Position numbers and translations under genes: made by a program
Assembly: GCF_007990755.1 (NCBI RefSeq)
Contig: NZ_BJXA01000061.1
Location: 1-54,979, forward strand
Length of the DNA: 54,979 nucleotides
DNA from: Nocardia ninae NBRC 108245
GTDB lineage: Bacteria; Actinomycetota; Actinomycetes; Mycobacteriales; Mycobacteriaceae
Direction of reading: 5' to 3'
Shown here: positions 1 through 54,979 of the stretch, in pieces
Layout of the letters: every line of letters starts with the position of its first letter
Position numbering within the stretch: the first letter of the stretch is position 1
Notes under the pieces: generated by a model
Seen by the model: the letters and a program-made list of their open reading frames with translations, nothing else
What the model was told of the DNA's origin: nothing
Databases searched by the model: none

Positions 1-1
1 G

Positions 2-1471
2 GTCGTGGTCGGCGCCGGCATCGCGGGCCTGGCGGCCGCGACCGGCCTGGTCGAGCGCGGCTGCCGGGTAGCGGTGGTCGAGCGTGAGCGCTACCTCGGT
101 GGACGCGTCGGCGGCTGGACCGAACAGCTCCCCGACGGCACGCCGGTGGGGATGAACCGCGGCTTCCACGCCTTCTTCGCGCAGTACTACAACCTGCGAA
201 AGTTGCTGGCGCGCAGCGATCCCCAGCTGCGACAGCTGCGCGGGCTGGAAGACTATCCACTGGTCGACGCCCACGGTCGCCGCGACACCTTCCGTGGCCT
301 GCCCCGCACGCCACCCTGGAACGCGCTGGCGTTCGCGCTGCGCAGCCCCACCTTCCGGCTGCGCGACCTCGTCCGGATGGACCCGCGTGCCGCCGCGCCG
401 TTGGCCGCGGTATCGGTGCCCGACATCTATCATCGGCTCGATCACCTGGACGCGGAAACGTTCTTGCGCCGCATCAACTTTCCGGAAGCGGCCCGGCATT
501 TGGCGTTCGAGGTGTTCTCGCGCAGCTTCTTCATCGAACCGCGGCGCATGTCCGCAGCCGAGCTGGCCGCCATGTTCCACATCTACTTCCTCGGCTCCAG
601 CGAAGGGCTGGTCTTCGATGTGGCACAGGACAATTTCGATGTCAGCCTGTGGACGCCGCTCGCGGAATATCTAACCGCGCCGGAGCGGCCCGGCACCGTC
701 CGATTCCACACAGGCGTGTCCGTCGAGCGGATCGACAGCGACGGCGACGGATTCCGGGTGGTCGACGACACCGGTGCGGTCTTGACCGCCGATGCTGTCG
801 TGCTGGCCACCGACGCAGGCGGCCTGCAACGTGTCGTCGCCGCGTCCCCAGAGCTCGGTGACGACGAATGGCGTTCGCAGATAGCCGGATTGGCACTGGC
901 CCCGGCCTTCGCAGTACTGCGGCTCTGGCTGGATCAGCCGGTGCGCGCCGATCGGACCTGCTTCCTCGGCACCGGCGACATGGACCCGCTCGACAACATC
1001 AGCGTGCTGGATCGCTACGAACGACAAGCGGCGGACTGGGCCGGGAAAACCGGCGGCAGCGTCGTCGAACTACACGCATACGCGGTGCCCGAGACGACAC
1101 CCGCGGCGCAGGCCAAGGTGCGCAAAGAGCTGCTGGCGCGACTGCATGCCATGTACCCGGAGACCGCCGCCGCGAACATCGTGGGGGAGACGATGCTGTG
1201 GCGGCAGGATTGCCCGCGCTTCTCGCCCGGCGACTTCGCTACCCGCCCAGGCGTTGTCACGCCGCATCCGCGGTTGGTGCTGGCGGGCGACGGAATACGC
1301 GTCGATCTACCGGTCGCCCTGATGGAACGCGCCGCGACCACCGGCTGGCTGGCCGCCAATTCCCTCCTGCGCCAATGGAATGCGGCGGGGCACCGGCTGG
1401 AATCGGTGCCCGCTCAGGGTCGTTCGGCGCTGTTGCGCGCCCTGGCTACTCGCGAAAGGCAGACTCGGTGA
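2..1471 (+). CDS. crtU: CrtU-like carotenoid ring desaturase/methyltransferase (FAD), 5' truncated
   Basis: The frame is open from base 2 and the true start lies left of the window, because the product begins directly at the FAD-binding Rossmann motif (VGAGIAGLAAA, with VERERYLGGRVGG following). The C-terminal block LAGDGIRVDLPVALMERAATT (residues about 425-445) is typical of carotenoid phi-ring synthases (CrtU) and related phytoene-desaturase-like flavoproteins. Those enzymes aromatise the beta-ionone ring of beta-carotene, giving isorenieratene-type pigments. The next gene, a Rieske protein, overlaps it by 4 bp, so the two are translationally coupled and probably work together. A generic amine-oxidase-fold oxidoreductase is the alternative. 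The family call is firm; the exact ring chemistry is inferred. Confidence 0.75.
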   Translation, partial: VVVGAGIAGLAAATGLVERGCRVAVVERERYLGGRVGGWTEQLPDGTPVGMNRGFHAFFAQYYNLRKLLARSDPQLRQLRGLEDYPLVDAHGRRDTFRGLPRTPPWNALAFALRSPTFRLRDLVRMDPRAAAPLAAVSVPDIYHRLDHLDAETFLRRINFPEAARHLAFEVFSRSFFIEPRRMSAAELAAMFHIYFLGSSEGLVFDVAQDNFDVSLWTPLAEYLTAPERPGTVRFHTGVSVERIDSDGDGFRVVDDTGAVLTADAVVLATDAGGLQRVVAASPELGDDEWRSQIAGLALAPAFAVLRLWLDQPVRADRTCFLGTGDMDPLDNISVLDRYERQAADWAGKTGGSVVELHAYAVPETTPAAQAKVRKELLARLHAMYPETAAANIVGETMLWRQDCPRFSPGDFATRPGVVTPHPRLVLAGDGIRVDLPVALMERAATTGWLAANSLLRQWNAAGHRLESVPAQGRSALLRALATRERQTR

Positions 1472-2451
1472 AAATCTCACCCTTGCAGCGATTCGCGCCG
1501 GAGAAGTGGTCGCGGCAGCGGCCGACCTACCAGGACGCGGACCCCGGCCTGATCTCGGCGGCGCTGCGTTGGTCGCAACAGCGTCCCTCCGGCAACTGGT
1601 ATGTCATCGCCGCGAGCCGGGCGATCCGTCGTGATCGCCCCTTCGCCACCACGGTGGGCGGCCGCGAGATCGTCGCCTGGCGTGCTGATTCCGGCGCGCT
1701 GCACATCGGTCCTGGTGCGTGCCCGCATCTGGGTGCGCCCCTGGCTTCCGCCGAGGTCGAGAACGACGCGCTGATCTGCCGCTGGCATGGTCTGCGGGTC
1801 GGTGCCGGCGACAGCGCCTCGCGCTGGTGCCCGTACCCCGGCTACGACGACGGGGTGCTGGCCTGGGTGCGTCTGGATGCGGTCGGCGGTGAGGAGCCGA
1901 CCGACGCGCCGGTGCTCGGTGCGCGCCCCGCCGACACCACCGTGCACGCGGTGACCCGGCTGGTCGGGGTGTGCGAGCCGCGCGACATCATCGCCAATCG
2001 GCTCGACCCCTGGCACGGCGCATGGTTCCACCCGTATTCGTTCGCGCGCCTCGACGTGACGCGGACACCGCCACGCGACGGCATCACCGAGGAGAACCAC
2101 GCATTCCTGCTGACGGTGACCTTCCGCGTGACCCGCAGTCTCGGCGTGCCGGTGGCGGCCGAGTTCCGCTGTCCCGACCCGCGCACCATCACGATGCGGA
2201 TCCTCGACGGAGAAGGCGCCGGTAGCGTGGTCGAAACGCACGCCACCCCGATGGGTTCTGGCCCCGACGGCCGGGCACGCACGGCAGTGATCGAGACGGT
2301 GATCGCGAACTCCGACCGTCCCGGCTTTCGGCACGCCCATCGAGCGCTGCCGGTGTTACGCCCGTTGATGAACCGCGCCGCGACGCGGCTGTGGCGCGAC
2401 GACATGGACTACGCGGAACGTCGCTACCAGCTGCGCACTCGTCAGAACTGA
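1468..2451 (+). CDS. Rieske [2Fe-2S] protein of the DUF5914 type, carotenoid-associated
   Basis: The product has 327 residues and starts at the GTG that overlaps the crtU stop (GTGA), with AAAGG 8 bases upstream. An N-terminal Rieske domain shows both cluster motifs, C-P-H-L-G (residues about 85-90) and C-R-W-H-G-L (about 105-110). This gives the Cys-His/Cys-His ligand set. The C-terminal two thirds carry no motif I recognise and match my recollection of DUF5914, a domain found beside CrtU genes in actinomycetes. A likely role is passing electrons to, or otherwise assisting, the flavoprotein during ring desaturation; that is inference from the gene pairing. A ring-hydroxylating oxygenase is less likely because I do not see the usual mononuclear-iron triad. 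Confidence 0.75.
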   Translation: MKISPLQRFAPEKWSRQRPTYQDADPGLISAALRWSQQRPSGNWYVIAASRAIRRDRPFATTVGGREIVAWRADSGALHIGPGACPHLGAPLASAEVENDALICRWHGLRVGAGDSASRWCPYPGYDDGVLAWVRLDAVGGEEPTDAPVLGARPADTTVHAVTRLVGVCEPRDIIANRLDPWHGAWFHPYSFARLDVTRTPPRDGITEENHAFLLTVTFRVTRSLGVPVAAEFRCPDPRTITMRILDGEGAGSVVETHATPMGSGPDGRARTAVIETVIANSDRPGFRHAHRALPVLRPLMNRAATRLWRDDMDYAERRYQLRTRQN

Positions 2452-2591
2452 GTCGGTCGGCGGCAACGGGGCATGCCGTCGATGTGTAGGTCGTCGCGGT
2501 CCGGGTACTGCCCGAAGGTAAGTGCGATGCACGAATGATGCATTACACCTGTGCTCGTGCAGTCTGTGAGCCGGAAAACCAGGAGGTAGCG

Positions 2592-3053
2592 ATGAGCACC
2601 ATCACCGAGTCGGTCGACGTCCATGTCCCCATCACTCGTGCGTACAACCAATGGACGCAGTTCGAGTCGTTCCCCGCTTTCATGCAGGGCGTGGAGGAGA
2701 TTCGGCAGATCGACGACACCCACACCCACTGGGTGACCGAGATCGCCGGTGTGACACGGGAATTCGACGCCACCATCACCGAGCAGCATCCGGATGAGCG
2801 GGTGGCCTGGAAGTCCGACAGTGGCCCCGAGCATTCCGGGGTGATCACCTTCCACCGGCTCGACGACAACACCACGCGGGTCACCGCGCAGATGGACATC
2901 GACCCCGACGGCTTCGTCGAGCATGCCGCCGACAAACTCGGCCTGCTGAATCACCGGATCAAGGGCGACATGCAGCGGTTCAAGAGGTTCATCGAACAGC
3001 GCGGCCAGGAAACCGGTGCTTGGCGTGGGGATGTTGCCCGGCCGGACGCCTGA
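2592..3053 (+). CDS. SRPBCC (START-like/polyketide cyclase) family protein
   Basis: The product has 153 residues. The ATG at 2592 was chosen over an upstream in-frame ATG because AGGAGGT ends five bases before it. The sequence has the helix-grip layout of bacterial SRPBCC proteins: ITESVDVHVPITRAYNQWTQFESFPAFM at the N-terminus, a WKSDSGPEHSGVITF strand pair in the middle and a long C-terminal helix (DMQRFKRFIEQRG). These proteins bind hydrophobic ligands in a central cavity, and this subgroup is close to the COQ10/cyclase-dehydrase type. No catalytic residues can be assigned and the ligand is unknown. It appears to be a single-gene unit ending in the hairpin at 3068-3119. Confidence 0.8.
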   Translation: MSTITESVDVHVPITRAYNQWTQFESFPAFMQGVEEIRQIDDTHTHWVTEIAGVTREFDATITEQHPDERVAWKSDSGPEHSGVITFHRLDDNTTRVTAQMDIDPDGFVEHAADKLGLLNHRIKGDMQRFKRFIEQRGQETGAWRGDVARPDA

Positions 3054-3067
3054 GCGGTAGTCCGGTA

Positions 3068-3119
3068 GCCGCATGCGGCGCAGTGGTGGCGATTACGAAA
3101 CCACCACTGCGCCTGCGGC
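3068..3119. terminator. Long hairpin, probable bidirectional terminator
   Basis: The left arm is GCCGCA, a 3-base bulge, then GGCGCAGTGGTGG. The right arm is CCACCACTGCGCC then TGCGGC. This gives 13 perfect pairs plus 6 more beyond the bulge around an 11-base loop. It sits between convergent genes (SRPBCC on +, exported protein on -). There is no strong T tract on either side. Confidence 0.65.
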
Positions 3120-3126
3120 ATTGGTA

Positions 3127-3624
3127 TCAGCTGAGGGACAGGCAGCCCTGGAAGGTCTGGAAGTCTCCGGCGAATCCGACACCACCGCTGCACGTCGGCC
3201 CGGTAACGCCGGTGACCGTCACGGTCGCGCCCGGACCGGCGATACCGATCGAAAGGCCCGGGCGCACACCGGAGGTATCGACGGTTGCGCCGGGGCCGAT
3301 GGCGATGGCCGCGGGACCGGACAGTGCCATGGACGACGAGGTCGCGCGCCCGCCGTTCTGGGCGATGGCGAGCGACAAACTCGTGGCATCCGCGTCGGCG
3401 GCGGCGGTGCCGTCGAAGCCGTACGCGGCCGCCGCGCCGCCCGCCTCGCTGGTTGCCGAGCAGCGCGCGTTCGACTGTGCTGCGGAGGTAGCGCTGGCAC
3501 CCGGTGCGGGGCAGGCTGTTTCGGCCGCCGCGGCAGTGGGAGCGGTGAGCGCTAACGCGGCAACGACAGGGCCCGCGCCGAGGAGCGCGAGGCCGGTCCG
3601 GCGGATCGAGGACGAGATATTCAT
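3127..3624 (-). CDS. Small exported Ala/Gly/Ser-rich protein, function unknown
   Basis: The product has 165 residues. The start at 3624 has CAGGAGAG a few bases upstream; a longer reading frame exists but has no such site. A classic signal peptide (MNISSSIRRTGLALLGAG, hydrophobic core, cleavage near TAAAA-ET at residues 30-35) is followed by a mature domain rich in Ala, Gly, Ser and Thr. That domain has four Cys in two separated pairs (CPAPG and C-S-A-T near the N-terminus; TCSGG and GCLSLS near the C-terminus), consistent with disulfides. I do not recognise the family with confidence. It is probably released to the cell wall or medium. Confidence 0.75.
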   Translation of the reverse strand: MNISSSIRRTGLALLGAGPVVAALALTAPTAAAAETACPAPGASATSAAQSNARCSATSEAGGAAAAYGFDGTAAADADATSLSLAIAQNGGRATSSSMALSGPAAIAIGPGATVDTSGVRPGLSIGIAGPGATVTVTGVTGPTCSGGVGFAGDFQTFQGCLSLS

Positions 3625-3781
3625 GGTGCTCTCCTGTGCTGACCGCCGGGCCGGGGAGATTCGTCCGGGGCGCGGCGATCCGAGGTTCGATGAGGCGGTT
3701 TTCGATTGCTGCCGCCGGGCATTACCGGAACGGCGCACCGCCACTCTACCCAAAATGATGCACAAGCGATGCGCTATGTCG

Positions 3782-4192
3782 TTAGTTCCAGGCGTAGAAG
3801 TACATCCGCCGGGTGATGGTCTCGACCAGGGTGCCGCTCGGGTCGCGGAGTTCGGCCACGCCCACGTTGCGCTCGTCCCGGCCGGCGAAGAACGGGGCGC
3901 TGTCGGGCCGGACGGTGATCGGGTGCTGGCGCCACCGGGTTTCACCGTCGCAGATCACCGCCGAGGTGGTCAGCGAGCCGGTAGCCGTCGGTCGGCCCGG
4001 CTCGACCGCAGTGAGGCGCACAGTCAATGTCCACCGCTGTTGTCCTTTGGGACACCGCACGTCGATATAGGCATTGGCCTTACCCGCGGACACGTAGATG
4101 TCGTCGTGCAGCCAGACCGCCTCGGCTTGCGCCGCAGGCAGCGGCACCGCCCCGAGGAACGCGGCCACCAGGAGCGCAGTCACCGAAGTCAT
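3782..4192 (-). CDS. Small exported protein, function unknown
   Basis: The product has 136 residues, with ATG at 4192 preceded by AAGGG. A short signal peptide (MTSVTALLVAAFLGAVPLPAAQA, cleavage after AQA near residue 23) leads to a mature beta-rich domain of about 110 residues with one Cys pair (VRCPKG and VICDGE). The spacing suggests an immunoglobulin-like or similar small sandwich fold, but that is a guess. It lies between two other exported-protein genes on the same strand, with gaps of about 100-160 bp, so co-regulation is possible but a single operon is not shown. Confidence 0.7.
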   Translation of the reverse strand: MTSVTALLVAAFLGAVPLPAAQAEAVWLHDDIYVSAGKANAYIDVRCPKGQQRWTLTVRLTAVEPGRPTATGSLTTSAVICDGETRWRQHPITVRPDSAPFFAGRDERNVGVAELRDPSGTLVETITRRMYFYAWN

Positions 4193-4240
4193 CGCATCAA
4201 CCCTTCAGAAAAGCTTGCAGCGGAACGTCTTTCAACGGAA

Positions 4241-4270
4241 AGTGGGGGCGGGCAGCTGCCCACCCCCACT
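4241..4270 (-). terminator. GC-rich hairpin downstream of the M28 peptidase gene
   Basis: AGTGGGGGCGGGCAGC and its complement GCTGCCCACCCCCACT form a near-perfect 30-base palindrome. It lies 24 bases past the stop of the minus-strand aminopeptidase gene. The following U tract is weak. Confidence 0.6.
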
Positions 4271-4293
4271 CGGGACGTAGTCATCGATCGATG

Positions 4294-5805
4294 TCAGCGC
4301 TCTGCTGCGGGACGCGGCGTCGCGGCGGTGCCGGGCGGGTTGTCGGCGTTGGCGTAGGTCTGCATCGAATCAGCGATCGCACCGGTGTTCACGGTCAGCG
4401 CCGTGTTGTTGATGTTGGCGGTGGTGTCACAAGACCGGTGGTAGCAGGGGTCGTACGGACGGCCCGCGGTGCCGCCGAACATCTGCTGCTCCTGACGTGT
4501 CTTGATGCCCTCCGCGCCGGTGAACAGGCCACCGACCGCGATCCCGGCCCGCAGGAACGGCCCGTAATCCGAGCGCCCGTCGAGGGGCGTGCGGACGTGG
4601 GACAGACCACGGGAATCGAAGTAGCGGTTGAAGTTCTGCTCGATCTGCGCGGATCCGGCCGGCCCGCCGCTGCCGTTGTAGATCTTGTAGGCGAAGTTCG
4701 TCGAGCCGATCATGTCGAAGTTCAGGTAGAGCCGGAGCTTGCTGCGCTCGGCTGCGGGCAGGTTCGACACGTAGTACTTCGAGCCGATCAGGCCGAGTTC
4801 CTCAGCGCCCCACCAGGCGAAGCGGACCTTGTTCTTCGGCTGGAGTGTGGCCATTTGCAGCGCCACCTCGAGCAGTCCCGCGCTGCCGGAACCGTTGTCG
4901 TTGATGCCGGCACCCGCACGCACGGAATCGAGATGCGCACCCGCCATCACGACCTTGTTCGCGTCGCCGCCCTTGCTCTCCGCCAGCACATTGTGCGTGG
5001 TGGCGGGCAGGCTCTCGGTGTCGGTCTTCAAGCGCACGACCGGCTTCGCCGCGGTGGCGAGGTCTTTGCCGACGGTGTAGCTCGCGCCGACCACCGGCAC
5101 TTTGATGCCTTTCTCGTCGAGGGGCTCGGTGAAGGTGTCGGTCCGGCCCGCCTGACCCTCATTGAAGATGATCACGCCGGAAGCGCCTGCGGCCTGGGCA
5201 TTTCGGGCCTTGTCGGCGAAGGTGCAGGTACCGCGTTGCAGCAGGGCGATATTGCCGCGGGTGAATTTGGCGAAGTCCGCGGCCTCGCAACCGGAGGTCG
5301 AGGTGTCCGGCTGCGGACCGGGCGTCAGCACCAGATCGACACCCTGGACCGGCGCCTTCGTATCACCCGAACCCGAATAGGTCGCCGTGGCGAAGTCGCC
5401 GATCTCGCTGCGGTTCGGCGGGGTCGCCTTGTACGTCGTCGGGGCGGCCGGTGCTTCCTTCGCCAGCACCGCCGTCGTCCGTTCCTGGAAGGCTTGGAAG
5501 GTGAACGGCTGCAAGGTCACCGTGTAGCCCGCGCGGCGGAGTTCGCCGGCCACGTAGTCGCGGGAGGCGTCGTAACCCGCGGTGCCCGCGGCGCGCGTGC
5601 GGCCGTTGGCGTTGGCGATGCTCTGGAACTTCTCCAGGTGCTGGTTGACGGCGGCCGCTTTGATCTCATCGGCTATTTGCCGTTCGGGCGGCGCGCCCGG
5701 CTCGGCATACACCGACCCGGCCATCGCGAGCGATAGCGCGAGCGGCACCGCGGCGGCTACTGCGATAACTTGACCGGCTCTGACTCTGCGAAAGGTGTGG
5801 GACAT
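4294..5805 (-). CDS. Exported M28-family zinc aminopeptidase with PA domain
   Basis: The product has 503 residues. The ATG at 5805 is preceded by GGAGGAATTCGAA, which decides it over an upstream ATG. Domains in order: a signal peptide (hydrophobic core IAVAAAVPLALSLAMAG, cleavage near VYA), a pro/N-terminal helix region, a protease-associated insert (about 150-260, with Cys in GCEAADF and RGTCTFADKA), and the M28 catalytic domain. Zinc and catalytic residues visible are GAHLDSV (His, Asp), GINDNGSGSA (Asp), WWGAEELGL (Glu-Glu), NFDMIG (Asp) and the late His in DPCYHRSCDT. It resembles actinobacterial exported leucyl/lysyl aminopeptidases such as streptomycete aminopeptidase S and mycobacterial LpqL, but has no lipobox. 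It probably acts on extracellular peptides. Confidence 0.92.
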   Translation of the reverse strand: MSHTFRRVRAGQVIAVAAAVPLALSLAMAGSVYAEPGAPPERQIADEIKAAAVNQHLEKFQSIANANGRTRAAGTAGYDASRDYVAGELRRAGYTVTLQPFTFQAFQERTTAVLAKEAPAAPTTYKATPPNRSEIGDFATATYSGSGDTKAPVQGVDLVLTPGPQPDTSTSGCEAADFAKFTRGNIALLQRGTCTFADKARNAQAAGASGVIIFNEGQAGRTDTFTEPLDEKGIKVPVVGASYTVGKDLATAAKPVVRLKTDTESLPATTHNVLAESKGGDANKVVMAGAHLDSVRAGAGINDNGSGSAGLLEVALQMATLQPKNKVRFAWWGAEELGLIGSKYYVSNLPAAERSKLRLYLNFDMIGSTNFAYKIYNGSGGPAGSAQIEQNFNRYFDSRGLSHVRTPLDGRSDYGPFLRAGIAVGGLFTGAEGIKTRQEQQMFGGTAGRPYDPCYHRSCDTTANINNTALTVNTGAIADSMQTYANADNPPGTAATPRPAAER

Positions 5806-6017
5806 TTCGAATTCCTCCAAACGGACGGATAAATCCCGATGGCCGGAGATTAAGCCTGTCTGTCGGTTCGGTAAAACCCCAGTTGAGAGTGGGGAAGGGG
5901 GGTGGCTCGGCTGTCGTGCGGCGCGGGCTTTCAGCGCTGAATCAGCTACCGGATAATTTCGGAGCCGGCATTGCGTTCCGCATGGGGAGAGCAGTTCCCT
6001 TTTGCGGTCGGCTTACG

Positions 6018-6935
6018 ATGGGCGGCATGGTTCCAGGTGATCTCGCCTCCGGTGGCAGAGTGCTGGACCTGCATCGGTTGCAGCAGTTCCTGGCCGTGGC
6101 GGAGCTGTCGAGTTTCACGTCCGCGGCGGCGGCGCTGCACATCACCCAGCAGGCGTTGAGCAGTTCGGTTCGTCAGCTGGAGAAGCAGTTGCGGGTGGAG
6201 CTGTTCGATCGCAGCGGTCGTCAACTGGTTCTCACCGACGCGGGCGAAGTGTTGCGCGACGGCGCGCGGGCGCTGTTGGCGGCGTCGGATGCGCTGTATC
6301 GCCGGACATATGAGGCGGGTATCGCGGCACCGCCCGCCTTCGTTGTCGGTCATACGCCCGCGATCACCGCGGACGAGGTGTACGACCTGATCGAGCCGGT
6401 GCGGGCGGCGCGGCCCGATGTGTCGGTCACGGTGCGGCAGCTGTTTCCGGATGCCATCGCGGCCGCCCTGCACCAGGGCTCGGTCGACGTGGCATTGCGG
6501 CGCGGTGTCGCGAGTCCGGCCGACCTGGCGTCGGCGGTCATCGCCTACCACCCGGTTCGCGTCGCGGTCGCGCGGACGCACCGGCTGGCCGATCGCACGG
6601 CCGTCACGGTGCGCGACCTCCAGGACGAGCAGATCGTCATCTGGGCGCCGCCGGGGGCGTCGTATTACACCGACTTCATCCTGAGTACCTGTCGGCGTGC
6701 GGGTTTCGAACCACGGTTCGTCGTCAACCACATCCAGGGCACGCCGCCGGTGACCGCGGTGGTCGGCACGGATCACGTCGCCATCGTCACGGCGCCCGCG
6801 GGGCAGGCGCTGGGTGGTCGCGTGCAGGTCGTCGATCTGAAGGAGGGGCCGGTGGCCGCGACACAGGCGCTGTGGTTGCCGCACACCACCTCCGACCTGC
6901 GTGACCTGCTGTTCAGTACGCGCGCCGACGGCTGA
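6018..6935 (+). CDS. LysR-family transcriptional regulator
   Basis: About 305 residues. The N-terminal winged helix-turn-helix is clear: LDLHRLQQFLAVAELSSFTSAA then ITQQALSSSVRQLEKQLRVELFDR. It is followed by a periplasmic-binding-like effector domain (about 100-300). The start is uncertain: ATG at 6018, ATG at 6027 and GTG at 6060 are all in frame and none has a good ribosome site. The GTG would begin almost exactly where most family members do. Its gene ends 47 bp from the convergent SDR gene. LysR proteins usually regulate a divergent neighbour, which here would be the M28 peptidase across a 212-bp gap; that link is only suggestive. Confidence 0.88.
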   Translation: MGGMVPGDLASGGRVLDLHRLQQFLAVAELSSFTSAAAALHITQQALSSSVRQLEKQLRVELFDRSGRQLVLTDAGEVLRDGARALLAASDALYRRTYEAGIAAPPAFVVGHTPAITADEVYDLIEPVRAARPDVSVTVRQLFPDAIAAALHQGSVDVALRRGVASPADLASAVIAYHPVRVAVARTHRLADRTAVTVRDLQDEQIVIWAPPGASYYTDFILSTCRRAGFEPRFVVNHIQGTPPVTAVVGTDHVAIVTAPAGQALGGRVQVVDLKEGPVAATQALWLPHTTSDLRDLLFSTRADG

Positions 6936-6981
6936 CCGCCCGGTTGTCGGACAGTCAGCCGTCACTTGGCCAGGTGTTGCC

Positions 6982-7740
6982 TCAGCGGGTGGTGTACCCG
7001 CCGTTGGCGAGGATGGTCTGGCCGGTGATCCACCAGCCGTCGCCGACCAGGAACTCCACCAGCGGGGCGATGTCCTCGATCTTGGTCAGGCTGTTGCCGA
7101 GCGCCTGCGACTTGTGGAACTCGACCCGCTCCGGCGTTTCCTGGCCGTAGAAGAAGGGGGTATCCATCGGGCCGGGGGCGACGGTGTTGACCGAGATCAG
7201 CCGCGGCGCGAATTCCTTGGCCGCCGCGCGGGTGAAGTGCTCCACCGGCGCCTTGCCGCCCGCGTAGGTGGAGTAGCCGTCGGTGAACGCGGCGAGCAAC
7301 GAGGTGACCACGGTGACGATGCGGCCGTTGTCGTTGAGCCGCTTGCCCGCTTCCTTCAAGAAGAAATAGGCGGACTTGGCGTTGATCGCGAACATCGAGT
7401 CGTATTCTTCCTCGGTCGTCTCGATGATCGGCTTGCGCAACACCTTTCCGACGGTGTTCACCGCGATATCCACGCCGCCGAACGCGTCCACCGCCACCGC
7501 GAACAGCTGCTCGACATTCCCCGGAATCGTCAGATCCGCCTGGAATTTCACCGCTTTGGCACCGGCCGCCTCGATCGCGGCGACAGTCTTGTCGGCCTCG
7601 GGTTCGGTACTGTCGCTGTTGAAGTGCACGGCGACATTGGCGCCGCGTTCGCCCAGCGTACGGCTGATCAGCCCGCCCAGATTCTTGGCACCTGCCGCCA
7701 CCACAGCCGACTTACCCTGCAAACTCTGTACCACGATCAT
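6982..7740 (-). CDS. Short-chain dehydrogenase/reductase (SDR)
   Basis: The product has 252 residues, the normal length for a classical SDR. An N-terminal cofactor motif (VVAAGAKNLGGLISRTL) is a variant of TGxxxGxG. An NTVG block replaces the usual NNAG, the catalytic Ser is in VVTSLLAAF, and the Tyr-Lys pair is in YSTYAGGKA. PGPMDTPF follows the active site as in many family members. The substrate cannot be read from the sequence; an NAD(P)-dependent ketone/alcohol interconversion is expected. The gene faces the LysR gene tail to tail. I see no clear ribosome-binding site at the ATG. Confidence 0.88.
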   Translation of the reverse strand: MIVVQSLQGKSAVVAAGAKNLGGLISRTLGERGANVAVHFNSDSTEPEADKTVAAIEAAGAKAVKFQADLTIPGNVEQLFAVAVDAFGGVDIAVNTVGKVLRKPIIETTEEEYDSMFAINAKSAYFFLKEAGKRLNDNGRIVTVVTSLLAAFTDGYSTYAGGKAPVEHFTRAAAKEFAPRLISVNTVAPGPMDTPFFYGQETPERVEFHKSQALGNSLTKIEDIAPLVEFLVGDGWWITGQTILANGGYTTR

Positions 7741-7918
7741 GCTCCGATCTGTTCAAACTTTCAGCGGACACCGGCCACGCTATGGCGAATATCGGCGCAT
7801 CGGAAACAGTGATTATTGGTGAGTCCACAAATCCTGCTTGTATGGTGCTCCGAGCAGGTCATCGCGAATTACCGTACGTAATTCACACCACGACTCGAAC
7901 ATCAGAGATGGAGTAAAA

Positions 7919-8209
7919 GTGAGCCGTACATCGGTCATCATCATCGTTGGTTTCGTCCTGCTCGCAGTATTCCTGCTGATCGGATCCTGCTTCGGCAGAA
8001 AAGGACTGCACCGTGCGGCCGAAGATTTCCTCCTGGTCTGGTTCGCCCTGACCGTCGGCAACATGGCAGTGGGCGTCATCGACGCGGGCTACGGTGTCCT
8101 GGAGGAGATTCCGTTCCTCCTCGTCAATTTCACCCCGCCTGCGGTCGTCGCCGCTGTCGCGTGGTACCGGACGAGGCCGGCTAAGGCTCTCGAATCATCG
8201 CCCACATAG
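7919..8209 (+). CDS. Small membrane protein, function unknown
   Basis: The product has 96 residues. The GTG at 7919 has GGAG six bases upstream, and the longer frame upstream lacks a site. Three hydrophobic segments fit membrane helices: SVIIIVGFVLLAVFLLIG (residues about 5-23), FLLVWFALTVGNMAVGVI (about 42-60) and FLLVNFTPPAVVAAVAWY (about 70-88). A basic tail (RTRPAK) would lie in the cytosol. No family is recognised. Its last 29 bases overlap the convergent GNAT gene. Confidence 0.7.
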   Translation: MSRTSVIIIVGFVLLAVFLLIGSCFGRKGLHRAAEDFLLVWFALTVGNMAVGVIDAGYGVLEEIPFLLVNFTPPAVVAAVAWYRTRPAKALESSPT

Positions 8210-8786
8210 GAGGTTCGGCTCCTACGGGCAGCACAAAGGTGGCACGCACCACGAACCCGAACTTCTCGTAGAACCGGATGTTCGCTTCACGCGTGCACAC
8301 AAGATAAGCGGCCGTGTCCGGCGCGCCCGCGAGACGATCAGCGATGAGCCGAGCCGCGTAACCCTGCCCGCGGCGGTCGACCGGCGTCGCGATGTTGGCC
8401 AGATACCAGTGCAGTGGCGTGCGCGGATGATGCTCGTCCAGCGCACGCCGTACAGCCAGCGCAGCCGTTGTTCTGGTACGCAGCGCAGGCAGCAACTCGG
8501 GCAGCGCGCGCAGCGTGCGCGAGAAGGGTTGATCCCACCGCCCAGGCGGATCCCACACCGCGACACCGCCGACCTCACCGTGCTGGTCGGTAGCGATCTG
8601 TACACCGCCGCCGCGCAGATGGAAGTGCCGCAAGGACGTTGTGAAGTAGCGCGGTACCGCGCGATGCCGTCTGCCCTGGTCGGGCCAGATGGCCGCCATG
8701 ACCGGATCGTCGGCGAAGCCTTCGGCAAGCACGCGTGTGCACGCATCGATATCGGCAGTCGTGGCGGTGCGGATTGTGATCGGCAC
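8181..8786 (-). CDS. GNAT-family N-acetyltransferase
   Basis: The product has 201 residues. The order of motifs is that of the GNAT fold: IRTATTADIDACTRVLAEGF at the N-terminus, a beta-bulge strand WYLANIATPVDRRGQGYAARL holding the acetyl-CoA pyrophosphate loop (RRGQGYAA, about 136-143), and the C-terminal CTREANIRFYEKFGFVV block. The substrate is unknown; the family includes small-molecule, antibiotic and protein acetyltransferases. The start is supported by an AGGAGGT just upstream (8790s on the minus strand). Confidence 0.88.
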   Translation of the reverse strand: MPITIRTATTADIDACTRVLAEGFADDPVMAAIWPDQGRRHRAVPRYFTTSLRHFHLRGGGVQIATDQHGEVGGVAVWDPPGRWDQPFSRTLRALPELLPALRTRTTAALAVRRALDEHHPRTPLHWYLANIATPVDRRGQGYAARLIADRLAGAPDTAAYLVCTREANIRFYEKFGFVVRATFVLPVGAEPPMWAMIREP

Positions 8787-8977
8787 AGCGAGACCTCCTG
8801 AGCGGCTTGACTACTGGCGTCAACGGACTCATACGATAATCGCTTCCACCCGCCCTGACGCGAAGCAGTCCGGTGCACCCTCGGCTGGCGAGGTTCGAAG
8901 CCGGGCGATATGATCAGCGTGATGATGATTCACTCTGTTCAAAGATCGGGGGTTCCATTCGTCTCAGGTGAGTGCTG

Positions 8978-10351
8978 ATGCTCACTCACAGTACGAATGA
9001 GAACTTTTCCCGCTTGTCCTTCTGGCCGCGCGTGCGTGAATTTGCCGTGCCGCCCTCCATGATCGAGACTGCTACCGCCCGGCGACTGGTTCGGGACTGG
9101 GCGGGGGCTTGTGCCGCAGCGGGTTTCGATGTCGATATCGATATGCGGTCGGTGGCGCGGCGTCATGGGTCCGAACTCGCGAGTCGGATTCGAGCCGATC
9201 TGCGGTCGCTGGCTCCTGATCTGTTGCGCTGGCATATGCCGAGGATCGCTCCGGACGGGCTGTTGCGGCCGGGGCTGACCATTGCGCTCGCCCGGTATGA
9301 CACCGAGATATGCTGCGGCAGTGCAGGTTTCCTGTATCTCGTGGTTCGTACCGCGCCGGCCTGGGCGGACGCGGGTCAACGGATCAGCCTGGCGTTGTGG
9401 GACGGGTCCACCGCAGGACAGCATCCGCATCCACGTCCCAACCGGCGGTTCCGCTTGGATCTGCACCGCCACCTGTGGGATGCGCGCAGGGTGGGTGAGC
9501 TGCGCATGCGGTCCGGAGTCGAGAGATGCAGCCCGCCGCTGGCACCCGAGTTACGCACTGCGGTAACGGAACTCGACCACTGTGCGGTCGACCGATGGGC
9601 CCCCGAGGGAGAGATCCTGTGCCAGGCGGAAAGTCGGCCGACCACTACGTTCATTGTCCGGTTCGGAGCCAAACAGCGGTTGGTGGTGGATCTAGCCGCC
9701 GCCGACGGAACGCGCACGCTGCGGATCGCGTCGGAGTACCCGGTCGGCGGCATCTCCGTGCTGCCGGTGCTACCCGACGCGGCGACCTGGGTGCTGCCCG
9801 ACCTGGCACTGCTCCGTGCCGGTGCGATAACGGCCGATCGATTGCATCCGTTGGTGGCTTCGGCGCTCGTGCCCGGCTATTCGTCGGCCGATGCGCCGCG
9901 GGCTCCCGAACACACGGGTCAACGGATCGTGGAGTGCCGGGGAGAGCAGCACCGAATAGGGCTGGTCGACGGGGTTTTGGCGGCACTGGATCACGACCCG
10001 GCCGAGATTCGGCGGGAGGAACTGCTGGCCGCGCTGTCCGGCACGCCGCTGCCTTGCCTCCAGGCCATCGACACCGCGCATCGACAACCGGACTGGCTTG
10101 TCGGCGTCCGTGAACGCCTGGACCATGGCGATATCGCGGGCGCGCTGGCCATCGTCGAGGGACTGCTCGGTCCCGAGGCATTGCTGCGCGACGGCGCTTT
10201 GCGCGACGAACTCGAGGCGGCCGCGCGTCGACGGATTACTCACGGGCTGTTCAGAGCTGGTCTCTCCGAACCAGGGATGAACCGAGTTCCGGCGCAGAGC
10301 CGCCGTTCCCGCGACCGTCGCGCGCATCCGCGCAACGCGGCTTCCCACTGA
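8978..10351 (+). CDS. Unrecognised protein partnered with MoxR/vWA genes
   Basis: The product has 457 residues. The ATG at 8978 has AGGTGAG five bases upstream. No signal peptide or membrane helix is visible. I see no named domain. The N-terminal half is mixed alpha/beta with Trp/Arg-rich stretches (RLVRDWAGACAAAGFDV, SLAPDLLRWHMPRI). A middle beta-rich part is followed by a helical C-terminal part with RREELLAALSG and ERLDHGDIAGALAIVEGLLG. The last 30 residues are Arg/Ser-rich and lie in a degenerate DNA repeat that continues past the stop. The gene is 227 bp ahead of the MoxR gene on the same strand, which suggests a third partner in a MoxR/vWA system, possibly analogous to the vWA-MoxR-associated proteins described for other actinomycetes. 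Confidence 0.6.
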   Translation: MLTHSTNENFSRLSFWPRVREFAVPPSMIETATARRLVRDWAGACAAAGFDVDIDMRSVARRHGSELASRIRADLRSLAPDLLRWHMPRIAPDGLLRPGLTIALARYDTEICCGSAGFLYLVVRTAPAWADAGQRISLALWDGSTAGQHPHPRPNRRFRLDLHRHLWDARRVGELRMRSGVERCSPPLAPELRTAVTELDHCAVDRWAPEGEILCQAESRPTTTFIVRFGAKQRLVVDLAAADGTRTLRIASEYPVGGISVLPVLPDAATWVLPDLALLRAGAITADRLHPLVASALVPGYSSADAPRAPEHTGQRIVECRGEQHRIGLVDGVLAALDHDPAEIRREELLAALSGTPLPCLQAIDTAHRQPDWLVGVRERLDHGDIAGALAIVEGLLGPEALLRDGALRDELEAAARRRITHGLFRAGLSEPGMNRVPAQSRRSRDRRAHPRNAASH

Positions 10352-10358
10352 CCGGGCC

Positions 10359-10543
10359 ACTTTCGTCCCGCCTCTATCGGAGTCGTGCAGGTCTGCGCGA
10401 CGCAGTGTCTTACTGAGAGAACGACTTTCGCTCGTATCCAGAAACTCGCACCAGCTCGGCTTCCGGCCCAGAGAACAAACTTTCGTCCCCATCCAGCACC
10501 GTCGTACGCATCTGCACAACCCGGCATCTCACTGACCGTCGCC
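10359..10543. repeat. Degenerate tandem repeat, three units of about 55-65 bp
   Basis: Three units begin with ACTTTCG at 10359, 10424 and 10479 (65, 55 and 65 bp). Unit 3 carries ACCGTCGTACGCATCTGC...ACTGACCG. A copy about 80% identical over 41 bp is also seen inside the 3' end of the preceding gene (about 10313-10353). The repeat fills the gap before the MoxR gene. Confidence 0.5.
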
Positions 10544-10578
10544 CCACACCCAACTCTGCCAACCACAAGGTGATTCAC

Positions 10579-11799
10579 ATGCTTACTGCCACCCGCGCAT
10601 CCGCCCAACTCGACGTTGCCGATCAGTTGCTGGCTCTGCTCCATGACGTAACCACCGAACCACGTCCCGACAACCAGCTGGAGGCCCTGGCGCTCGCCGT
10701 GGCCGCCGACCTGCCGGTGCTCCTGTGGGGCGAACCAGGGATCGGCAAGACCGCTGCCATCACCCAGCTGGCCGACGATCTCGACCTACCACTGACCACG
10801 GTGATCGCGAGCGTGCATGAGCCATCGGACTTTTCGGGCCTGCCCATCATCGGCGACGACCCCGCGGCCCAGGGCGTCCCGATGGCCCCGCCGGACTGGG
10901 CGGTGCGCCTCGTCCGGGCCGGTCGCGGGCTGCTGTTCTTGGACGAGTTGTCCACCGCACCGCCCGCGGTGCAAGCGGCCTTGCTGCGGCTGGTGCTGGA
11001 GCGGCGGATCGGCAATCTCCAGCTGCCGCCGAATGTCCGGATCGTGGCGGCGGCCAACCCGCGATCGTCGGCGGCCGATGGCTGGGAGCTGAGCCCGCCG
11101 TTGGCCAACCGGTTCGTGCACCTGCGCTGGACCCACGATCACGACGTGGTGGTCCGCGGTCTAGGCGGAGTCTGGCCGCACGCGACACTGCCCCGCTTGG
11201 CCACGGAAAAACTCACTGACGCAGTGGCTTTCGCGCGACGTGCGGTATGTGTGCTGCTCGCGGCCCGGCCCGCGCTGGTCCATCAGATACCCACCAGCGA
11301 CACGCGCCGGGGCGGCGCTTGGCCGTCGCCGCGCAGCTGGCAGATGGCAGTGTCGCTGATCGCCTTCGCCACCGCGGCAGGCTCGTCCCGCGACGTGCTC
11401 TCCCTGCTGGTCCGTGGCACGGTGGGCGACGGGCCGGGCTTCGAATTGCTGGCCAGCCTGGACCGGATGGACCTCCCGGACCCGGAGATGCTGCTGGCCG
11501 ACCCGGCGGCCGCCGTCCTGCCCGAGCGCGGCGACCTGCGTCAGGCCGTGCTCGACGGCGTGGTGGCGGCGGTTCGTAAGCGCCCGGAGAAGGCTCGCTG
11601 GGACGCGGCCTGGGCGCTACTGGTCCATGCCTTGGAGACCGGAGCGCCGGACCTGATCGTGGTTCCCGCAACAACTCTCGCCACGCTGCGCCAGGGCGAC
11701 TGGGATGTGCCGGTGGCCATCGAGCAGCTCGCCGGGGTGGTCTCGGTGTCCCGTGGCGCGGATCAGGTCGTTGCCCGCCTCGTCACGAAAGCGAACTGA
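10579..11799 (+). CDS. MoxR-type AAA+ ATPase
   Basis: The product has 406 residues. The ATG at 10579 has AAGG at proper spacing; a GTG three codons earlier is also in frame. Walker A is GEPGIGKTAAI (about 51-61), Walker B is GLLFLDELST (about 117-126) and sensor 1 is in IVAAANPRS (about 155-163). The DFSGLPIIGDD block is typical of MoxR proteins. MoxR ATPases act as chaperone-like remodelers and nearly always pair with a von Willebrand factor A protein. The vWA gene follows with a 1-base overlap (TGATGA), so the two are translationally coupled. The target is unknown. Confidence 0.9.
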   Translation: MLTATRASAQLDVADQLLALLHDVTTEPRPDNQLEALALAVAADLPVLLWGEPGIGKTAAITQLADDLDLPLTTVIASVHEPSDFSGLPIIGDDPAAQGVPMAPPDWAVRLVRAGRGLLFLDELSTAPPAVQAALLRLVLERRIGNLQLPPNVRIVAAANPRSSAADGWELSPPLANRFVHLRWTHDHDVVVRGLGGVWPHATLPRLATEKLTDAVAFARRAVCVLLAARPALVHQIPTSDTRRGGAWPSPRSWQMAVSLIAFATAAGSSRDVLSLLVRGTVGDGPGFELLASLDRMDLPDPEMLLADPAAAVLPERGDLRQAVLDGVVAAVRKRPEKARWDAAWALLVHALETGAPDLIVVPATTLATLRQGDWDVPVAIEQLAGVVSVSRGADQVVARLVTKAN

Positions 11800-13037
11800 T
11801 GACCGCAGGAGCGCCGCGAATGTTGGACCGTGACAAGCTCTTTGCCGCCCGGCTGCACGCCGCCCGCGTCCGGCCCTATCTGGCGACCGCGCTGTTCGCC
11901 CTGTCCGTCGTCGAGTCGCGCGGCGTATTGACGATGTCCGTCGACCGGCACTGGCGGTGTTACGTGTCACCGGGGTTCGTGGACCGGACGCCGGTCGAGG
12001 AGCTCGCCGGAGTGTGGGTGCACGAGGTGTCGCACCTGCTGCGCGACCATCACGGCCGCAGTGACCGATTCGCGCGGCGCCACGAATTGTCCGGCCCGGC
12101 AGAACGATTGCGCATGAACATCGCCGCGGACTGTGAGATCAACGACGACGTGTTCGGCGACGGGCTCGTCCAGCCGGAGGGGGCTGTCACGCCCGCGTCG
12201 CTGGAGTTGCCCGCGGGAAAGCTCATGGAGGATTATCTGCTCGAGTTCCGGCTCGGGCCGCTCACGCAGGGCATGGCCTGGCTCGACTGTGGCAGTGGCG
12301 CAGACGGATTGGATCGGGAGTGGGAGTTGGGGCCGGACGGCGCCGACGGACTGAGCGAGCAGGAACGCGACGCGGTCCGATTCCGGGTCGCGCAGGGCAT
12401 CATCGGCCGTCCGGGGGACGCGTCCAAAGGGTGGCAGCGCTGGGCCGAGGAGGCGTTCCATCCGCCACAGCCGTGGCGTGATCTGCTGGGGGCCGCGCTC
12501 CGCTCGGCGGTCGGCGGTTCCGGTGCGGGCGAGGACTACACCTATGGTCGGCCCGCTCGGCGCTCGGCCGGGGTGCCGGGCGTGGTGCTGCCGAGCCTGC
12601 GGCGCACGCCGCCACGGGTTTCGGTGCTCATCGACACCTCGGGGTCGGTCAGTGACGTCGAACTGGGCAGCGCACTGCTCGAAGTGGCGGCCATCGCGCG
12701 TGCCGTGGGCGGGCGGCGCGACCTGATCACCGTGCTGCCATGCGACGCGGCGGCCAGAATCGTGCATCCCCTGTGCCGTGCCGAGCGGATACCTCTGGTG
12801 GGCGGCGGGGGAACAGATCTGCGCACTGGTATCGCCAAAGCGGTTCGTGCCCAACCAGGTCCGGATGTACTCGTGGTGTTGACCGACGGTCAGACACCCT
12901 GGCCGACCAGGCGGCCACCGTGCCGGACGGTGGTCGGTCTGTTTCGCCGCTCGAGTGCCGACACGTGGAGCGAAAGCGATCCCGACTACGTTCCGGACGC
13001 ACCGCCCGCATGGGCCCGAGTCGTCGATATCGGGTAG
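11799..13037 (+). CDS. vWA protein with N-terminal metallopeptidase-like domain (DUF2201-like)
   Basis: The product has 412 residues. The start codon overlaps the MoxR stop. A second ATG at 11820 with AGGAG upstream is possible. The N-terminal part has VWVHEVSHLLRDHHGR (about 68-83), a zincin-type HExxH motif followed by more His. A C-terminal vWA domain has the MIDAS motif VLIDTSGSVSD (about 275-285) and later VLVVLTDGQTPWP. Proteins of this layout pair with MoxR ATPases. The ATPase is thought to act on, or be directed by, the vWA domain through bound metal. Whether the HEVSH site is proteolytically active cannot be told from sequence. Confidence 0.88.
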   Translation: MTAGAPRMLDRDKLFAARLHAARVRPYLATALFALSVVESRGVLTMSVDRHWRCYVSPGFVDRTPVEELAGVWVHEVSHLLRDHHGRSDRFARRHELSGPAERLRMNIAADCEINDDVFGDGLVQPEGAVTPASLELPAGKLMEDYLLEFRLGPLTQGMAWLDCGSGADGLDREWELGPDGADGLSEQERDAVRFRVAQGIIGRPGDASKGWQRWAEEAFHPPQPWRDLLGAALRSAVGGSGAGEDYTYGRPARRSAGVPGVVLPSLRRTPPRVSVLIDTSGSVSDVELGSALLEVAAIARAVGGRRDLITVLPCDAAARIVHPLCRAERIPLVGGGGTDLRTGIAKAVRAQPGPDVLVVLTDGQTPWPTRRPPCRTVVGLFRRSSADTWSESDPDYVPDAPPAWARVVDIG

Positions 13038-13208
13038 GAACACGGCGCTCGATGGGGCGTTGTGCGCCACGCCCATCGGTAGCTGGATGCTTGCCAAAGA
13101 GTGGGAAGGTCGTAATATCCTCATCGGGCACGCTCCTGGGGCTTGTCAGCGCTGTGATCTCGGTGGGTCATCCATTCTTCTCGACGATGATGGAGAGGTG
13201 GCTGCACG

Positions 13209-14183
13209 ATGCGGCTGTTCAGGAGTGCGGCATTGCTCGCTGTCGTGGCACTGGCAGTGGTCGGCCCGGCCGGCGCCGCACAGGCAGACCAGGAGGATTC
13301 GGGTCGCCCGGGATTCGTCGAATACCAGGGCTTCCCGGTGTCGTACTTCGAATACGGACCCGACGGCGACGCCCCGACGGTCATGATGACCGGGGACTGG
13401 CCGGGCGACTCCAGCCTCATGGTGCCGATAGCAGAACAGTTGGCCGCGAACGGTTTTCACGTCGTCCGCTGGGATATGCACGGGGCGGGTCGCACGAGTC
13501 ACGACCGCAGGCCGGGCGCCTACTCGATGGAGAATCTGGCGGGGGAGCTCGGCGCGGTGATGGATCAGACCGCTCCCGGGCGTCGCGTGCACATCTTCGG
13601 TGACGGGTGGGGGCCGTTCATCGGAAGTCAGTACAACACCATGTATCCCGGCCGGATCGCGTCGATGTCGGTGATCGGATTCCCCTCGGCGGATCTGGCG
13701 GGAAACGCGTTGCGACGGGTGCCGCGGGAGAAGCCGGAGCTGACCGGTCAGTGGGCCGCGCAGGTTGCGGTGTTGAGTTATCTGGCGGGCATCGAGATAC
13801 CGGTGCTGCCGGACGCCGCGGTACGTACCGGTATTCCGGTTCAAATGCTGAGTGTGGTGGCTTCGCTGATGGCTCCTGAGATGCCGGGCGGGGGTCTGCA
13901 CACTAACGTCGACGACGACGCCGACGGGCTCGAGCGATACCGGCAGGCGATGTGGCCGCATCTGACCGAACCGCAGTACGACTACATCGACATTCCGGTC
14001 CTACAGGTCTTCTATCCGACCGACGACTTCCTGGAGACACCGGTATTGATCGACGGCCTGGAAAGCCGTACGCCGCACCTCGATCTGCGGTACGTGCCCG
14101 GTAACCACTTCAGTGTGCTCAGCGGCGACAACACGCGGCAGATCCTGGACGCCGCCATGGAATCCATGCGCGCCGCGGACTGA
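13209..14183 (+). CDS. Exported alpha/beta hydrolase with Asp nucleophile
   Basis: The product has 324 residues. The ATG at 13209 has GGAGAGG upstream. A signal peptide (MRLFRSAALLAVVALAVVG, cleavage near AQA-DQ) is followed by an alpha/beta hydrolase fold. The oxyanion region is MMTGDWPGDSS, the DMHGAGRT block precedes the nucleophile elbow, and the elbow reads GDGWG with Asp132 where serine esterases have Ser. Asp at this place is the signature of epoxide hydrolases and haloalkane dehalogenases. The probable catalytic His is in PGNHFSVLSG near residue 300. An exported member of that branch is unusual, since these enzymes are mostly cytosolic. Confidence 0.82.
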   Translation: MRLFRSAALLAVVALAVVGPAGAAQADQEDSGRPGFVEYQGFPVSYFEYGPDGDAPTVMMTGDWPGDSSLMVPIAEQLAANGFHVVRWDMHGAGRTSHDRRPGAYSMENLAGELGAVMDQTAPGRRVHIFGDGWGPFIGSQYNTMYPGRIASMSVIGFPSADLAGNALRRVPREKPELTGQWAAQVAVLSYLAGIEIPVLPDAAVRTGIPVQMLSVVASLMAPEMPGGGLHTNVDDDADGLERYRQAMWPHLTEPQYDYIDIPVLQVFYPTDDFLETPVLIDGLESRTPHLDLRYVPGNHFSVLSGDNTRQILDAAMESMRAAD

Positions 14184-14406
14184 CTTCGTAAGTCCCTGGG
14201 CGCGTTCGCCGAACCGGCCGAAACCTGATTCGGTAAGCCGCTGTCGTGCAGTCCATCCCACTATCCCCGATCTCGGGCGTTGACGGGACCGGCCGGGAGT
14301 GGTTGTATCTGGCTGTGCCTGAAGGGCTTTCGGCACGGTGCGTGGGTGGGGCGGTGACCGGGCGATGCCCTTCGGGTGGTAGCCGTCACCAGGGAACGAG
14401 GGTCTC

Positions 14407-15234
14407 GTGAGCACCACTTCCATCGCACGCATCCGCCGCCGCTGGGCGACCACCGTCGCGGTGCTCGTCGCCGCGGCCTCCTGCCTCGCCGGGCAGCAGG
14501 CCGGTACCGCCGGCGCCGCGCCGGTGATCACCCTGCCGCCGGTCAACGCGGGGTTCGATTACCAGATCACCAGCCCGTACGCGCCGCCGCCCGGGGTGAC
14601 CGTGGTCAGTCGTGACCACAGCGTCGAACCGGCCAACGGGCTCTACAACATCTGCTACGTCAACGGCTTTCAGGTGCAGCCCGGCGCGGAAAGCGAGTGG
14701 TCGGCCGACCTGCTGCTGCGCGACAAGGACGGCAAGATCGTCTACGACACGCGGTGGAAAGAGGCGCTGCTGGACATCCGCACCGCTGACAAGCGCGCCC
14801 GCATCGCCGACAAGGTCAACCAGTGGATCGGCGGCTGCGCCGACAAGCGTTTCAACGCGGTCGAAGTCGACAACTACGACAGCTACGACCGCTCCAAGGG
14901 ACTGCTGGCCCCCGACCAGGCGGTCGCCTTCATCGCCTTGCTCGCCAAGTACTCCCACGACCGCGGCCTCGCCATCGGCCAGAAGAACGCCGCCGAACTC
15001 CTCGACCAAAGGGCCGCTGCCGGACTGGATTTCGCGGTGGCCGAGGAATGCGGCGACACCGAGGAATGCGGTGACTATGCCAGGGCGTACAACAACAACG
15101 TCATCGATATCGAGTACACCGAACCCGGACTGGCAGCAGCATGCGCGGAGTACGGAAGCAAGCTGAGCATCGTGCTTCGGGACGTCGAGGTGTCCACTCC
15201 GGGTGAGCCCGACTACGTCAGGAAGACGTGCTGA
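14407..15234 (+). CDS. Exported GH114-like endo-alpha-1,4-polygalactosaminidase family protein
   Basis: The product has 275 residues. GTG at 14407 has a GAGGG site just upstream. A signal peptide runs to about AGA-APV (residue 39). The mature part has the TIM-barrel glycosidase blocks of this family: ICYVNGFQVQPGAES near 80, IADKVNQWIGGCADKRFNAVEVDNYDSY near 135-160 and the late AVAEECGDTEECGDY block. Asp/Glu in AVEVDN and the later AEEC are the likely catalytic or substrate-binding acids. The family cleaves galactosaminogalactan-like polymers. Four or more Cys in the mature part suggest disulfides. Confidence 0.8.
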   Translation: MSTTSIARIRRRWATTVAVLVAAASCLAGQQAGTAGAAPVITLPPVNAGFDYQITSPYAPPPGVTVVSRDHSVEPANGLYNICYVNGFQVQPGAESEWSADLLLRDKDGKIVYDTRWKEALLDIRTADKRARIADKVNQWIGGCADKRFNAVEVDNYDSYDRSKGLLAPDQAVAFIALLAKYSHDRGLAIGQKNAAELLDQRAAAGLDFAVAEECGDTEECGDYARAYNNNVIDIEYTEPGLAAACAEYGSKLSIVLRDVEVSTPGEPDYVRKTC

Positions 15235-15346
15235 ATCCGGTGCGCTGATCAGACCACTCACGCCGCCATCGCGCGTCCATGACCAGCGAAAGCCATAGGG
15301 GACAACACGGGTCGGTTATCCTGGGGGAGAGCTAGAGAGGTTTCCC

Positions 15347-15514
15347 ATGCCCTTCAAATATCGTCAACGTAAGTCCTTCGGGCCGTTGAAATTCAACTTC
15401 ACTCAGTCGGGCCTGTCCTCGTGGGGCATCAAAATCGGCCCGTGGTCATGGAACTCACGCACCAAGAAGAACAACGTCGACCTGCCAGGCCCATTGAGCT
15501 GGCGCCAGCGCTGA
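15347..15514 (+). CDS. DUF4236-type small protein
   Basis: The product has 55 residues, with ATG at 15347 and GAGAGG six bases before it. The sequence is almost entirely the DUF4236 signature: an N-terminal MPFKYRQRKSFGPLKFNFTQ, then SGLSSWGIKIGPWSWNSRT, then a Lys/Asn stretch and VDLPGPLSWR. The domain is a small, basic, Gly/Trp-rich unit of unknown role found across actinobacteria. It can easily be missed because of its length. The gene appears to be monocistronic. Confidence 0.85.
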   Translation: MPFKYRQRKSFGPLKFNFTQSGLSSWGIKIGPWSWNSRTKKNNVDLPGPLSWRQR

Positions 15515-15676
15515 GCCGACCGCGGGGTCGGGTCGCGCGCCGACCCCGCTGGATCCCTCTCGGCGCAAATGGCCGGTGGTCGGGCGATCAGGAGGAACTG
15601 GTGTCGGCATCGGTCGAGAGGCCACCTGCACTGGTTCCATTTCACCGCTGCCAGCCGGAAGTACGCGGCGGGCGGA

Positions 15677-16129
15677 TCATGGCCAACGCTGCGGCGGCGG
15701 ATATTCGGCGTGCTCGTCGGCGGGCCACATCCGCACGCGCCACACATCGCCGGGCATGGTCGAGTCGGGCTGACCGACGAAACGTAGCCCACGCCCGCTG
15801 ATTTCGATGTGATAGGTACCGGGAGCGATCGCGATCGGGACGTCGGAGGTGCTGGTGGCGGAGGTGATCCACAACTGTGCTCGGTCATCGATGGTGGTGG
15901 TCTCATCGAGGACCACCTGCCAGTCCGTCCGATCCGGATGCTGTGGCCGGTCGAACAGTTCGAGATCGACCCGCATCGCGAAGTTGTACTGATGTGGGCT
16001 CAGGACAACGATGTTGCCGCCTGCGGTAATCGCGTACAGCCCGTGGTCGCTCGCGCGATCCACTACCTCGGGCAGCTCCTCGCTGGTGTCCGCGGTGCCG
16101 GTCAGATAAAACTGGCCGTAGTCCATCAT
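15677..16129 (-). CDS. Uncharacterised beta-rich protein
   Basis: The product has 150 residues from the ATG at 16129, which has GAGGA at good spacing. An in-frame ATG at 16180 would add 17 residues but has no spaced site. The start MMDYGQFYLTGTADTSEELPEV and the later VLSPHQYNFAMRVDLELFD, IAIAPGTYHIEISGRGLRF and WRVRMWPADEHAEYP blocks suggest a soluble all-beta protein with no signal peptide. I do not recognise the family. It is transcribed divergently from the LysR gene at 16450. Confidence 0.7.
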   Translation of the reverse strand: MMDYGQFYLTGTADTSEELPEVVDRASDHGLYAITAGGNIVVLSPHQYNFAMRVDLELFDRPQHPDRTDWQVVLDETTTIDDRAQLWITSATSTSDVPIAIAPGTYHIEISGRGLRFVGQPDSTMPGDVWRVRMWPADEHAEYPPPQRWP

Positions 16130-16449
16130 GACGGTCCTCGTCTCGGCTGACACCGGTGTGTCGGAATATGTTTCGGCCATTCCTGGAGGGTACGAGTTCC
16201 GCTCGCGCGTAGACCGTCGAAGCGAACTGACGGCAGGACGGTCGAACAACCGCTTGTCGCGCCGACACAACTTTTGGTTGTGGCATTGGGGGCGTCTGCA
16301 GAGTCAGGGTTGGGCGTTTGACTGGGGTCCATGGCCGTAAACCCGCAGGCTTGCAGGGAAGTTGGCAAACCGGGCACTGGCCGATCGCTTGATAGACGGA
16401 CAACGGCAACGCTACGATTCCGCAACCAACTGGCGTACAAGGAGACTTC
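16130..16449. other. Divergent intergenic region (about 320 bp)
   Basis: This gap lies between the minus-strand unknown gene and the LysR gene. It holds one promoter-like pair (16389-16418) reading toward the LysR gene. No further gene or repeat is visible. Confidence 0.5.
16389..16418 (+). promoter_or_regulatory. Probable sigma70-type promoter of the LysR gene
   Basis: TTGATA at 16389-16394 and TACGAT at 16413-16418 are separated by 18 bases, about 30 bases ahead of the GTG start. Each hexamer has one or two mismatches to consensus. Confidence 0.45.
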
Positions 16450-17427
16450 GTGGCGGATCTCGATCTGGCGGCCGTGCGGGCGTTCGTGACCGTCGTCGAC
16501 GAGGGGCAGTTCAGTCATGCGGCGACGATGCTCGGCATTACCCAGCAGGCGGTGTCCAAGCGAATCGCCAAGCTGGAGCGTCAGGTCGGGGTGCGGCTGT
16601 TCGATCGGGGCCGGGCGGGCAAGGCGACTGCTGCGGGGATGGTGATGCTGCCGTTCGCTCGGTCGCTGCTGGTTGCCGCGGACGAGATGGTCGCCTCGGT
16701 GCGGCAGGAACCGCGGCCGTTGCGTGTCGCGATTCTGGGGGAGCGGCAGGTGGCGTCGCGGTCGATCCAGTACTACCTCGATCGGCATCCGGAATCGGAT
16801 GTCGAGATCGTGCTGTCCAACGCGTTCGTCACCTCGCGGGACGCCCTGGTGAGCGGTCGCGCCGACGGGGCTTTCGCTCGGCCGCACGGTGGGCCGCGTC
16901 CGTTGCCGTCCGGCATCGGTGTCGTACCGGCGTATGTGGAGCCGCTGCACATGCTGGTGGGCAGGGGACATCCGCTGGCCGGGCGTTCGACGGTGTCACT
17001 GGCCGATGTCGTGCCGCATCCGATCTGGGTGCCCGGCGCATCGGTGCCCTCGGAGTGGGCGGACTTCTATCGAGAGTTGGCTGAGTTCAGCGGGATTACG
17101 GTGATCACCGATCCCGACCCCGGCAGCAAATCAGGTTCCGACGCGAAGAAACTGGCGGGCTTCGATGCCATGCTCGATCGCATCGCCGGCTCGGACACAC
17201 TGGCGACGTTCAGCGGGGATGGGTTCATCGCTCCCTGGAACCCCAATATTCGACGACTCCCGATCACCGACCCGACACCGGCGTACCCCCACGCATTGCT
17301 CTGGGAAACCACCAATACGCACCCGGGCCTCGCACCTTTCATCGCCCACTTCCGCAGTAGTTACAACCGAGATATGGCCGCCGACTGCTGGATTCCCGAG
17401 GTGGACCGACCGATCTTCCTGTCGTGA
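16450..17427 (+). CDS. LysR-family transcriptional regulator
   Basis: The product has 325 residues. GTG at 16450 has AAGGAG at good spacing. The DNA-binding region is canonical: DLDLAAVRAFVTVVDEGQFSHAA then ITQQAVSKRIAKLERQVGVRLFDR. The effector domain (about 90-300) has a YVEPLHMLVGRGHPLAG block. The gene is divergent from the unknown gene at 15677-16129, the most likely target by the usual LysR arrangement. The ligand is unknown. Confidence 0.9.
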   Translation: MADLDLAAVRAFVTVVDEGQFSHAATMLGITQQAVSKRIAKLERQVGVRLFDRGRAGKATAAGMVMLPFARSLLVAADEMVASVRQEPRPLRVAILGERQVASRSIQYYLDRHPESDVEIVLSNAFVTSRDALVSGRADGAFARPHGGPRPLPSGIGVVPAYVEPLHMLVGRGHPLAGRSTVSLADVVPHPIWVPGASVPSEWADFYRELAEFSGITVITDPDPGSKSGSDAKKLAGFDAMLDRIAGSDTLATFSGDGFIAPWNPNIRRLPITDPTPAYPHALLWETTNTHPGLAPFIAHFRSSYNRDMAADCWIPEVDRPIFLS

Positions 17428-17445
17428 ACCGGCGGATCGCCGGAG

Positions 17446-17637
17446 CTACGCCGCCGACGCCGTGATATCGAACAGCGTCAACTCACGTGCCGCCGCGGCG
17501 CGCTGATCCGCCCGCTCGCGCACCGCGCACGTCGGACCGATCCCTTGCGACACCGATTCCGGCGACACCAGCCAGCCATGGCATCGGCGGCAGTGCGCCA
17601 CGAGGCGTACTTCGGGCTTGTCGTCGGTCGCGGCCAT
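17446..17637 (-). CDS. DUF6011-like small zinc-binding protein
   Basis: The product has 63 residues. The ATG at 17637 is preceded by GGAGGAGATCGAT; a longer frame upstream has no comparable site. It carries CRRCHGWLVSPESVSQGIGPTC, a Cys-x2-Cys...Cys cluster with the Gly-Ile-Gly-Pro turn typical of small DUF6011 zinc ribbons that mark ligands on larger proteins or stand alone. The function is unknown. It ends 18 bp from the convergent LysR gene. Confidence 0.75.
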   Translation of the reverse strand: MAATDDKPEVRLVAHCRRCHGWLVSPESVSQGIGPTCAVRERADQRAAAARELTLFDITASAA

Positions 17638-17736
17638 ATCGATCTCCTCCGGCCAGGTTGTTCCAGAAGGAAGCCTGACACAGGGGACCGACACATTTCG
17701 TGCTGGAATATAGGAACCGGTTGTGCCGCAGTGCGT

Positions 17737-18660
17737 TCAGGGACGTTCGGGACGGTAGAGGTCGGGTTCGAGGTACATGACGCCGGCCGCGGGGACGGCG
17801 GCGCGGACGCGGGCCTCGGCGGCATCGATGGCGGTGGCGACGTCATCGATGGTCAGACCTGGTCGGACGGCAATCTTCGCGGCGATGAGCAATTCATCGG
17901 GCGCGAGATACTCGGTGCGCAGGTGGATTACGCGGTCGAAGTGGGTTTCGTCGACGAGATTGCTGCGGATGGCGCGATCTTCATCGGGCGTGGCACCCTC
18001 GCCGATGAGCAGACTCTTCATCTCCACGATCAGCACCACGGCGATGACACCGAGCAGGATGCCGATGGCGAGGGTGCCGACGCCGTCCCAGCGGGCGTCG
18101 CCGGTGAGCACGGTCAATCCGACACCGGTGAACGCGAAGGCGAGCCCGACCAGCGCCCCGCTGTCCTCCAGCAGCACCACCGGCAGCTCGGGATTGCGCG
18201 ACGTGCGGATGAACTGCCACCAACTGCCACGCCCTTTGAGCGGCTGGGACTCGCGCCGCGCGGTGAGCAGACTGAAGGTCTCCAACACCATCGCGATGAG
18301 CAGGATGGCGATCGCGACCGCCGGCGAGCTGAGCTCCTCGGGACGGCGGATCTTGGTGATGCCCTCATCGATGGCGAACAGGGAACCCATGGTGAACAGC
18401 ACCAGCGCGACCACGAACGAGTAGAAGTAGCGATTGCGGCCGTAACCGAACTGGTGCACCGCATCCGGCGGATGGGCGGCCCGCCGCTTACCCAGGAGCA
18501 ACAGGGCTTCGTTGGCGGTATCGGCCAGCGAATGCATCGCCTCGGCCAGCATCGACGACGAACCCGTCAGCACCGCGCCGACGAACTTCGCGAGCGTGAT
18601 ACCGGCGTTGGCGCCCAGCGCGGCCAGGATTGCTGTGGTACTGCTGCCACCGCTCGACAT
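17737..18660 (-). CDS. Cation diffusion facilitator (CDF) family transporter
   Basis: The product has 307 residues from ATG 18660; an upstream in-frame start at 18684 is possible and neither has a clear ribosome site. Six membrane helices are expected. The second helix carries SSSMLAEAMHSLADTANEAL, where the His and Asp are the CDF metal-binding positions. The fifth shows LEDSGALVGLAFA, with Asp in the usual HxxxD place but Glu-Asp replacing His. A C-terminal cytosolic domain (about 210-300) fits the CDF dimerisation domain. It probably exports divalent metal such as Zn, Mn or Fe by proton exchange. Confidence 0.88.
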   Translation of the reverse strand: MSSGGSSTTAILAALGANAGITLAKFVGAVLTGSSSMLAEAMHSLADTANEALLLLGKRRAAHPPDAVHQFGYGRNRYFYSFVVALVLFTMGSLFAIDEGITKIRRPEELSSPAVAIAILLIAMVLETFSLLTARRESQPLKGRGSWWQFIRTSRNPELPVVLLEDSGALVGLAFAFTGVGLTVLTGDARWDGVGTLAIGILLGVIAVVLIVEMKSLLIGEGATPDEDRAIRSNLVDETHFDRVIHLRTEYLAPDELLIAAKIAVRPGLTIDDVATAIDAAEARVRAAVPAAGVMYLEPDLYRPERP

Positions 18661-18709
18661 GGACGCCAACGCTACCGGCGGCACCGCGCCATCCGTGCGC
18701 GGACACGGC

Positions 18710-20185
18710 CTAGATGTGGCCGCCCGTCGGTGCCTGGAAGCCGCCGATCTGCTGCTCGAGCAGTTCGGCCAGCCGCAGCGGCGTGCGGTCCTCGAACATC
18801 GGGCCGATGAGCTGCACGCCCACCGGCAGACCCTCGGGGGACCGGCCCGCGGGGATGGCGGTGGCGGGCAGGCCGGGCATGGTGGCCACCCCGGCCCACA
18901 CGAGCTGGTCGAAGTACGGGTAGTCGACGCCGTCGATATCGATCTGCCGTTCCTCTATACCCGTGCCGTGGTTGTGGGGGAAGGCGGGAGTGGGCGTGAT
19001 CGGACACACCACCGCATCGAACTCGCCGAACAGCTGACGCCAGCCCTGGCGGTGCAGTTCGCGACGGTTGTTCGCCTCGATCCACTCGCGGTGGCTGAAC
19101 ACCATGGCGCGGAATCGCGCCGCATCGAGACTCTCGTCCTGGGCGCTCAATCCGGCTGCGTGGCGCACCAGCTGCTCGTACGCCTCGGCGGTATGGCTCG
19201 CAGCGACGTTCGACATCAGCAACTGCATGTAGAGCGTCGCGGCCTCGGTCAGATCGGGTAGCAGCGGACTGTGCCGTTCGACGCGGGCGCCCGCCTCGAC
19301 CAGCGCGTCGGCGACTCTTCGCACGCCCGCTCGCACAGCGGAGCTGGTGGGAATGGCCGGATGGTCGTCCAGGACCAACACCCGGAAGTCGCGGAGCCGG
19401 TCGTGGCGCGCCGGCGGCAGCGTCAAGCCGTAGGCCACACCGAGCGTCAGCGGGTCCGGTCCGGCCATCACGTCGAGCAGCAGCGTGAGGTCGCGGGCGG
19501 TGCGCGCCATCGGGCCGACAACCGCGAGGTCCAGCTCGACCGGCAATGCGGAGGCGGGCGGCGCGACCATGCCGCGGGCAGCGGCCAGCCCGAGGGTCGG
19601 CTTGTGTGCGTAGATGCCGCAGAAATGCGCGGGCGTGCGCAGTGAACCGGCGATATCCGAGCCGATGGACAGCGCGCCGAAGTCGGACGCCAAGGCCGCC
19701 GCGGAGCCGCCGGAGGAGCCACCCGCTGTGCGCGCGTGATCCCACGGGTTGTTGGTGGTGCCGTAGATCTCGTTGAAGCTTTGGATATCTCGCAACGTGT
19801 GCGGCACATTGGTTTTGCCGAGAATCACCGCGCCCGCGGTCCTGAGCCGTGACACCTGTACCGCGTCTTCGGTCGGCCGATAGTTCCGGTGCTCAGGTAT
19901 GCCCCAGGTGGTGGGCAGGCCGGCCATGTTGTACGACTCTTTGACCGTCACCGGAATACCCAGCAAGGGCCGATCTTCGCCGCGAGCGCGCGCCTGGTCG
20001 GCGGCGCGGGCGGCTTTTCGCGCCTGATCGAAGTCCGGCACGCAGATGGCGTTGATCAGCTTGTCGTCGCGTTCGATACGAGCGATCGCCTCGTCGGTGA
20101 GTTCCACCGACGTCACCTCACCCGCACGCAACGCCGCCAAAAGCTGTTCTGCCGCAATAAAGTTCCACTCCATGGATTCGACCAT
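18710..20185 (-). CDS. Amidase-signature family amidase
   Basis: The product has 491 residues from ATG 20185 (AAGG six bases upstream); ATG 20173 is an alternative. The Ser-cisSer-Lys triad is visible: Lys in VTVKESYNMAG (about 90), the Gly/Ser-rich stretch TAGGSSGGSAAALAS (about 165-180) with the cis-Ser, and the nucleophile in SIGSDIAGSLRTP. The length fits the family. Substrates range from small amides to aryl amides and cannot be told here. It is divergent from an MHS transporter across 430 bp, so uptake and hydrolysis of the same compound is a reasonable guess. Confidence 0.9.
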   Translation of the reverse strand: MVESMEWNFIAAEQLLAALRAGEVTSVELTDEAIARIERDDKLINAICVPDFDQARKAARAADQARARGEDRPLLGIPVTVKESYNMAGLPTTWGIPEHRNYRPTEDAVQVSRLRTAGAVILGKTNVPHTLRDIQSFNEIYGTTNNPWDHARTAGGSSGGSAAALASDFGALSIGSDIAGSLRTPAHFCGIYAHKPTLGLAAARGMVAPPASALPVELDLAVVGPMARTARDLTLLLDVMAGPDPLTLGVAYGLTLPPARHDRLRDFRVLVLDDHPAIPTSSAVRAGVRRVADALVEAGARVERHSPLLPDLTEAATLYMQLLMSNVAASHTAEAYEQLVRHAAGLSAQDESLDAARFRAMVFSHREWIEANNRRELHRQGWRQLFGEFDAVVCPITPTPAFPHNHGTGIEERQIDIDGVDYPYFDQLVWAGVATMPGLPATAIPAGRSPEGLPVGVQLIGPMFEDRTPLRLAELLEQQIGGFQAPTGGHI

Positions 20186-20615
20186 ACCGGCCTTTTTCGG
20201 ATGGCTGGCTCGCGTAAGTCGTTGACATTCACCGGGAATTCTGGCCGGGTCGCATTGCGATTGGCAAAGCCGCAGGTCCGTGGCACCACCGATAGCTTGT
20301 TGACGCAGGTCAGGGCTATCTGACGGGACTTGATCGCCATTGCGCAGGCCATGAAATATGGCTCCGCGCAACGGGATGCATGTCTCATTTCTCGTGATTC
20401 TCCACTGTCGCGCTTGTTGTTCGGAGTTCAAAAGATCAAAGGGCTTTCACATCGCTTGGGCATTATTGAAGACAATTTGCAAACGATTGCGAATGCGTCC
20501 ACCGGCAGCGGGACCACCCCCGTTGAGGGGTAGTCGACGAGTGACCTGCATCACTATGGTCCCACTCACCCCGCGTCCCGCCTGGACGGCGCAGGGTGCA
20601 CGAGATGAGGAACGT
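20186..20615. other. Divergent amidase/transporter intergenic region (430 bp)
   Basis: This gap is somewhat lower in GC than the flanking genes and contains no convincing gene. Its one clear signal is the GTGA-N6-TCAC site at 20540-20555. The rest, including the sequence next to the amidase start, shows nothing I can name. Confidence 0.5.
20540..20555. promoter_or_regulatory. CRP/GlxR-like operator
   Basis: AGTGACCTGCATCACT is a perfect inverted repeat with core GTGA-N6-TCAC, the pattern bound by actinobacterial cAMP-receptor proteins. It lies 61 bases before the transporter ATG, where an activator or repressor could act on that promoter. Confidence 0.5.
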
Positions 20616-21935
20616 ATGAAAAGACTGTCGCCAGAACGGACAACGGTGACGACGAGCCGCACCAGTGTGCGGCGGGTGGCCATCGCCAGCTGTATCGGCA
20701 CCACCATCGAGTTCTATGACTTCTTCATCTACGGGACCGCGGCAGCGCTGGTATTTCCGAAGGTGTTCTTTCCGGCGCTCGGATCGACGGCGGGCACCGT
20801 CGCCTCGTTCGCGACTTTCGCCGTGGCCTTCGTCGCCCGGCCGGTGGGCGCCATGGTCTTCGGGCATTTCGGGGACCGGATCGGCCGCAAGAAGACCCTC
20901 GTCTCCACGCTTCTGCTGATGGGTATCTCCACCTTGCTGATCGGCCTGCTCCCCGGGGCGGCCACCATCGGCGTCGCGGCACCGCTGATCCTGGTGCTAC
21001 TGCGCTTCGGTCAAGGCTTCGCCGTCGGCGGCGAGTGGGCCGGTGCCACTTTGCTGACAGCCGAGTACGCACCGCCCGGAAAACGCGGCCTCTATGCCAT
21101 GTTCCCGCAAGTCGGGCCTGCTTTCGCCTTCGCGCTTTCCAGCGCTACCTTCCTGATCACCGGCACGCTGTTCGGTGACACGAACGACGATTTCCTGAAC
21201 TGGGGCTGGCGGATCCCGTTCGTCTTCTCCATCGTCCTGGTCGGTATCGGGTTGTATGTGCGGCTGGCGATCGACGAGACCCCCGTGTTTCGGGCGAACG
21301 CGACCCAACGCGCCCTCGACCCCACGCCCGCGCGCTTGCCGTTCCTCGAAGCCTGGCGGTTCCAGACCAAGGAAATCCTGCTTTCCGCAGGCGCGCTGGC
21401 CATTCTGTTCGCCTTCTTCTATATGGGCACCGCATTCCTGACCAGTTACGGCACCAAGACCCTCGGCTTCAGTCGGCCGTTCGTGCTGACCGTCGGTATC
21501 GCGGCCGCGGCGGTATTCGGTGCGGCGATCGTCGTTTCGGCCCTGTACTCGGACCGGCTCGGTCGCCGGTTGGTCATCATGGTCTCGTCCGGGCTCGCGG
21601 TGGTCTGGTCACTGGCGCTGTTCCCGCTGCTCGACAGCGGTTCTCGCCCCGCCTTCGTGATCAGTGTGCTGACCACCCTCGCGATCTTCGGTGTCGCGTA
21701 CGGGCCGTGCGGGGCGCTGTTGCCGGAGATGTTCCAGACCCGCTATCGGTACACCGGAGCCGGGCTCGGCTACAACTTGGCCGGTGTGCTCGGCGGTGCG
21801 ATTCCGCCGCTGATCGCCACACCGCTCGCGTCGGCCTACGGCAGCAATGCGATCGGTTACATGATGGCCGGACTCGCGCTGGTGAGTTTCTTCTGCACCA
21901 AGGCGTTGGTGGAGACCAAAGACAGGGCGTTGTAG
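20616..21935 (+). CDS. MFS transporter of the metabolite:H+ symporter (MHS) family
   Basis: The product has 439 residues. ATG 20616 has GAGG five bases upstream. It has about 12 membrane helices. Family marks are ASCIGTTIEFYDFFIYG in helix 1, FGHFGDRIGRKKTLV in the loop between helices 2 and 3, LRFGQGFAVGGEWAGA in helix 4 and YSDRLGRRLVIM in the second half. These match shikimate/proline-betaine/alpha-ketoglutarate type symporters. It imports a small organic acid or zwitterion with protons; the substrate is unknown. It is followed by a strong terminator and is divergent from the amidase. Confidence 0.92.
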   Translation: MKRLSPERTTVTTSRTSVRRVAIASCIGTTIEFYDFFIYGTAAALVFPKVFFPALGSTAGTVASFATFAVAFVARPVGAMVFGHFGDRIGRKKTLVSTLLLMGISTLLIGLLPGAATIGVAAPLILVLLRFGQGFAVGGEWAGATLLTAEYAPPGKRGLYAMFPQVGPAFAFALSSATFLITGTLFGDTNDDFLNWGWRIPFVFSIVLVGIGLYVRLAIDETPVFRANATQRALDPTPARLPFLEAWRFQTKEILLSAGALAILFAFFYMGTAFLTSYGTKTLGFSRPFVLTVGIAAAAVFGAAIVVSALYSDRLGRRLVIMVSSGLAVVWSLALFPLLDSGSRPAFVISVLTTLAIFGVAYGPCGALLPEMFQTRYRYTGAGLGYNLAGVLGGAIPPLIATPLASAYGSNAIGYMMAGLALVSFFCTKALVETKDRAL

Positions 21936-21973
21936 TCGGATTTCGACGAAGCGCCGCATAGGTCGAGGGGTGG

Positions 21974-22006
21974 CCCGCACCTGATTCACGTCGGGTGCGG
22001 GTTTTT
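21974..22006 (+). terminator. Rho-independent terminator
   Basis: CCCGCACC (21974-21981) pairs perfectly with GGTGCGGG (21994-22001) across a 12-base loop, followed directly by TTTTT. It ends the MHS transporter transcript and lies just before the convergent thioesterase stop. Confidence 0.85.
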
Positions 22007-22014
22007 CCCTGTGG

Positions 22015-22473
22015 TCACTGTTCGGGGCGCGCGGGGAGACAGATCAGGGTCTGTTGTCCCGTTGCGATGAGTGATCGCTCGTCCCCTCGTACGGCGAATA
22101 CCTCGAGTTGGCAGACGGTCAGGGTGCGTCCGGGTTTGAGGACCGTGCCGACGGCTTCGAGGTGATCGCCGGACGCAGGTGCGAGGAGGTTGATTTTGTA
22201 TTCGACGGTGAGCACCGAGGTGTCATCCGGGAAGAGGGTGAAGGCCGCGTAGCCGCCCGCGCTGTCGGCGATCGCGCTGGTCGCACCGGCGTGGATGTAT
22301 CCGTGCTGCTGGGTCACTTCTGGACGGTGGGGGAGCAGGATATGCACGCGCCCCGGCCCGATATGCCCGAGTTGCGCGCCGAGATGCCGCATCAGACCCT
22401 GGCGGTCGAAGCTGGCTTGGATCCGGGAGCGGACCTCCGGGTCGGCCTGATCGAACTGCTCCTGGAGGTCCAT
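22015..22473 (-). CDS. PaaI-like hotdog thioesterase
   Basis: The product has 152 residues from ATG 22473, with GAGGAG at good spacing. The hotdog-fold active site region is QQHGYIHAGATSAIADSAGGYAAF (about 60-83), matching the HGG/HAG-to-Asp layout of PaaI family acyl-CoA thioesterases. The C-terminal strands GRTLTVCQLEVFAVRGDE and LIATGQQTLICLP complete the fold. It probably hydrolyses an aromatic or medium-chain acyl-CoA. The long upstream frame is not part of the gene. Confidence 0.85.
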   Translation of the reverse strand: MDLQEQFDQADPEVRSRIQASFDRQGLMRHLGAQLGHIGPGRVHILLPHRPEVTQQHGYIHAGATSAIADSAGGYAAFTLFPDDTSVLTVEYKINLLAPASGDHLEAVGTVLKPGRTLTVCQLEVFAVRGDERSLIATGQQTLICLPARPEQ

Positions 22474-22917
22474 CGGTCTCCTCGCTCGGCCTGCTGGCGC
22501 GTCTGTTGTCGCGGTCGGGACCCTCGTGTCGCCAACCCGGTTTGCGCGAGCGTAGCAGTGAAAATTTGACACTTCAGTGGGGCTGAGAGCCGGGTCGTTG
22601 CGGTAGAGCGCGGAGTCGCGACGGGCACGCCGGATCGCATTGCGCGGGGGAGTGGCGAACGGGCTTCGATACGTGGTTCGGACCTCTCGGTGATTGTCGA
22701 TTGCCGACTTCGGTTGATGTTGCTGGAAGATCGCTGATGCAGTCACACTGCAGTCGCATTCACCCTGTTGGCGGTGAATGTCAAGGGTTTCTGTGTCAGT
22801 TTTTGGTTACGAAAATCCGCGTGGGATTAGTTGTCCATGTGCCTTGAGCTGCGAGGATATGAAATCTGCCTGGTTTGCTGGTTGACGCGGTTTGCTCGGC
22901 GGTCCGACTCTGGTCGC
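22474..22917. other. Divergent intergenic region (444 bp) with an 8-bp inverted repeat
   Basis: No gene is visible. CATTCACC (22758-22765) and GGTGAATG (22774-22781) form a perfect 8-bp inverted repeat with an 8-base spacer, an operator-like or hairpin element between the thioesterase and the exported-protein gene. The 22790-22900 part is relatively AT-rich and probably holds the promoter for the operon at 22918-28910. Confidence 0.5.
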
Positions 22918-23217
22918 ATGAACATCGCCAGCAGTTGCAAGGTATTAGCTGTGGTGTGGTTGCCGACCATCGTCTGCTCCGCGTTCGTCTCGGGCATCGC
23001 GGCGGCCGACCCGCCGCCCGCCGGATGTAGTTCCGACTACGCGGTGCCGAACCAGCTCACGATCACCTGTGAACCGGGGGCGGGGGTCGGGCAGCACGCG
23101 TACATCAGGTGCCGCGATATCGGCGGCGTACTGCACACCCGAATCGGGACCACCGTGGGTGCTGACGGCGGGTGGTCCCGGGCAGTGTGCGCGACCGGTG
23201 AATACGGCCCGGTCTGA
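22918..23217 (+). CDS. Small exported Cys-containing protein, function unknown
   Basis: The product has 99 residues from ATG 22918. A longer in-frame start at 22831 would put sequence ahead of the signal peptide and is not preferred. The signal peptide (MNIASSCKVLAVVWLPTIVCS, cleavage near IAA-ADP) is followed by about 65 mature residues with four Cys (AGCSSDY, TITCEPG, IRCRDIG, AVCATGE) that could form two disulfides. The family is not recognised. It lies 103 bp ahead of the giant gene on the same strand. Confidence 0.6.
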   Translation: MNIASSCKVLAVVWLPTIVCSAFVSGIAAADPPPAGCSSDYAVPNQLTITCEPGAGVGQHAYIRCRDIGGVLHTRIGTTVGADGGWSRAVCATGEYGPV

Positions 23218-23320
23218 CCCGCCAACTCCTTTTCGTTCAGCGAGCTCGCTCCGAGCTCGGCATGCCCAGTCCCTCTCGGCTGGGTCCTCGCTGCATTCCT
23301 GTTCGATCGAAAGGTTCCTC

Positions 23321-26300
23321 ATGTCGGTAACTCACGAGCGTTCCAGGACCACCAAACAAGGTGCAAAACATCGCAAGGCAGTGAAACGGAATCGTCGCGG
23401 CCTTTATGCGGCGGCCGCGTTTGCCTCGCTGGCCACCGTGATGGTGTCGACCGGCCGGGCGTCGGCGGAAGCGCCCGCGTTTCCGCCGATCCCGACTAAT
23501 CCGGGTGAGCTCGTCCCCGGCTTGAACTCCGCCGTGCCCGGTCTCGGGGACGCGGTCGGCGGGGCGATCACCGAGTTCGGCGAATCCGTTCCGGACATCG
23601 GTGCGGCCGTGCCCGAACTCGGCAACGTCGCAACCAATTTCGGTCCCGCCGGGCAGAACATGGTGGATCAGGCGCTTAACGCGCTGGACAACGTCACCGC
23701 GGGCACCCCGGCCGAAAACGCGGGGAGCATGATTCGCGGGTTCACCACACCGGCGGCGCCGCTCGCCGCGGCGGCGGCGGAACCTGTTGCTTCGGTACCC
23801 GGCGCTGCTCCTGCGGCCGGCCCGCTCGGCTTCGTTCCCTCGCAGGTCACCGAAATGGCGGCCGTTGCGGAACAGGTGATCAGCACCGGTGTCGATCTAC
23901 AGCAGCTGGCCGGTTGGGCCGACAAGACCTTCCCGAGTGGGCCGCTGCGCGGGCCCGTCGAAGACATGCTCGCCTTCGTCAACCAGGCGATCGAACAGGC
24001 GGGCACGCGGCGCGACCCGATCAGCTCGCCGATCGAGGACCTGATCAACCAGGCGCAGACCCTGTTCGACTTCCCGAAGGACGGGCCGAACCCCACCCAG
24101 GCGTTGCGCGATCTGCTCACGCCGATGCTCGGGCAGACCGTAGGTGGCGCAGATCCGTTGCAGGGCTTGGCCGAAGGGATCAGGCAGCTCATCGCGGATC
24201 CGGTCGGCTCGCTGAATACCGCGCTCGCACCGGTGCTGACCGAAATCCGCAACCTGGTGCTGGACAGTGGGTTGATCAACAGTCGCCGTGAGGCGGCCTT
24301 GCCGTTGCTGGCACTGCCGGTGCTCGCCGCAGTGGTGATCGTCGGTGTTGTTGCCGCGCTGGCGATCGGTGCCGTCGCGCTGCTGGCCGCGCCGTTGATT
24401 ATCGGTGTGCTGCTGGTCGGCGGCATCGTGCTGGCCGCGGTGGCGCTGCCCGCGTTGATCGTCCTCGGAGTCGTGCTGGCTGTTGTCGCGCTGCCGGTTC
24501 TGGTGGTGCTCGGCGGGATCGCGCTCGCGGCCGTGGCGTTGCCTGCGCTGGTCGTGCTCGGTCTGGTCGGGCTCGGTCTTGCCGGAATCGTGACGCTGGG
24601 CGCACTGGGTCTTGCCGCGGTGGCAACGGTGGCTGTGCTCGGCTTCGCCGCGCTCGTGGTCGTGCTGACGCTGTGGTGGACCGGGCCGATCGCGTTGGTC
24701 GCACTCGCCGCGCTCGCGCTCGTCGGCGTTGTGACCCTCGGTGCGTTGATCCTTGCGGCGGTCGTCGCGCTGACGGTGTTCGCTGTGGTGGAGACGATCG
24801 CGTTGTCCGCGCTTGCGTTGGCCGCGTTGATCGTGATCGGTGCGGTCACCTTTACTGCGTTGGCTGCGCTCTTCGCGCTGGGATTGCCTGCGGCGCTCGC
24901 GCTCGGTGCCATCGCGCTCGGGGTGGCCGCCACGCTCGGGGTGCTGGCGCTTGCCGCGGTGATCGTATTCGTGGTGCTGGGCTGGACGGGGTTGCCCGCG
25001 CTGCTCATCATCGGCGCCATCGCTGCGGTCGCGGCGATCGTTGTCGCGGCGGGTGTGGTGGCCGCGCTGACCGTGGTGGCCGCGTTCGTTGTCGCGGCAG
25101 TCGTTGGACTCGCTGCCCTCGCTGTCGGTGGTGTGATCGCCCTTGCGGCACTGGCTTTCGCTGCGCTGGTCGTGATCGCGGTCTTCGGCGGACCCGCGCT
25201 GCTCGCATTCGGCGCAGTCGCCGCCGTTGTCACCTTGGCCGCGATCGCGGCACTGGTCGCGCTCGCTGTCGTCTCGGCACCGTTCGTACTTGCCGCCCTG
25301 GCGATCGCCGCGGTGGTCGCGATCGCTGTGGTGGCGCTGCCGGTGATTGCGGCGCTGGTTGTCGGCGCCGGAGTACTTGCTCTGCTTGCCGCGCCGTTCG
25401 TACTGGGCGCGCTTGCGGTTGCGGCGGTGGTGGGGCTCGCCATTGCGGCGGCGGTGCTTGCCGTGATCGCCGCGCCATTTGTGCTTGGTGCGCTTGCGAT
25501 CGCCGCGCTGGCGCTGCCTGCGTTGATTGTGTTGGGCGCGTTGGCAATAGGTGCTGTTATCGGGACGGTGGCGTTGCTTGCTACCGGTGCGGCTGTGCTG
25601 GCTGTGGTTGCGGCACCGGTACTGCTCGCGGTGCTTGCGGTGGCTGCTGTTGTCGGGATCGGGGCGCTGGTTGCCGCGGGCGCGGTTGCGCTTACGGCGT
25701 TGGCGCTCGGCGCGGTCGCGCTGGCGTTGGTGGCGGCACCGGTTCTCCTCGGCCTCGGGGCCGTCGCGCTGGCGACGCTGGCTGTGGTCGCGGTGGTCGT
25801 GCTCGGCGCGCTCGGGTTGGGTCTGGCAGGGACGGTGACCCTCGGTGCGCTGGCGCTGGCCGGTGTGGTGACCACCTTGGTGCTGGCCTTCGCCGCGGTG
25901 GCCGTGGTGCTGCTGCTCGGTTGGACGGGCGTGCCCGCACTGATCGCGCTCGCGGCCATCGGGGTGGTCGGGGCGGTTGTACTCGGTGCGCTCGCCCTCG
26001 CCGCGGTGATCGCGTTGACCGTCTTCGGTATTGCGAATGCGATCGGCCTGGCCGCCTTGGCCTTGGCCGCCGTGGTCACAGTCGTCGCGGCGACCCTCAC
26101 CGGATTGGCCGCGCTCGGCGCGATCGCCCTCGGCACCGCCGTCACCCTCGGCGTACTGGCCCTCGGTGCGGTAGCAGTAGTGCTGCTGGCGGGCTGGACC
26201 GGAATTCCCGCGCTGGTCGCTCTCGCCGCCATCGCAGTGGTCGCGGCAATCGTGGTCGCCGCCGCGGTGACTGCCTCGGTGGTCGCCCTCGCCGGACTCG

Positions 26301-28048
26301 CCGTCGGCACGCTGGTCATCCTGGCCGGCCTGGCCTTCGCTGCGCTCGTCATCACCGCTGTACTGGGCTCACCCGTCCTGGCCGCGCTCGGCGGTCTGGT
26401 CACCGCGGTCGCCCTCGCCGCGCTCGCGGTGCCGATCGTGCTCGGCGGTCTTGCCCTCGCCGCGCTGGCTTTGCCTGTGCTGGTTGTGTTGGGCGCGTCG
26501 GCAATCGGCGCAGTAATCGGAACGGGCGCGTTGCTCGCCACGGGTGCGCTCGCTCTCGCCGCGCTGGCTGTGGTTGCGGTGCCGGTGTTGCTCGCGGTAG
26601 GTGCTGTTATCGGGACGGGCGCGCTGCTGGCGGTCGGGGCGATCGCGCTGGCGGCCGTGGCGTTGCCGGTGCTGATCGGGCTGGCTGCGCTGGCGCTGCC
26701 TGTGCTGGGCGCGTTGGGTATTGGTGCGGTCATCGGGACGGGCGCACTGCTTGCTACGGGCGCTGCCGTTCTGTCGGTGCTAGCTCTGCTAGCGGCACCG
26801 GTTGTGCTCGGTGTGCTCGCGGTGGGTGTTGTTATCGGGACGGGCGCACTGCTGGCGGTCGGCGCGGTCGCGCTGGCGGCCCTATCGTCGCCGGTACTGA
26901 TCGGGCTCGCTGCGCTGGCCCTGCCTGTGCTGATCGCGTTGGGCATGGGGGCGGTAATCGGAACACTCGCGTTGCTTGCCACCGCCGCGGCCGCCGCGCT
27001 CGGTATTCCGGCAGCCATTGTGTTGGGAGCCTTAGCTTTCGGTGCGGTTGCCGTGGCTGCGGCACTGGCTCTGCCGGGCCTCGTGGCACTCGGTGCTCTG
27101 GGTGCAATCGCAGCGGCTGTGGCTGCCGCGCTGGCCGCGCCCGGGTTGATCGCGTTCGGTGCGTTTGCGCTGGCGGTGGCTGTCACGATTGCCGCGCTGG
27201 CGGTGGCGACGCCGCTGGTGTTGGGGGCGTTGGCGGTTGGTGCGGTGCTGACGACGGTCGCGCTGCTGACCGCGGGTGCGGTCGCATTGGCGGCGCTCAC
27301 TATCGCGCCTCTCGTGGTTGGCGCCATTGCGTTCGGCGCGGTTGTCGCGTTGCTCGGTGCGGGCGGCTTGCTTGCGCTGGCGCTTGCGGCCCTGCCGTTG
27401 CTGGCGATCGCCGCTGTGGCGGCTTCGGTGTTCGCGGCCGGTGCCGTGGCGGTGGCGGTGATCGGGCTGCCGCTGGTCGCCTTGGGAGTGCCTGCAGCAC
27501 TGGCGGTTCTGCTGACGCTGGCACTGCTGGCGACGCTGTTGACGATAGCGGTGCCGGTCGGTGCTGCTGCCGCACTCGGCGCGGCTGCGTTGGCGGCGGC
27601 GGTGGGTGGCGCGGCGCTGGTCGGCGGGGCGGCACTGTTCGGCGCTCCGTTGCTGCTGGCCGCGACGGCGACGCTGCTGCTGGCCGGTGGTTTCCTGCCG
27701 CTGGTGGTCGTGCTGCCGCTGCTCGTGCTGGCGGTCATCGTGGTGGTGCCGCTGGTCGGGCTGTCGATCCCGGATGTGAAGTCCTACCTCATCTCCGCGA
27801 TCCGGGCCTGGCGCGACCAGAACACCGAGCGCGGGGATTCCGACAGCGGCATGACCCCGACCGGAACCCAGTTCCTCGACGACATCCAGGACACCGCGAG
27901 CCTCGAGGATCTGATCGCCTCGTTGCAGAAGGCGTTGGCCCCGCAGCCCGCGGCAGCTGAGGCCGAGCTCCCGCTGGTCGGCATCGGTGCGGCGGACGGG
28001 CGCACCACCAACCAGGACGACCGTCGTCTGGTCACGGTGTCCGTATGA
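23321..28048 (+). CDS. Giant exported/membrane protein with ~1155-residue uncharged hydrophobic repeat region
   Basis: The product has 1575 residues. ATG 23321 was chosen because AAAGG lies six bases upstream and a signal peptide follows at once (basic KHRKAVKRNRRG, hydrophobic core, cleavage near ASA-EA at about 48). Residues about 50-325 are soluble-looking, rich in Pro/Ala/Gly, with VPGL- and VPELG-type repeats. Residues about 326-1484 consist almost only of Ala, Leu, Val, Gly, Ile, Thr, Pro and Phe; reading through, I find one Glu, one Asn and no Lys, Arg, Asp, His, Cys, Gln or Tyr. Repeated modules include GAVIGTGALLATGA (six versions) and GWTGxPALxALAAI (four). Residues about 1485-1575 form a hydrophilic tail with acidic helices. 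The family is not recognised. It could be a huge membrane bundle or a hydrophobic envelope polymer. The following gene overlaps or abuts it. Confidence 0.85.
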   Translation: MSVTHERSRTTKQGAKHRKAVKRNRRGLYAAAAFASLATVMVSTGRASAEAPAFPPIPTNPGELVPGLNSAVPGLGDAVGGAITEFGESVPDIGAAVPELGNVATNFGPAGQNMVDQALNALDNVTAGTPAENAGSMIRGFTTPAAPLAAAAAEPVASVPGAAPAAGPLGFVPSQVTEMAAVAEQVISTGVDLQQLAGWADKTFPSGPLRGPVEDMLAFVNQAIEQAGTRRDPISSPIEDLINQAQTLFDFPKDGPNPTQALRDLLTPMLGQTVGGADPLQGLAEGIRQLIADPVGSLNTALAPVLTEIRNLVLDSGLINSRREAALPLLALPVLAAVVIVGVVAALAIGAVALLAAPLIIGVLLVGGIVLAAVALPALIVLGVVLAVVALPVLVVLGGIALAAVALPALVVLGLVGLGLAGIVTLGALGLAAVATVAVLGFAALVVVLTLWWTGPIALVALAALALVGVVTLGALILAAVVALTVFAVVETIALSALALAALIVIGAVTFTALAALFALGLPAALALGAIALGVAATLGVLALAAVIVFVVLGWTGLPALLIIGAIAAVAAIVVAAGVVAALTVVAAFVVAAVVGLAALAVGGVIALAALAFAALVVIAVFGGPALLAFGAVAAVVTLAAIAALVALAVVSAPFVLAALAIAAVVAIAVVALPVIAALVVGAGVLALLAAPFVLGALAVAAVVGLAIAAAVLAVIAAPFVLGALAIAALALPALIVLGALAIGAVIGTVALLATGAAVLAVVAAPVLLAVLAVAAVVGIGALVAAGAVALTALALGAVALALVAAPVLLGLGAVALATLAVVAVVVLGALGLGLAGTVTLGALALAGVVTTLVLAFAAVAVVLLLGWTGVPALIALAAIGVVGAVVLGALALAAVIALTVFGIANAIGLAALALAAVVTVVAATLTGLAALGAIALGTAVTLGVLALGAVAVVLLAGWTGIPALVALAAIAVVAAIVVAAAVTASVVALAGLAVGTLVILAGLAFAALVITAVLGSPVLAALGGLVTAVALAALAVPIVLGGLALAALALPVLVVLGASAIGAVIGTGALLATGALALAALAVVAVPVLLAVGAVIGTGALLAVGAIALAAVALPVLIGLAALALPVLGALGIGAVIGTGALLATGAAVLSVLALLAAPVVLGVLAVGVVIGTGALLAVGAVALAALSSPVLIGLAALALPVLIALGMGAVIGTLALLATAAAAALGIPAAIVLGALAFGAVAVAAALALPGLVALGALGAIAAAVAAALAAPGLIAFGAFALAVAVTIAALAVATPLVLGALAVGAVLTTVALLTAGAVALAALTIAPLVVGAIAFGAVVALLGAGGLLALALAALPLLAIAAVAASVFAAGAVAVAVIGLPLVALGVPAALAVLLTLALLATLLTIAVPVGAAAALGAAALAAAVGGAALVGGAALFGAPLLLAATATLLLAGGFLPLVVVLPLLVLAVIVVVPLVGLSIPDVKSYLISAIRAWRDQNTERGDSDSGMTPTGTQFLDDIQDTASLEDLIASLQKALAPQPAAAEAELPLVGIGAADGRTTNQDDRRLVTVSV
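24549..26440 (+). repeat. Internal segmental duplication within the giant gene
   Basis: A block starting near 24549 (product LGLAGIVTLGALGLAA, then WWTGPIALVALAAL, then GWTGLPALLIIGAI) is repeated from about 25796 (LGLAGTVTLGALALAG, then GWTGVPALIALAAI, then GWTGIPALVALAAI). The landmark Trp codons are offset by 1245 bp (24677 to 25922) and 1212 bp (24983 to 26195). Each block itself contains two GWTG half-units about 270-310 bp apart. Confidence 0.65.
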
Positions 28049-28098
28049 GCACGCACCGAACCGAAACCCTCTCTCCTACAACGAACTCGGAGTCAAAG

Positions 28099-28623
28099 AT
28101 GAACCCTGAGACGAACAATGCCGAAGCCGGCTTCGATACCTCCGACCCAGCCCTGCACCTGGAGTATCTCTACGGCCCGCAGTGGCGTGATGTCGTGCGG
28201 ATCGTCGAACGCGCCGCCCAGCTCACCCCCGACGAAATGGCGAAACTCAACGCCAATAAGGACGCCGGGTTCACGGCAGGGCCGTCCGCCAACGAAAGCA
28301 TCGAGCGGCTGCTGGCGAGCTTCCGTACCTCGACCGCCGACACCCAGACCGCGGCGATCGCGGCCGTGACGGCAAAGGAGTTCGGCCGCACCCGCGCCGT
28401 ACAGATCGCGGGACTGATTGCCGGACAGTCGATTACCCCGGCCATCTCGGGCGGCGCCGAAGGTTTCGGCGGGCTGCTCGCCTCGCTCGGTGGGGTAGGG
28501 GCGCTCAGCACGATCAACCGAGCGGTCACCGCGGCGGTGCTCGGCGACCTGGTCGGCCGCGGTGATTTCACCAAGGACGTCTACAACGCCCTGATGGATC
28601 CCTGGACCGACGCCATCAGCTGA
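28099..28623 (+). CDS. Unknown protein encoded directly downstream of the giant gene
   Basis: The product has 174 residues from ATG 28099 (GGAG six bases upstream). An in-frame ATG at 28045 overlaps the giant gene's stop (ATGA), so coupled translation is also possible. There is no signal peptide. The N-terminal half is acidic and helical (LHLEYLYGPQWRDVVRIVERAAQL, DEMAKLNANKDAGF). The C-terminal half has a Gly/Ala-rich hydrophobic stretch (IAGLIAGQSITPAISGGAEGFGGLLASLGGVGALS) that could associate with membranes or with the giant product. The family is not recognised; its position argues for a shared function. Confidence 0.75.
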   Translation: MNPETNNAEAGFDTSDPALHLEYLYGPQWRDVVRIVERAAQLTPDEMAKLNANKDAGFTAGPSANESIERLLASFRTSTADTQTAAIAAVTAKEFGRTRAVQIAGLIAGQSITPAISGGAEGFGGLLASLGGVGALSTINRAVTAAVLGDLVGRGDFTKDVYNALMDPWTDAIS

Positions 28624-28649
28624 TCCCGACCAGCATAGGAGATTCGATC

Positions 28650-28910
28650 ATGTTCGAGACGAGATCCGCGCCGAGCAGCACCGCCCCCTTCGCCGGACTG
28701 CTCGACGCCGCCGCCGCACCGGTCTGCTTCGGCTACTACGAGCAGAACGCCACCGACGACGACACCATCGCCCACTGTCACGAGCCCCGTGTCGGCCCGG
28801 TCGGCTGGTGGAACCGGCACCGGCACGTCGGATTGGGCGTCGGCCTGATGCTGGCAGGCACGCTGGGCTTCGTCCCCGCGGTGCAGAACGCAATCCTCAT
28901 GGGGCTGTAG
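28650..28910 (+). CDS. Small protein with C-terminal membrane segment
   Basis: The product has 86 residues. ATG 28650 has AGGAG upstream and lies 26 bp after the previous stop. A hydrophilic N-terminal part has Cys and His (VCFGYYEQ, IAHCHEPRVG), and a hydrophobic C-terminal segment follows (HVGLGVGLMLAGTLGFVPAVQNAIL, about 60-84). It may be a small membrane partner of the giant protein operon. No family is recognised. A strong hairpin terminator follows. Confidence 0.65.
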   Translation: MFETRSAPSSTAPFAGLLDAAAAPVCFGYYEQNATDDDTIAHCHEPRVGPVGWWNRHRHVGLGVGLMLAGTLGFVPAVQNAILMGL

Positions 28911-28931
28911 ACAGTCCCATGATGGGCGCGC

Positions 28932-28965
28932 GAGGCACACCGTGACTGCATCCGCGGTGTGCCTC
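28932..28965 (+). terminator. Hairpin terminator of the giant-protein operon
   Basis: GAGGCACACCG (28932-28942) pairs perfectly with CGGTGTGCCTC (28955-28965) across a 12-base loop, 21 bases after the last stop. There is no strong T run. Confidence 0.65.
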
Positions 28966-29202
28966 GTCGTGTCCACCGGCGCGGAGCAAACCGGCTGGTA
29001 CGATCTGGGTGCCGCTCGACCGGGTGCGCCCGGTGGCGCCGAAAGCGTGCTCGATGGCAAGCAGCCCGAGGACACTCCACTCGGCCGCAGCACGACCTCG
29101 GCTCGGTTCCACAACCCGACACCTCGGTGGAGCACATGCGATTGTCTTGTTCGCTGATCTGCCCACAATTCACAACCCCGCCCCCGCGGCGATAGCCCAC
29201 CG

Positions 29203-32200
29203 GTGGACGAGCGCACCGCGCACTCCCAGGGCGGTTCAGCACCGAGCGGGCCGAGCCGAGCCGAAGGCCGCCGCGTCTTCGCCGCCCGCCTCGGCCGGCT
29301 TTTCGCCGCGGCCGGCGCGCCACCGGTGAAATCGGTGGTCCGCGCCGCGAACGAACAGGCCCGCGACGGCGGCCGGGTCACCGCCCAGCGGATCAGCGAC
29401 TGGCGGCGCGGCAACCGCACGCCCGCCACGTTCGGCTCGATCCAGTCGGTGCTCGAGGTGTTGATCGGGGAAGCGAAGCGGCGTGCCGCTGCCAATCCGT
29501 CCATCGACGCGACCTTGTTGGATCTGGCGCGTTGGCGTGCGGATTGGGAGGCGGCGAAGGTCGAGCCGCCGAGTATCGATATCGGTCGCGAGCCCTTCCG
29601 CGGGCTACTGGAGTACCGAACCGAGGACAGTGACCTGTTCTTCGGTCGGGAACAAGCGAAACAGCGGCTGCTCCAACTGATTTCCGATGCGGAATCGGGC
29701 GGCGGCCCGGCAATGGCTGTCCTGCTGGGCCTTTCGGGTGTCGGCAAGTCCTCGCTACTCGCCGCCGGGCTACAGGCCACCTCGGGTCCACGGACACCGA
29801 TCACCATGACACCGGGCGACGATCCGATGGCCGCACTCGCCGCCGCACTCGACGCGCGGCCACCCGGTCACTGCCTGTTGGTGGTGGACCGGGGCGAGGA
29901 GCTCTTCACCCGATGCGGCAATGACGCTCTGCGGCAACAGTTCCTGGCCGTACTGGCGGCACTCGCCGCGCCCGGCATCGAGCCGCCTACCACCGTGGTC
30001 GTCGCGTTCGATGCCGCGCATCTCCCCGAACTGCTGCGATATCCGCTGCTGATGACGGTGCTGCGGGCCCACGCGATGGTGCTCGACCCGATGACACCGG
30101 CCGAACTCCGCGAGGCGATCGTCCGGCCTGTCGAGGTCACCGGGTTGCGTATCGAGGACAGCCTGGTCGACACGCTGCTGCAGGATCTCGACGCCATCGA
30201 ACCGCACAGTTCGGTGCGCCTCGCGCTGCTGTCCTTCGCGCTGGCCGCGACGTGGGCCAACCGGCGCGGCAAAACGCTGACGCTGGAGGCCTATCGCGAA
30301 GCGGGCGGGTTGGCCCGCGTGAGCGCGGTCGGCGCCGAGAAGTTCTGGTCCCGGCTGACCGATCGGCAACGCGCCGCCGCCCGGCATGTGTTGGTCGCGC
30401 TGACGATCATCGGGCCGACCGCGGCGGTGCGCGACCGGATGCCGGTCGAACTGCTCATCGCCGAGTCCGCCGATCCGGAGGCGACGCGCGCGGTCATCGC
30501 CCGGCTGATTCGCGCGCGAATAATCGTGCAGCGCAACGACGAAGTCGAAGTGGTCCACGATCTGCTGCTGACCGGATGGCCGCGCATGGTCGAATGGTTG
30601 TCCGAGGAGAAGGAACTCGCACCCGTCCGCCAGCGCATCGAAGCGGACGCACGCGAGTGGGCCCGCCAGGGTCGGCCGGTGTCGCTGCTCTATTCGCGGA
30701 CCAGGCTCGAGGACGCGGCCGCGTGGATGCGGCGCACGGATTCCGCGAACCGGCTCGCGAAGGAGTTCGTCGCGGCGGCGTCGGAACAGCAGCGCACCCG
30801 CGCCGTGCGGCGGCGGTTGATCTTCGCCGCCGTTACGGCGTTGACCGTTGTGGCACTGGTGCTTTCGGTGGTCGTGATCACCCAGCGCGCATCCGTCGCG
30901 CAGGAGCACAAGGACGTCGTGCTCGGCCAGCTGATCGAGGAATCGCAGCGCATCGATGGGGTGGACCCCGGGCTATCGACCCAGCTCGCACTGGCCGCAT
31001 ATCGGCTGAGTCCCGATGATCCGGCCGCGCGGGCACGCCTGCTCGCGATGCAGTTGCTGCCGTTGAACATCGCATCGGTGGCGGCGCACGACGGACTCGT
31101 CCGCGGGCTCGCGGTGAGCCCGAACCGGAAGTGGCTGGCCAGTGCGGGCAGCGATGGCCTCATCCGGTTGTGGGATCTGTCGGATCCGCAGGCGATCACC
31201 GCGGCCGGACCGGCGCTGACCGGTCATCGCGGTCATGTCGAGTCTGTGGCGTTCGGTCCGGACGGGCGGGTGCTGGTCAGCGCGGGTAGCGATGGCACAG
31301 TGCGGCTTTGGGACATCCACAATCCGGCCGAGGCGGGCAGGCTCGGTGAGTTCGACGTGGGAACGGCCACCACCTCGGTCACCTTCCTGCCGGACGGTCG
31401 CACCGTTGTCGCCGGAGCCGTCGACGGAACACTGAACTTCCTGAATGTCGAGACACCACAAGCTATTCGGCGGCTGGAAGCGCCGGTTGCCGCGCACGCC
31501 AACGGAATACGATCCCTGATGCTCGCCCCGGACGCCCCGGTCCTCGCCACCGCGGGTGAAGACCGCACCGTCCGGCTCTGGTCGATCGATAACCCCGAAC
31601 AGCCGATCCCGCTGGGTGCACCGCTCGACAGCGAAGGCGCCGTGCAGGCCATCGCCTTCGGCCCGGGTGGTCGGCTCGCGGTAGGTACCGGCAACGGGGT
31701 GGTGCAGGTGTGGAATGTGTCCGATCCAGCGCTGCCACGGCTGGTCGGCCGGAAACAGACCCGTCCGGTCGCGATCGCCTCGCTGCAATTCTGGCAGGAC
31801 GGGCGACTGCTCGTCACGACGGACGCCGACGGCGCCGTGCGGAATTTGGATACCAGCCGCCCCGATGGAGTGTCTCCGATCGGGCGGGAGCAGAGTGGCA
31901 ACAGCGGCACGAACCGGTCGTTCGTGATCGTTTCGGACACCCAGATGGTCACCGCGGGCTGGGACGGACGGATCCGGACGTGGCGCCATGCGCGCGGGAA
32001 TCTCGCCCTCGCGTTCGCGGGCTCACTCAGTTCGGTCAGCTTCGATCGGGCGAACAAGGTGCTGGCCAGCGGGCTGCACGACGGACAGATCGCCCTGTGG
32101 GATGTCAGCACCCCGTTCGACACCCGGTTGCTGAGCGAGCTGCCCGCGGGCGCACCGCCGGACCGGCGTGGGGCCAGAGTCGCGCTGCGGCCGGATGGTT

Positions 32201-33021
32201 CGCTGCTGGCCACCGCGGGCAGCGGTGAGGTGCGGCTGTGGGATCTCGCCGATCCGGCGCGGCCGGCCCCGATCGGTGCGCTGCCCGGCGCCGGTCTCGG
32301 CGGCCCGATCGCGTTCAACCCGAGCGGGGACCGTCTGCTCACCGGAGTCGACCGCCGATCGTTGCAGCTGTGGGACGTGACCGACCGACGCCCGCTCGGG
32401 CAACTGTCGACCGGATACGACAGTGCGATCGAACTCGCGGCCTTCGCGCCCGATGGTCGACTCGTCGCGGCGGCCGACGAGGACGCGCGAATTCACCTGT
32501 GGGACACGGCCGAACCGGGCAGGCCGGTCGTGACCCTGCCGGGCAGCCGCGCGGCGATCGTGCGAGCACTGGCCTTCGCCCCGGACGGCAAGACCCTCTT
32601 CGGTGCCGACGGTGACGGCATGATCCGCTCCTGGGACATCACCGACCCGGCCCGGATCCGCGAACTCGACGCGATCCGCGCCCACACCGACGCGGTGCGG
32701 ACCCTGACCATCGATCAATCCGGCAGCCGCCTGGCCTCCGGCGGTGACGACGGTGTCGCCCGGCTGTGGAACATCGCCGACCCGTCCGATATCGAGCCAC
32801 TCGGTGACCCGATCGAGGCGAGAATCGGCTCGACGTGGTTTCTGCGCTTCGACCCGCGCGACGAGTCCCGCCTGCTCGGCATCGGCGACCAACTGTCCGC
32901 CCTGTGGTACTCGGCACCGGAAGCGGTCGCCGCGGAACTGTGCGACTCCGCCGCGGTACACGTCGACGAGCGAACCTGGCATGACCTGCTCCCGTCGCTT
33001 CCCTACGTGCGCCCCTGCTGA
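29203..33021 (+). CDS. HTH-nSTAND1 NTPase-TM-WD40 repeat protein
   Basis: The product has 1272 residues. The GTG at 29203 is the first start in a continuous frame and has no clear ribosome site, so the start is uncertain. An N-terminal helix-turn-helix-like region (TAQRISDWRRGNRTP, about 60-75) precedes a STAND-type NTPase with FFGREQAKQRL and the P-loop GLSGVGKSSLLAAG (about 176-189). A Walker B-like strand is in HCLLVVDRGEELF. A single membrane helix (IFAAVTALTVVALVLSVVVI, about 540-560) separates this from about 13 WD40 repeats (about 620-1250; for example ASAGSDGLIRLWDL). STAND/WD40 proteins sense a ligand and oligomerise, often in conflict or developmental signalling. It appears to be a single-gene unit. 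Confidence 0.88.
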   Translation: MDERTAHSQGGSAPSGPSRAEGRRVFAARLGRLFAAAGAPPVKSVVRAANEQARDGGRVTAQRISDWRRGNRTPATFGSIQSVLEVLIGEAKRRAAANPSIDATLLDLARWRADWEAAKVEPPSIDIGREPFRGLLEYRTEDSDLFFGREQAKQRLLQLISDAESGGGPAMAVLLGLSGVGKSSLLAAGLQATSGPRTPITMTPGDDPMAALAAALDARPPGHCLLVVDRGEELFTRCGNDALRQQFLAVLAALAAPGIEPPTTVVVAFDAAHLPELLRYPLLMTVLRAHAMVLDPMTPAELREAIVRPVEVTGLRIEDSLVDTLLQDLDAIEPHSSVRLALLSFALAATWANRRGKTLTLEAYREAGGLARVSAVGAEKFWSRLTDRQRAAARHVLVALTIIGPTAAVRDRMPVELLIAESADPEATRAVIARLIRARIIVQRNDEVEVVHDLLLTGWPRMVEWLSEEKELAPVRQRIEADAREWARQGRPVSLLYSRTRLEDAAAWMRRTDSANRLAKEFVAAASEQQRTRAVRRRLIFAAVTALTVVALVLSVVVITQRASVAQEHKDVVLGQLIEESQRIDGVDPGLSTQLALAAYRLSPDDPAARARLLAMQLLPLNIASVAAHDGLVRGLAVSPNRKWLASAGSDGLIRLWDLSDPQAITAAGPALTGHRGHVESVAFGPDGRVLVSAGSDGTVRLWDIHNPAEAGRLGEFDVGTATTSVTFLPDGRTVVAGAVDGTLNFLNVETPQAIRRLEAPVAAHANGIRSLMLAPDAPVLATAGEDRTVRLWSIDNPEQPIPLGAPLDSEGAVQAIAFGPGGRLAVGTGNGVVQVWNVSDPALPRLVGRKQTRPVAIASLQFWQDGRLLVTTDADGAVRNLDTSRPDGVSPIGREQSGNSGTNRSFVIVSDTQMVTAGWDGRIRTWRHARGNLALAFAGSLSSVSFDRANKVLASGLHDGQIALWDVSTPFDTRLLSELPAGAPPDRRGARVALRPDGSLLATAGSGEVRLWDLADPARPAPIGALPGAGLGGPIAFNPSGDRLLTGVDRRSLQLWDVTDRRPLGQLSTGYDSAIELAAFAPDGRLVAAADEDARIHLWDTAEPGRPVVTLPGSRAAIVRALAFAPDGKTLFGADGDGMIRSWDITDPARIRELDAIRAHTDAVRTLTIDQSGSRLASGGDDGVARLWNIADPSDIEPLGDPIEARIGSTWFLRFDPRDESRLLGIGDQLSALWYSAPEAVAAELCDSAAVHVDERTWHDLLPSLPYVRPC

Positions 33022-33120
33022 AGGCGCAATACCGGATTGGGAGCTCTTGCTTCCTTCTCGCGAATAATGATGGGCGACAGGTGAATTCGGGGGAGGGGAG
33101 TGCGGTCACGTGTCGTCGGC

Positions 33121-33990
33121 CTACTGCAAGATGGGCGCGCGGTCACGCAGTTGCCGGGCGGCCGCCGACAAGTAGGTGTCCGTCCGCCACACCAGGTTCA
33201 AGACGCGCTCGCAGCCGGGGTTGTCGACTTCCAGCCAGCCCACCGGGTAGCGGGGCGCCGCCTGCCTCGAACCCGCTGGGACAAGCCCGATTCCGAGCCC
33301 GGCACTGATCAGATCGCCGGTCGCGCCGGGCTCGTCACCCTCGCACGAGATCGACGGGTGCAGTCCGGCTTCGGTGAACAGACGGTCGAGCAAGGTCCGT
33401 GGCCAGTAGCCGGGGCGGCAGGTGACGAAGTGCTCATCGGCCAACTCCGCGATGGTGACTCGGTCGCGTGCGGCCAGCGGATGCGCGAGCGGCACGGCCA
33501 ACAGCACCTTCTCGCGCCACAATTCGACGGATCGCAGCGCGGGGCCGTCCAGCGGTTGCGAAGCGAAGCACAGGTCGACCTCGCGATCGGCGAGCTGCCG
33601 CTGCATGGTTTCGGCATTCGACTGGAACAGGCGGACATCGACGCCCGGATGCTCGGCGCGGAACCGGGCGAGCAAGCCGGTGATGGTCAGCAGGGTCTCC
33701 GCGGCGACCGTGACGCGGCCGTGGTCGAGCCCGGCCGCGTCAGCCAATTCGCTACGTGCGTCATCGAGTTCGGACAGTGCACGGTCGACCCGGTGCAGGA
33801 AGGTCACGCCGAAGGCGTTGAGCCGCACCTGCCGTCCCACGCGGTCGAACAGCGGGACGCCGAGTTCCTTCTCCAGCCGCGCGATCGTTCGGCTCACCGA
33901 CGGCTGCGCCACCATCAACTCCGCGGCGGCCTGACTGATGTGCTCGCGCCGGGCGACCGCTTGGAAGTAGCGCAGTTGCAGTAGGTCCAT
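33121..33990 (-). CDS. LysR-family transcriptional regulator
   Basis: The product has 289 residues. ATG 33990 has GGAGGAACCGG upstream. The DNA-binding region reads MDLLQLRYFQAVARREHISQAA then VAQPSVSRTIARLEKELGVPLFDR. The effector domain has DLCFASQPLDG and ISAGLGIGLVP blocks. It is divergent from the ferredoxin-reductase gene across about 100 bp, so that gene is the probable target. The ligand is unknown. Confidence 0.92.
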   Translation of the reverse strand: MDLLQLRYFQAVARREHISQAAAELMVAQPSVSRTIARLEKELGVPLFDRVGRQVRLNAFGVTFLHRVDRALSELDDARSELADAAGLDHGRVTVAAETLLTITGLLARFRAEHPGVDVRLFQSNAETMQRQLADREVDLCFASQPLDGPALRSVELWREKVLLAVPLAHPLAARDRVTIAELADEHFVTCRPGYWPRTLLDRLFTEAGLHPSISCEGDEPGATGDLISAGLGIGLVPAGSRQAAPRYPVGWLEVDNPGCERVLNLVWRTDTYLSAAARQLRDRAPILQ

Positions 33991-34092
33991 CCGGTTCCTC
34001 CGTGTGCCGCCCAGCTGATGCCTTCAGGAGCATGAGTTTATGGCAGAACTGGTCTTGGCAGGCATGAGGCATCCAGGCTTAGCGTTCGAACC

Positions 34093-35322
34093 ATGAACTC
34101 CTCGGATCCCCTCGTCATCGTCGGAGCTGGTCTGGCCGGCGCCACTGCCGCCCAGACGCTGCGCGCGGAAGGCTACGCGGGCCCGCTCGTCGTGATCGGC
34201 GACGAGCCGCGCCAACCGTACTGGCGGCCGCCGCTGTCCAAGGGCTTGCTGGCCGGATACGCCGAGCCGGAGCACATCGCCGTGGCGCCACCCCAGGAGT
34301 GGGCGGACAACGACATCGACCTGCGCACCGGAATCTGTGTGCACGAGCTGGATCCCGCCGCACGGACGCTGACTCTCGATGACGGTTCGTCCGTGCGCTA
34401 CGACCAGCTGCTACTGGCCACCGGTGGCCGAGCCCGGCAGCTTCCGGGAATGTACGGTGCGCGCACGTTGCGCACCCTGCCCGAGGCGCTCGCGCTGCGC
34501 GCGGAACTGACCGAACGGCGCTCGCTGCTGGTCGTCGGAGCGGGACTGATCGGATTGGAAGTGGCGGCCACGGCCCGCTCGCTCGGCTGTGAGGTCACCG
34601 TCCTGGAAGTCGCCGGCGCACCACTGGGCCGTATAGTCCCGCCGTGGCTCGGTGGTTTGTTCGCTGCGCTGCATCGTCGCAACGGTGTGCGGTTCGGACT
34701 GGGTGTGCGGCTGGGCCGGGTGAGCCGAACCGAAGACGGTGTCGTCGCGGTAGCGGAGGACGGGCGCACCAACTGGTCCGCCGACCTCGCCGTCGCCGCG
34801 GTCGGGATGGTGCCGGCGACCCGGCTGGCCGAACGCGCGGGCATCGCCGTCAGCGACGGCATCGTCGTCGACGAATGGTGCCGTACCTCCGCGCCGGGAG
34901 TTTTCGCGGCCGGTGACGTCACCACCATCACCCATCCGCTGCTCGGCGGGCTCCACCGCATCGAGCACTACGGCAATGCCATGGAGCAGGCGACCGCTGC
35001 GGCACGGAACATGCTGGGCAACAAGACTTCCTACGCTCCCGTCCCCTCGGCGACGTCCGAGCAGTTCGGCACACGACTGGAAATCTGCGGGTGGCCCGAC
35101 GCCGCCGACGTCTACGGCGAGCGCGGCTGCACGGTCCGCGGTGAACCGGGGGACTTGGATTTCTCCGCCCTGTTCTGGAAGGACGACCGCCTGGTAGCGG
35201 CGGCGTGCGTCGGCCGGAGCCGCGAATTCGAGCAGTGGCAACGGATCATCCGCGACCATCCCTACACCGAGGTCGACCGCCTCACCGATCCCGCAGTCGA
35301 CCTGGCCACGATCGTCGGCTGA
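34093..35322 (+). CDS. FAD-dependent ferredoxin/rubredoxin-type reductase
   Basis: The product has 409 residues, the usual size. The FAD-binding GxGxxG is VIVGAGLAGATAAQTL (about 8-23). The NAD-binding motif is LLVVGAGLIGLEVAATA (about 139-155). The RPPLSKGLL motif and the GVFAAGDVTTI block are those of class I oxygenase-coupled ferredoxin reductases. It passes electrons from NAD(P)H to a ferredoxin, usually for a P450 or Rieske oxygenase; no such partner is adjacent, though the Rieske gene at 1468 is in the same window. There is no clear ribosome site; a -10-like TAGCGT seven bases before the ATG would fit a leaderless start. Confidence 0.9.
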   Translation: MNSSDPLVIVGAGLAGATAAQTLRAEGYAGPLVVIGDEPRQPYWRPPLSKGLLAGYAEPEHIAVAPPQEWADNDIDLRTGICVHELDPAARTLTLDDGSSVRYDQLLLATGGRARQLPGMYGARTLRTLPEALALRAELTERRSLLVVGAGLIGLEVAATARSLGCEVTVLEVAGAPLGRIVPPWLGGLFAALHRRNGVRFGLGVRLGRVSRTEDGVVAVAEDGRTNWSADLAVAAVGMVPATRLAERAGIAVSDGIVVDEWCRTSAPGVFAAGDVTTITHPLLGGLHRIEHYGNAMEQATAAARNMLGNKTSYAPVPSATSEQFGTRLEICGWPDAADVYGERGCTVRGEPGDLDFSALFWKDDRLVAAACVGRSREFEQWQRIIRDHPYTEVDRLTDPAVDLATIVG

Positions 35323-35353
35323 CCGGCCGCGAGTTCAGAAAGCCTGAGCAACA

Positions 35354-36181
35354 ATGCATTTACGCATCGTCACGATCAACGTTCAGAACAAGGAGGGTGA
35401 CCCCCGCCGACCGGCCCTGCTCAACCAGGAGTTGCGTCGTCTGGCCCCCGACCTCGTCGCACTGTCGGAAGTCGTCGATACCGAGCAGCTCGACGTGCTG
35501 CTGGACGGCACCGAGCTGCACGGCACCCACCAAGCCGAGGTGATGGCGTACACACCGCCGTTCGTCGACCGCTACGGCGGGACTGCGGTGGCCAGCCGCT
35601 GGCCCCACCAGGTCGTGGAAGTGCTCGATCTGCGCCTGGGGGGTGCCGGGGATGTCCCCTGGTGCACGGTGGCGGCCAAAGTTCCATTGCCGGGCGAAGG
35701 CGAGGTGCTGTTCGTATCCACCACGGCCGCTTGGCGATTGGATGCCGGGGCCGTCCGCGAGCAGCAAGCCGTAGCCCTCAGCGATCTCGATGCCCGGCAC
35801 CGCACCGACCTGCCCACGATCATCGCCGGTGATTTCAACGCCGATCCCGACGCGGCAAGCATCCGCTATCTCACCGGCCGCCAATCGATTTCCGGGCGCA
35901 GCGTGCACTACCACGATGCATGGGAGGTGGCCGGTGACGGACCGGGCCATACCTGGAGCGTCGACAACGCCACTGCTGCGGCACTATTCGATCAGATCGT
36001 GCGGCAGCCCGGACATCGACGTCGGCTGGACTACGTATTCACCGGCTCATGGCATGCACATCCGAAGGCGCGCTGCGAGATTCGTGCCGCGCAGCTCGCT
36101 TTCGACCGGCCCACCGATGGAGTCTGGCCGAGTGACCACTACGGGGTGGTTGTCGACGTCGAGATCGGCAAGGACAAGTGA
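35354..36181 (+). CDS. Endonuclease/exonuclease/phosphatase (EEP) family protein
   Basis: The product has 275 residues. The EEP metal-binding and catalytic residues are seen in RIVTINVQNKEG (Asn), LVALSEVVD (Glu), IIAGDFNADPDA (Asp-x-Asn), RLDYVFTG (Asp) and the late WPSDHYGV (Asp-His). Such enzymes hydrolyse phosphodiester bonds in DNA, RNA, lipids or small molecules; there is no signal peptide, so it acts in the cytosol. It follows the reductase gene by 31 bp on the same strand, so the two may form an operon. Ends at the hairpin 36196-36216. Confidence 0.9.
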   Translation: MHLRIVTINVQNKEGDPRRPALLNQELRRLAPDLVALSEVVDTEQLDVLLDGTELHGTHQAEVMAYTPPFVDRYGGTAVASRWPHQVVEVLDLRLGGAGDVPWCTVAAKVPLPGEGEVLFVSTTAAWRLDAGAVREQQAVALSDLDARHRTDLPTIIAGDFNADPDAASIRYLTGRQSISGRSVHYHDAWEVAGDGPGHTWSVDNATAAALFDQIVRQPGHRRRLDYVFTGSWHAHPKARCEIRAAQLAFDRPTDGVWPSDHYGVVVDVEIGKDK

Positions 36182-36195
36182 GCATCGGGTCGGCG

Positions 36196-36216
36196 AATGC
36201 GCGACCTGCGCGCATT
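36196..36216. terminator. Hairpin between convergent genes
   Basis: AATGCGCG and CGCGCATT form an 8-bp perfect stem with a 5-base loop between the EEP stop and the hydrolase stop. It could serve both directions. Confidence 0.55.
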
Positions 36217-36223
36217 AGGGTGG

Positions 36224-37159
36224 TCAGCCGAGGAAGGCGACCAGGGCCTCGATCACGGCGTCGGGTTGTTCTTCGGGGACATAGTGGCCGCAGTCGGCGA
36301 TCTCTACCACGGTGACGTCGGTTCCCTTGGTGGGCATCAGGTTTCGCAGGTACTCGTAGTTGCTCTCGTCGCCGCCGAGCGCGAGGATCGGCGCCGTGAT
36401 CGGGCCGTAGCCGCGTTCGTCGGCGATGTCCTGGTTGAAGGTGCGGTACCAACCGTTCCCGGCGCGGATGGCGTCGGCGGTGGCGTAGGCGTGGGTGTAG
36501 ACCTGGCGTGAGTGCTCGTCGATGGTGGCCGGATCCTTGGCCTGGCGGCCGAACAGCCAGTCGATCAGCAGCCGGACGCGGCCGTCACCGAGCAGCAGTT
36601 CGGGTAGGCCCTGGACCTGGTTGAACGCGAACCACCAGAGATACGAACGGTTCCCGGCCTCGATCACCGAATCGAGGTGCTGATCCGGTTCTGGAAGTAG
36701 CCCGAACTGTGACCAGCCCGCGTCGGGGTGCGGCACGTCGAGCAGCGCGATCTTGTCGGTGGCATCGGGATGGTTGGCCGCGTAGGCATAGGCCACCATC
36801 GCGCCGATGTCGTGTCCGGCGATACTCACCGACGCCAATCCCAGGTGCGCGACCAGGCTGCGGAGGTCGGCGGCCATCGTCTTCTTGTCGTAGCCGTCGA
36901 CCGGCTTGTCCGAACCGCCCATGCCGCGCAGGTCGACTGCGATCACGCGGTAGCGGCGTGCCAACGCGAGCATCACCTTGTTCCACTGCCACCACGTCTG
37001 TGGCCAGCCGCCCAGCAACAGCAGTGGAGTGCCCGCTCCTCCGTCGACGTAGTGCAGCCGGACACCGTTGACCTCGGCGACGTGGCTGGTGAACCCGCCC
37101 GCCAGCGACGCGGCCAGGGCGGCGTCGGACAACATCTCGGGCGCGGTGCTGCTGGGCAT
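36224..37159 (-). CDS. Alpha/beta hydrolase, epoxide hydrolase/dehalogenase type
   Basis: The product has 311 residues. ATG 37159 has GAGGA seven bases upstream. The nucleophile elbow is AGHDIGAM with Asp117. LLLLGGWPQTWWQW supplies the oxyanion HGWP-like motif, and VDLRGMGGSDKP precedes it. The lid region and the C-terminal His in ADCGHYVPEEQPDAV complete the triad. An Asp nucleophile places it with epoxide hydrolases and haloalkane dehalogenases rather than esterases. It is divergent from an ArsR-type regulator across 120 bp containing three operator copies, so transcription is probably repressed until a substrate or product is sensed. Confidence 0.9.
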   Translation of the reverse strand: MPSSTAPEMLSDAALAASLAGGFTSHVAEVNGVRLHYVDGGAGTPLLLLGGWPQTWWQWNKVMLALARRYRVIAVDLRGMGGSDKPVDGYDKKTMAADLRSLVAHLGLASVSIAGHDIGAMVAYAYAANHPDATDKIALLDVPHPDAGWSQFGLLPEPDQHLDSVIEAGNRSYLWWFAFNQVQGLPELLLGDGRVRLLIDWLFGRQAKDPATIDEHSRQVYTHAYATADAIRAGNGWYRTFNQDIADERGYGPITAPILALGGDESNYEYLRNLMPTKGTDVTVVEIADCGHYVPEEQPDAVIEALVAFLG

Positions 37160-37186
37160 GGTGACTTCCTCACACATCGTTCGATA

Positions 37187-37270
37187 GTACGAATTTCTCG
37201 TACCGTTGATAGTACGAGATGTTCGTACAATCGGAGCGGGAAGTCAATCCATCGTACGAAGATCACGTAC
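37187..37270. promoter_or_regulatory. Three ArsR-type operator copies, GTACGA-N5-TCGTAC
   Basis: Perfect 17-bp inverted repeats lie at 37187-37203 (GTACGAATTTCTCGTAC) and 37212-37228 (GTACGAGATGTTCGTAC). A third copy with one changed base in the right half is at 37254-37270. The third ends ten bases before the GTG of the ArsR gene, so autoregulation is expected. The first two lie 28-70 bases upstream of the hydrolase ATG. Confidence 0.8.
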
Positions 37271-37279
37271 AGTGGGGGA

Positions 37280-37591
37280 GTGGTCGACCTGTATCACCCC
37301 GAGACAACCGCGATCCGTCTTGTCGACGTGCTCGCCGCGCTCGGTCACCCGGTGCGCATGGAGGCCGTCCACGCCCTGGCCGACGGTGAGGAACGTTTCT
37401 GCGGCGAAATCTTGCCCAGCGAACCCAAATCCAGCCTGACGCACCATTGGCGAGCGCTGCGCGAAGCCGGGATAATCCATCAGCGCCGCGTCGGCCGCAA
37501 GTTCTACCTCACCCTGCGCCGCGCCGACCTGGACGCACGGTTCCCCGGCCTGCTCGACCTCGCCCTCACGGAACCCACCGGGTTCCGATAG
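37280..37591 (+). CDS. ArsR-family transcriptional regulator
   Basis: The product has 103 residues. GTG at 37280 is chosen because operators and an AG-rich stretch lie directly upstream and the family start is reached at once. The winged helix is VDVLAALGHPVRMEAVHALADGE then FCGEILPSEPKSSLTHHWRALREAGIIHQRR (recognition helix SSLTHHWRAL). Cys in FCGEI is single, so a metal site of the ELCVCDL type is not evident; it may sense an organic ligand. It faces the hydrolase gene and three palindromic sites. Confidence 0.88.
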   Translation: MVDLYHPETTAIRLVDVLAALGHPVRMEAVHALADGEERFCGEILPSEPKSSLTHHWRALREAGIIHQRRVGRKFYLTLRRADLDARFPGLLDLALTEPTGFR

Positions 37592-37671
37592 GCGTCGCCG
37601 CGCTTGCGCGGTGATCGGACAGTCGGTACTCGCGGCCCTCCGAGTAGGGCTCGCGGAACCGGCGTTCGACC

Positions 37672-37989
37672 TCAGCTTGCGGCCGCCAGCACTCTCCACA
37701 TCTTTCTGGGGCGCGAGCGGACCTGCGGAGTCGCGTGTTCGATGCGCCGCCGCGCTTCGTTGACGCTGATCCGCAGCAGGTCGGTCAATAGCTCCACGGT
37801 GTCCGGATAGCCGGTGTCCGCGGCGAGGCCGCGACGCTCGGCTTCGGCGACGGCCGCGCGCATGGCGGCATCCAGTCGCCTCCGGCGGCGTTCGGTTTCG
37901 ACGAGGGTGCGCAGCAGGTCGGCATCGGTCAGCTCCGCCCATCCCGGTGTCCGGGCATCCGGCGCCAGCGCGGTCGAATGTATGTTCAC
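37672..37989 (-). pseudogene. Truncated DUF222/13E12-type HNH endonuclease remnant
   Basis: 105 residues from GTG 37989. The sequence AELTDADLLRTLVETERRRRRLDAAMRAAVAEAERRGLAADTGY...VELLTDLLRISVNEARRRIEHAT is the N-terminal DUF222 block of the 13E12 repeat family. Those proteins are normally 400-500 residues long and end in an HNH nuclease domain. Here homology stops near residue 90 and a short unrelated Arg-rich tail leads to the stop. No HNH motif (Cys/His-rich, RxxWHHI) is visible downstream. It is probably a dead fragment of this repetitive family. Confidence 0.7.
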
Positions 37990-38091
37990 GCGAGGCAGCC
38001 TACCGCAAGATAGAACATATGTTCGATACTTCGGGAATGCTGGGTATGCGCGAGTCGGGCTCATGTCGCATCCGCGTCGGACTACTCGAAA

Positions 38092-38337
38092 TCAGCGCTC
38101 GACGAACAGTGGAAGCTGTTGCGCAGTACAGGTTTGCCCGCCGATTCGGCGCGGGCAGCGCGCGCATGTGACTGCGGCACGAGTCTGTTCCGGCGTGGCG
38201 GATGACCATCCGGCAACCCCGTTGCGGCACAACGGTTTCGGCACTTTCTCTTCGTCGACCAGTGCCCGGGAGCGACCGCGCGCACGATGCGCCCGGGCGC
38301 GTACGACCGCGTGCACGCCCGGGTCACCGAAGGCCAC
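38092..38337 (-). CDS. Possible small Cys-rich protein (doubtful)
   Basis: 81 codons. The C-terminal part has VTCARCPRRIGGQTCTAQQL, a Cys-x2-Cys...Cys pattern suggesting a small metal-binding knuckle. The N-terminal half is Arg/Ala-rich and may be non-coding. No ribosome site stands out. It lies just upstream of the DUF222 remnant on the same strand and may be real, part of the same decayed locus, or chance. Confidence 0.25.
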   Translation of the reverse strand: MAFGDPGVHAVVRARAHRARGRSRALVDEEKVPKPLCRNGVAGWSSATPEQTRAAVTCARCPRRIGGQTCTAQQLPLFVER

Positions 38338-38365
38338 CGTCCGCAGCGGCTGCCGCTACACCTGA

Positions 38366-38626
38366 CTAGTTGCCGCGTCCGGACTTGGGAGGCCCACTCT
38401 TCGGCGTCGGGGGTATCCGCTCGTACGTGCAGGCTCCTCCCGCATTCGGGGGACAGCTCAGGCACCGGTAACCGGGAATGTCCCTGCCGGCGCAGGAGGC
38501 GGCGAAATACGTCGATGCGCTGTGCACTCCATCAGTCGCTGGGGCTGCTGATGCCTCGCTCATTCCGAGACCGAGACCGGCGGCACAGACCGCGATCGCG
38601 GCGCCGAAGGCAATACGTGTGAACAT
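38366..38626 (-). CDS. Small exported Cys-rich protein, function unknown
   Basis: The product has 86 residues. ATG 38626 has AGGGG eight bases upstream. The signal peptide (MFTRIAFGAAIAVCAAGLG, cleavage near ASA-AP) is followed by about 55 mature residues with SCAGRDIPGYRCLSCPPNAGGACTY, four Cys in 22 positions likely to form disulfides, and a basic Pro/Lys/Gly tail. No family is recognised; a small wall-associated or secreted peptide is expected. Confidence 0.65.
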   Translation of the reverse strand: MFTRIAFGAAIAVCAAGLGLGMSEASAAPATDGVHSASTYFAASCAGRDIPGYRCLSCPPNAGGACTYERIPPTPKSGPPKSGRGN

Positions 38627-38856
38627 AGTTTTGTTCCCCTCCAAGGCGACTCCCCGCCGCCAACCGTGATGTGGATTGGCAACAAATTCTGTTGTTGCCG
38701 AGTATCTTTCGGTTGATACGACGCAAAGCATAGGCACGGGACCTTTCAAGATCCTTAACGAGCTCGCGCGGTTGGTGGCTTGATCGAGCCCCGCACCCGT
38801 CCCGGCATCGCGCAGAATTCGCCGTTGCGCTGCAGGTCCCTGGGGCATCCAGTGAC

Positions 38857-39501
38857 TCAGTTGGCCGAAATGGCTCCGCGCACGCGATCGATCAGCCGTC
38901 CCCCGAAAGCGGCCGACAACGGTGCGAGAAACCAGGCGTACCACACGTACGGAGTGACCCAGGCGAGTGCGGCCGTGGCGAAGAAGAGTGCGGCGACGGC
39001 GGACGAGGCATCGGCGCTGGTACGCAGATCAGCGGCAACGATGTGTTCGGCCAGTGTGGATCGTCGTGCGGCCAGATCTCGCACCACACCCTCACTGGCG
39101 AAGAGCAGCGCCGACGTCACAGCGAAGAGGCAGACGGCAAGCTTGTTGTCCGGAGCGTGCCCGAACACCGCCGTCGAATACGGCAGGATCGCGACCAAAA
39201 GCAGCAGCGGCGCATGCCATGCGAGAGTGCGCCGATCCAGCAGCGCCACCCCCTCGATCAACGTGTGATGGCGGCGCCACACCGCCCACAGCAGGCAGAA
39301 CGCGAGCAGGAACGCCACAAAAGAAGCCCGTTCGTGCCAGAGGAACGCGGCCAGGGCGCCGGCATCGATGAGATCCTCGTCCTGGGGCCGCTTGATCTCG
39401 ACGGCGAGCAGGGTTATCGCAATGGCGAGAACGGCGTCGGCGAACGCGCCGATTCGCTGCGGTGATAGGCCTGCACTCTGGCCGGTCGCGTCATGGTGCA
39501 T
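38857..39501 (-). CDS. TMEM175-like (DUF1211) membrane protein
   Basis: The product has 214 residues. ATG 39501 has GGAG upstream. Six membrane helices are expected. Helix 1 carries the family motif as RIGAFADAVLAIAITLLAVEI (Arg-x3-Phe-Ala-Asp where most have Phe-Ser-Asp). Bacterial TMEM175 proteins form potassium-permeable channels as tetramers. The Ser-to-Ala change lies in the signature, so conductance should not be assumed. LWAVWRRHHTLIEG and VWYAWFLAPLSAAFGGR mark later helices. It follows the DUF6790 gene by 33 bp on the same strand. Confidence 0.85.
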   Translation of the reverse strand: MHHDATGQSAGLSPQRIGAFADAVLAIAITLLAVEIKRPQDEDLIDAGALAAFLWHERASFVAFLLAFCLLWAVWRRHHTLIEGVALLDRRTLAWHAPLLLLVAILPYSTAVFGHAPDNKLAVCLFAVTSALLFASEGVVRDLAARRSTLAEHIVAADLRTSADASSAVAALFFATAALAWVTPYVWYAWFLAPLSAAFGGRLIDRVRGAISAN

Positions 39502-39534
39502 GGGAGCTCCTCAGGTTACGGCGCCGGTGGGCTT

Positions 39535-40056
39535 TCAGGCGGGCGCGAACGTGGGCCGCTCGGTAATGGCGAGCTGTTGCGACCGGAGCGCGAGGATGAT
39601 CATGACCGCGGGGAGGAGCAGGTCGTAGACCAGCACTCCGCCGGTGTTGCCGGGCGCGTGGTCGCCGTTGGCGAACCACTGGTAGAGGTGGCCGATCGCC
39701 GCGCCCCACAGGAACATTCCGGCGCCGAGGCCGATGGTGATGCGCTCGCGGGCGGTGGCCGAGGCGGCGCGGAATCCCATGACGGCGAGTCCAAGGTTGG
39801 CAAAGGCGATCTCGAATTGGAACGGGCTCTGGTTGAAGCCGATTGCGGTGGCCATCGCGTCCGGGACGGTCAGGAAGGCGATCGTCATCCACAGGCTGCC
39901 GCAGCCGAGTGCGGCCACGGCCCACCATCGCTGCCAGGTTTCCAGGGCGGCGGCACGGGAGGGGCTGTGCTGGGTTCGGATCAGTGCGCCGACCACCGCG
40001 ATCACTATCCAGATCAGGGGGAAGGCCGACTGGGCGAGGTAAGGCATCTCGTTCAT
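39535..40056 (-). CDS. DUF6790-type membrane protein
   Basis: The product has 173 residues with about four to five membrane helices: FPLIWIVIAVVGALI, WAVAALGCGSLWMTIAFL, FANLGLAVMGFRAAS, ITIGLGAGMFLWGAAIGHLYQ and LLLPAVMIILAL. The block AIGHLYQWFANGDHAPGNTGGVLVYDLLLP is characteristic of a group of small polytopic proteins that I place with DUF6790. The role is unknown. There is no Shine-Dalgarno-like sequence, and a perfect palindrome lies 17-32 bases upstream, so the gene is probably under the MarR regulator next door. Confidence 0.7.
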   Translation of the reverse strand: MNEMPYLAQSAFPLIWIVIAVVGALIRTQHSPSRAAALETWQRWWAVAALGCGSLWMTIAFLTVPDAMATAIGFNQSPFQFEIAFANLGLAVMGFRAASATARERITIGLGAGMFLWGAAIGHLYQWFANGDHAPGNTGGVLVYDLLLPAVMIILALRSQQLAITERPTFAPA

Positions 40057-40072
40057 GAAGTTGAGTGTTGCA

Positions 40073-40088
40073 TGGTTAATATTAACCA
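40073..40088. promoter_or_regulatory. MarR-type operator, perfect 16-bp palindrome
   Basis: TGGTTAATATTAACCA is a perfect palindrome between the marR stop and the DUF6790 start. A degenerate version lies upstream of marR. The size and AT-rich centre fit MarR-family sites. Confidence 0.75.
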
Positions 40089-40128
40089 GTCAAGACTCAG
40101 GGTTATCGGTTACGGGTGTCGGACCGGG

Positions 40129-40551
40129 CTATCGGCGTGGCTCGAGAAGTTTGGCCAGCGCGGCAGTGTCGCGTAGGTAGCGCTCGTACGGAAAGCCCGC
40201 TGCGAGCAGCGCGTCGCGCAGCTCGTTCTGCAGCGGTCTGTCGCTGCTGTGAAAGGCGTTGCGGCCGGCTTCGGTGGTGCTGACCAGTCGTCGCCGTCCG
40301 TGCTCGGGGTCGGGCTCGACCGCGACGAATCCGGCTGTTTCCAGCGGGCGCAGGGCCCGGCTGACCGCCGGGTCCGACACCGCCAGCGCCTGCGCCAGCT
40401 GATGCTGAGTCACCGGCTCGATTTCTTCCAACGTCCCCAGCAGGCGTATCTGGCTGTATGTCAGCGCCTCCGAGTCGTCCACGCGTCGCCGCGCGGCCTC
40501 GCCGAGCAGGTACACCACACGATGCAGCAGGTCTCCGAGTCCATCGTCCAC
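40129..40551 (-). CDS. MarR-family transcriptional regulator
   Basis: The product has 140 residues, the normal length. The winged helix is LTYSQIRLLGTLEEIEPVTQHQLAQALAVSDPAVSRALRPLETAGFVAVEPDPEHGRRRLVSTTEAG, with DPAVSRALRPL as recognition helix and the beta-wing DPEHGRRR. It probably represses itself, the DUF6790 gene and the divergent epoxide hydrolase; the two related palindromes support the first two directly. The ligand is unknown. Confidence 0.9.
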   Translation of the reverse strand: MDDGLGDLLHRVVYLLGEAARRRVDDSEALTYSQIRLLGTLEEIEPVTQHQLAQALAVSDPAVSRALRPLETAGFVAVEPDPEHGRRRLVSTTEAGRNAFHSSDRPLQNELRDALLAAGFPYERYLRDTAALAKLLEPRR

Positions 40552-40576
40552 AAGCTGAACGTATCAGAGTCTTGCC

Positions 40577-40592
40577 CGGTTAACATTCATGG
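40577..40592. promoter_or_regulatory. Second, degenerate MarR-type operator
   Basis: CGGTTAACATTCATGG matches ten of sixteen positions of the palindrome at 40073, including GGTTAA and ATT. It lies 26 bases upstream of the marR start and 100 bases upstream of the epoxide hydrolase ATG. Confidence 0.45.
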
Positions 40593-40691
40593 TGACGCCG
40601 GCCGGAAGTCTCGACGCCACGCGTGGGAGCCCGCGATGACGGTCCACTTCCATCTGATCCGATATCGCCTTGACCAGTAAGGAGCCTCGCC

Positions 40692-41813
40692 ATGTCCGCC
40701 GAGCCATTCGAGGTCAGCATCACCGAAGCCGAGATCGCGGACCTGCGTGCACGATTGCGACGGACGCGGTGGCCCGAGCCCGAGCCGGTGGACGACTGGT
40801 CACAGGGTTTGCCGCTGGCGTATGCGCAGGAGCTGTGCCGCAGCTGGGCCGAGGACTACGACTTCGGGTTCGCCGAGCGGCTGAACGTGTTCCCGCAATA
40901 CCGCGACACGATCGACGGGCTCGGCATCCACTTCCTGCATGTCCGCTCGCCGGAGCCGGACGCGTTCCCGCTCGTGCTCACGCACGGGTGGCCGGGTTCG
41001 GTGCTCGAGTTCCTGGAGGTCCTCGGCCCGCTGACCGACCCGCGCGCGCACGGCGGTGACCCGGCGGACGCGTTCCACGTGGTCGCGCCGTCGTTGCCCG
41101 GGTACGGCTGGAGTGACAAGCCGTCGACGACCGGGTGGGGCATCACTCGCATCGCGCGCGCCTGGGACACGTTGATGGTGTCGCTGGGTTACCAGCGGTA
41201 CGGCGCGCAAGGCGGTGACTGGGGTTCGGCAGTGTCCGGCGCGCTGGGCGAGGTGGCGCCCGAGCGGGTCGCCGGCGTGCACCTGAACCTGGGATCCGTG
41301 GCGGCGGGCACGTTCGACGACCCGACGCCCGCGGAGCGGGCGAATCTCTTGGCCGAGAAGGAGTTCCGGCGCACCGGCCGGGGGTACTCGGCGATCCAGG
41401 CGACCCGGCCGCAGACGCTCGGCTACGGCCTCACCGACTCCCCGGCGGGGCAGGCCGCCTGGATCGCGGAGAAGTTCTGGGCGTGGACCGACAACGACGG
41501 CCATCCCGAGGACGCGTTGTCGCGGCAGACGATCCTCGACGAGATCTCGGTCTATTGGTTCACCGCGTCGGCCACGTCGTCGGCGCGCCTGTACTGGGAG
41601 AGCTTCGCCGACTTCCGGGACAAGGTGACCGTGCCATCCGGGCTGTCGGTCTACCGGCGCGACATCACCCGCCCGTCGCGGCGGGAGGCCGAGCTGCGGT
41701 TCACCGACCTGCGCTGGTTCGAGGAACTGCCGCATGGTGGCCACTTCGCCGCGCTGGAACAACCGGAGTCGCTGGTCGAGCAGGTGCGCGGGTTCTTCCG
41801 CCTGTTCCGCTGA
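40692..41813 (+). CDS. Epoxide hydrolase with EHN N-terminal domain
   Basis: The product has 373 residues. ATG 40692 has AAGGAG upstream. The N-terminal EHN region (FEVSITEAEIADLRARLRRTRWPEPEP, about 5-110) wraps the alpha/beta hydrolase domain. LTHGWPGSVLEFLEV carries the oxyanion HGWP, Asp176 in AQGGDWGSAVS is the nucleophile, and His in ELPHGGHFAALEQPE is the catalytic base. Tyr in the lid (YWESFADF) may protonate the epoxide. It converts an epoxide to a diol in the cytosol. Divergent from marR, which probably controls it. Confidence 0.93.
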   Translation: MSAEPFEVSITEAEIADLRARLRRTRWPEPEPVDDWSQGLPLAYAQELCRSWAEDYDFGFAERLNVFPQYRDTIDGLGIHFLHVRSPEPDAFPLVLTHGWPGSVLEFLEVLGPLTDPRAHGGDPADAFHVVAPSLPGYGWSDKPSTTGWGITRIARAWDTLMVSLGYQRYGAQGGDWGSAVSGALGEVAPERVAGVHLNLGSVAAGTFDDPTPAERANLLAEKEFRRTGRGYSAIQATRPQTLGYGLTDSPAGQAAWIAEKFWAWTDNDGHPEDALSRQTILDEISVYWFTASATSSARLYWESFADFRDKVTVPSGLSVYRRDITRPSRREAELRFTDLRWFEELPHGGHFAALEQPESLVEQVRGFFRLFR

Positions 41814-41922
41814 CTGTCCGTGCCGAGGGAGACACCACCACGGATCGGTCGCGAGTCCGGGCTACCGAGACCACATCGGGCCGTATCGCTCGCTGAAATC
41901 TTCGGCGTCCTCGCGCCGCGGC

Positions 41923-43332
41923 TCAGTCCTGGGTGGCGAGGGTCGCGGCGATGGTCCGCGCGGCCGCCGGGAACCCGTTCGGGTTCGGGCCGGTGAAGTT
42001 GAGGCGCAGGTAAGGACCGGATGGTTCGGCTGGGAACCACTCATGACCGGAGGCGACGTACACGCCTCGCGCCTCGCAGTCGCGGACGAGTCGGTCCGTG
42101 TCGGTGTTGTCCGGCAGGCGCGCCCAGAGATGGAGTCCGCCTCGGGGAACGTGGTCGACTCGCAGGCGAGGGGCGTGTTCGATGAGGCTGTCGACGAGCA
42201 ACGCCCGGCGTTCGCGAAGTTGACCGCGCAGCCTGCGCAGGTGGGTCTGCCAGCCGGGATCGGTGAGGACTTCCAGGGCGGCTTGCTGGAGGAGACCGCT
42301 CACGTACATGGACTCGGCGGACTGGTCGGCCAGGATGCGATCGCGGGCCGGACCGCGGGCGATGACGGCGCCGACCCGGATGGTCGGTGACAAGCTCTTG
42401 GTCAGCGACCGGACGTAAACGACGTGGCCCGCGGTGTCTCGGGTTGCTACCGGCCGGGGTTCGGTATCGATCCCGAAGTCGTGCGCCCAGTCGTCCTCGA
42501 CGAGGAACGCGCCGTGCGACCGGACGACCTCGAGGACGGCCTCGGCGCGGTCCGGGGACCATTGCGCCCCAGTGGGATTCGCGTAGTTCGGTTGGACGTA
42601 GAAGGCTCTGGCTCCGGTCTCTCGCAAGGACCGGTCCAGCCCCGCTGGGTCGGGTCCTTCTGCGTCGCTCGGCACCGGAACCAGCCGGACGCCGGACTGG
42701 TGCGCCGCGCGGATCGCGCCCCAGTACGTGGGCGACTCGATCAGTAGCGGTTGTCCCGGGGCGACCAGTGCGCGAAACGTCGAGGTGAGTCCGCTTTGGC
42801 TGCCGGGGACGATCACCACGTCGTTCGCCGTGGGGGCGGCGAGACCGGCGGGTGTCTGGTCGGCCAACTCGGTCGCGAACCAAGTCCGAAGGTCGTTGAG
42901 CCCGGCGGAGTCCGGTCGGGTCGTGGCCATGGATCCGCGCGCCGCGCGCGTCAGGGCCGCCCGAACCAGCCGCTCGGGCAACAGGTCTGCCTCGGGGTAG
43001 CCGGAATGGAGCGCTTGCGCGTCGGGCGGCGGGGTGCGCATGGTGCCGCCGACGCTCGGCAGCGTGCGGCGCGGAGTGCCCAAAGCCGCTGTCTGCCAAC
43101 CGAAATCCTGCGGCCGCATGGGCCGCGGCGCGCGAACGAAGCTGCCGACGCCGGGGCGGCTCTCGATGAGGCCCTCGGCGGCGAGTGCGCGGACGGCCTT
43201 CTGCACGGTGACCGGGCTGGCGGCGTACTCCGTCACCAGCTGACGGGTGGACGGAAGCTGCGCGCCCGGGGCGGCGGTAGCGATCCACGCACGGATTCCG
43301 GCGGCGATTCGACTGCTGCTATCGTTGAACAT
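41923..43332 (-). CDS. MocR-type GntR regulator with aminotransferase-like PLP domain
   Basis: The product has 469 residues from ATG 43332. A GntR winged helix (about 1-70: SSSRIAAGIRAWIATAAPGAQLPSTRQLVTEYAASPVTVQKAVRALAAEGLIESRPGVGSFV) is joined to a class I aminotransferase fold (about 100-465). The PLP lysine is Lys312 in RSLTKSLSP, with NYANPTGAQWS and the DDWAHDFG block also present. MocR proteins use PLP to sense amino acids or vitamers rather than for turnover. The start codon is shared with or adjacent to the divergent EamA gene, whose promoter palindrome is embedded between the two. An upstream extension of the frame is not supported. Confidence 0.92.
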   Translation of the reverse strand: MFNDSSSRIAAGIRAWIATAAPGAQLPSTRQLVTEYAASPVTVQKAVRALAAEGLIESRPGVGSFVRAPRPMRPQDFGWQTAALGTPRRTLPSVGGTMRTPPPDAQALHSGYPEADLLPERLVRAALTRAARGSMATTRPDSAGLNDLRTWFATELADQTPAGLAAPTANDVVIVPGSQSGLTSTFRALVAPGQPLLIESPTYWGAIRAAHQSGVRLVPVPSDAEGPDPAGLDRSLRETGARAFYVQPNYANPTGAQWSPDRAEAVLEVVRSHGAFLVEDDWAHDFGIDTEPRPVATRDTAGHVVYVRSLTKSLSPTIRVGAVIARGPARDRILADQSAESMYVSGLLQQAALEVLTDPGWQTHLRRLRGQLRERRALLVDSLIEHAPRLRVDHVPRGGLHLWARLPDNTDTDRLVRDCEARGVYVASGHEWFPAEPSGPYLRLNFTGPNPNGFPAAARTIAATLATQD

Positions 43333-43340
43333 GTCAGTAC

Positions 43341-43356
43341 AGAGTAGCGCTACTAT
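43341..43356. promoter_or_regulatory. Bidirectional promoter/operator between mocR-like and EamA genes
   Basis: AGTAGCGCTACT (43343-43354) is a perfect 12-bp palindrome. Its arms provide a -10-like TACTAT on the + strand (43351-43356) and TACTCT on the - strand (43341-43346). Each lies where a leaderless transcript would begin at the GTG 43361 and the ATG 43332 respectively. Confidence 0.55.
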
Positions 43357-43360
43357 CGAA

Positions 43361-44302
43361 GTGCGCACACCGCTACCGTCCACGTTGTCCGGCGCCGGCT
43401 GGGGACTGATCGGTGTCGCAGCCTTCTCCTTCACGATGCCGCTCACTCGCATCGCGGTCGGCGGACTCTCGCCGCTGTTCATCGGATCCGGTCGCGCGGT
43501 GGTCGCTGCCGTGCTGGCTGGTGTGGCCCTGGCGGTCACGCGTCAAGCATTTCCCTCGGGTACGCAGCGGGTGCGGCTCGCGGTCGTTGCGGCGGGCGTG
43601 GTCGTCGGCTTCCCGGTTCTCACCTCGTACGCCCTGACGGTGACACCCGCCAGCCACGGCGCCGTCGTGGTCGGCCTGCTGCCCGCGGCCACCGCGGTCA
43701 TGGCCGTGCTGCGCACCGGTGAACGTCCGGCGCGCGCCTTCTGGCTGTTCTCCCTCGCGGGCGCGATCGCCGCGGTCGTGTTCGCCCTGGTGGAGGGCGG
43801 CGGTTTCGGCGAAGTCCACGGGGCCGATCTGCTGCTGTTCGGCGCGGTGGTCGCGGCTGCCGTGGGCTACGCCGAGGGTGGCCTGCTCGCCCGCGAGATC
43901 GGATCCTGGCAGACCGTGTCGTGGGCGCTGGTGCTATCTGCGCCACTGATGCTCACGCTTGCCGGTGTCGCCCTCGCCGATCAGGCGCCCGCGGCCACTG
44001 CGGGCGAATGGGCTTGCTTCGCTTACCTTTCGGTCGTCAGCATGTATCTCGGCTTCTTCGCCTGGTACCGCGGGTTGGCGATCGGGCCGATGGCGCGGGT
44101 CAGTCAGGTGCAGCTCGTTCAGCCGGTCATGAGTATCTGCTGGGCGGCGCTGCTGCTCGGGGAACGAATCGGCTGGCTCACATTCGCGGGTGGGTTGGTG
44201 GTCATCGCCTGCGCGGGTGGTGCGGTGCGCACCAGGCTCGGTCTGACCACAGCCGTCGCGAAGGATGACGTGGACTTCGTGCGTCGATTGCCGGGAGCGT
44301 AA
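43361..44302 (+). CDS. EamA/DMT-family transporter
   Basis: The product has 313 residues from GTG 43361. A start at ATG 43331 would overlap the divergent gene's start codon, so the GTG, which fits a leaderless transcript, is preferred. About ten membrane helices are arranged as two EamA repeats (GAGWGLIGVAAFSFTMPLTRIAVG in the first; GADLLLFGAVVAAAVGYAEGGLLAREI in the second). These transporters usually export amino acids or related metabolites. Pairing with a MocR regulator supports an amino acid or vitamer substrate. Confidence 0.9.
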   Translation: MRTPLPSTLSGAGWGLIGVAAFSFTMPLTRIAVGGLSPLFIGSGRAVVAAVLAGVALAVTRQAFPSGTQRVRLAVVAAGVVVGFPVLTSYALTVTPASHGAVVVGLLPAATAVMAVLRTGERPARAFWLFSLAGAIAAVVFALVEGGGFGEVHGADLLLFGAVVAAAVGYAEGGLLAREIGSWQTVSWALVLSAPLMLTLAGVALADQAPAATAGEWACFAYLSVVSMYLGFFAWYRGLAIGPMARVSQVQLVQPVMSICWAALLLGERIGWLTFAGGLVVIACAGGAVRTRLGLTTAVAKDDVDFVRRLPGA

Positions 44303-44327
44303 ACGACATTCGACTATGGTCGGAAGG

Positions 44328-44798
44328 GTGTCCAAGACGCACGCCTACGAACTGGGTGTCACCTGGACCGGTAATACGGGCACGGGGACCAGCGGTTACC
44401 GGGACTTCGAGCGATCGCACACCATCAGCGCGGACGGCAAGCCGGTGATCCCCGGCACTGCGGACCCGGCCTTCCGCGGTGTGCCGGAGCGCTGGAACCC
44501 GGAGGAGCTGTTGGTGGCTTCGCTGTCGCAGTGCCACATGCTGTGGTACCTCGTGTTGTGTGCCAGGGCGGGCATCGTGGTCACCGACTACACCGACCAT
44601 CCGTCGGGCACCATGGTCGAAAACCCCGACGGCGGCGGCCAATTCTCCGAAGTGGTGCTGCGTCCGCGGGCACGGATCACCGATCTTCAGCACCGCGAGC
44701 GCGCCCTCGCCCTGCATGAACGCGCCCACGAGCTGTGTTTCATCGCCAATTCGGTCAACTTCGAACTTCGTTGCGAGCCTGAAGTCCTGCGGACCTGA
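44328..44798 (+). CDS. OsmC-like peroxiredoxin family protein
   Basis: The product has 156 residues from GTG 44328; ATG 44316 is an alternative. WNPEELLVASLSQCHMLWYL carries the first conserved Cys, and [12 protein letters not shown] carries the second, matching the peroxidatic and resolving positions of OsmC/Ohr proteins. The early HTISADGKPVIPGTADPAF fits the OsmC subgroup rather than Ohr. It reduces organic peroxides in the cytosol. It follows the EamA gene by 25 bp and its last 44 bases overlap the convergent ABC transporter gene. Confidence 0.88.
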   Translation: MSKTHAYELGVTWTGNTGTGTSGYRDFERSHTISADGKPVIPGTADPAFRGVPERWNPEELLVASLSQCHMLWYLVLCARAGIVVTDYTDHPSGTMVENPDGGGQFSEVVLRPRARITDLQHRERALALHERAHELCFIANSVNFELRCEPEVLRT

Positions 44799-46989
44799 GG
44801 GCCTCGCGCGGCACGGTAGTAGCGCTCTCGCCGAGCGGCAGGATCGAATCGGCGAGGCGGTCGATGACGGCGTCCTGGTGACTGATCACTATGAGGGCCA
44901 CGCCTTTCCGGCGCAGCTCGTCGAGCAGATCGAGCACGAGGTCTTGCGTGCTCGGGTCCAGTGACGACGTGATCTCGTCACAGATCAGGATGCGCGGTTC
45001 GGCGGCGAGGGCACGGGCAATGGCGACGCGTTGTTGCTGGCCGCCGGACAGGTGACCGGGGCGGCGCAGCGTCAGGTGGTCGTCCAGGCCGACCGACTGG
45101 AGCAGGCGGTGGGTCTGGTCGCGTGCGGCGGGGGAGTCCATGCCGTGGAGTAGGCGCAGCGGGCGGCCGATCTGGCTGCCGATGCGATAGGACGGGTTGA
45201 GGGAAGTCGCGGGGTTCTGGAACACGAGTTGAATGGCGCGACGGTGGTCGATGGTTCGGCGATCGACGCTGGAATGCAGTGGGGCGCCGTCGAGTTCGAC
45301 CAGACCGCGAGCGGGTGCGTGCAGGCCGGCCAGCGCTCGGGCGACCGTGGTCTTGCCCGCACCGGAGCGGCCCGTGATGGCGAGGCACTCGCCGGGATGC
45401 AGCGTGAAGGAGACACCAGCCACGACCGGCCGGGGGTTGCGGTGGGTCACGGCGAGGCCTTCGACCCGAAGCATCGGTGCAGCCTTCGGGCGGAATGCGC
45501 GCGAAGGTGTTGCGGCCATGGGCTTCTGGTCGCGGCACGGTGCGCTCGCGACGACCTTGCCCCGGTCCAGCTCCAGTACCTCGTCGATCAGCGGCGCGAT
45601 CGTGGGCAGATCGTGGGTGATGACGAGCAGTGTGGTGCTGTCCTTGATTCTGCGCAGCGTCCGCAGCAGTTGGTCGCGGGTCTGTGCATCCAATCCGGTG
45701 GTCGGCTCGTCCAGCACCACGAGTGCGGGCTTGCCGAGCAGTGCCATCGCGAGCAGCACCCGCTGCTGCTGACCGCCGGAGAGCTCGTGGGGGAAGCGGC
45801 GCCGGAACTCACGATCATCGGGCAGATCCACTTCACGTAGGGCCTGGGCGACCGGGTCGACACCGAATGTGCCCCGCAGGCGGGCGATTTCGCGCAGGGC
45901 GGTGCCGATGCGCATGGCCGGATTCAAACCGGTCGAGGGGTCCTGCGGCACATAGCCAACCGCTCCGCCGAGACCGACCGTGCCCGAGGCTGTCAGCCCG
46001 GCGGGTAGCGCGCCGAGCACCGCCAACGCGAATGTGGTCTTGCCCGCGCCGGAAGGACCGACCACGGCCAGACCGTGCCCCGGCGGCAAGCGTAGCGAAA
46101 TGCCTTCCAGTACAACAGTTCCCGAGGCATCGCGGACCGAGAGTCCGTCGACCGTCAGACCATCCGCCGTAGAAACTGCCGAAAGACCCGACGCCGCCGG
46201 TCGATTCACCTCGAAGGCCCGGTCGGTGACCATATTGACCGACACCACCAGCACCATGATCAACAGCGCCGGTGCGAGCACCGCCCACGGCTGCACGCCG
46301 AAACCCGGCCGATTCTCGGTGATCATGAGCGCCCAGTCGGGGGAGGGCGGGCGAAGTCCGAGTCCGAGGAAGCCGCTGACCGCGACCATCGAAATGCTCG
46401 CCGACATCCGCACGCCCGCATCGGCCAGCACCACCGATCGCAGATTCGGCAGCACCTCGACCACCGCGAGGCGCCACAGCGGTTCACCCCTGGCCCGAGC
46501 CGATTCCACGTATCCGGTGGTGGCGAGTTCCAGTACGCAGGTGCGGACGATCCGGATGATCCAGGGCACCGAGGCCAGCGCCGCGGTCACCACGAGCGCG
46601 ACCGGACCGGCCCCCAGCGCGGTTGCGATCACCGCGAGCAACAGGAACCAGGGCACGACGACTATCGCGTCGACCGGGAGCATGATCCAGCGGTCCAGGC
46701 CGCGGCGCAGACCCGCGAGCAAGCCGAGCCCCAGCCCGAGCGCGTACGCGACGATCAGCACCAGCCCGGCGAGCGACAGCAGCGGCAGCCCGCCGTGCAG
46801 GACCCGCGACAGCACATCGCGGCCGACCACATCGGTGCCGAAGAGATGGCGGCCAGTCGGGGGCTGGAACGGAGGCGCGACCACCGCGGTCGGCGCGTAC
46901 GGCGCGAAGACCGGGCCGAGCACCACGAGAAGCAGCACCAACACGGTGACCAGCAGCCAGCCGGAGCGAATCCGGCGTCGCGCCGTCAT
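44755..46989 (-). CDS. Fused permease-ATPase-ATPase of a peptide/nickel-type ABC transporter
   Basis: The product has 744 residues from ATG 46989, which overlaps the upstream permease stop (ATGA). Residues about 1-275 are a DppC/NikC-type permease ([18 protein letters not shown], then helices and the [24 protein letters not shown]-type loop). Residues about 280-480 are one ABC ATPase (Walker [10 protein letters not shown] near 310, LSGGQQQR near 400). Residues about 505-740 are a second (Walker [10 protein letters not shown] near 539, LSGGQQQR near 651). Usually these are three proteins (DppC, DppD, DppF). The import substrate is suggested by the upstream cobalamin riboswitch: cobalt, or a corrinoid or related ligand. 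Confidence 0.92.
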
Positions 46990-47960
46990 GCTCGCTCCGT
47001 CAGCGCCAGCTGCCGGGCCCGCGGACTCACCAGCAGGGTCAGCAGATCGGCGATCAGGTAGATCGCTATCCCGACCGCCGCCATCAGCACCGCGGCCGAC
47101 TGGACGAAGGGAAAGTCGCGAGCCGAGATGGCGCGCAACAGTTCCTGCGATAGACCCGGATAGTTGAACAAGGTCTCCACCACCGCGACACCGCCGATCA
47201 ACCCGACGACCGAACCGGCGAGCGGATAGACGGACGCCGACACCGCATTGGGTGCGACATGCCGCAGCAGCAGCCGCAGCCCACCGATGCCGTTGAGCCG
47301 TGCGGTCCGAATGTAGTTGCCTGCCATGACTTCCGCGGTCTGCGCCCGCACCATGCGCACCGGATGCGGTGCCAGCCCGATCAACAGACAGGTCACCGGC
47401 AACACCAGGATCTCCGGCCGCTGCCACGCGTTCATGCCGCTCGGCAGCAGCGAGACGGCGGGCAGGAGGTGCAGCGTCAGCGACACCGTCGCCACCAGCA
47501 GCACACCGAACACGAAGGACGGCACCGATTCCGCCGCGAGCGCGACCGCACTGATCACCCGATCGGTCCGGGTTCCCGCGCGGGCTCCGGCCACGAGTCC
47601 GAGTGCGAGTGCCAGCGGGAGCAACAGTGCGGCGGTGAGCAGCGCGAGGGTGACACTGTTGGTCGCGCGGCCGAGCAGGACATCACTCACCGGCCGGCCC
47701 GAGATCAGCGAATGGCCGAAATCGCCCTGGAGGAAAGCGAACAGCCACTCGGCGAAGCGCACCGGTGCGGGCCGGTCCAGTCCGAGTTCGGCGCGCAGTG
47801 TGGTCAACTGCTCCGGCGTGGGGTCGCCGCCGCCGTCGCGCGACAGCAGCACCGTTGCCGCGTCCGAGTCCAGTGCTTCGAACAAGCAGAAAACCACGAG
47901 CGCGACGGCGAACAGCACGCCGATCCCACCGCCGACCCGCCGTGCGATATAGGCGATCAC
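46986..47960 (-). CDS. Peptide/nickel-type ABC transporter permease (DppB/NikB-like)
   Basis: The product has 324 residues from GTG 47960; the frame extends upstream into the binding-protein gene but the family start is here. Six helices are expected. AYIARRVGGGIGVLFAVALVVFCLFEA is helix 1. RAQTAEVMAGNYIRTARLNGIGGLRLLLRHVAPNAV is the cytosolic EAA loop that contacts the ATPase, and VETLFNYPGLSQELLRAISARDFPFVQ follows it. It sits between the binding protein and the fused permease-ATPase, overlapping or within 10 bp of both, so all three are one operon. Confidence 0.93.
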   Translation of the reverse strand: MIAYIARRVGGGIGVLFAVALVVFCLFEALDSDAATVLLSRDGGGDPTPEQLTTLRAELGLDRPAPVRFAEWLFAFLQGDFGHSLISGRPVSDVLLGRATNSVTLALLTAALLLPLALALGLVAGARAGTRTDRVISAVALAAESVPSFVFGVLLVATVSLTLHLLPAVSLLPSGMNAWQRPEILVLPVTCLLIGLAPHPVRMVRAQTAEVMAGNYIRTARLNGIGGLRLLLRHVAPNAVSASVYPLAGSVVGLIGGVAVVETLFNYPGLSQELLRAISARDFPFVQSAAVLMAAVGIAIYLIADLLTLLVSPRARQLALTERA

Positions 47961-47967
47961 GGCGGTG

Positions 47968-49545
47968 CTACGTCGCCAGCCAGGTGGTGGCGTAGTTGGC
48001 CCAGTCGTCGGTGCCGGGCACCCCGTTGCGCACACCGCGAACCTGGTTTTTCGCCGCGTCGGGACGTTTGGCGAAGCTGTGCAGGATGTACCCGCCCTCG
48101 TTCCAGAGTTCCTCTTGCAGTTCGTGATACAGCGTTCGGCGGCGTTGCGGGTCCATCGCGGCGCGCGCCTCGGCGAACTTCGCGTCCCATCCCGGCCGCC
48201 GCCAGCCGGTGCCGTTGCTGGGGGAGGTGCTGGTCATGGTCTGGCCGTAGAAGTAGTCGAGACTGTAGTTCCACCAACCGATGTGCGACAGCGGTGCTTT
48301 ACCGCTGACCTGGGAGAAGTAGGTGTCCGCCGGCACCGATTCGAGCCGGATGTCGATCCCGGCCGCCTTCGCGTGCTCGGCGAACAATGTCGCGGAGTCG
48401 AGCATGCCCGGTGATCCGTCGGCGGTCGGCAGCGTGACCGTCAGATTCTCTTTCCCCGCCGCCCGCAACAGCTCTCGTGCGCGCTGCGGGTCATAGGTCC
48501 GCTGGGGTAGACCGTCGTTGTAGAAGGGCGCACCCTTGCCGTAGACGTCGTTGCCGACCTCGGCGTAGCCGTAATACACCGAATCGACCATGGCCTGGCG
48601 GTTCACGGCGAGGCGCATGGCCTGCCGGACCCGCACGTCGTCGAACGGCGGTGTGTCCACGCGCATCTGGAACGCGCCCATCAGGCCGGCGGGCGGGACC
48701 ACCACGGTCGTACCGGGATCGCGCTCCAGGGTGCGCGCTTGCAGGTACGAGATCTCGTGCACCACATCGGCTTCGCCGGACAGGAAGGCGTTGACCCTGG
48801 CCTCGGTCTCCGCGATCTGGATGATCTCCACCTCGTCGAGCAGGGGGCGTCCGTCCCAGTAGCGATCGTTGCGCCGCAACAGGGTTCGGTCGCCGGGCGA
48901 CCATCGCTGCAAGGCGAAAGGACCGGTGCCCACCGGCAACGACGACCCATCGATGGTGCCGGTGCCGTCCTTCACGATGTAGCAGTACCAGCCCGCCAGC
49001 ACCGAACCGAAGTCGGCCAGCGGCGATTTCATCGTCACCAGCACACTGAGATCGCCGTCGGCGCGAGTGCGCGACATATCGATGTTGGCGAGATCGCCGG
49101 ACGACTTCTTGGCCGGGTCGAGCATCCGCTCGAAACTCCACAGCACGTCCCGCGCCGTCAGCGGCGCGCCGTCGCTGAACACCACGCCCCGGCGCAGATT
49201 GATCCGCCACTGGCTGCCGTCGGCATTGGGCTCCAACGACTCCGCGAGCCGATAGCGCAACGTCAGATCGTTGTTGTAGGCGACAAGCTTGTCCCACACG
49301 TTCTTCGACACCGCGCCACCCGCCGAGCTACCGGCCTCGTGCGGATCGAGCACGTCCGCGCTCGCCGACCGCCCCGCGATCACCGACCGCAGGCGTCCGC
49401 CCGCTCGCGGTGGTCCGTCCGGAGCTGCCGGGCCGCCCTCGGTGCCACAACCCGCGAGCAGCCCGCCCAGCGCGAGCGCACCCGCACTCCCGAGCAGAAA
49501 GGAACGGCGACCGAGCCCGGGCCGCACCGCTGTGTACTTGTCCAT
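47968..49545 (-). CDS. Family 5 ABC substrate-binding lipoprotein
   Basis: The product has 525 residues. ATG 49545 has GAGG six bases upstream; ATG 49551 would lie on top of that site. The signal has a Tat-like RRSFLLG and the lipobox LAGC with Cys33 to be lipidated. The mature protein has the solute-binding family 5 layout of peptide, nickel and dipeptide transporters (VVFSDGAPLTARDVLWSFERML, GTGPFALQRWSPGDR, DDVRVRQAMRLAVNRQAM). It is the first gene of a riboswitch-controlled operon, so its ligand is probably cobalt, a chelated cobalt or a corrinoid rather than a nutrient peptide. Confidence 0.93.
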   Translation of the reverse strand: MDKYTAVRPGLGRRSFLLGSAGALALGGLLAGCGTEGGPAAPDGPPRAGGRLRSVIAGRSASADVLDPHEAGSSAGGAVSKNVWDKLVAYNNDLTLRYRLAESLEPNADGSQWRINLRRGVVFSDGAPLTARDVLWSFERMLDPAKKSSGDLANIDMSRTRADGDLSVLVTMKSPLADFGSVLAGWYCYIVKDGTGTIDGSSLPVGTGPFALQRWSPGDRTLLRRNDRYWDGRPLLDEVEIIQIAETEARVNAFLSGEADVVHEISYLQARTLERDPGTTVVVPPAGLMGAFQMRVDTPPFDDVRVRQAMRLAVNRQAMVDSVYYGYAEVGNDVYGKGAPFYNDGLPQRTYDPQRARELLRAAGKENLTVTLPTADGSPGMLDSATLFAEHAKAAGIDIRLESVPADTYFSQVSGKAPLSHIGWWNYSLDYFYGQTMTSTSPSNGTGWRRPGWDAKFAEARAAMDPQRRRTLYHELQEELWNEGGYILHSFAKRPDAAKNQVRGVRNGVPGTDDWANYATTWLAT

Positions 49546-49554
49546 TGCCATCCT

Positions 49555-49578
49555 CGTGGGTGAGATCCCGATACCACG
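49555..49578 (-). promoter_or_regulatory. Hairpin next to the binding-protein ribosome site
   Basis: CGTGG/CCACG arms close a 14-base loop between the riboswitch end and the GAGG site at 49552-49555. Formation could hide or expose the ribosome-binding site, giving translational control. Confidence 0.4.
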
Positions 49579-49580
49579 GC

Positions 49581-49740
49581 GCAGGTATCCTGGCTCCCGG
49601 ATCAACACTCCCCGCCGGTCTTCCAGCCTGGGTAGGCCGTGACCATGAATCGGCGGATCGCTCCTCGGTGACAGTTGCGGGACAGCCCCGGATTCGCACC
49701 GGTGTTCCCTACGCCGGATTCAGACCATACCGTCTGCTAT
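49581..49740 (-). promoter_or_regulatory. Cobalamin riboswitch
   Basis: Read on the minus strand, the segment contains GGGAACACCGGTGCGAAT, then CCGGGGCTGTCCCGCAACTGT (the B12 box), and ends with GGGAGCCAGGATACCTGC. These blocks occur in the order and spacing of the cobalamin riboswitch consensus. The switch is just upstream of the ABC transporter operon, so high adenosylcobalamin should repress the operon. The exact 5' boundary is approximate. Confidence 0.88.
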
Positions 49741-49821
49741 TCCGAAGGCCCACCACCAGCCGGATCGCTGTACGTTCGAATATCCGGGATACACGGGTCG
49801 GCAACCCTGGATGATGGGCGG

Positions 49822-50520
49822 ATGCTCCCCACCGACCACCTGGTCCAGGCAGACCGTCGCCCAGCGGTGATCGACACGCCCCTCGGCACCGTCGAGTTCT
49901 CCGTCACGCTCGCGTCGGACGTGCTACCGGCCGCGTCGAATACCCTGTGGCGCTTGGCGAATGGTACGCATCTACATCGGTGGCGGCACCGGACCGCAAC
50001 GGTCGATCTGTTGCTCGGCGGCATCGACGTCAAGCCATGGGACGGCGGCGCACCGGTCCCGGTGTGGGCCGGGATCTGGCAGGTGCAGGCGCGCGCCGAG
50101 GTGTCCGGACTGGTCGTCTCGGCCGAACTGACCGACCTGCCCGCCGGAACGAGCGGCGGCCAGGACTCCGCCGAATGCCTCGCCGCGGTGAGTGTCGAGA
50201 ACGAGCACTTCATGGTGTCGATCGGCGGCCCGGATTCGGAGCTGCTCGGTCTGCAGGCCGCGGACGGTCGGCTGATGCCTGCCGGTTGGGCGCACCTGCT
50301 GCCGGCCGGCGCGGACGACAACACTTCCGAATATGGCGTGCGCTACACGGATCCGGCCCGAATCGCGTGGCATCTGCCCGGCCTGGCCGCCGGGGAAGTG
50401 GCCAGACTTTGCATCGCGTGCGCCTGGTGTCCCCGCGACGACGATCGACCCGCAGCCTGGTACGCGGTCGACATCCCGCTCGACACCGCCTACCTCCACC
50501 TCATTGCCGAGCCGACCTGA
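49822..50520 (+). CDS. Uncharacterised beta-rich protein
   Basis: The product has 232 residues from ATG 49822, divergent from the riboswitch operon. The frame is longer upstream but overlaps the riboswitch, so the later start is preferred. The sequence is rich in beta-type stretches (TPLGTVEFSVTLASDVL, AECLAAVSVENEHFMVSIGGP, HLPGLAAGEVARLCIACAWCP) with no signal peptide or helix. I recognise no family. Its 3' end overlaps the convergent MFS gene by 31 bp. Confidence 0.65.
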   Translation: MLPTDHLVQADRRPAVIDTPLGTVEFSVTLASDVLPAASNTLWRLANGTHLHRWRHRTATVDLLLGGIDVKPWDGGAPVPVWAGIWQVQARAEVSGLVVSAELTDLPAGTSGGQDSAECLAAVSVENEHFMVSIGGPDSELLGLQAADGRLMPAGWAHLLPAGADDNTSEYGVRYTDPARIAWHLPGLAAGEVARLCIACAWCPRDDDRPAAWYAVDIPLDTAYLHLIAEPT

Positions 50521-51716
50521 TCGGCCGCATCGCGTTCACCGAATCCACTGCGGCGCAGCAATGTCGGTGTCAGCAGGAACAGTGCGATCGCCAGGGCCGC
50601 GACGGCCAGCATGGCACCGCGCAGCCCGACGGCGGCGGCCCAGAGCCCGACATAGACGGGCCCGAGCAGGAACCCGAGATAGGACACCGTCGTGACGATC
50701 GACGTCGCGCGGCCGCGGTGGGCCTCGTCGACGTTGCGTGAGACCACGGCCAGCAGCGTGGGGAACAGTACCGCGGTCCCGGCCGCGGCGACCGAGAGAC
50801 CGGCTACGGCGACGAAAAGCGTTGGCGCCGAGGCGATGATAACGGTGCCGGCAGCGGTGGCCGCCGCTCCGGCGAGGAGTAAGGTGCGCGACCTATCGGC
50901 CCGCACACCGCCGACGGCGAACCGGGTGAGCGCGACCGCGCCCGCGAACACGGCGGGCGCGACCGCGCTCGGTCCCGCCCCGGTACGCAGTTCGGCCTCG
51001 GCGAAGACCGCGCTCCAACTCTGATGCGCGTTCTCGCTGGCGAAGGCTAGTGCGCCGAGTATCCCGATGAGGAGGAACGGAGCGATCCGCCATCGGTCGG
51101 AGTCGGCGAAAGCTGTTGTAGTGCAGTATTTGTGGCCATCCGGTATGCCGCTGTCCGGCAGCATCCGGAACATGGCGGCACCGGCCACCATCGAGGCGAC
51201 AGCGACCGCGACAAAGGGGACTGCGAGCGGAAGTTCCACGGCCGCAGCCAGTCCGGCGGCAAGACTGCCGAGCACCACCAGGCCGGAGAACGCGCCATGG
51301 GCCCGGGTGATGACGGGGCGACCCGCGCGCCGCTCCGCCCGTCCGGCCACCGCGTTGATGGCCACGTCGGCAGCTCCGCTGGTCGCCCCGACGAACGCCA
51401 GCCCGATGCACAGGCTCGCCAGATCCCGGGCGGTCAGCGCCAATCCGGCGCCCACGCCACCCAGTGCGCCGATGGCCACCGACGCGACCCGCAACCCCCA
51501 CCGATCCAACGCCCGACCGACCAGCAGCATCGCGGGCAGCGCGCCCGCGCCGACGAACAACAAGGCGAACCCGAGCCGGCCCGCGCCGAGGCCGGACTGC
51601 TGGGCCACCCGTGGCACGGACGCACCCCAGATTCCCCAGAACGAGCCGAAGGCCGCGAATGCCACATAAGCCGAGGTGATCAGCGGGCGCGGCGAGTCGG
51701 CGGGTGGTCGAGACAT
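50490..51716 (-). CDS. MFS exporter
   Basis: The product has 408 residues from ATG 51716; another start at 51734 is possible. It has about 12 membrane helices. SFWGIWGASVPRVAQQSGL starts helix 1 and its loop, VGRALDRWGLRVAS lies in the loop between helices 2 and 3, and the second half has AVGGVRADRSRTLLLAG. The group is drug/sugar-efflux-like and the substrate is unknown. The divergent LacI regulator and the 16-bp palindrome between them suggest it is repressed until a ligand, perhaps a sugar-like or nucleoside-like compound, is sensed. Confidence 0.88.
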   Translation of the reverse strand: MSRPPADSPRPLITSAYVAFAAFGSFWGIWGASVPRVAQQSGLGAGRLGFALLFVGAGALPAMLLVGRALDRWGLRVASVAIGALGGVGAGLALTARDLASLCIGLAFVGATSGAADVAINAVAGRAERRAGRPVITRAHGAFSGLVVLGSLAAGLAAAVELPLAVPFVAVAVASMVAGAAMFRMLPDSGIPDGHKYCTTTAFADSDRWRIAPFLLIGILGALAFASENAHQSWSAVFAEAELRTGAGPSAVAPAVFAGAVALTRFAVGGVRADRSRTLLLAGAAATAAGTVIIASAPTLFVAVAGLSVAAAGTAVLFPTLLAVVSRNVDEAHRGRATSIVTTVSYLGFLLGPVYVGLWAAAVGLRGAMLAVAALAIALFLLTPTLLRRSGFGERDAADQVGSAMRWR

Positions 51717-51717
51717 A

Positions 51718-51733
51718 TGTGTAACGATACACA
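51718..51733. promoter_or_regulatory. LacI-type operator, TGTGTA-N4-TACACA
   Basis: TGTGTAACGATACACA is a perfect 6-4-6 inverted repeat lying 14 bases before the LacI ATG and directly before the MFS ATG, where repressor binding would block both start regions. Confidence 0.8.
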
Positions 51734-51747
51734 ACTATGCTGAGCCG

Positions 51748-52812
51748 ATGGTTTCCTCTGCCGGTTCGAAGCGGGTGACGCTCGCGCATGTTGCCGAGCG
51801 GGCCGGAGTGTCGGTCATGACCGCCTCCTATGCCTACAACCGGCCGAGCCGAGTCTCCGAGCAGGCTCGTGCGAAGGTGCTGGCGGCGGCGGCCGAGCTC
51901 GGCTACGCCGGACCCGACCCGAGCGCCCGCTCGCTGCGCCGCGGCAGCACCGGCACGGTCGGCGTTGTGCTCGGCGAGCAGCTGAGCTACGCGTTCGACG
52001 ATCCGCAGGCGGTGTTGTTCCTGGCTGGGATCGCCGAGGTGTGTGCCGAACGTGGTTGCGGCATAACGATTCTGCCGATCACGGGCGCCGCCGACGATCC
52101 ACAGCGGATCCAGCGCGCGGCGGTCGACGGGTTCATCGTGTGGACCACCGCCGACGACGATCCGATCCTGCCCGCCGTGCAGGCGACCAAGCGTCCCGCA
52201 GTTGTGCACGGCGGACCGGCGGTGCCTGGATTGGGTCTGGTCACCATCGACAACCAGGCGGCGGCGCGGGCGGTGGGCGCCGTCGCGTTCGCGGACGCAC
52301 AGCGTCCGGCGGTGCTGAGCTTTCCGCTGTCCAGGCAGCGAGTCGGCGCGATCACGCCGGGTACAGGCATCGCGGACGTCTCGTTCTCGGTAACCCGGCA
52401 GCGGCTCGGGGGGTATCGACAGGCCGCCGAGCAGGCCGGAATTGCCTGGGCCGAGGTGACCGTCGCGGTGTGTGCACGTAATGACGCGGCCGAGGCAGAA
52501 GGCGTCGCGACCACCCTGCTGACCTCCGCCGAACCGCCCGACGCGATCGCCGCGATGAGCGACGAACTCGCGGCAGGTGTTGTCCGCGCCGCACGTGCGC
52601 TCGGTCGCGCCATCCCCGGCGAACTGGCCGTAACCGGGTGGGACGATGCCGCGGTAGCCGCGCGGCTCGACATCACCACCGTCGCGCAATCATTGCGCGA
52701 ACAGGGCGCTTTATGCGCCCACGCCGCGCTCGGGCAGCGGCTCGACTCCCGCGCCGAGCCGTGGTCGATTATCCGGCGCTCCAGCACGCGTCATTTACCA
52801 TTCTTTCGATAA
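51748..52812 (+). CDS. LacI-family transcriptional regulator
   Basis: The product has 354 residues from ATG 51748. A TATGCT at 51736-51741 seven bases ahead fits a leaderless start. The LacI helix-turn-helix and hinge are VTLAHVAERAGVSVMTASYAYNRPSRVSEQARAKVLAAAAELGY. The effector domain has the periplasmic-binding fold (TVGVVLGEQLSYAF near 70; VVHGGPAVPG; VTGWDDAAVAARLDITTVAQ near 300). It probably represses the MFS exporter and itself through the 16-bp site. The ligand is unknown. Confidence 0.92.
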   Translation: MVSSAGSKRVTLAHVAERAGVSVMTASYAYNRPSRVSEQARAKVLAAAAELGYAGPDPSARSLRRGSTGTVGVVLGEQLSYAFDDPQAVLFLAGIAEVCAERGCGITILPITGAADDPQRIQRAAVDGFIVWTTADDDPILPAVQATKRPAVVHGGPAVPGLGLVTIDNQAAARAVGAVAFADAQRPAVLSFPLSRQRVGAITPGTGIADVSFSVTRQRLGGYRQAAEQAGIAWAEVTVAVCARNDAAEAEGVATTLLTSAEPPDAIAAMSDELAAGVVRAARALGRAIPGELAVTGWDDAAVAARLDITTVAQSLREQGALCAHAALGQRLDSRAEPWSIIRRSSTRHLPFFR

Positions 52813-52909
52813 GGCTGCGTGTGGCACGCGTGCGCTCGGCTCGAATTTCATTAGCATTCGAGAGGTCATCGAACGGGCGCAGTGGAACCGACGCAAAGAA
52901 AGGACAGCC

Positions 52910-53371
52910 ATGACGGAGGAATTTCCCCCCGGTTATACGGCGCCGGGCCAGTATCCGCCGCCGGTCCCGGGGTCTCATCGGCGGCCCGGCGGCAAGGGCC
53001 TGGCCATCGCGGCGTTGGTGCTGGGTATCCTCGCGCTGCTCACCTTCTGGACGGTGATCGGCGGCATCCTGTTCGGCCTCGCCGGCCTCGTCATCGGCAT
53101 CATCGCCGCGGCGCGGGCCCGTAAAGGCGCCGCCGAGGGTTCCGCTATGGCGATAACGGGCTTGGTGTTGAGCATAATCGCGTTGATCGTGACAGCGATC
53201 GCCATCGCCGTCGGCTTCGCGCTTTTCAGTTACACCGGTGGTGACGAGTTCACCGACTGTGTGAGCGACGCCGGTAACGACCGTGCGAAAATCGATCAGT
53301 GCGAACGGGATTGGCAGCAGACGGTGGAGAACAAATTCAGCGTCACCATCAGCCCGCAGCCGACGAACTGA
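52910..53371 (+). CDS. DUF4190-type membrane protein
   Basis: The product has 153 residues. ATG 52910 is preceded by AAAGGA. A Pro-rich cytosolic N-terminus (PPGYTAPGQYPPPVPG) is followed by two helices with the DUF4190 pattern (GLAIAALVLGILALLTFWTVIGGILFGLAGLVIGIIAAAR; AMAITGLVLSIIALIVTAIAIAVGFALF) and a short extracellular tail with two Cys (FTDCVSDAG, IDQCERD). These occur beside division or stress genes in many actinomycetes, but the role is unknown. Confidence 0.85.
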   Translation: MTEEFPPGYTAPGQYPPPVPGSHRRPGGKGLAIAALVLGILALLTFWTVIGGILFGLAGLVIGIIAAARARKGAAEGSAMAITGLVLSIIALIVTAIAIAVGFALFSYTGGDEFTDCVSDAGNDRAKIDQCERDWQQTVENKFSVTISPQPTN

Positions 53372-54064
53372 CTCGGTAGTTCTCTTCTTGTCGACGATTC
53401 AGCGTGCGACGGAATGGATCTCGTCAGGACAGCTTCGCTGAGCAGTGTGTAAGACACCGACTTGCCGATGAGCGCGTGGCGCCGTGCCCGCGCTCCGGCA
53501 GGCGGTCCGGCCCCGCGTGACTACGACACCGCGGGTCATTGCGCTCGAATGGCCGGGTGCGTCGAACTTCCATTGTGAATATTTTCATCCGTGGGTAATT
53601 GAGTCCAGGCCATACCCGCCGACCAGTCGGCATCGTCCACCGGAGAAATCCATTCGGCGTGCTTACGAATTCGACACTATTCAGGTGCGCAGTAGGGGTC
53701 GACGCAAAGGCCATGGGGGACTATGGTTGTGACCTACCAGCCCTCGTCCCGAATCTGTCTCGATGCCGAGATGTATTGTGGGACACCGAAGTCCGCTGCC
53801 TGGTCCCAGCAGTCGACCACCTCTGTGCATTTTAGGTGGAGTTATGTCCTCATATGCCGAATATTCGGATCGCCGCATCGCATTGCGCCCCTTACGGATT
53901 CGAGCGGTCGGTATGTATTCGGTGTGATTTCCCACCGCCGCTGAAACATTGTTGCGCACGGCCTTGTCGCAATGATAATTCCCGAAGAATTCGAGCTGTC
54001 CCTGGCGCGCGTATTGCGCTGCCTGGGTCCATGAGAACGATATGGAAGAAAGGAGGTGACAAAA
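53372..54064. other. Long non-coding stretch upstream of the lasso peptide gene
   Basis: About 690 bp without a convincing gene; short frames on both strands have no ribosome site or recognisable product. The segment from about 53560 to 54050 is clearly richer in AT than the rest of the window, as is usual for regulatory regions before a natural product cluster. It contains one possible promoter (53952-53979). Confidence 0.5.
53952..53979 (+). promoter_or_regulatory. Possible promoter of the lasso peptide operon
   Basis: TTGCGC and GATAAT are separated by 16 bases, about 85 bases before the precursor ATG. The -10 has one mismatch to consensus; the -35 matches three of six. Confidence 0.3.
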
Positions 54065-54181
54065 ATGACGAAGATGCCCTACATCGAGCCCCTGGTGATT
54101 TGCCTGGGCGCGGTCGAGGACCACACCACGATCCTCTTCCGCGGCGTGCCTGATCTGGTCAGCCACGGCAACCTGATCTAG
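54065..54181 (+). CDS. Lasso peptide precursor (new core sequence)
   Basis: The product has 38 residues, with ATG at 54065 after AAGGAGGTGA. Residues 6-21 (YIEPLVICLGAVEDHT) fit the lasso leader pattern YxxPxLxxxGxFxxxT position by position, with Val for Leu and Val for Phe. Thr21 takes the penultimate leader place needed by the leader peptidase, so cleavage is expected after Thr22. The core is then ILFRGVPDLVSHGNLI, 16 residues with Asp at position 8, the only acidic residue in it. That allows an Ile1-Asp8 isopeptide ring of eight residues threaded by LVSHGNLI. A lasso cyclase gene follows. Ile at position 1 is uncommon. Maturation and activity are inferred. Confidence 0.88.
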   Translation: MTKMPYIEPLVICLGAVEDHTTILFRGVPDLVSHGNLI

Positions 54182-54201
54182 CCGCACGCAATGATCGACC
54201 C

Positions 54202-54241
54202 GTGGTCCCCTCCTTTCGGCACGTGACGGGGAGGGGGCCAC
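54202..54241 (+). terminator. Attenuator-like hairpin between precursor and cyclase genes
   Basis: GTGGTCCCCTCC (54202-54213) pairs with GGAGGGGGCCAC (54230-54241), 12 pairs including one G-U, around a 16-base loop. It lies 20 bases after the precursor stop. Partial termination here would give more precursor than enzyme mRNA. Confidence 0.65.
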
Positions 54242-54271
54242 ATTTATCGGCGAATGAGAGGTTCCGCCATC

Positions 54272-54979
54272 ATGGACCATTCCCCACTTACCGTGGACTA
54301 CCTCGGTTGCGCCGGCCGAGCGACCCTGCCCCGAGCTGGGGCTCCCGTCGACTTCACCAGTGCGCCCTTCACCGCCTTCCCCGCGCGCAGTGTCCCGGAG
54401 AGCCCGAATTACTTGCGGCAGTGGACAAGAGCGGGAACGCACCCGACTGTCCGGCCCGCGCACCCGAGCGATCGAGCCCACCTCGCGCTGGGCGGCACCC
54501 TCACCGGAGTCTTCGACGATGCCCTCGCCGAACGGATCACCGCCACGCTCATAAGCGGACGGTATGCGGATCTGGCCGAGCTACCGGGCGACCTGGTCGG
54601 TTGCCTGGTCACCGACGATCGAGTCTTCCTGTTCCGCAGCCTGTTCACCCGAGACACTCTGTTCTACAAGCAGTCCGGCCACACGCTGGCATGGTCCAGC
54701 GATCCCGCCGACCTCGTCCCCGACACCCTCGACCGGCTGGACCGGGAAACCATCTGGCGAATCTGCCGCGGCGACAGCATCTTCGCCTATCCCGAGTTGG
54801 GCTTGCTCCGCCCCGGCCACCTGCTGGTGTTCGACGGTGTGGCGGCCGAGGTCGTCCAGTACGACCGGATCACGCCGAAGCCGCTGCCGCGGGGCAGTAC
54901 CGCGCGGGACTACGCGGAGCGAGCATGGGAACTTCTCCTCGCCGCGACCCGGCCTTACGCGCACAACGGTCACATCGGA
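54272..54979 (+). CDS. Lasso peptide cyclase (asparagine-synthetase-like), 3' truncated by the window
   Basis: The first 236 codons are present, from ATG 54272 with GAGAGG upstream; ATG 54254 has no site. Proteins of this family are about 600 residues. The part seen is the glutaminase-like N-terminal domain (ELPGDLVGCLVTDDRVFLFRS, then TLAWSSDPADLVPDT, then LGLLRPGHLLVFDG), and it lacks the Cys2 needed for glutamine hydrolysis. The ATP-pyrophosphatase SGGxDS motif must lie just to the right, because the fragment stops at RPYAHNGHIG. This is the lasso cyclase position and layout: it activates the Asp8 side chain as an AMP ester and closes the ring. The RRE and peptidase genes should follow. 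Confidence 0.88.
   Translation, partial: MDHSPLTVDYLGCAGRATLPRAGAPVDFTSAPFTAFPARSVPESPNYLRQWTRAGTHPTVRPAHPSDRAHLALGGTLTGVFDDALAERITATLISGRYADLAELPGDLVGCLVTDDRVFLFRSLFTRDTLFYKQSGHTLAWSSDPADLVPDTLDRLDRETIWRICRGDSIFAYPELGLLRPGHLLVFDGVAAEVVQYDRITPKPLPRGSTARDYAERAWELLLAATRPYAHNGHIG

Follow-up and report, generated by a model that had tools for sequence, protein, structure and literature searches.

The window analysed here is a complete contig (C61) of 54979 bases from a Nocardia closely related to N. suismassiliense (genome G000), and its last kilobase very probably specifies a peptide tied into a lasso-shaped knot, with the enzyme genes continuing on another contig of the same genome (C71). We put the full biosynthetic reading, a class II (disulfide-free) lasso peptide cluster in the order A-C-B1-B2, at a probability of about 0.87. 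The genes, their order, their motifs and their conservation are direct observations. What they represent is a small, conserved family of lasso peptides whose first residue is unusual and variable, not a new kind of system.

The lasso precursor gene (A) occupies 54065..54181 on the + strand, 38 codons plus stop, and a strong ribosome-binding site, AAGGAGGTGA, lies just 5′ of its ATG (54050..54059, +); the AAGGAGGTG within that site is conserved in all six aligned Nocardia loci. The full precursor is the leader MTKMPYIEPLVICLGAVEDHTT followed by the predicted core ILFRGVPDLVSHGNLI (54131..54178, +). This 38-residue frame was proposed in an earlier note on the same DNA, and it is confirmed by direct reading, by the ribosome-binding site and by homologues in five other Nocardia genomes. 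The homologues are 58-79% identical, and 100% in the nearest relative. Among the six precursor sequences dN is below dS in all 15 pairs, with values that are rough for so short a gene; together with the homologues this argues that the frame is under selection.

The leader had been said to match the motif Y..P.L...G.F...T at every spacing. Its Tyr, Pro, Gly and Thr are indeed correctly spaced, but Val stands in place of both Leu and Phe, and the strict motif has no match in any of the window's six reading frames. A relaxed form, Y..P.[LVIMF]...G.{5}T.{8}[DE], which was composed post hoc with the peptide already known, matches once in those six frames, at the precursor, and none of 40 copies of the window generated by a first-order Markov model contains it. 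The precursor carries the marks by which we recognize one: the Tyr/Pro/Gly leader pattern, Thr at −2 and an Asp or Glu at core positions 7-9. The 16-residue core with Asp at position 8 holds, provided that the leader ends after ..HTT.

The 5′ part of the lasso cyclase gene (C), 236 codons at 54272..54979 (+), is cut by the contig end. Its start lies 90 bp 3′ of the precursor (54272, favoured by relatives) or 72 bp (54254), so the cyclase frame does come after the precursor as was claimed, but across a gap and as an incomplete gene rather than directly. The remainder of C is on C71 (47299-48321, −; protein part beginning IGLLLSGGMDSS). From the high end of that contig the gene order is rest of C, then B1, a 91-aa PqqD-type RRE (47018-47293, −), then B2, a 172-aa Transglut_core3 protein (46503-47021, −). 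A B2-domain search of the genome gave a single match, located on C71 some 1.5 kb short of the high end, and a second B2 model pointed to the same single place with a score just below its cut-off.

The C71 part of the cyclase contains LSGGMDSS, the SGGxDS motif of the asparagine-synthetase-like cyclases, and scores 60.1 bits with PF00733 (cut-off 21). B1 is PqqD-like as expected of a lasso RRE (PF05402, 45.2 bits, cut-off 23.4), and its best PDB match (E 0.0025) is TfuB1 (6jx3), which we take to be the RRE of fuscanodin/fusilassin from Thermobifida fusca. B2 scores 28.5 bits with PF13471 (cut-off 26), as befits a transglutaminase-like leader peptidase. The earlier note had proposed looking for B1 and B2 genes and for SGGxDS in the completed cyclase. 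Both checks are positive, because C71, not the window, carries the rest of C, B1 and B2, and the contig ends meet in a relative. In N. suismassiliense S-137 (G127) both contig ends map to a single locus, where C61 finishes at position 5896 and the C71 end begins at 5891, an overlap of six bases. Four more relatives show the same meeting of the two alignments, to within a few bases. From these five relatives, in which the cluster is unbroken, we infer that C61 adjoins C71 in the source genome; the two ends meeting at one locus would therefore make the cluster A-C-B1-B2.

The NCBIfam lasso models all remained below their cut-offs: 21.6 bits for the G127 protein with the cyclase model NF033535 (cut-off 525), 49 bits with the B1 model NF033530 (cut-off 70) and 31.1 bits with the B2 model NF033537 (cut-off 33). 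The window's own part of the cyclase, taken by itself, matched no Pfam or NCBIfam family, and the G127 cyclase had no PDB match at E 0.001. Since the NCBIfam models fall short and two contigs share the cluster in this genome, it may escape automatic mining. Immediately 3′ of B2 in the source genome is a 5.9-kb stretch (L004 4593-10525, on C71) that is missing there in N. suismassiliense G127; it encodes an ArsR-GNAT (acetyltransferase) fusion, two FAD oxidoreductases and an MFS protein, and is perhaps an arsenic-type island.

The precursor was found in six of 150 genomes of the genus and a cyclase match at E < 1e-20 in seven, the source genome included in both counts. The Nocardia cores are ILFRGVPDLVSHGNLI (G000, G127), ILFKGVPDLVSHGNLI (G067), LVFKGVPDLLSHGNIL (G136, G092) and ALTHGHPDLLGHGDIL (G131); among their carriers, the cyclase search of contigs identified N. 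suismassiliense S-137 (G127), Nocardia sp. CDC159 (G092) and N. transvalensis BJ06-0148 (G136). The seventh Nocardia cyclase genome, G041, has a core of another type, NGDWVLSD... Its locus (L023) is another lasso cluster with a cyclase of the same clade and an adjacent ABC exporter, and its core NGDWVLSDAGGAYRGCWSGGDNGCGSK, with two Cys in the tail, would close an Asn1-Asp8 ring if cut by the Thr rule considered below. The cyclase search yielded two of 401 genomes in a sample of the family (the source genome and G092) and two of 394 in a sample of the class (the source genome and G731), figures that may miss some because only three candidates were scored per genome. A further 18 weak precursor matches in the 401 family genomes (E 0.0066 to 0.098; window and G092 excluded) were taken as chance; 17 lie in frames of at least 185 aa and one in a frame of 100 aa. 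Over an order-wide sample of 61 genomes the precursor profile matched the window's own precursor alone.

G731 belongs to a second genus, g52, which is probably Streptomyces because precursors labelled lagmysin- and citrulassin-type occur in it. Seven of 219 g52 genomes, drawn from a larger group, have the cyclase at E < 1e-40. Four have cores related to those of Nocardia (QLRRGVPDVLGHGNIL, QLRRGVPDLLGHGNIL in G863, QLRRGTPDLLGHGNIW, QLRNGVPDLLGHGNIL), and the other three have cores HNGPLPPD... (one) and WLTIGQTFD... (two). The former, in G914 (L082), is HNGPLPPDSPNTRALV, with a predicted His1-Asp8 ring; the latter, in G922 (L083) and G946 (L055), is WLTIGQTFDNVITTHRRL[RS], with Trp1-Asp9 as its predicted ring, and all three loci have cyclases of the same clade. 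The precursor profile matched 37 of 218 g52 genomes at E up to 0.05: the four with related cores (E <=7e-21), the two with WLTIGQTFD kin (E ~1e-6) and 31 with weaker matches only. Twenty loci taken from this search include two with lagmysin-type and four with citrulassin-type precursors. The G863 cyclase is not considered broken: the in-frame TGA precedes the gene's own start, in a region where the cyclase match extends back across the precursor in a different frame.

Homologous A, C, B1 and B2 are present in five other Nocardia genomes and four g52 genomes. The nine distinct precursors share Tyr, Pro, Gly, Glu and Thr(−2) in the leader and Gly5, Pro7, Asp8, His12 and Gly13 in the core. This one product family of the clade retains the core pattern G-x-PD-x-x-x-HG across cyclases that are only 42-45% identical between Nocardia and g52, from which it follows that the core was either kept over a long divergence or moved early with the cluster. 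On the cyclase tree, which leaves out G863, the HGN-type cores had one origin in 34% of 200 bootstrap trees.

A hairpin of 17 pairs is predicted between A and C (54202..54241, +). All six Nocardia loci have a predicted G+C-rich stem at this place, without a T-run; it is weak relative to shuffles in four of the six, and covariation gives no real support because only two of 24 pairs show a double change. The hairpin is possibly a brake, or an mRNA 3′ end, that would favour A over C. At two g52 loci, L079 (G863) and L048 (G731), the cyclase frame starts at or next to the precursor end, as against the window's 90-bp gap with its hairpin.

As to the product, the cut site, ring, threading, plugs and role can be proposed as follows. 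B1 would bind the leader via Tyr/Pro/Gly. B2 would cleave between Thr(−1) and Ile1 (..H-T-T|I), which would account for the conserved Thr at −2. The cyclase, using ATP, would link the amine of Ile1 to the side chain of Asp8 with the tail kept threaded through the ring during closure, and the tail would then be locked by His12 and Asn14. Such a product would have 16 residues, with a computed [M+H]+ of 1731.990 and [M+2H]2+ of 866.499; it may serve as a small molecule, antibiotic or signal, with selection acting on the mature product.

The assignment of residue 1 depends on where the leader ends. A passage of PMC10368454 describes Thr at the penultimate leader position as the rule, with one penultimate Ile exception. 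By this rule position 1 of the family is Ile, Leu or Ala in Nocardia and Gln in g52, and the ring closes on Asp8. The lagmysin-type precursors that we found read ..KVTG-LAGTGSPD.. and the citrulassin-type ones ..K[REK]TG-LLQ...ND.., and published products of the lagmysin and citrulassin families begin at the Leu after Thr-Gly (table in PMC12427821). We favour the Ile1-Asp8 ring because of the rule and because precursors with a similar Thr-Gly junction give Leu1 products. If B2 instead cut one position upstream, just behind the conserved Thr, the result would be a nine-residue ring with a small first residue, namely Thr1-Asp9 here, Thr1 or Ala1-Asp9 in the other Nocardia and Gly1-Asp9 in g52. 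Residue −1 is indeed small (Thr, Ala or Gly) in all nine distinct precursors, and Gly is the usual first residue of lasso peptides (Gly 39, Ala 3, Thr 0 among the 62 cores of the same table, PMC12427821), but the kin in G922 and G946 (..LTG-WLTIGQTFD..) would then require a ten-residue ring, and both the penultimate-Thr rule and the published Leu1 products point the other way. We consider the earlier cut very unlikely.

A peptide that is cyclised yet not stably threaded (branched-cyclic) has to be weighed, since the tail may not be secured by a Leu-Ile end this short and by His12/Asn14. The chain runs for just two residues beyond Asn14. In lariatin the tail is trapped by the pair His12 and Asn14, and truncation by a stop codon at position 16, 17 or 18 left only an eight-residue ring fragment (passages of PMC4960549). 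Against this, lagmysin is equally long at 16 residues (table in PMC12427821), and across the nine distinct precursors position 12 is always His and position 14 either Asn (eight) or Asp (one), a pattern which by analogy with lariatin suggests that the same two residues act as plugs in the Nocardia product. The unthreaded form is accordingly rated as quite improbable, and a threaded lasso remains our reading.

A silent or decaying cluster, its genes retained and its product not made, is the other alternative, and it arises because no exporter is linked. An ABC exporter (D) is common in lasso clusters, not universal. At the six Nocardia A-C-B1-B2 loci the search found no close homologue of the G731 exporter next to the cluster; its strongest matches were ABC-ATPase-like stretches several kb off in two of them, at a distance of ~8 kb (upstream) in the window and ~4.5 kb in G131. 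No ABC transporter that could account for export of the product was found beside the cluster. The exporter is present at G731, G863, G041 and G922, and at G891 and G939 the match is only 33% over one third of the query. Yet C, B1 and B2 are open frames in five relatives, the precursor shows dN below dS in every pair, and lasso clusters without an exporter exist. Silence or decay is therefore unlikely, and an active lasso cluster is preferred.

The N-terminal residue is a known constraint in lasso engineering, and the first residues of this clade stand out. Assigned position 1 at the 14 clade loci is Ile at three, Leu at two, Ala at one, Gln at four, Asn at one, His at one and Trp at two, and Gly at none. 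The 62 cores of the review table begin with Gly (39), Ser (9), Cys (7), Ala (3), Leu (3) or Trp (1), and none of these 62 begins with Ile, Gln or His (PMC12427821). Ile1, called unusual in the earlier note, is not a one-off, as the family varies between Ile, Leu, Ala and Gln; a hydrophobic C-terminus, also called unusual, is not so, for lagmysin ends ..SLL. We give an even chance to the idea that this cyclase clade, in Nocardia and a second large actinomycete genus, is specialised in non-glycine ring starts (14/14 loci, 12 distinct cores). If true, Ile1, Gln1 and His1 lasso peptides would be among the products of the clade.

The Nocardia cores had no match in open-licence PMC text, the literature covered here, and the kin cores (including HNGPLPPDSPNTRALV and WLTIGQTFDNVITTHRRL[RS]) had none there either; lagmysin and lariatin strings did turn up there, in one paper. 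For lasso peptides in Nocardia, a passage found in the same corpus names only 'lassopeptide' as a class (PMC12153302). The named strain N. suismassiliense S-137 carries the identical core ILFRGVPDLVSHGNLI, so a direct search for the product is possible. The lasso family is clean and testable, its enzymes seem to tolerate bulky or unusual residues at the N-terminus, and it is a good target for chemistry.

We compared the core with 41 of the 62 review-table cores. Lagmysin (LAGQGSPDLLGGHSLL) is the nearest, with p 0.0024 as a single test and ~0.1 after correction for 41. Both cores have 16 residues and a first residue other than Gly, and five of the 16 positions are identical (Gly5, Pro7, Asp8, Leu9, Leu15); the tail is SHGNLI in Nocardia and GGHSLL in lagmysin. 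Membership of the lagmysin family, which the core suggested, was rejected since the cyclase lineage is not shared. At two g52 loci with a lagmysin-type core one residue off published lagmysin, the Asn_synthase proteins match the clade at ~28-32% identity along less than 20% of the query, and with the Nocardia query one of the two gives no match at all. Their cyclases fall outside the clade, on a long branch of the tree, so that the likeness of the cores is unmatched by descent of the enzymes. Other cores with a single-test p < 0.05 were BI-32169 (0.006), moomysin (0.020), lariatin A (0.028) and caulosegnin I (0.037), none of which survives correction for 41.

Lariatin A of Rhodococcus jostii (GSQLVYREWVGHSNVIKP) shares the eight-residue ring and has Val10, His12, Asn14 and Ile16 at the same positions, but differs in its Gly1-Glu8 ring, its 18 residues and its exporter LarE, and lacks Gly5 and Pro7. 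The lariatin family was also rejected, as its Gly1-Glu8 ring, Tyr6 and Trp9 are not found in the letters of the Nocardia core. Despite the matching plug residues, lariatin-like antimycobacterial activity is not predicted, because Tyr6 and Lys17, which matter for that activity in lariatin, are absent. Fuscanodin/fusilassin (WYTAEWGLE...) has a bulky first residue in common with the Nocardia core, although that residue is Trp and the core is unrelated (table in PMC12427821). Metanodin, from a soil metagenome, differs in its Asn1, its lineage and its core, but as described in a passage of PMC12670498 it likewise has an unexpected first ring residue beside Thr(−2).
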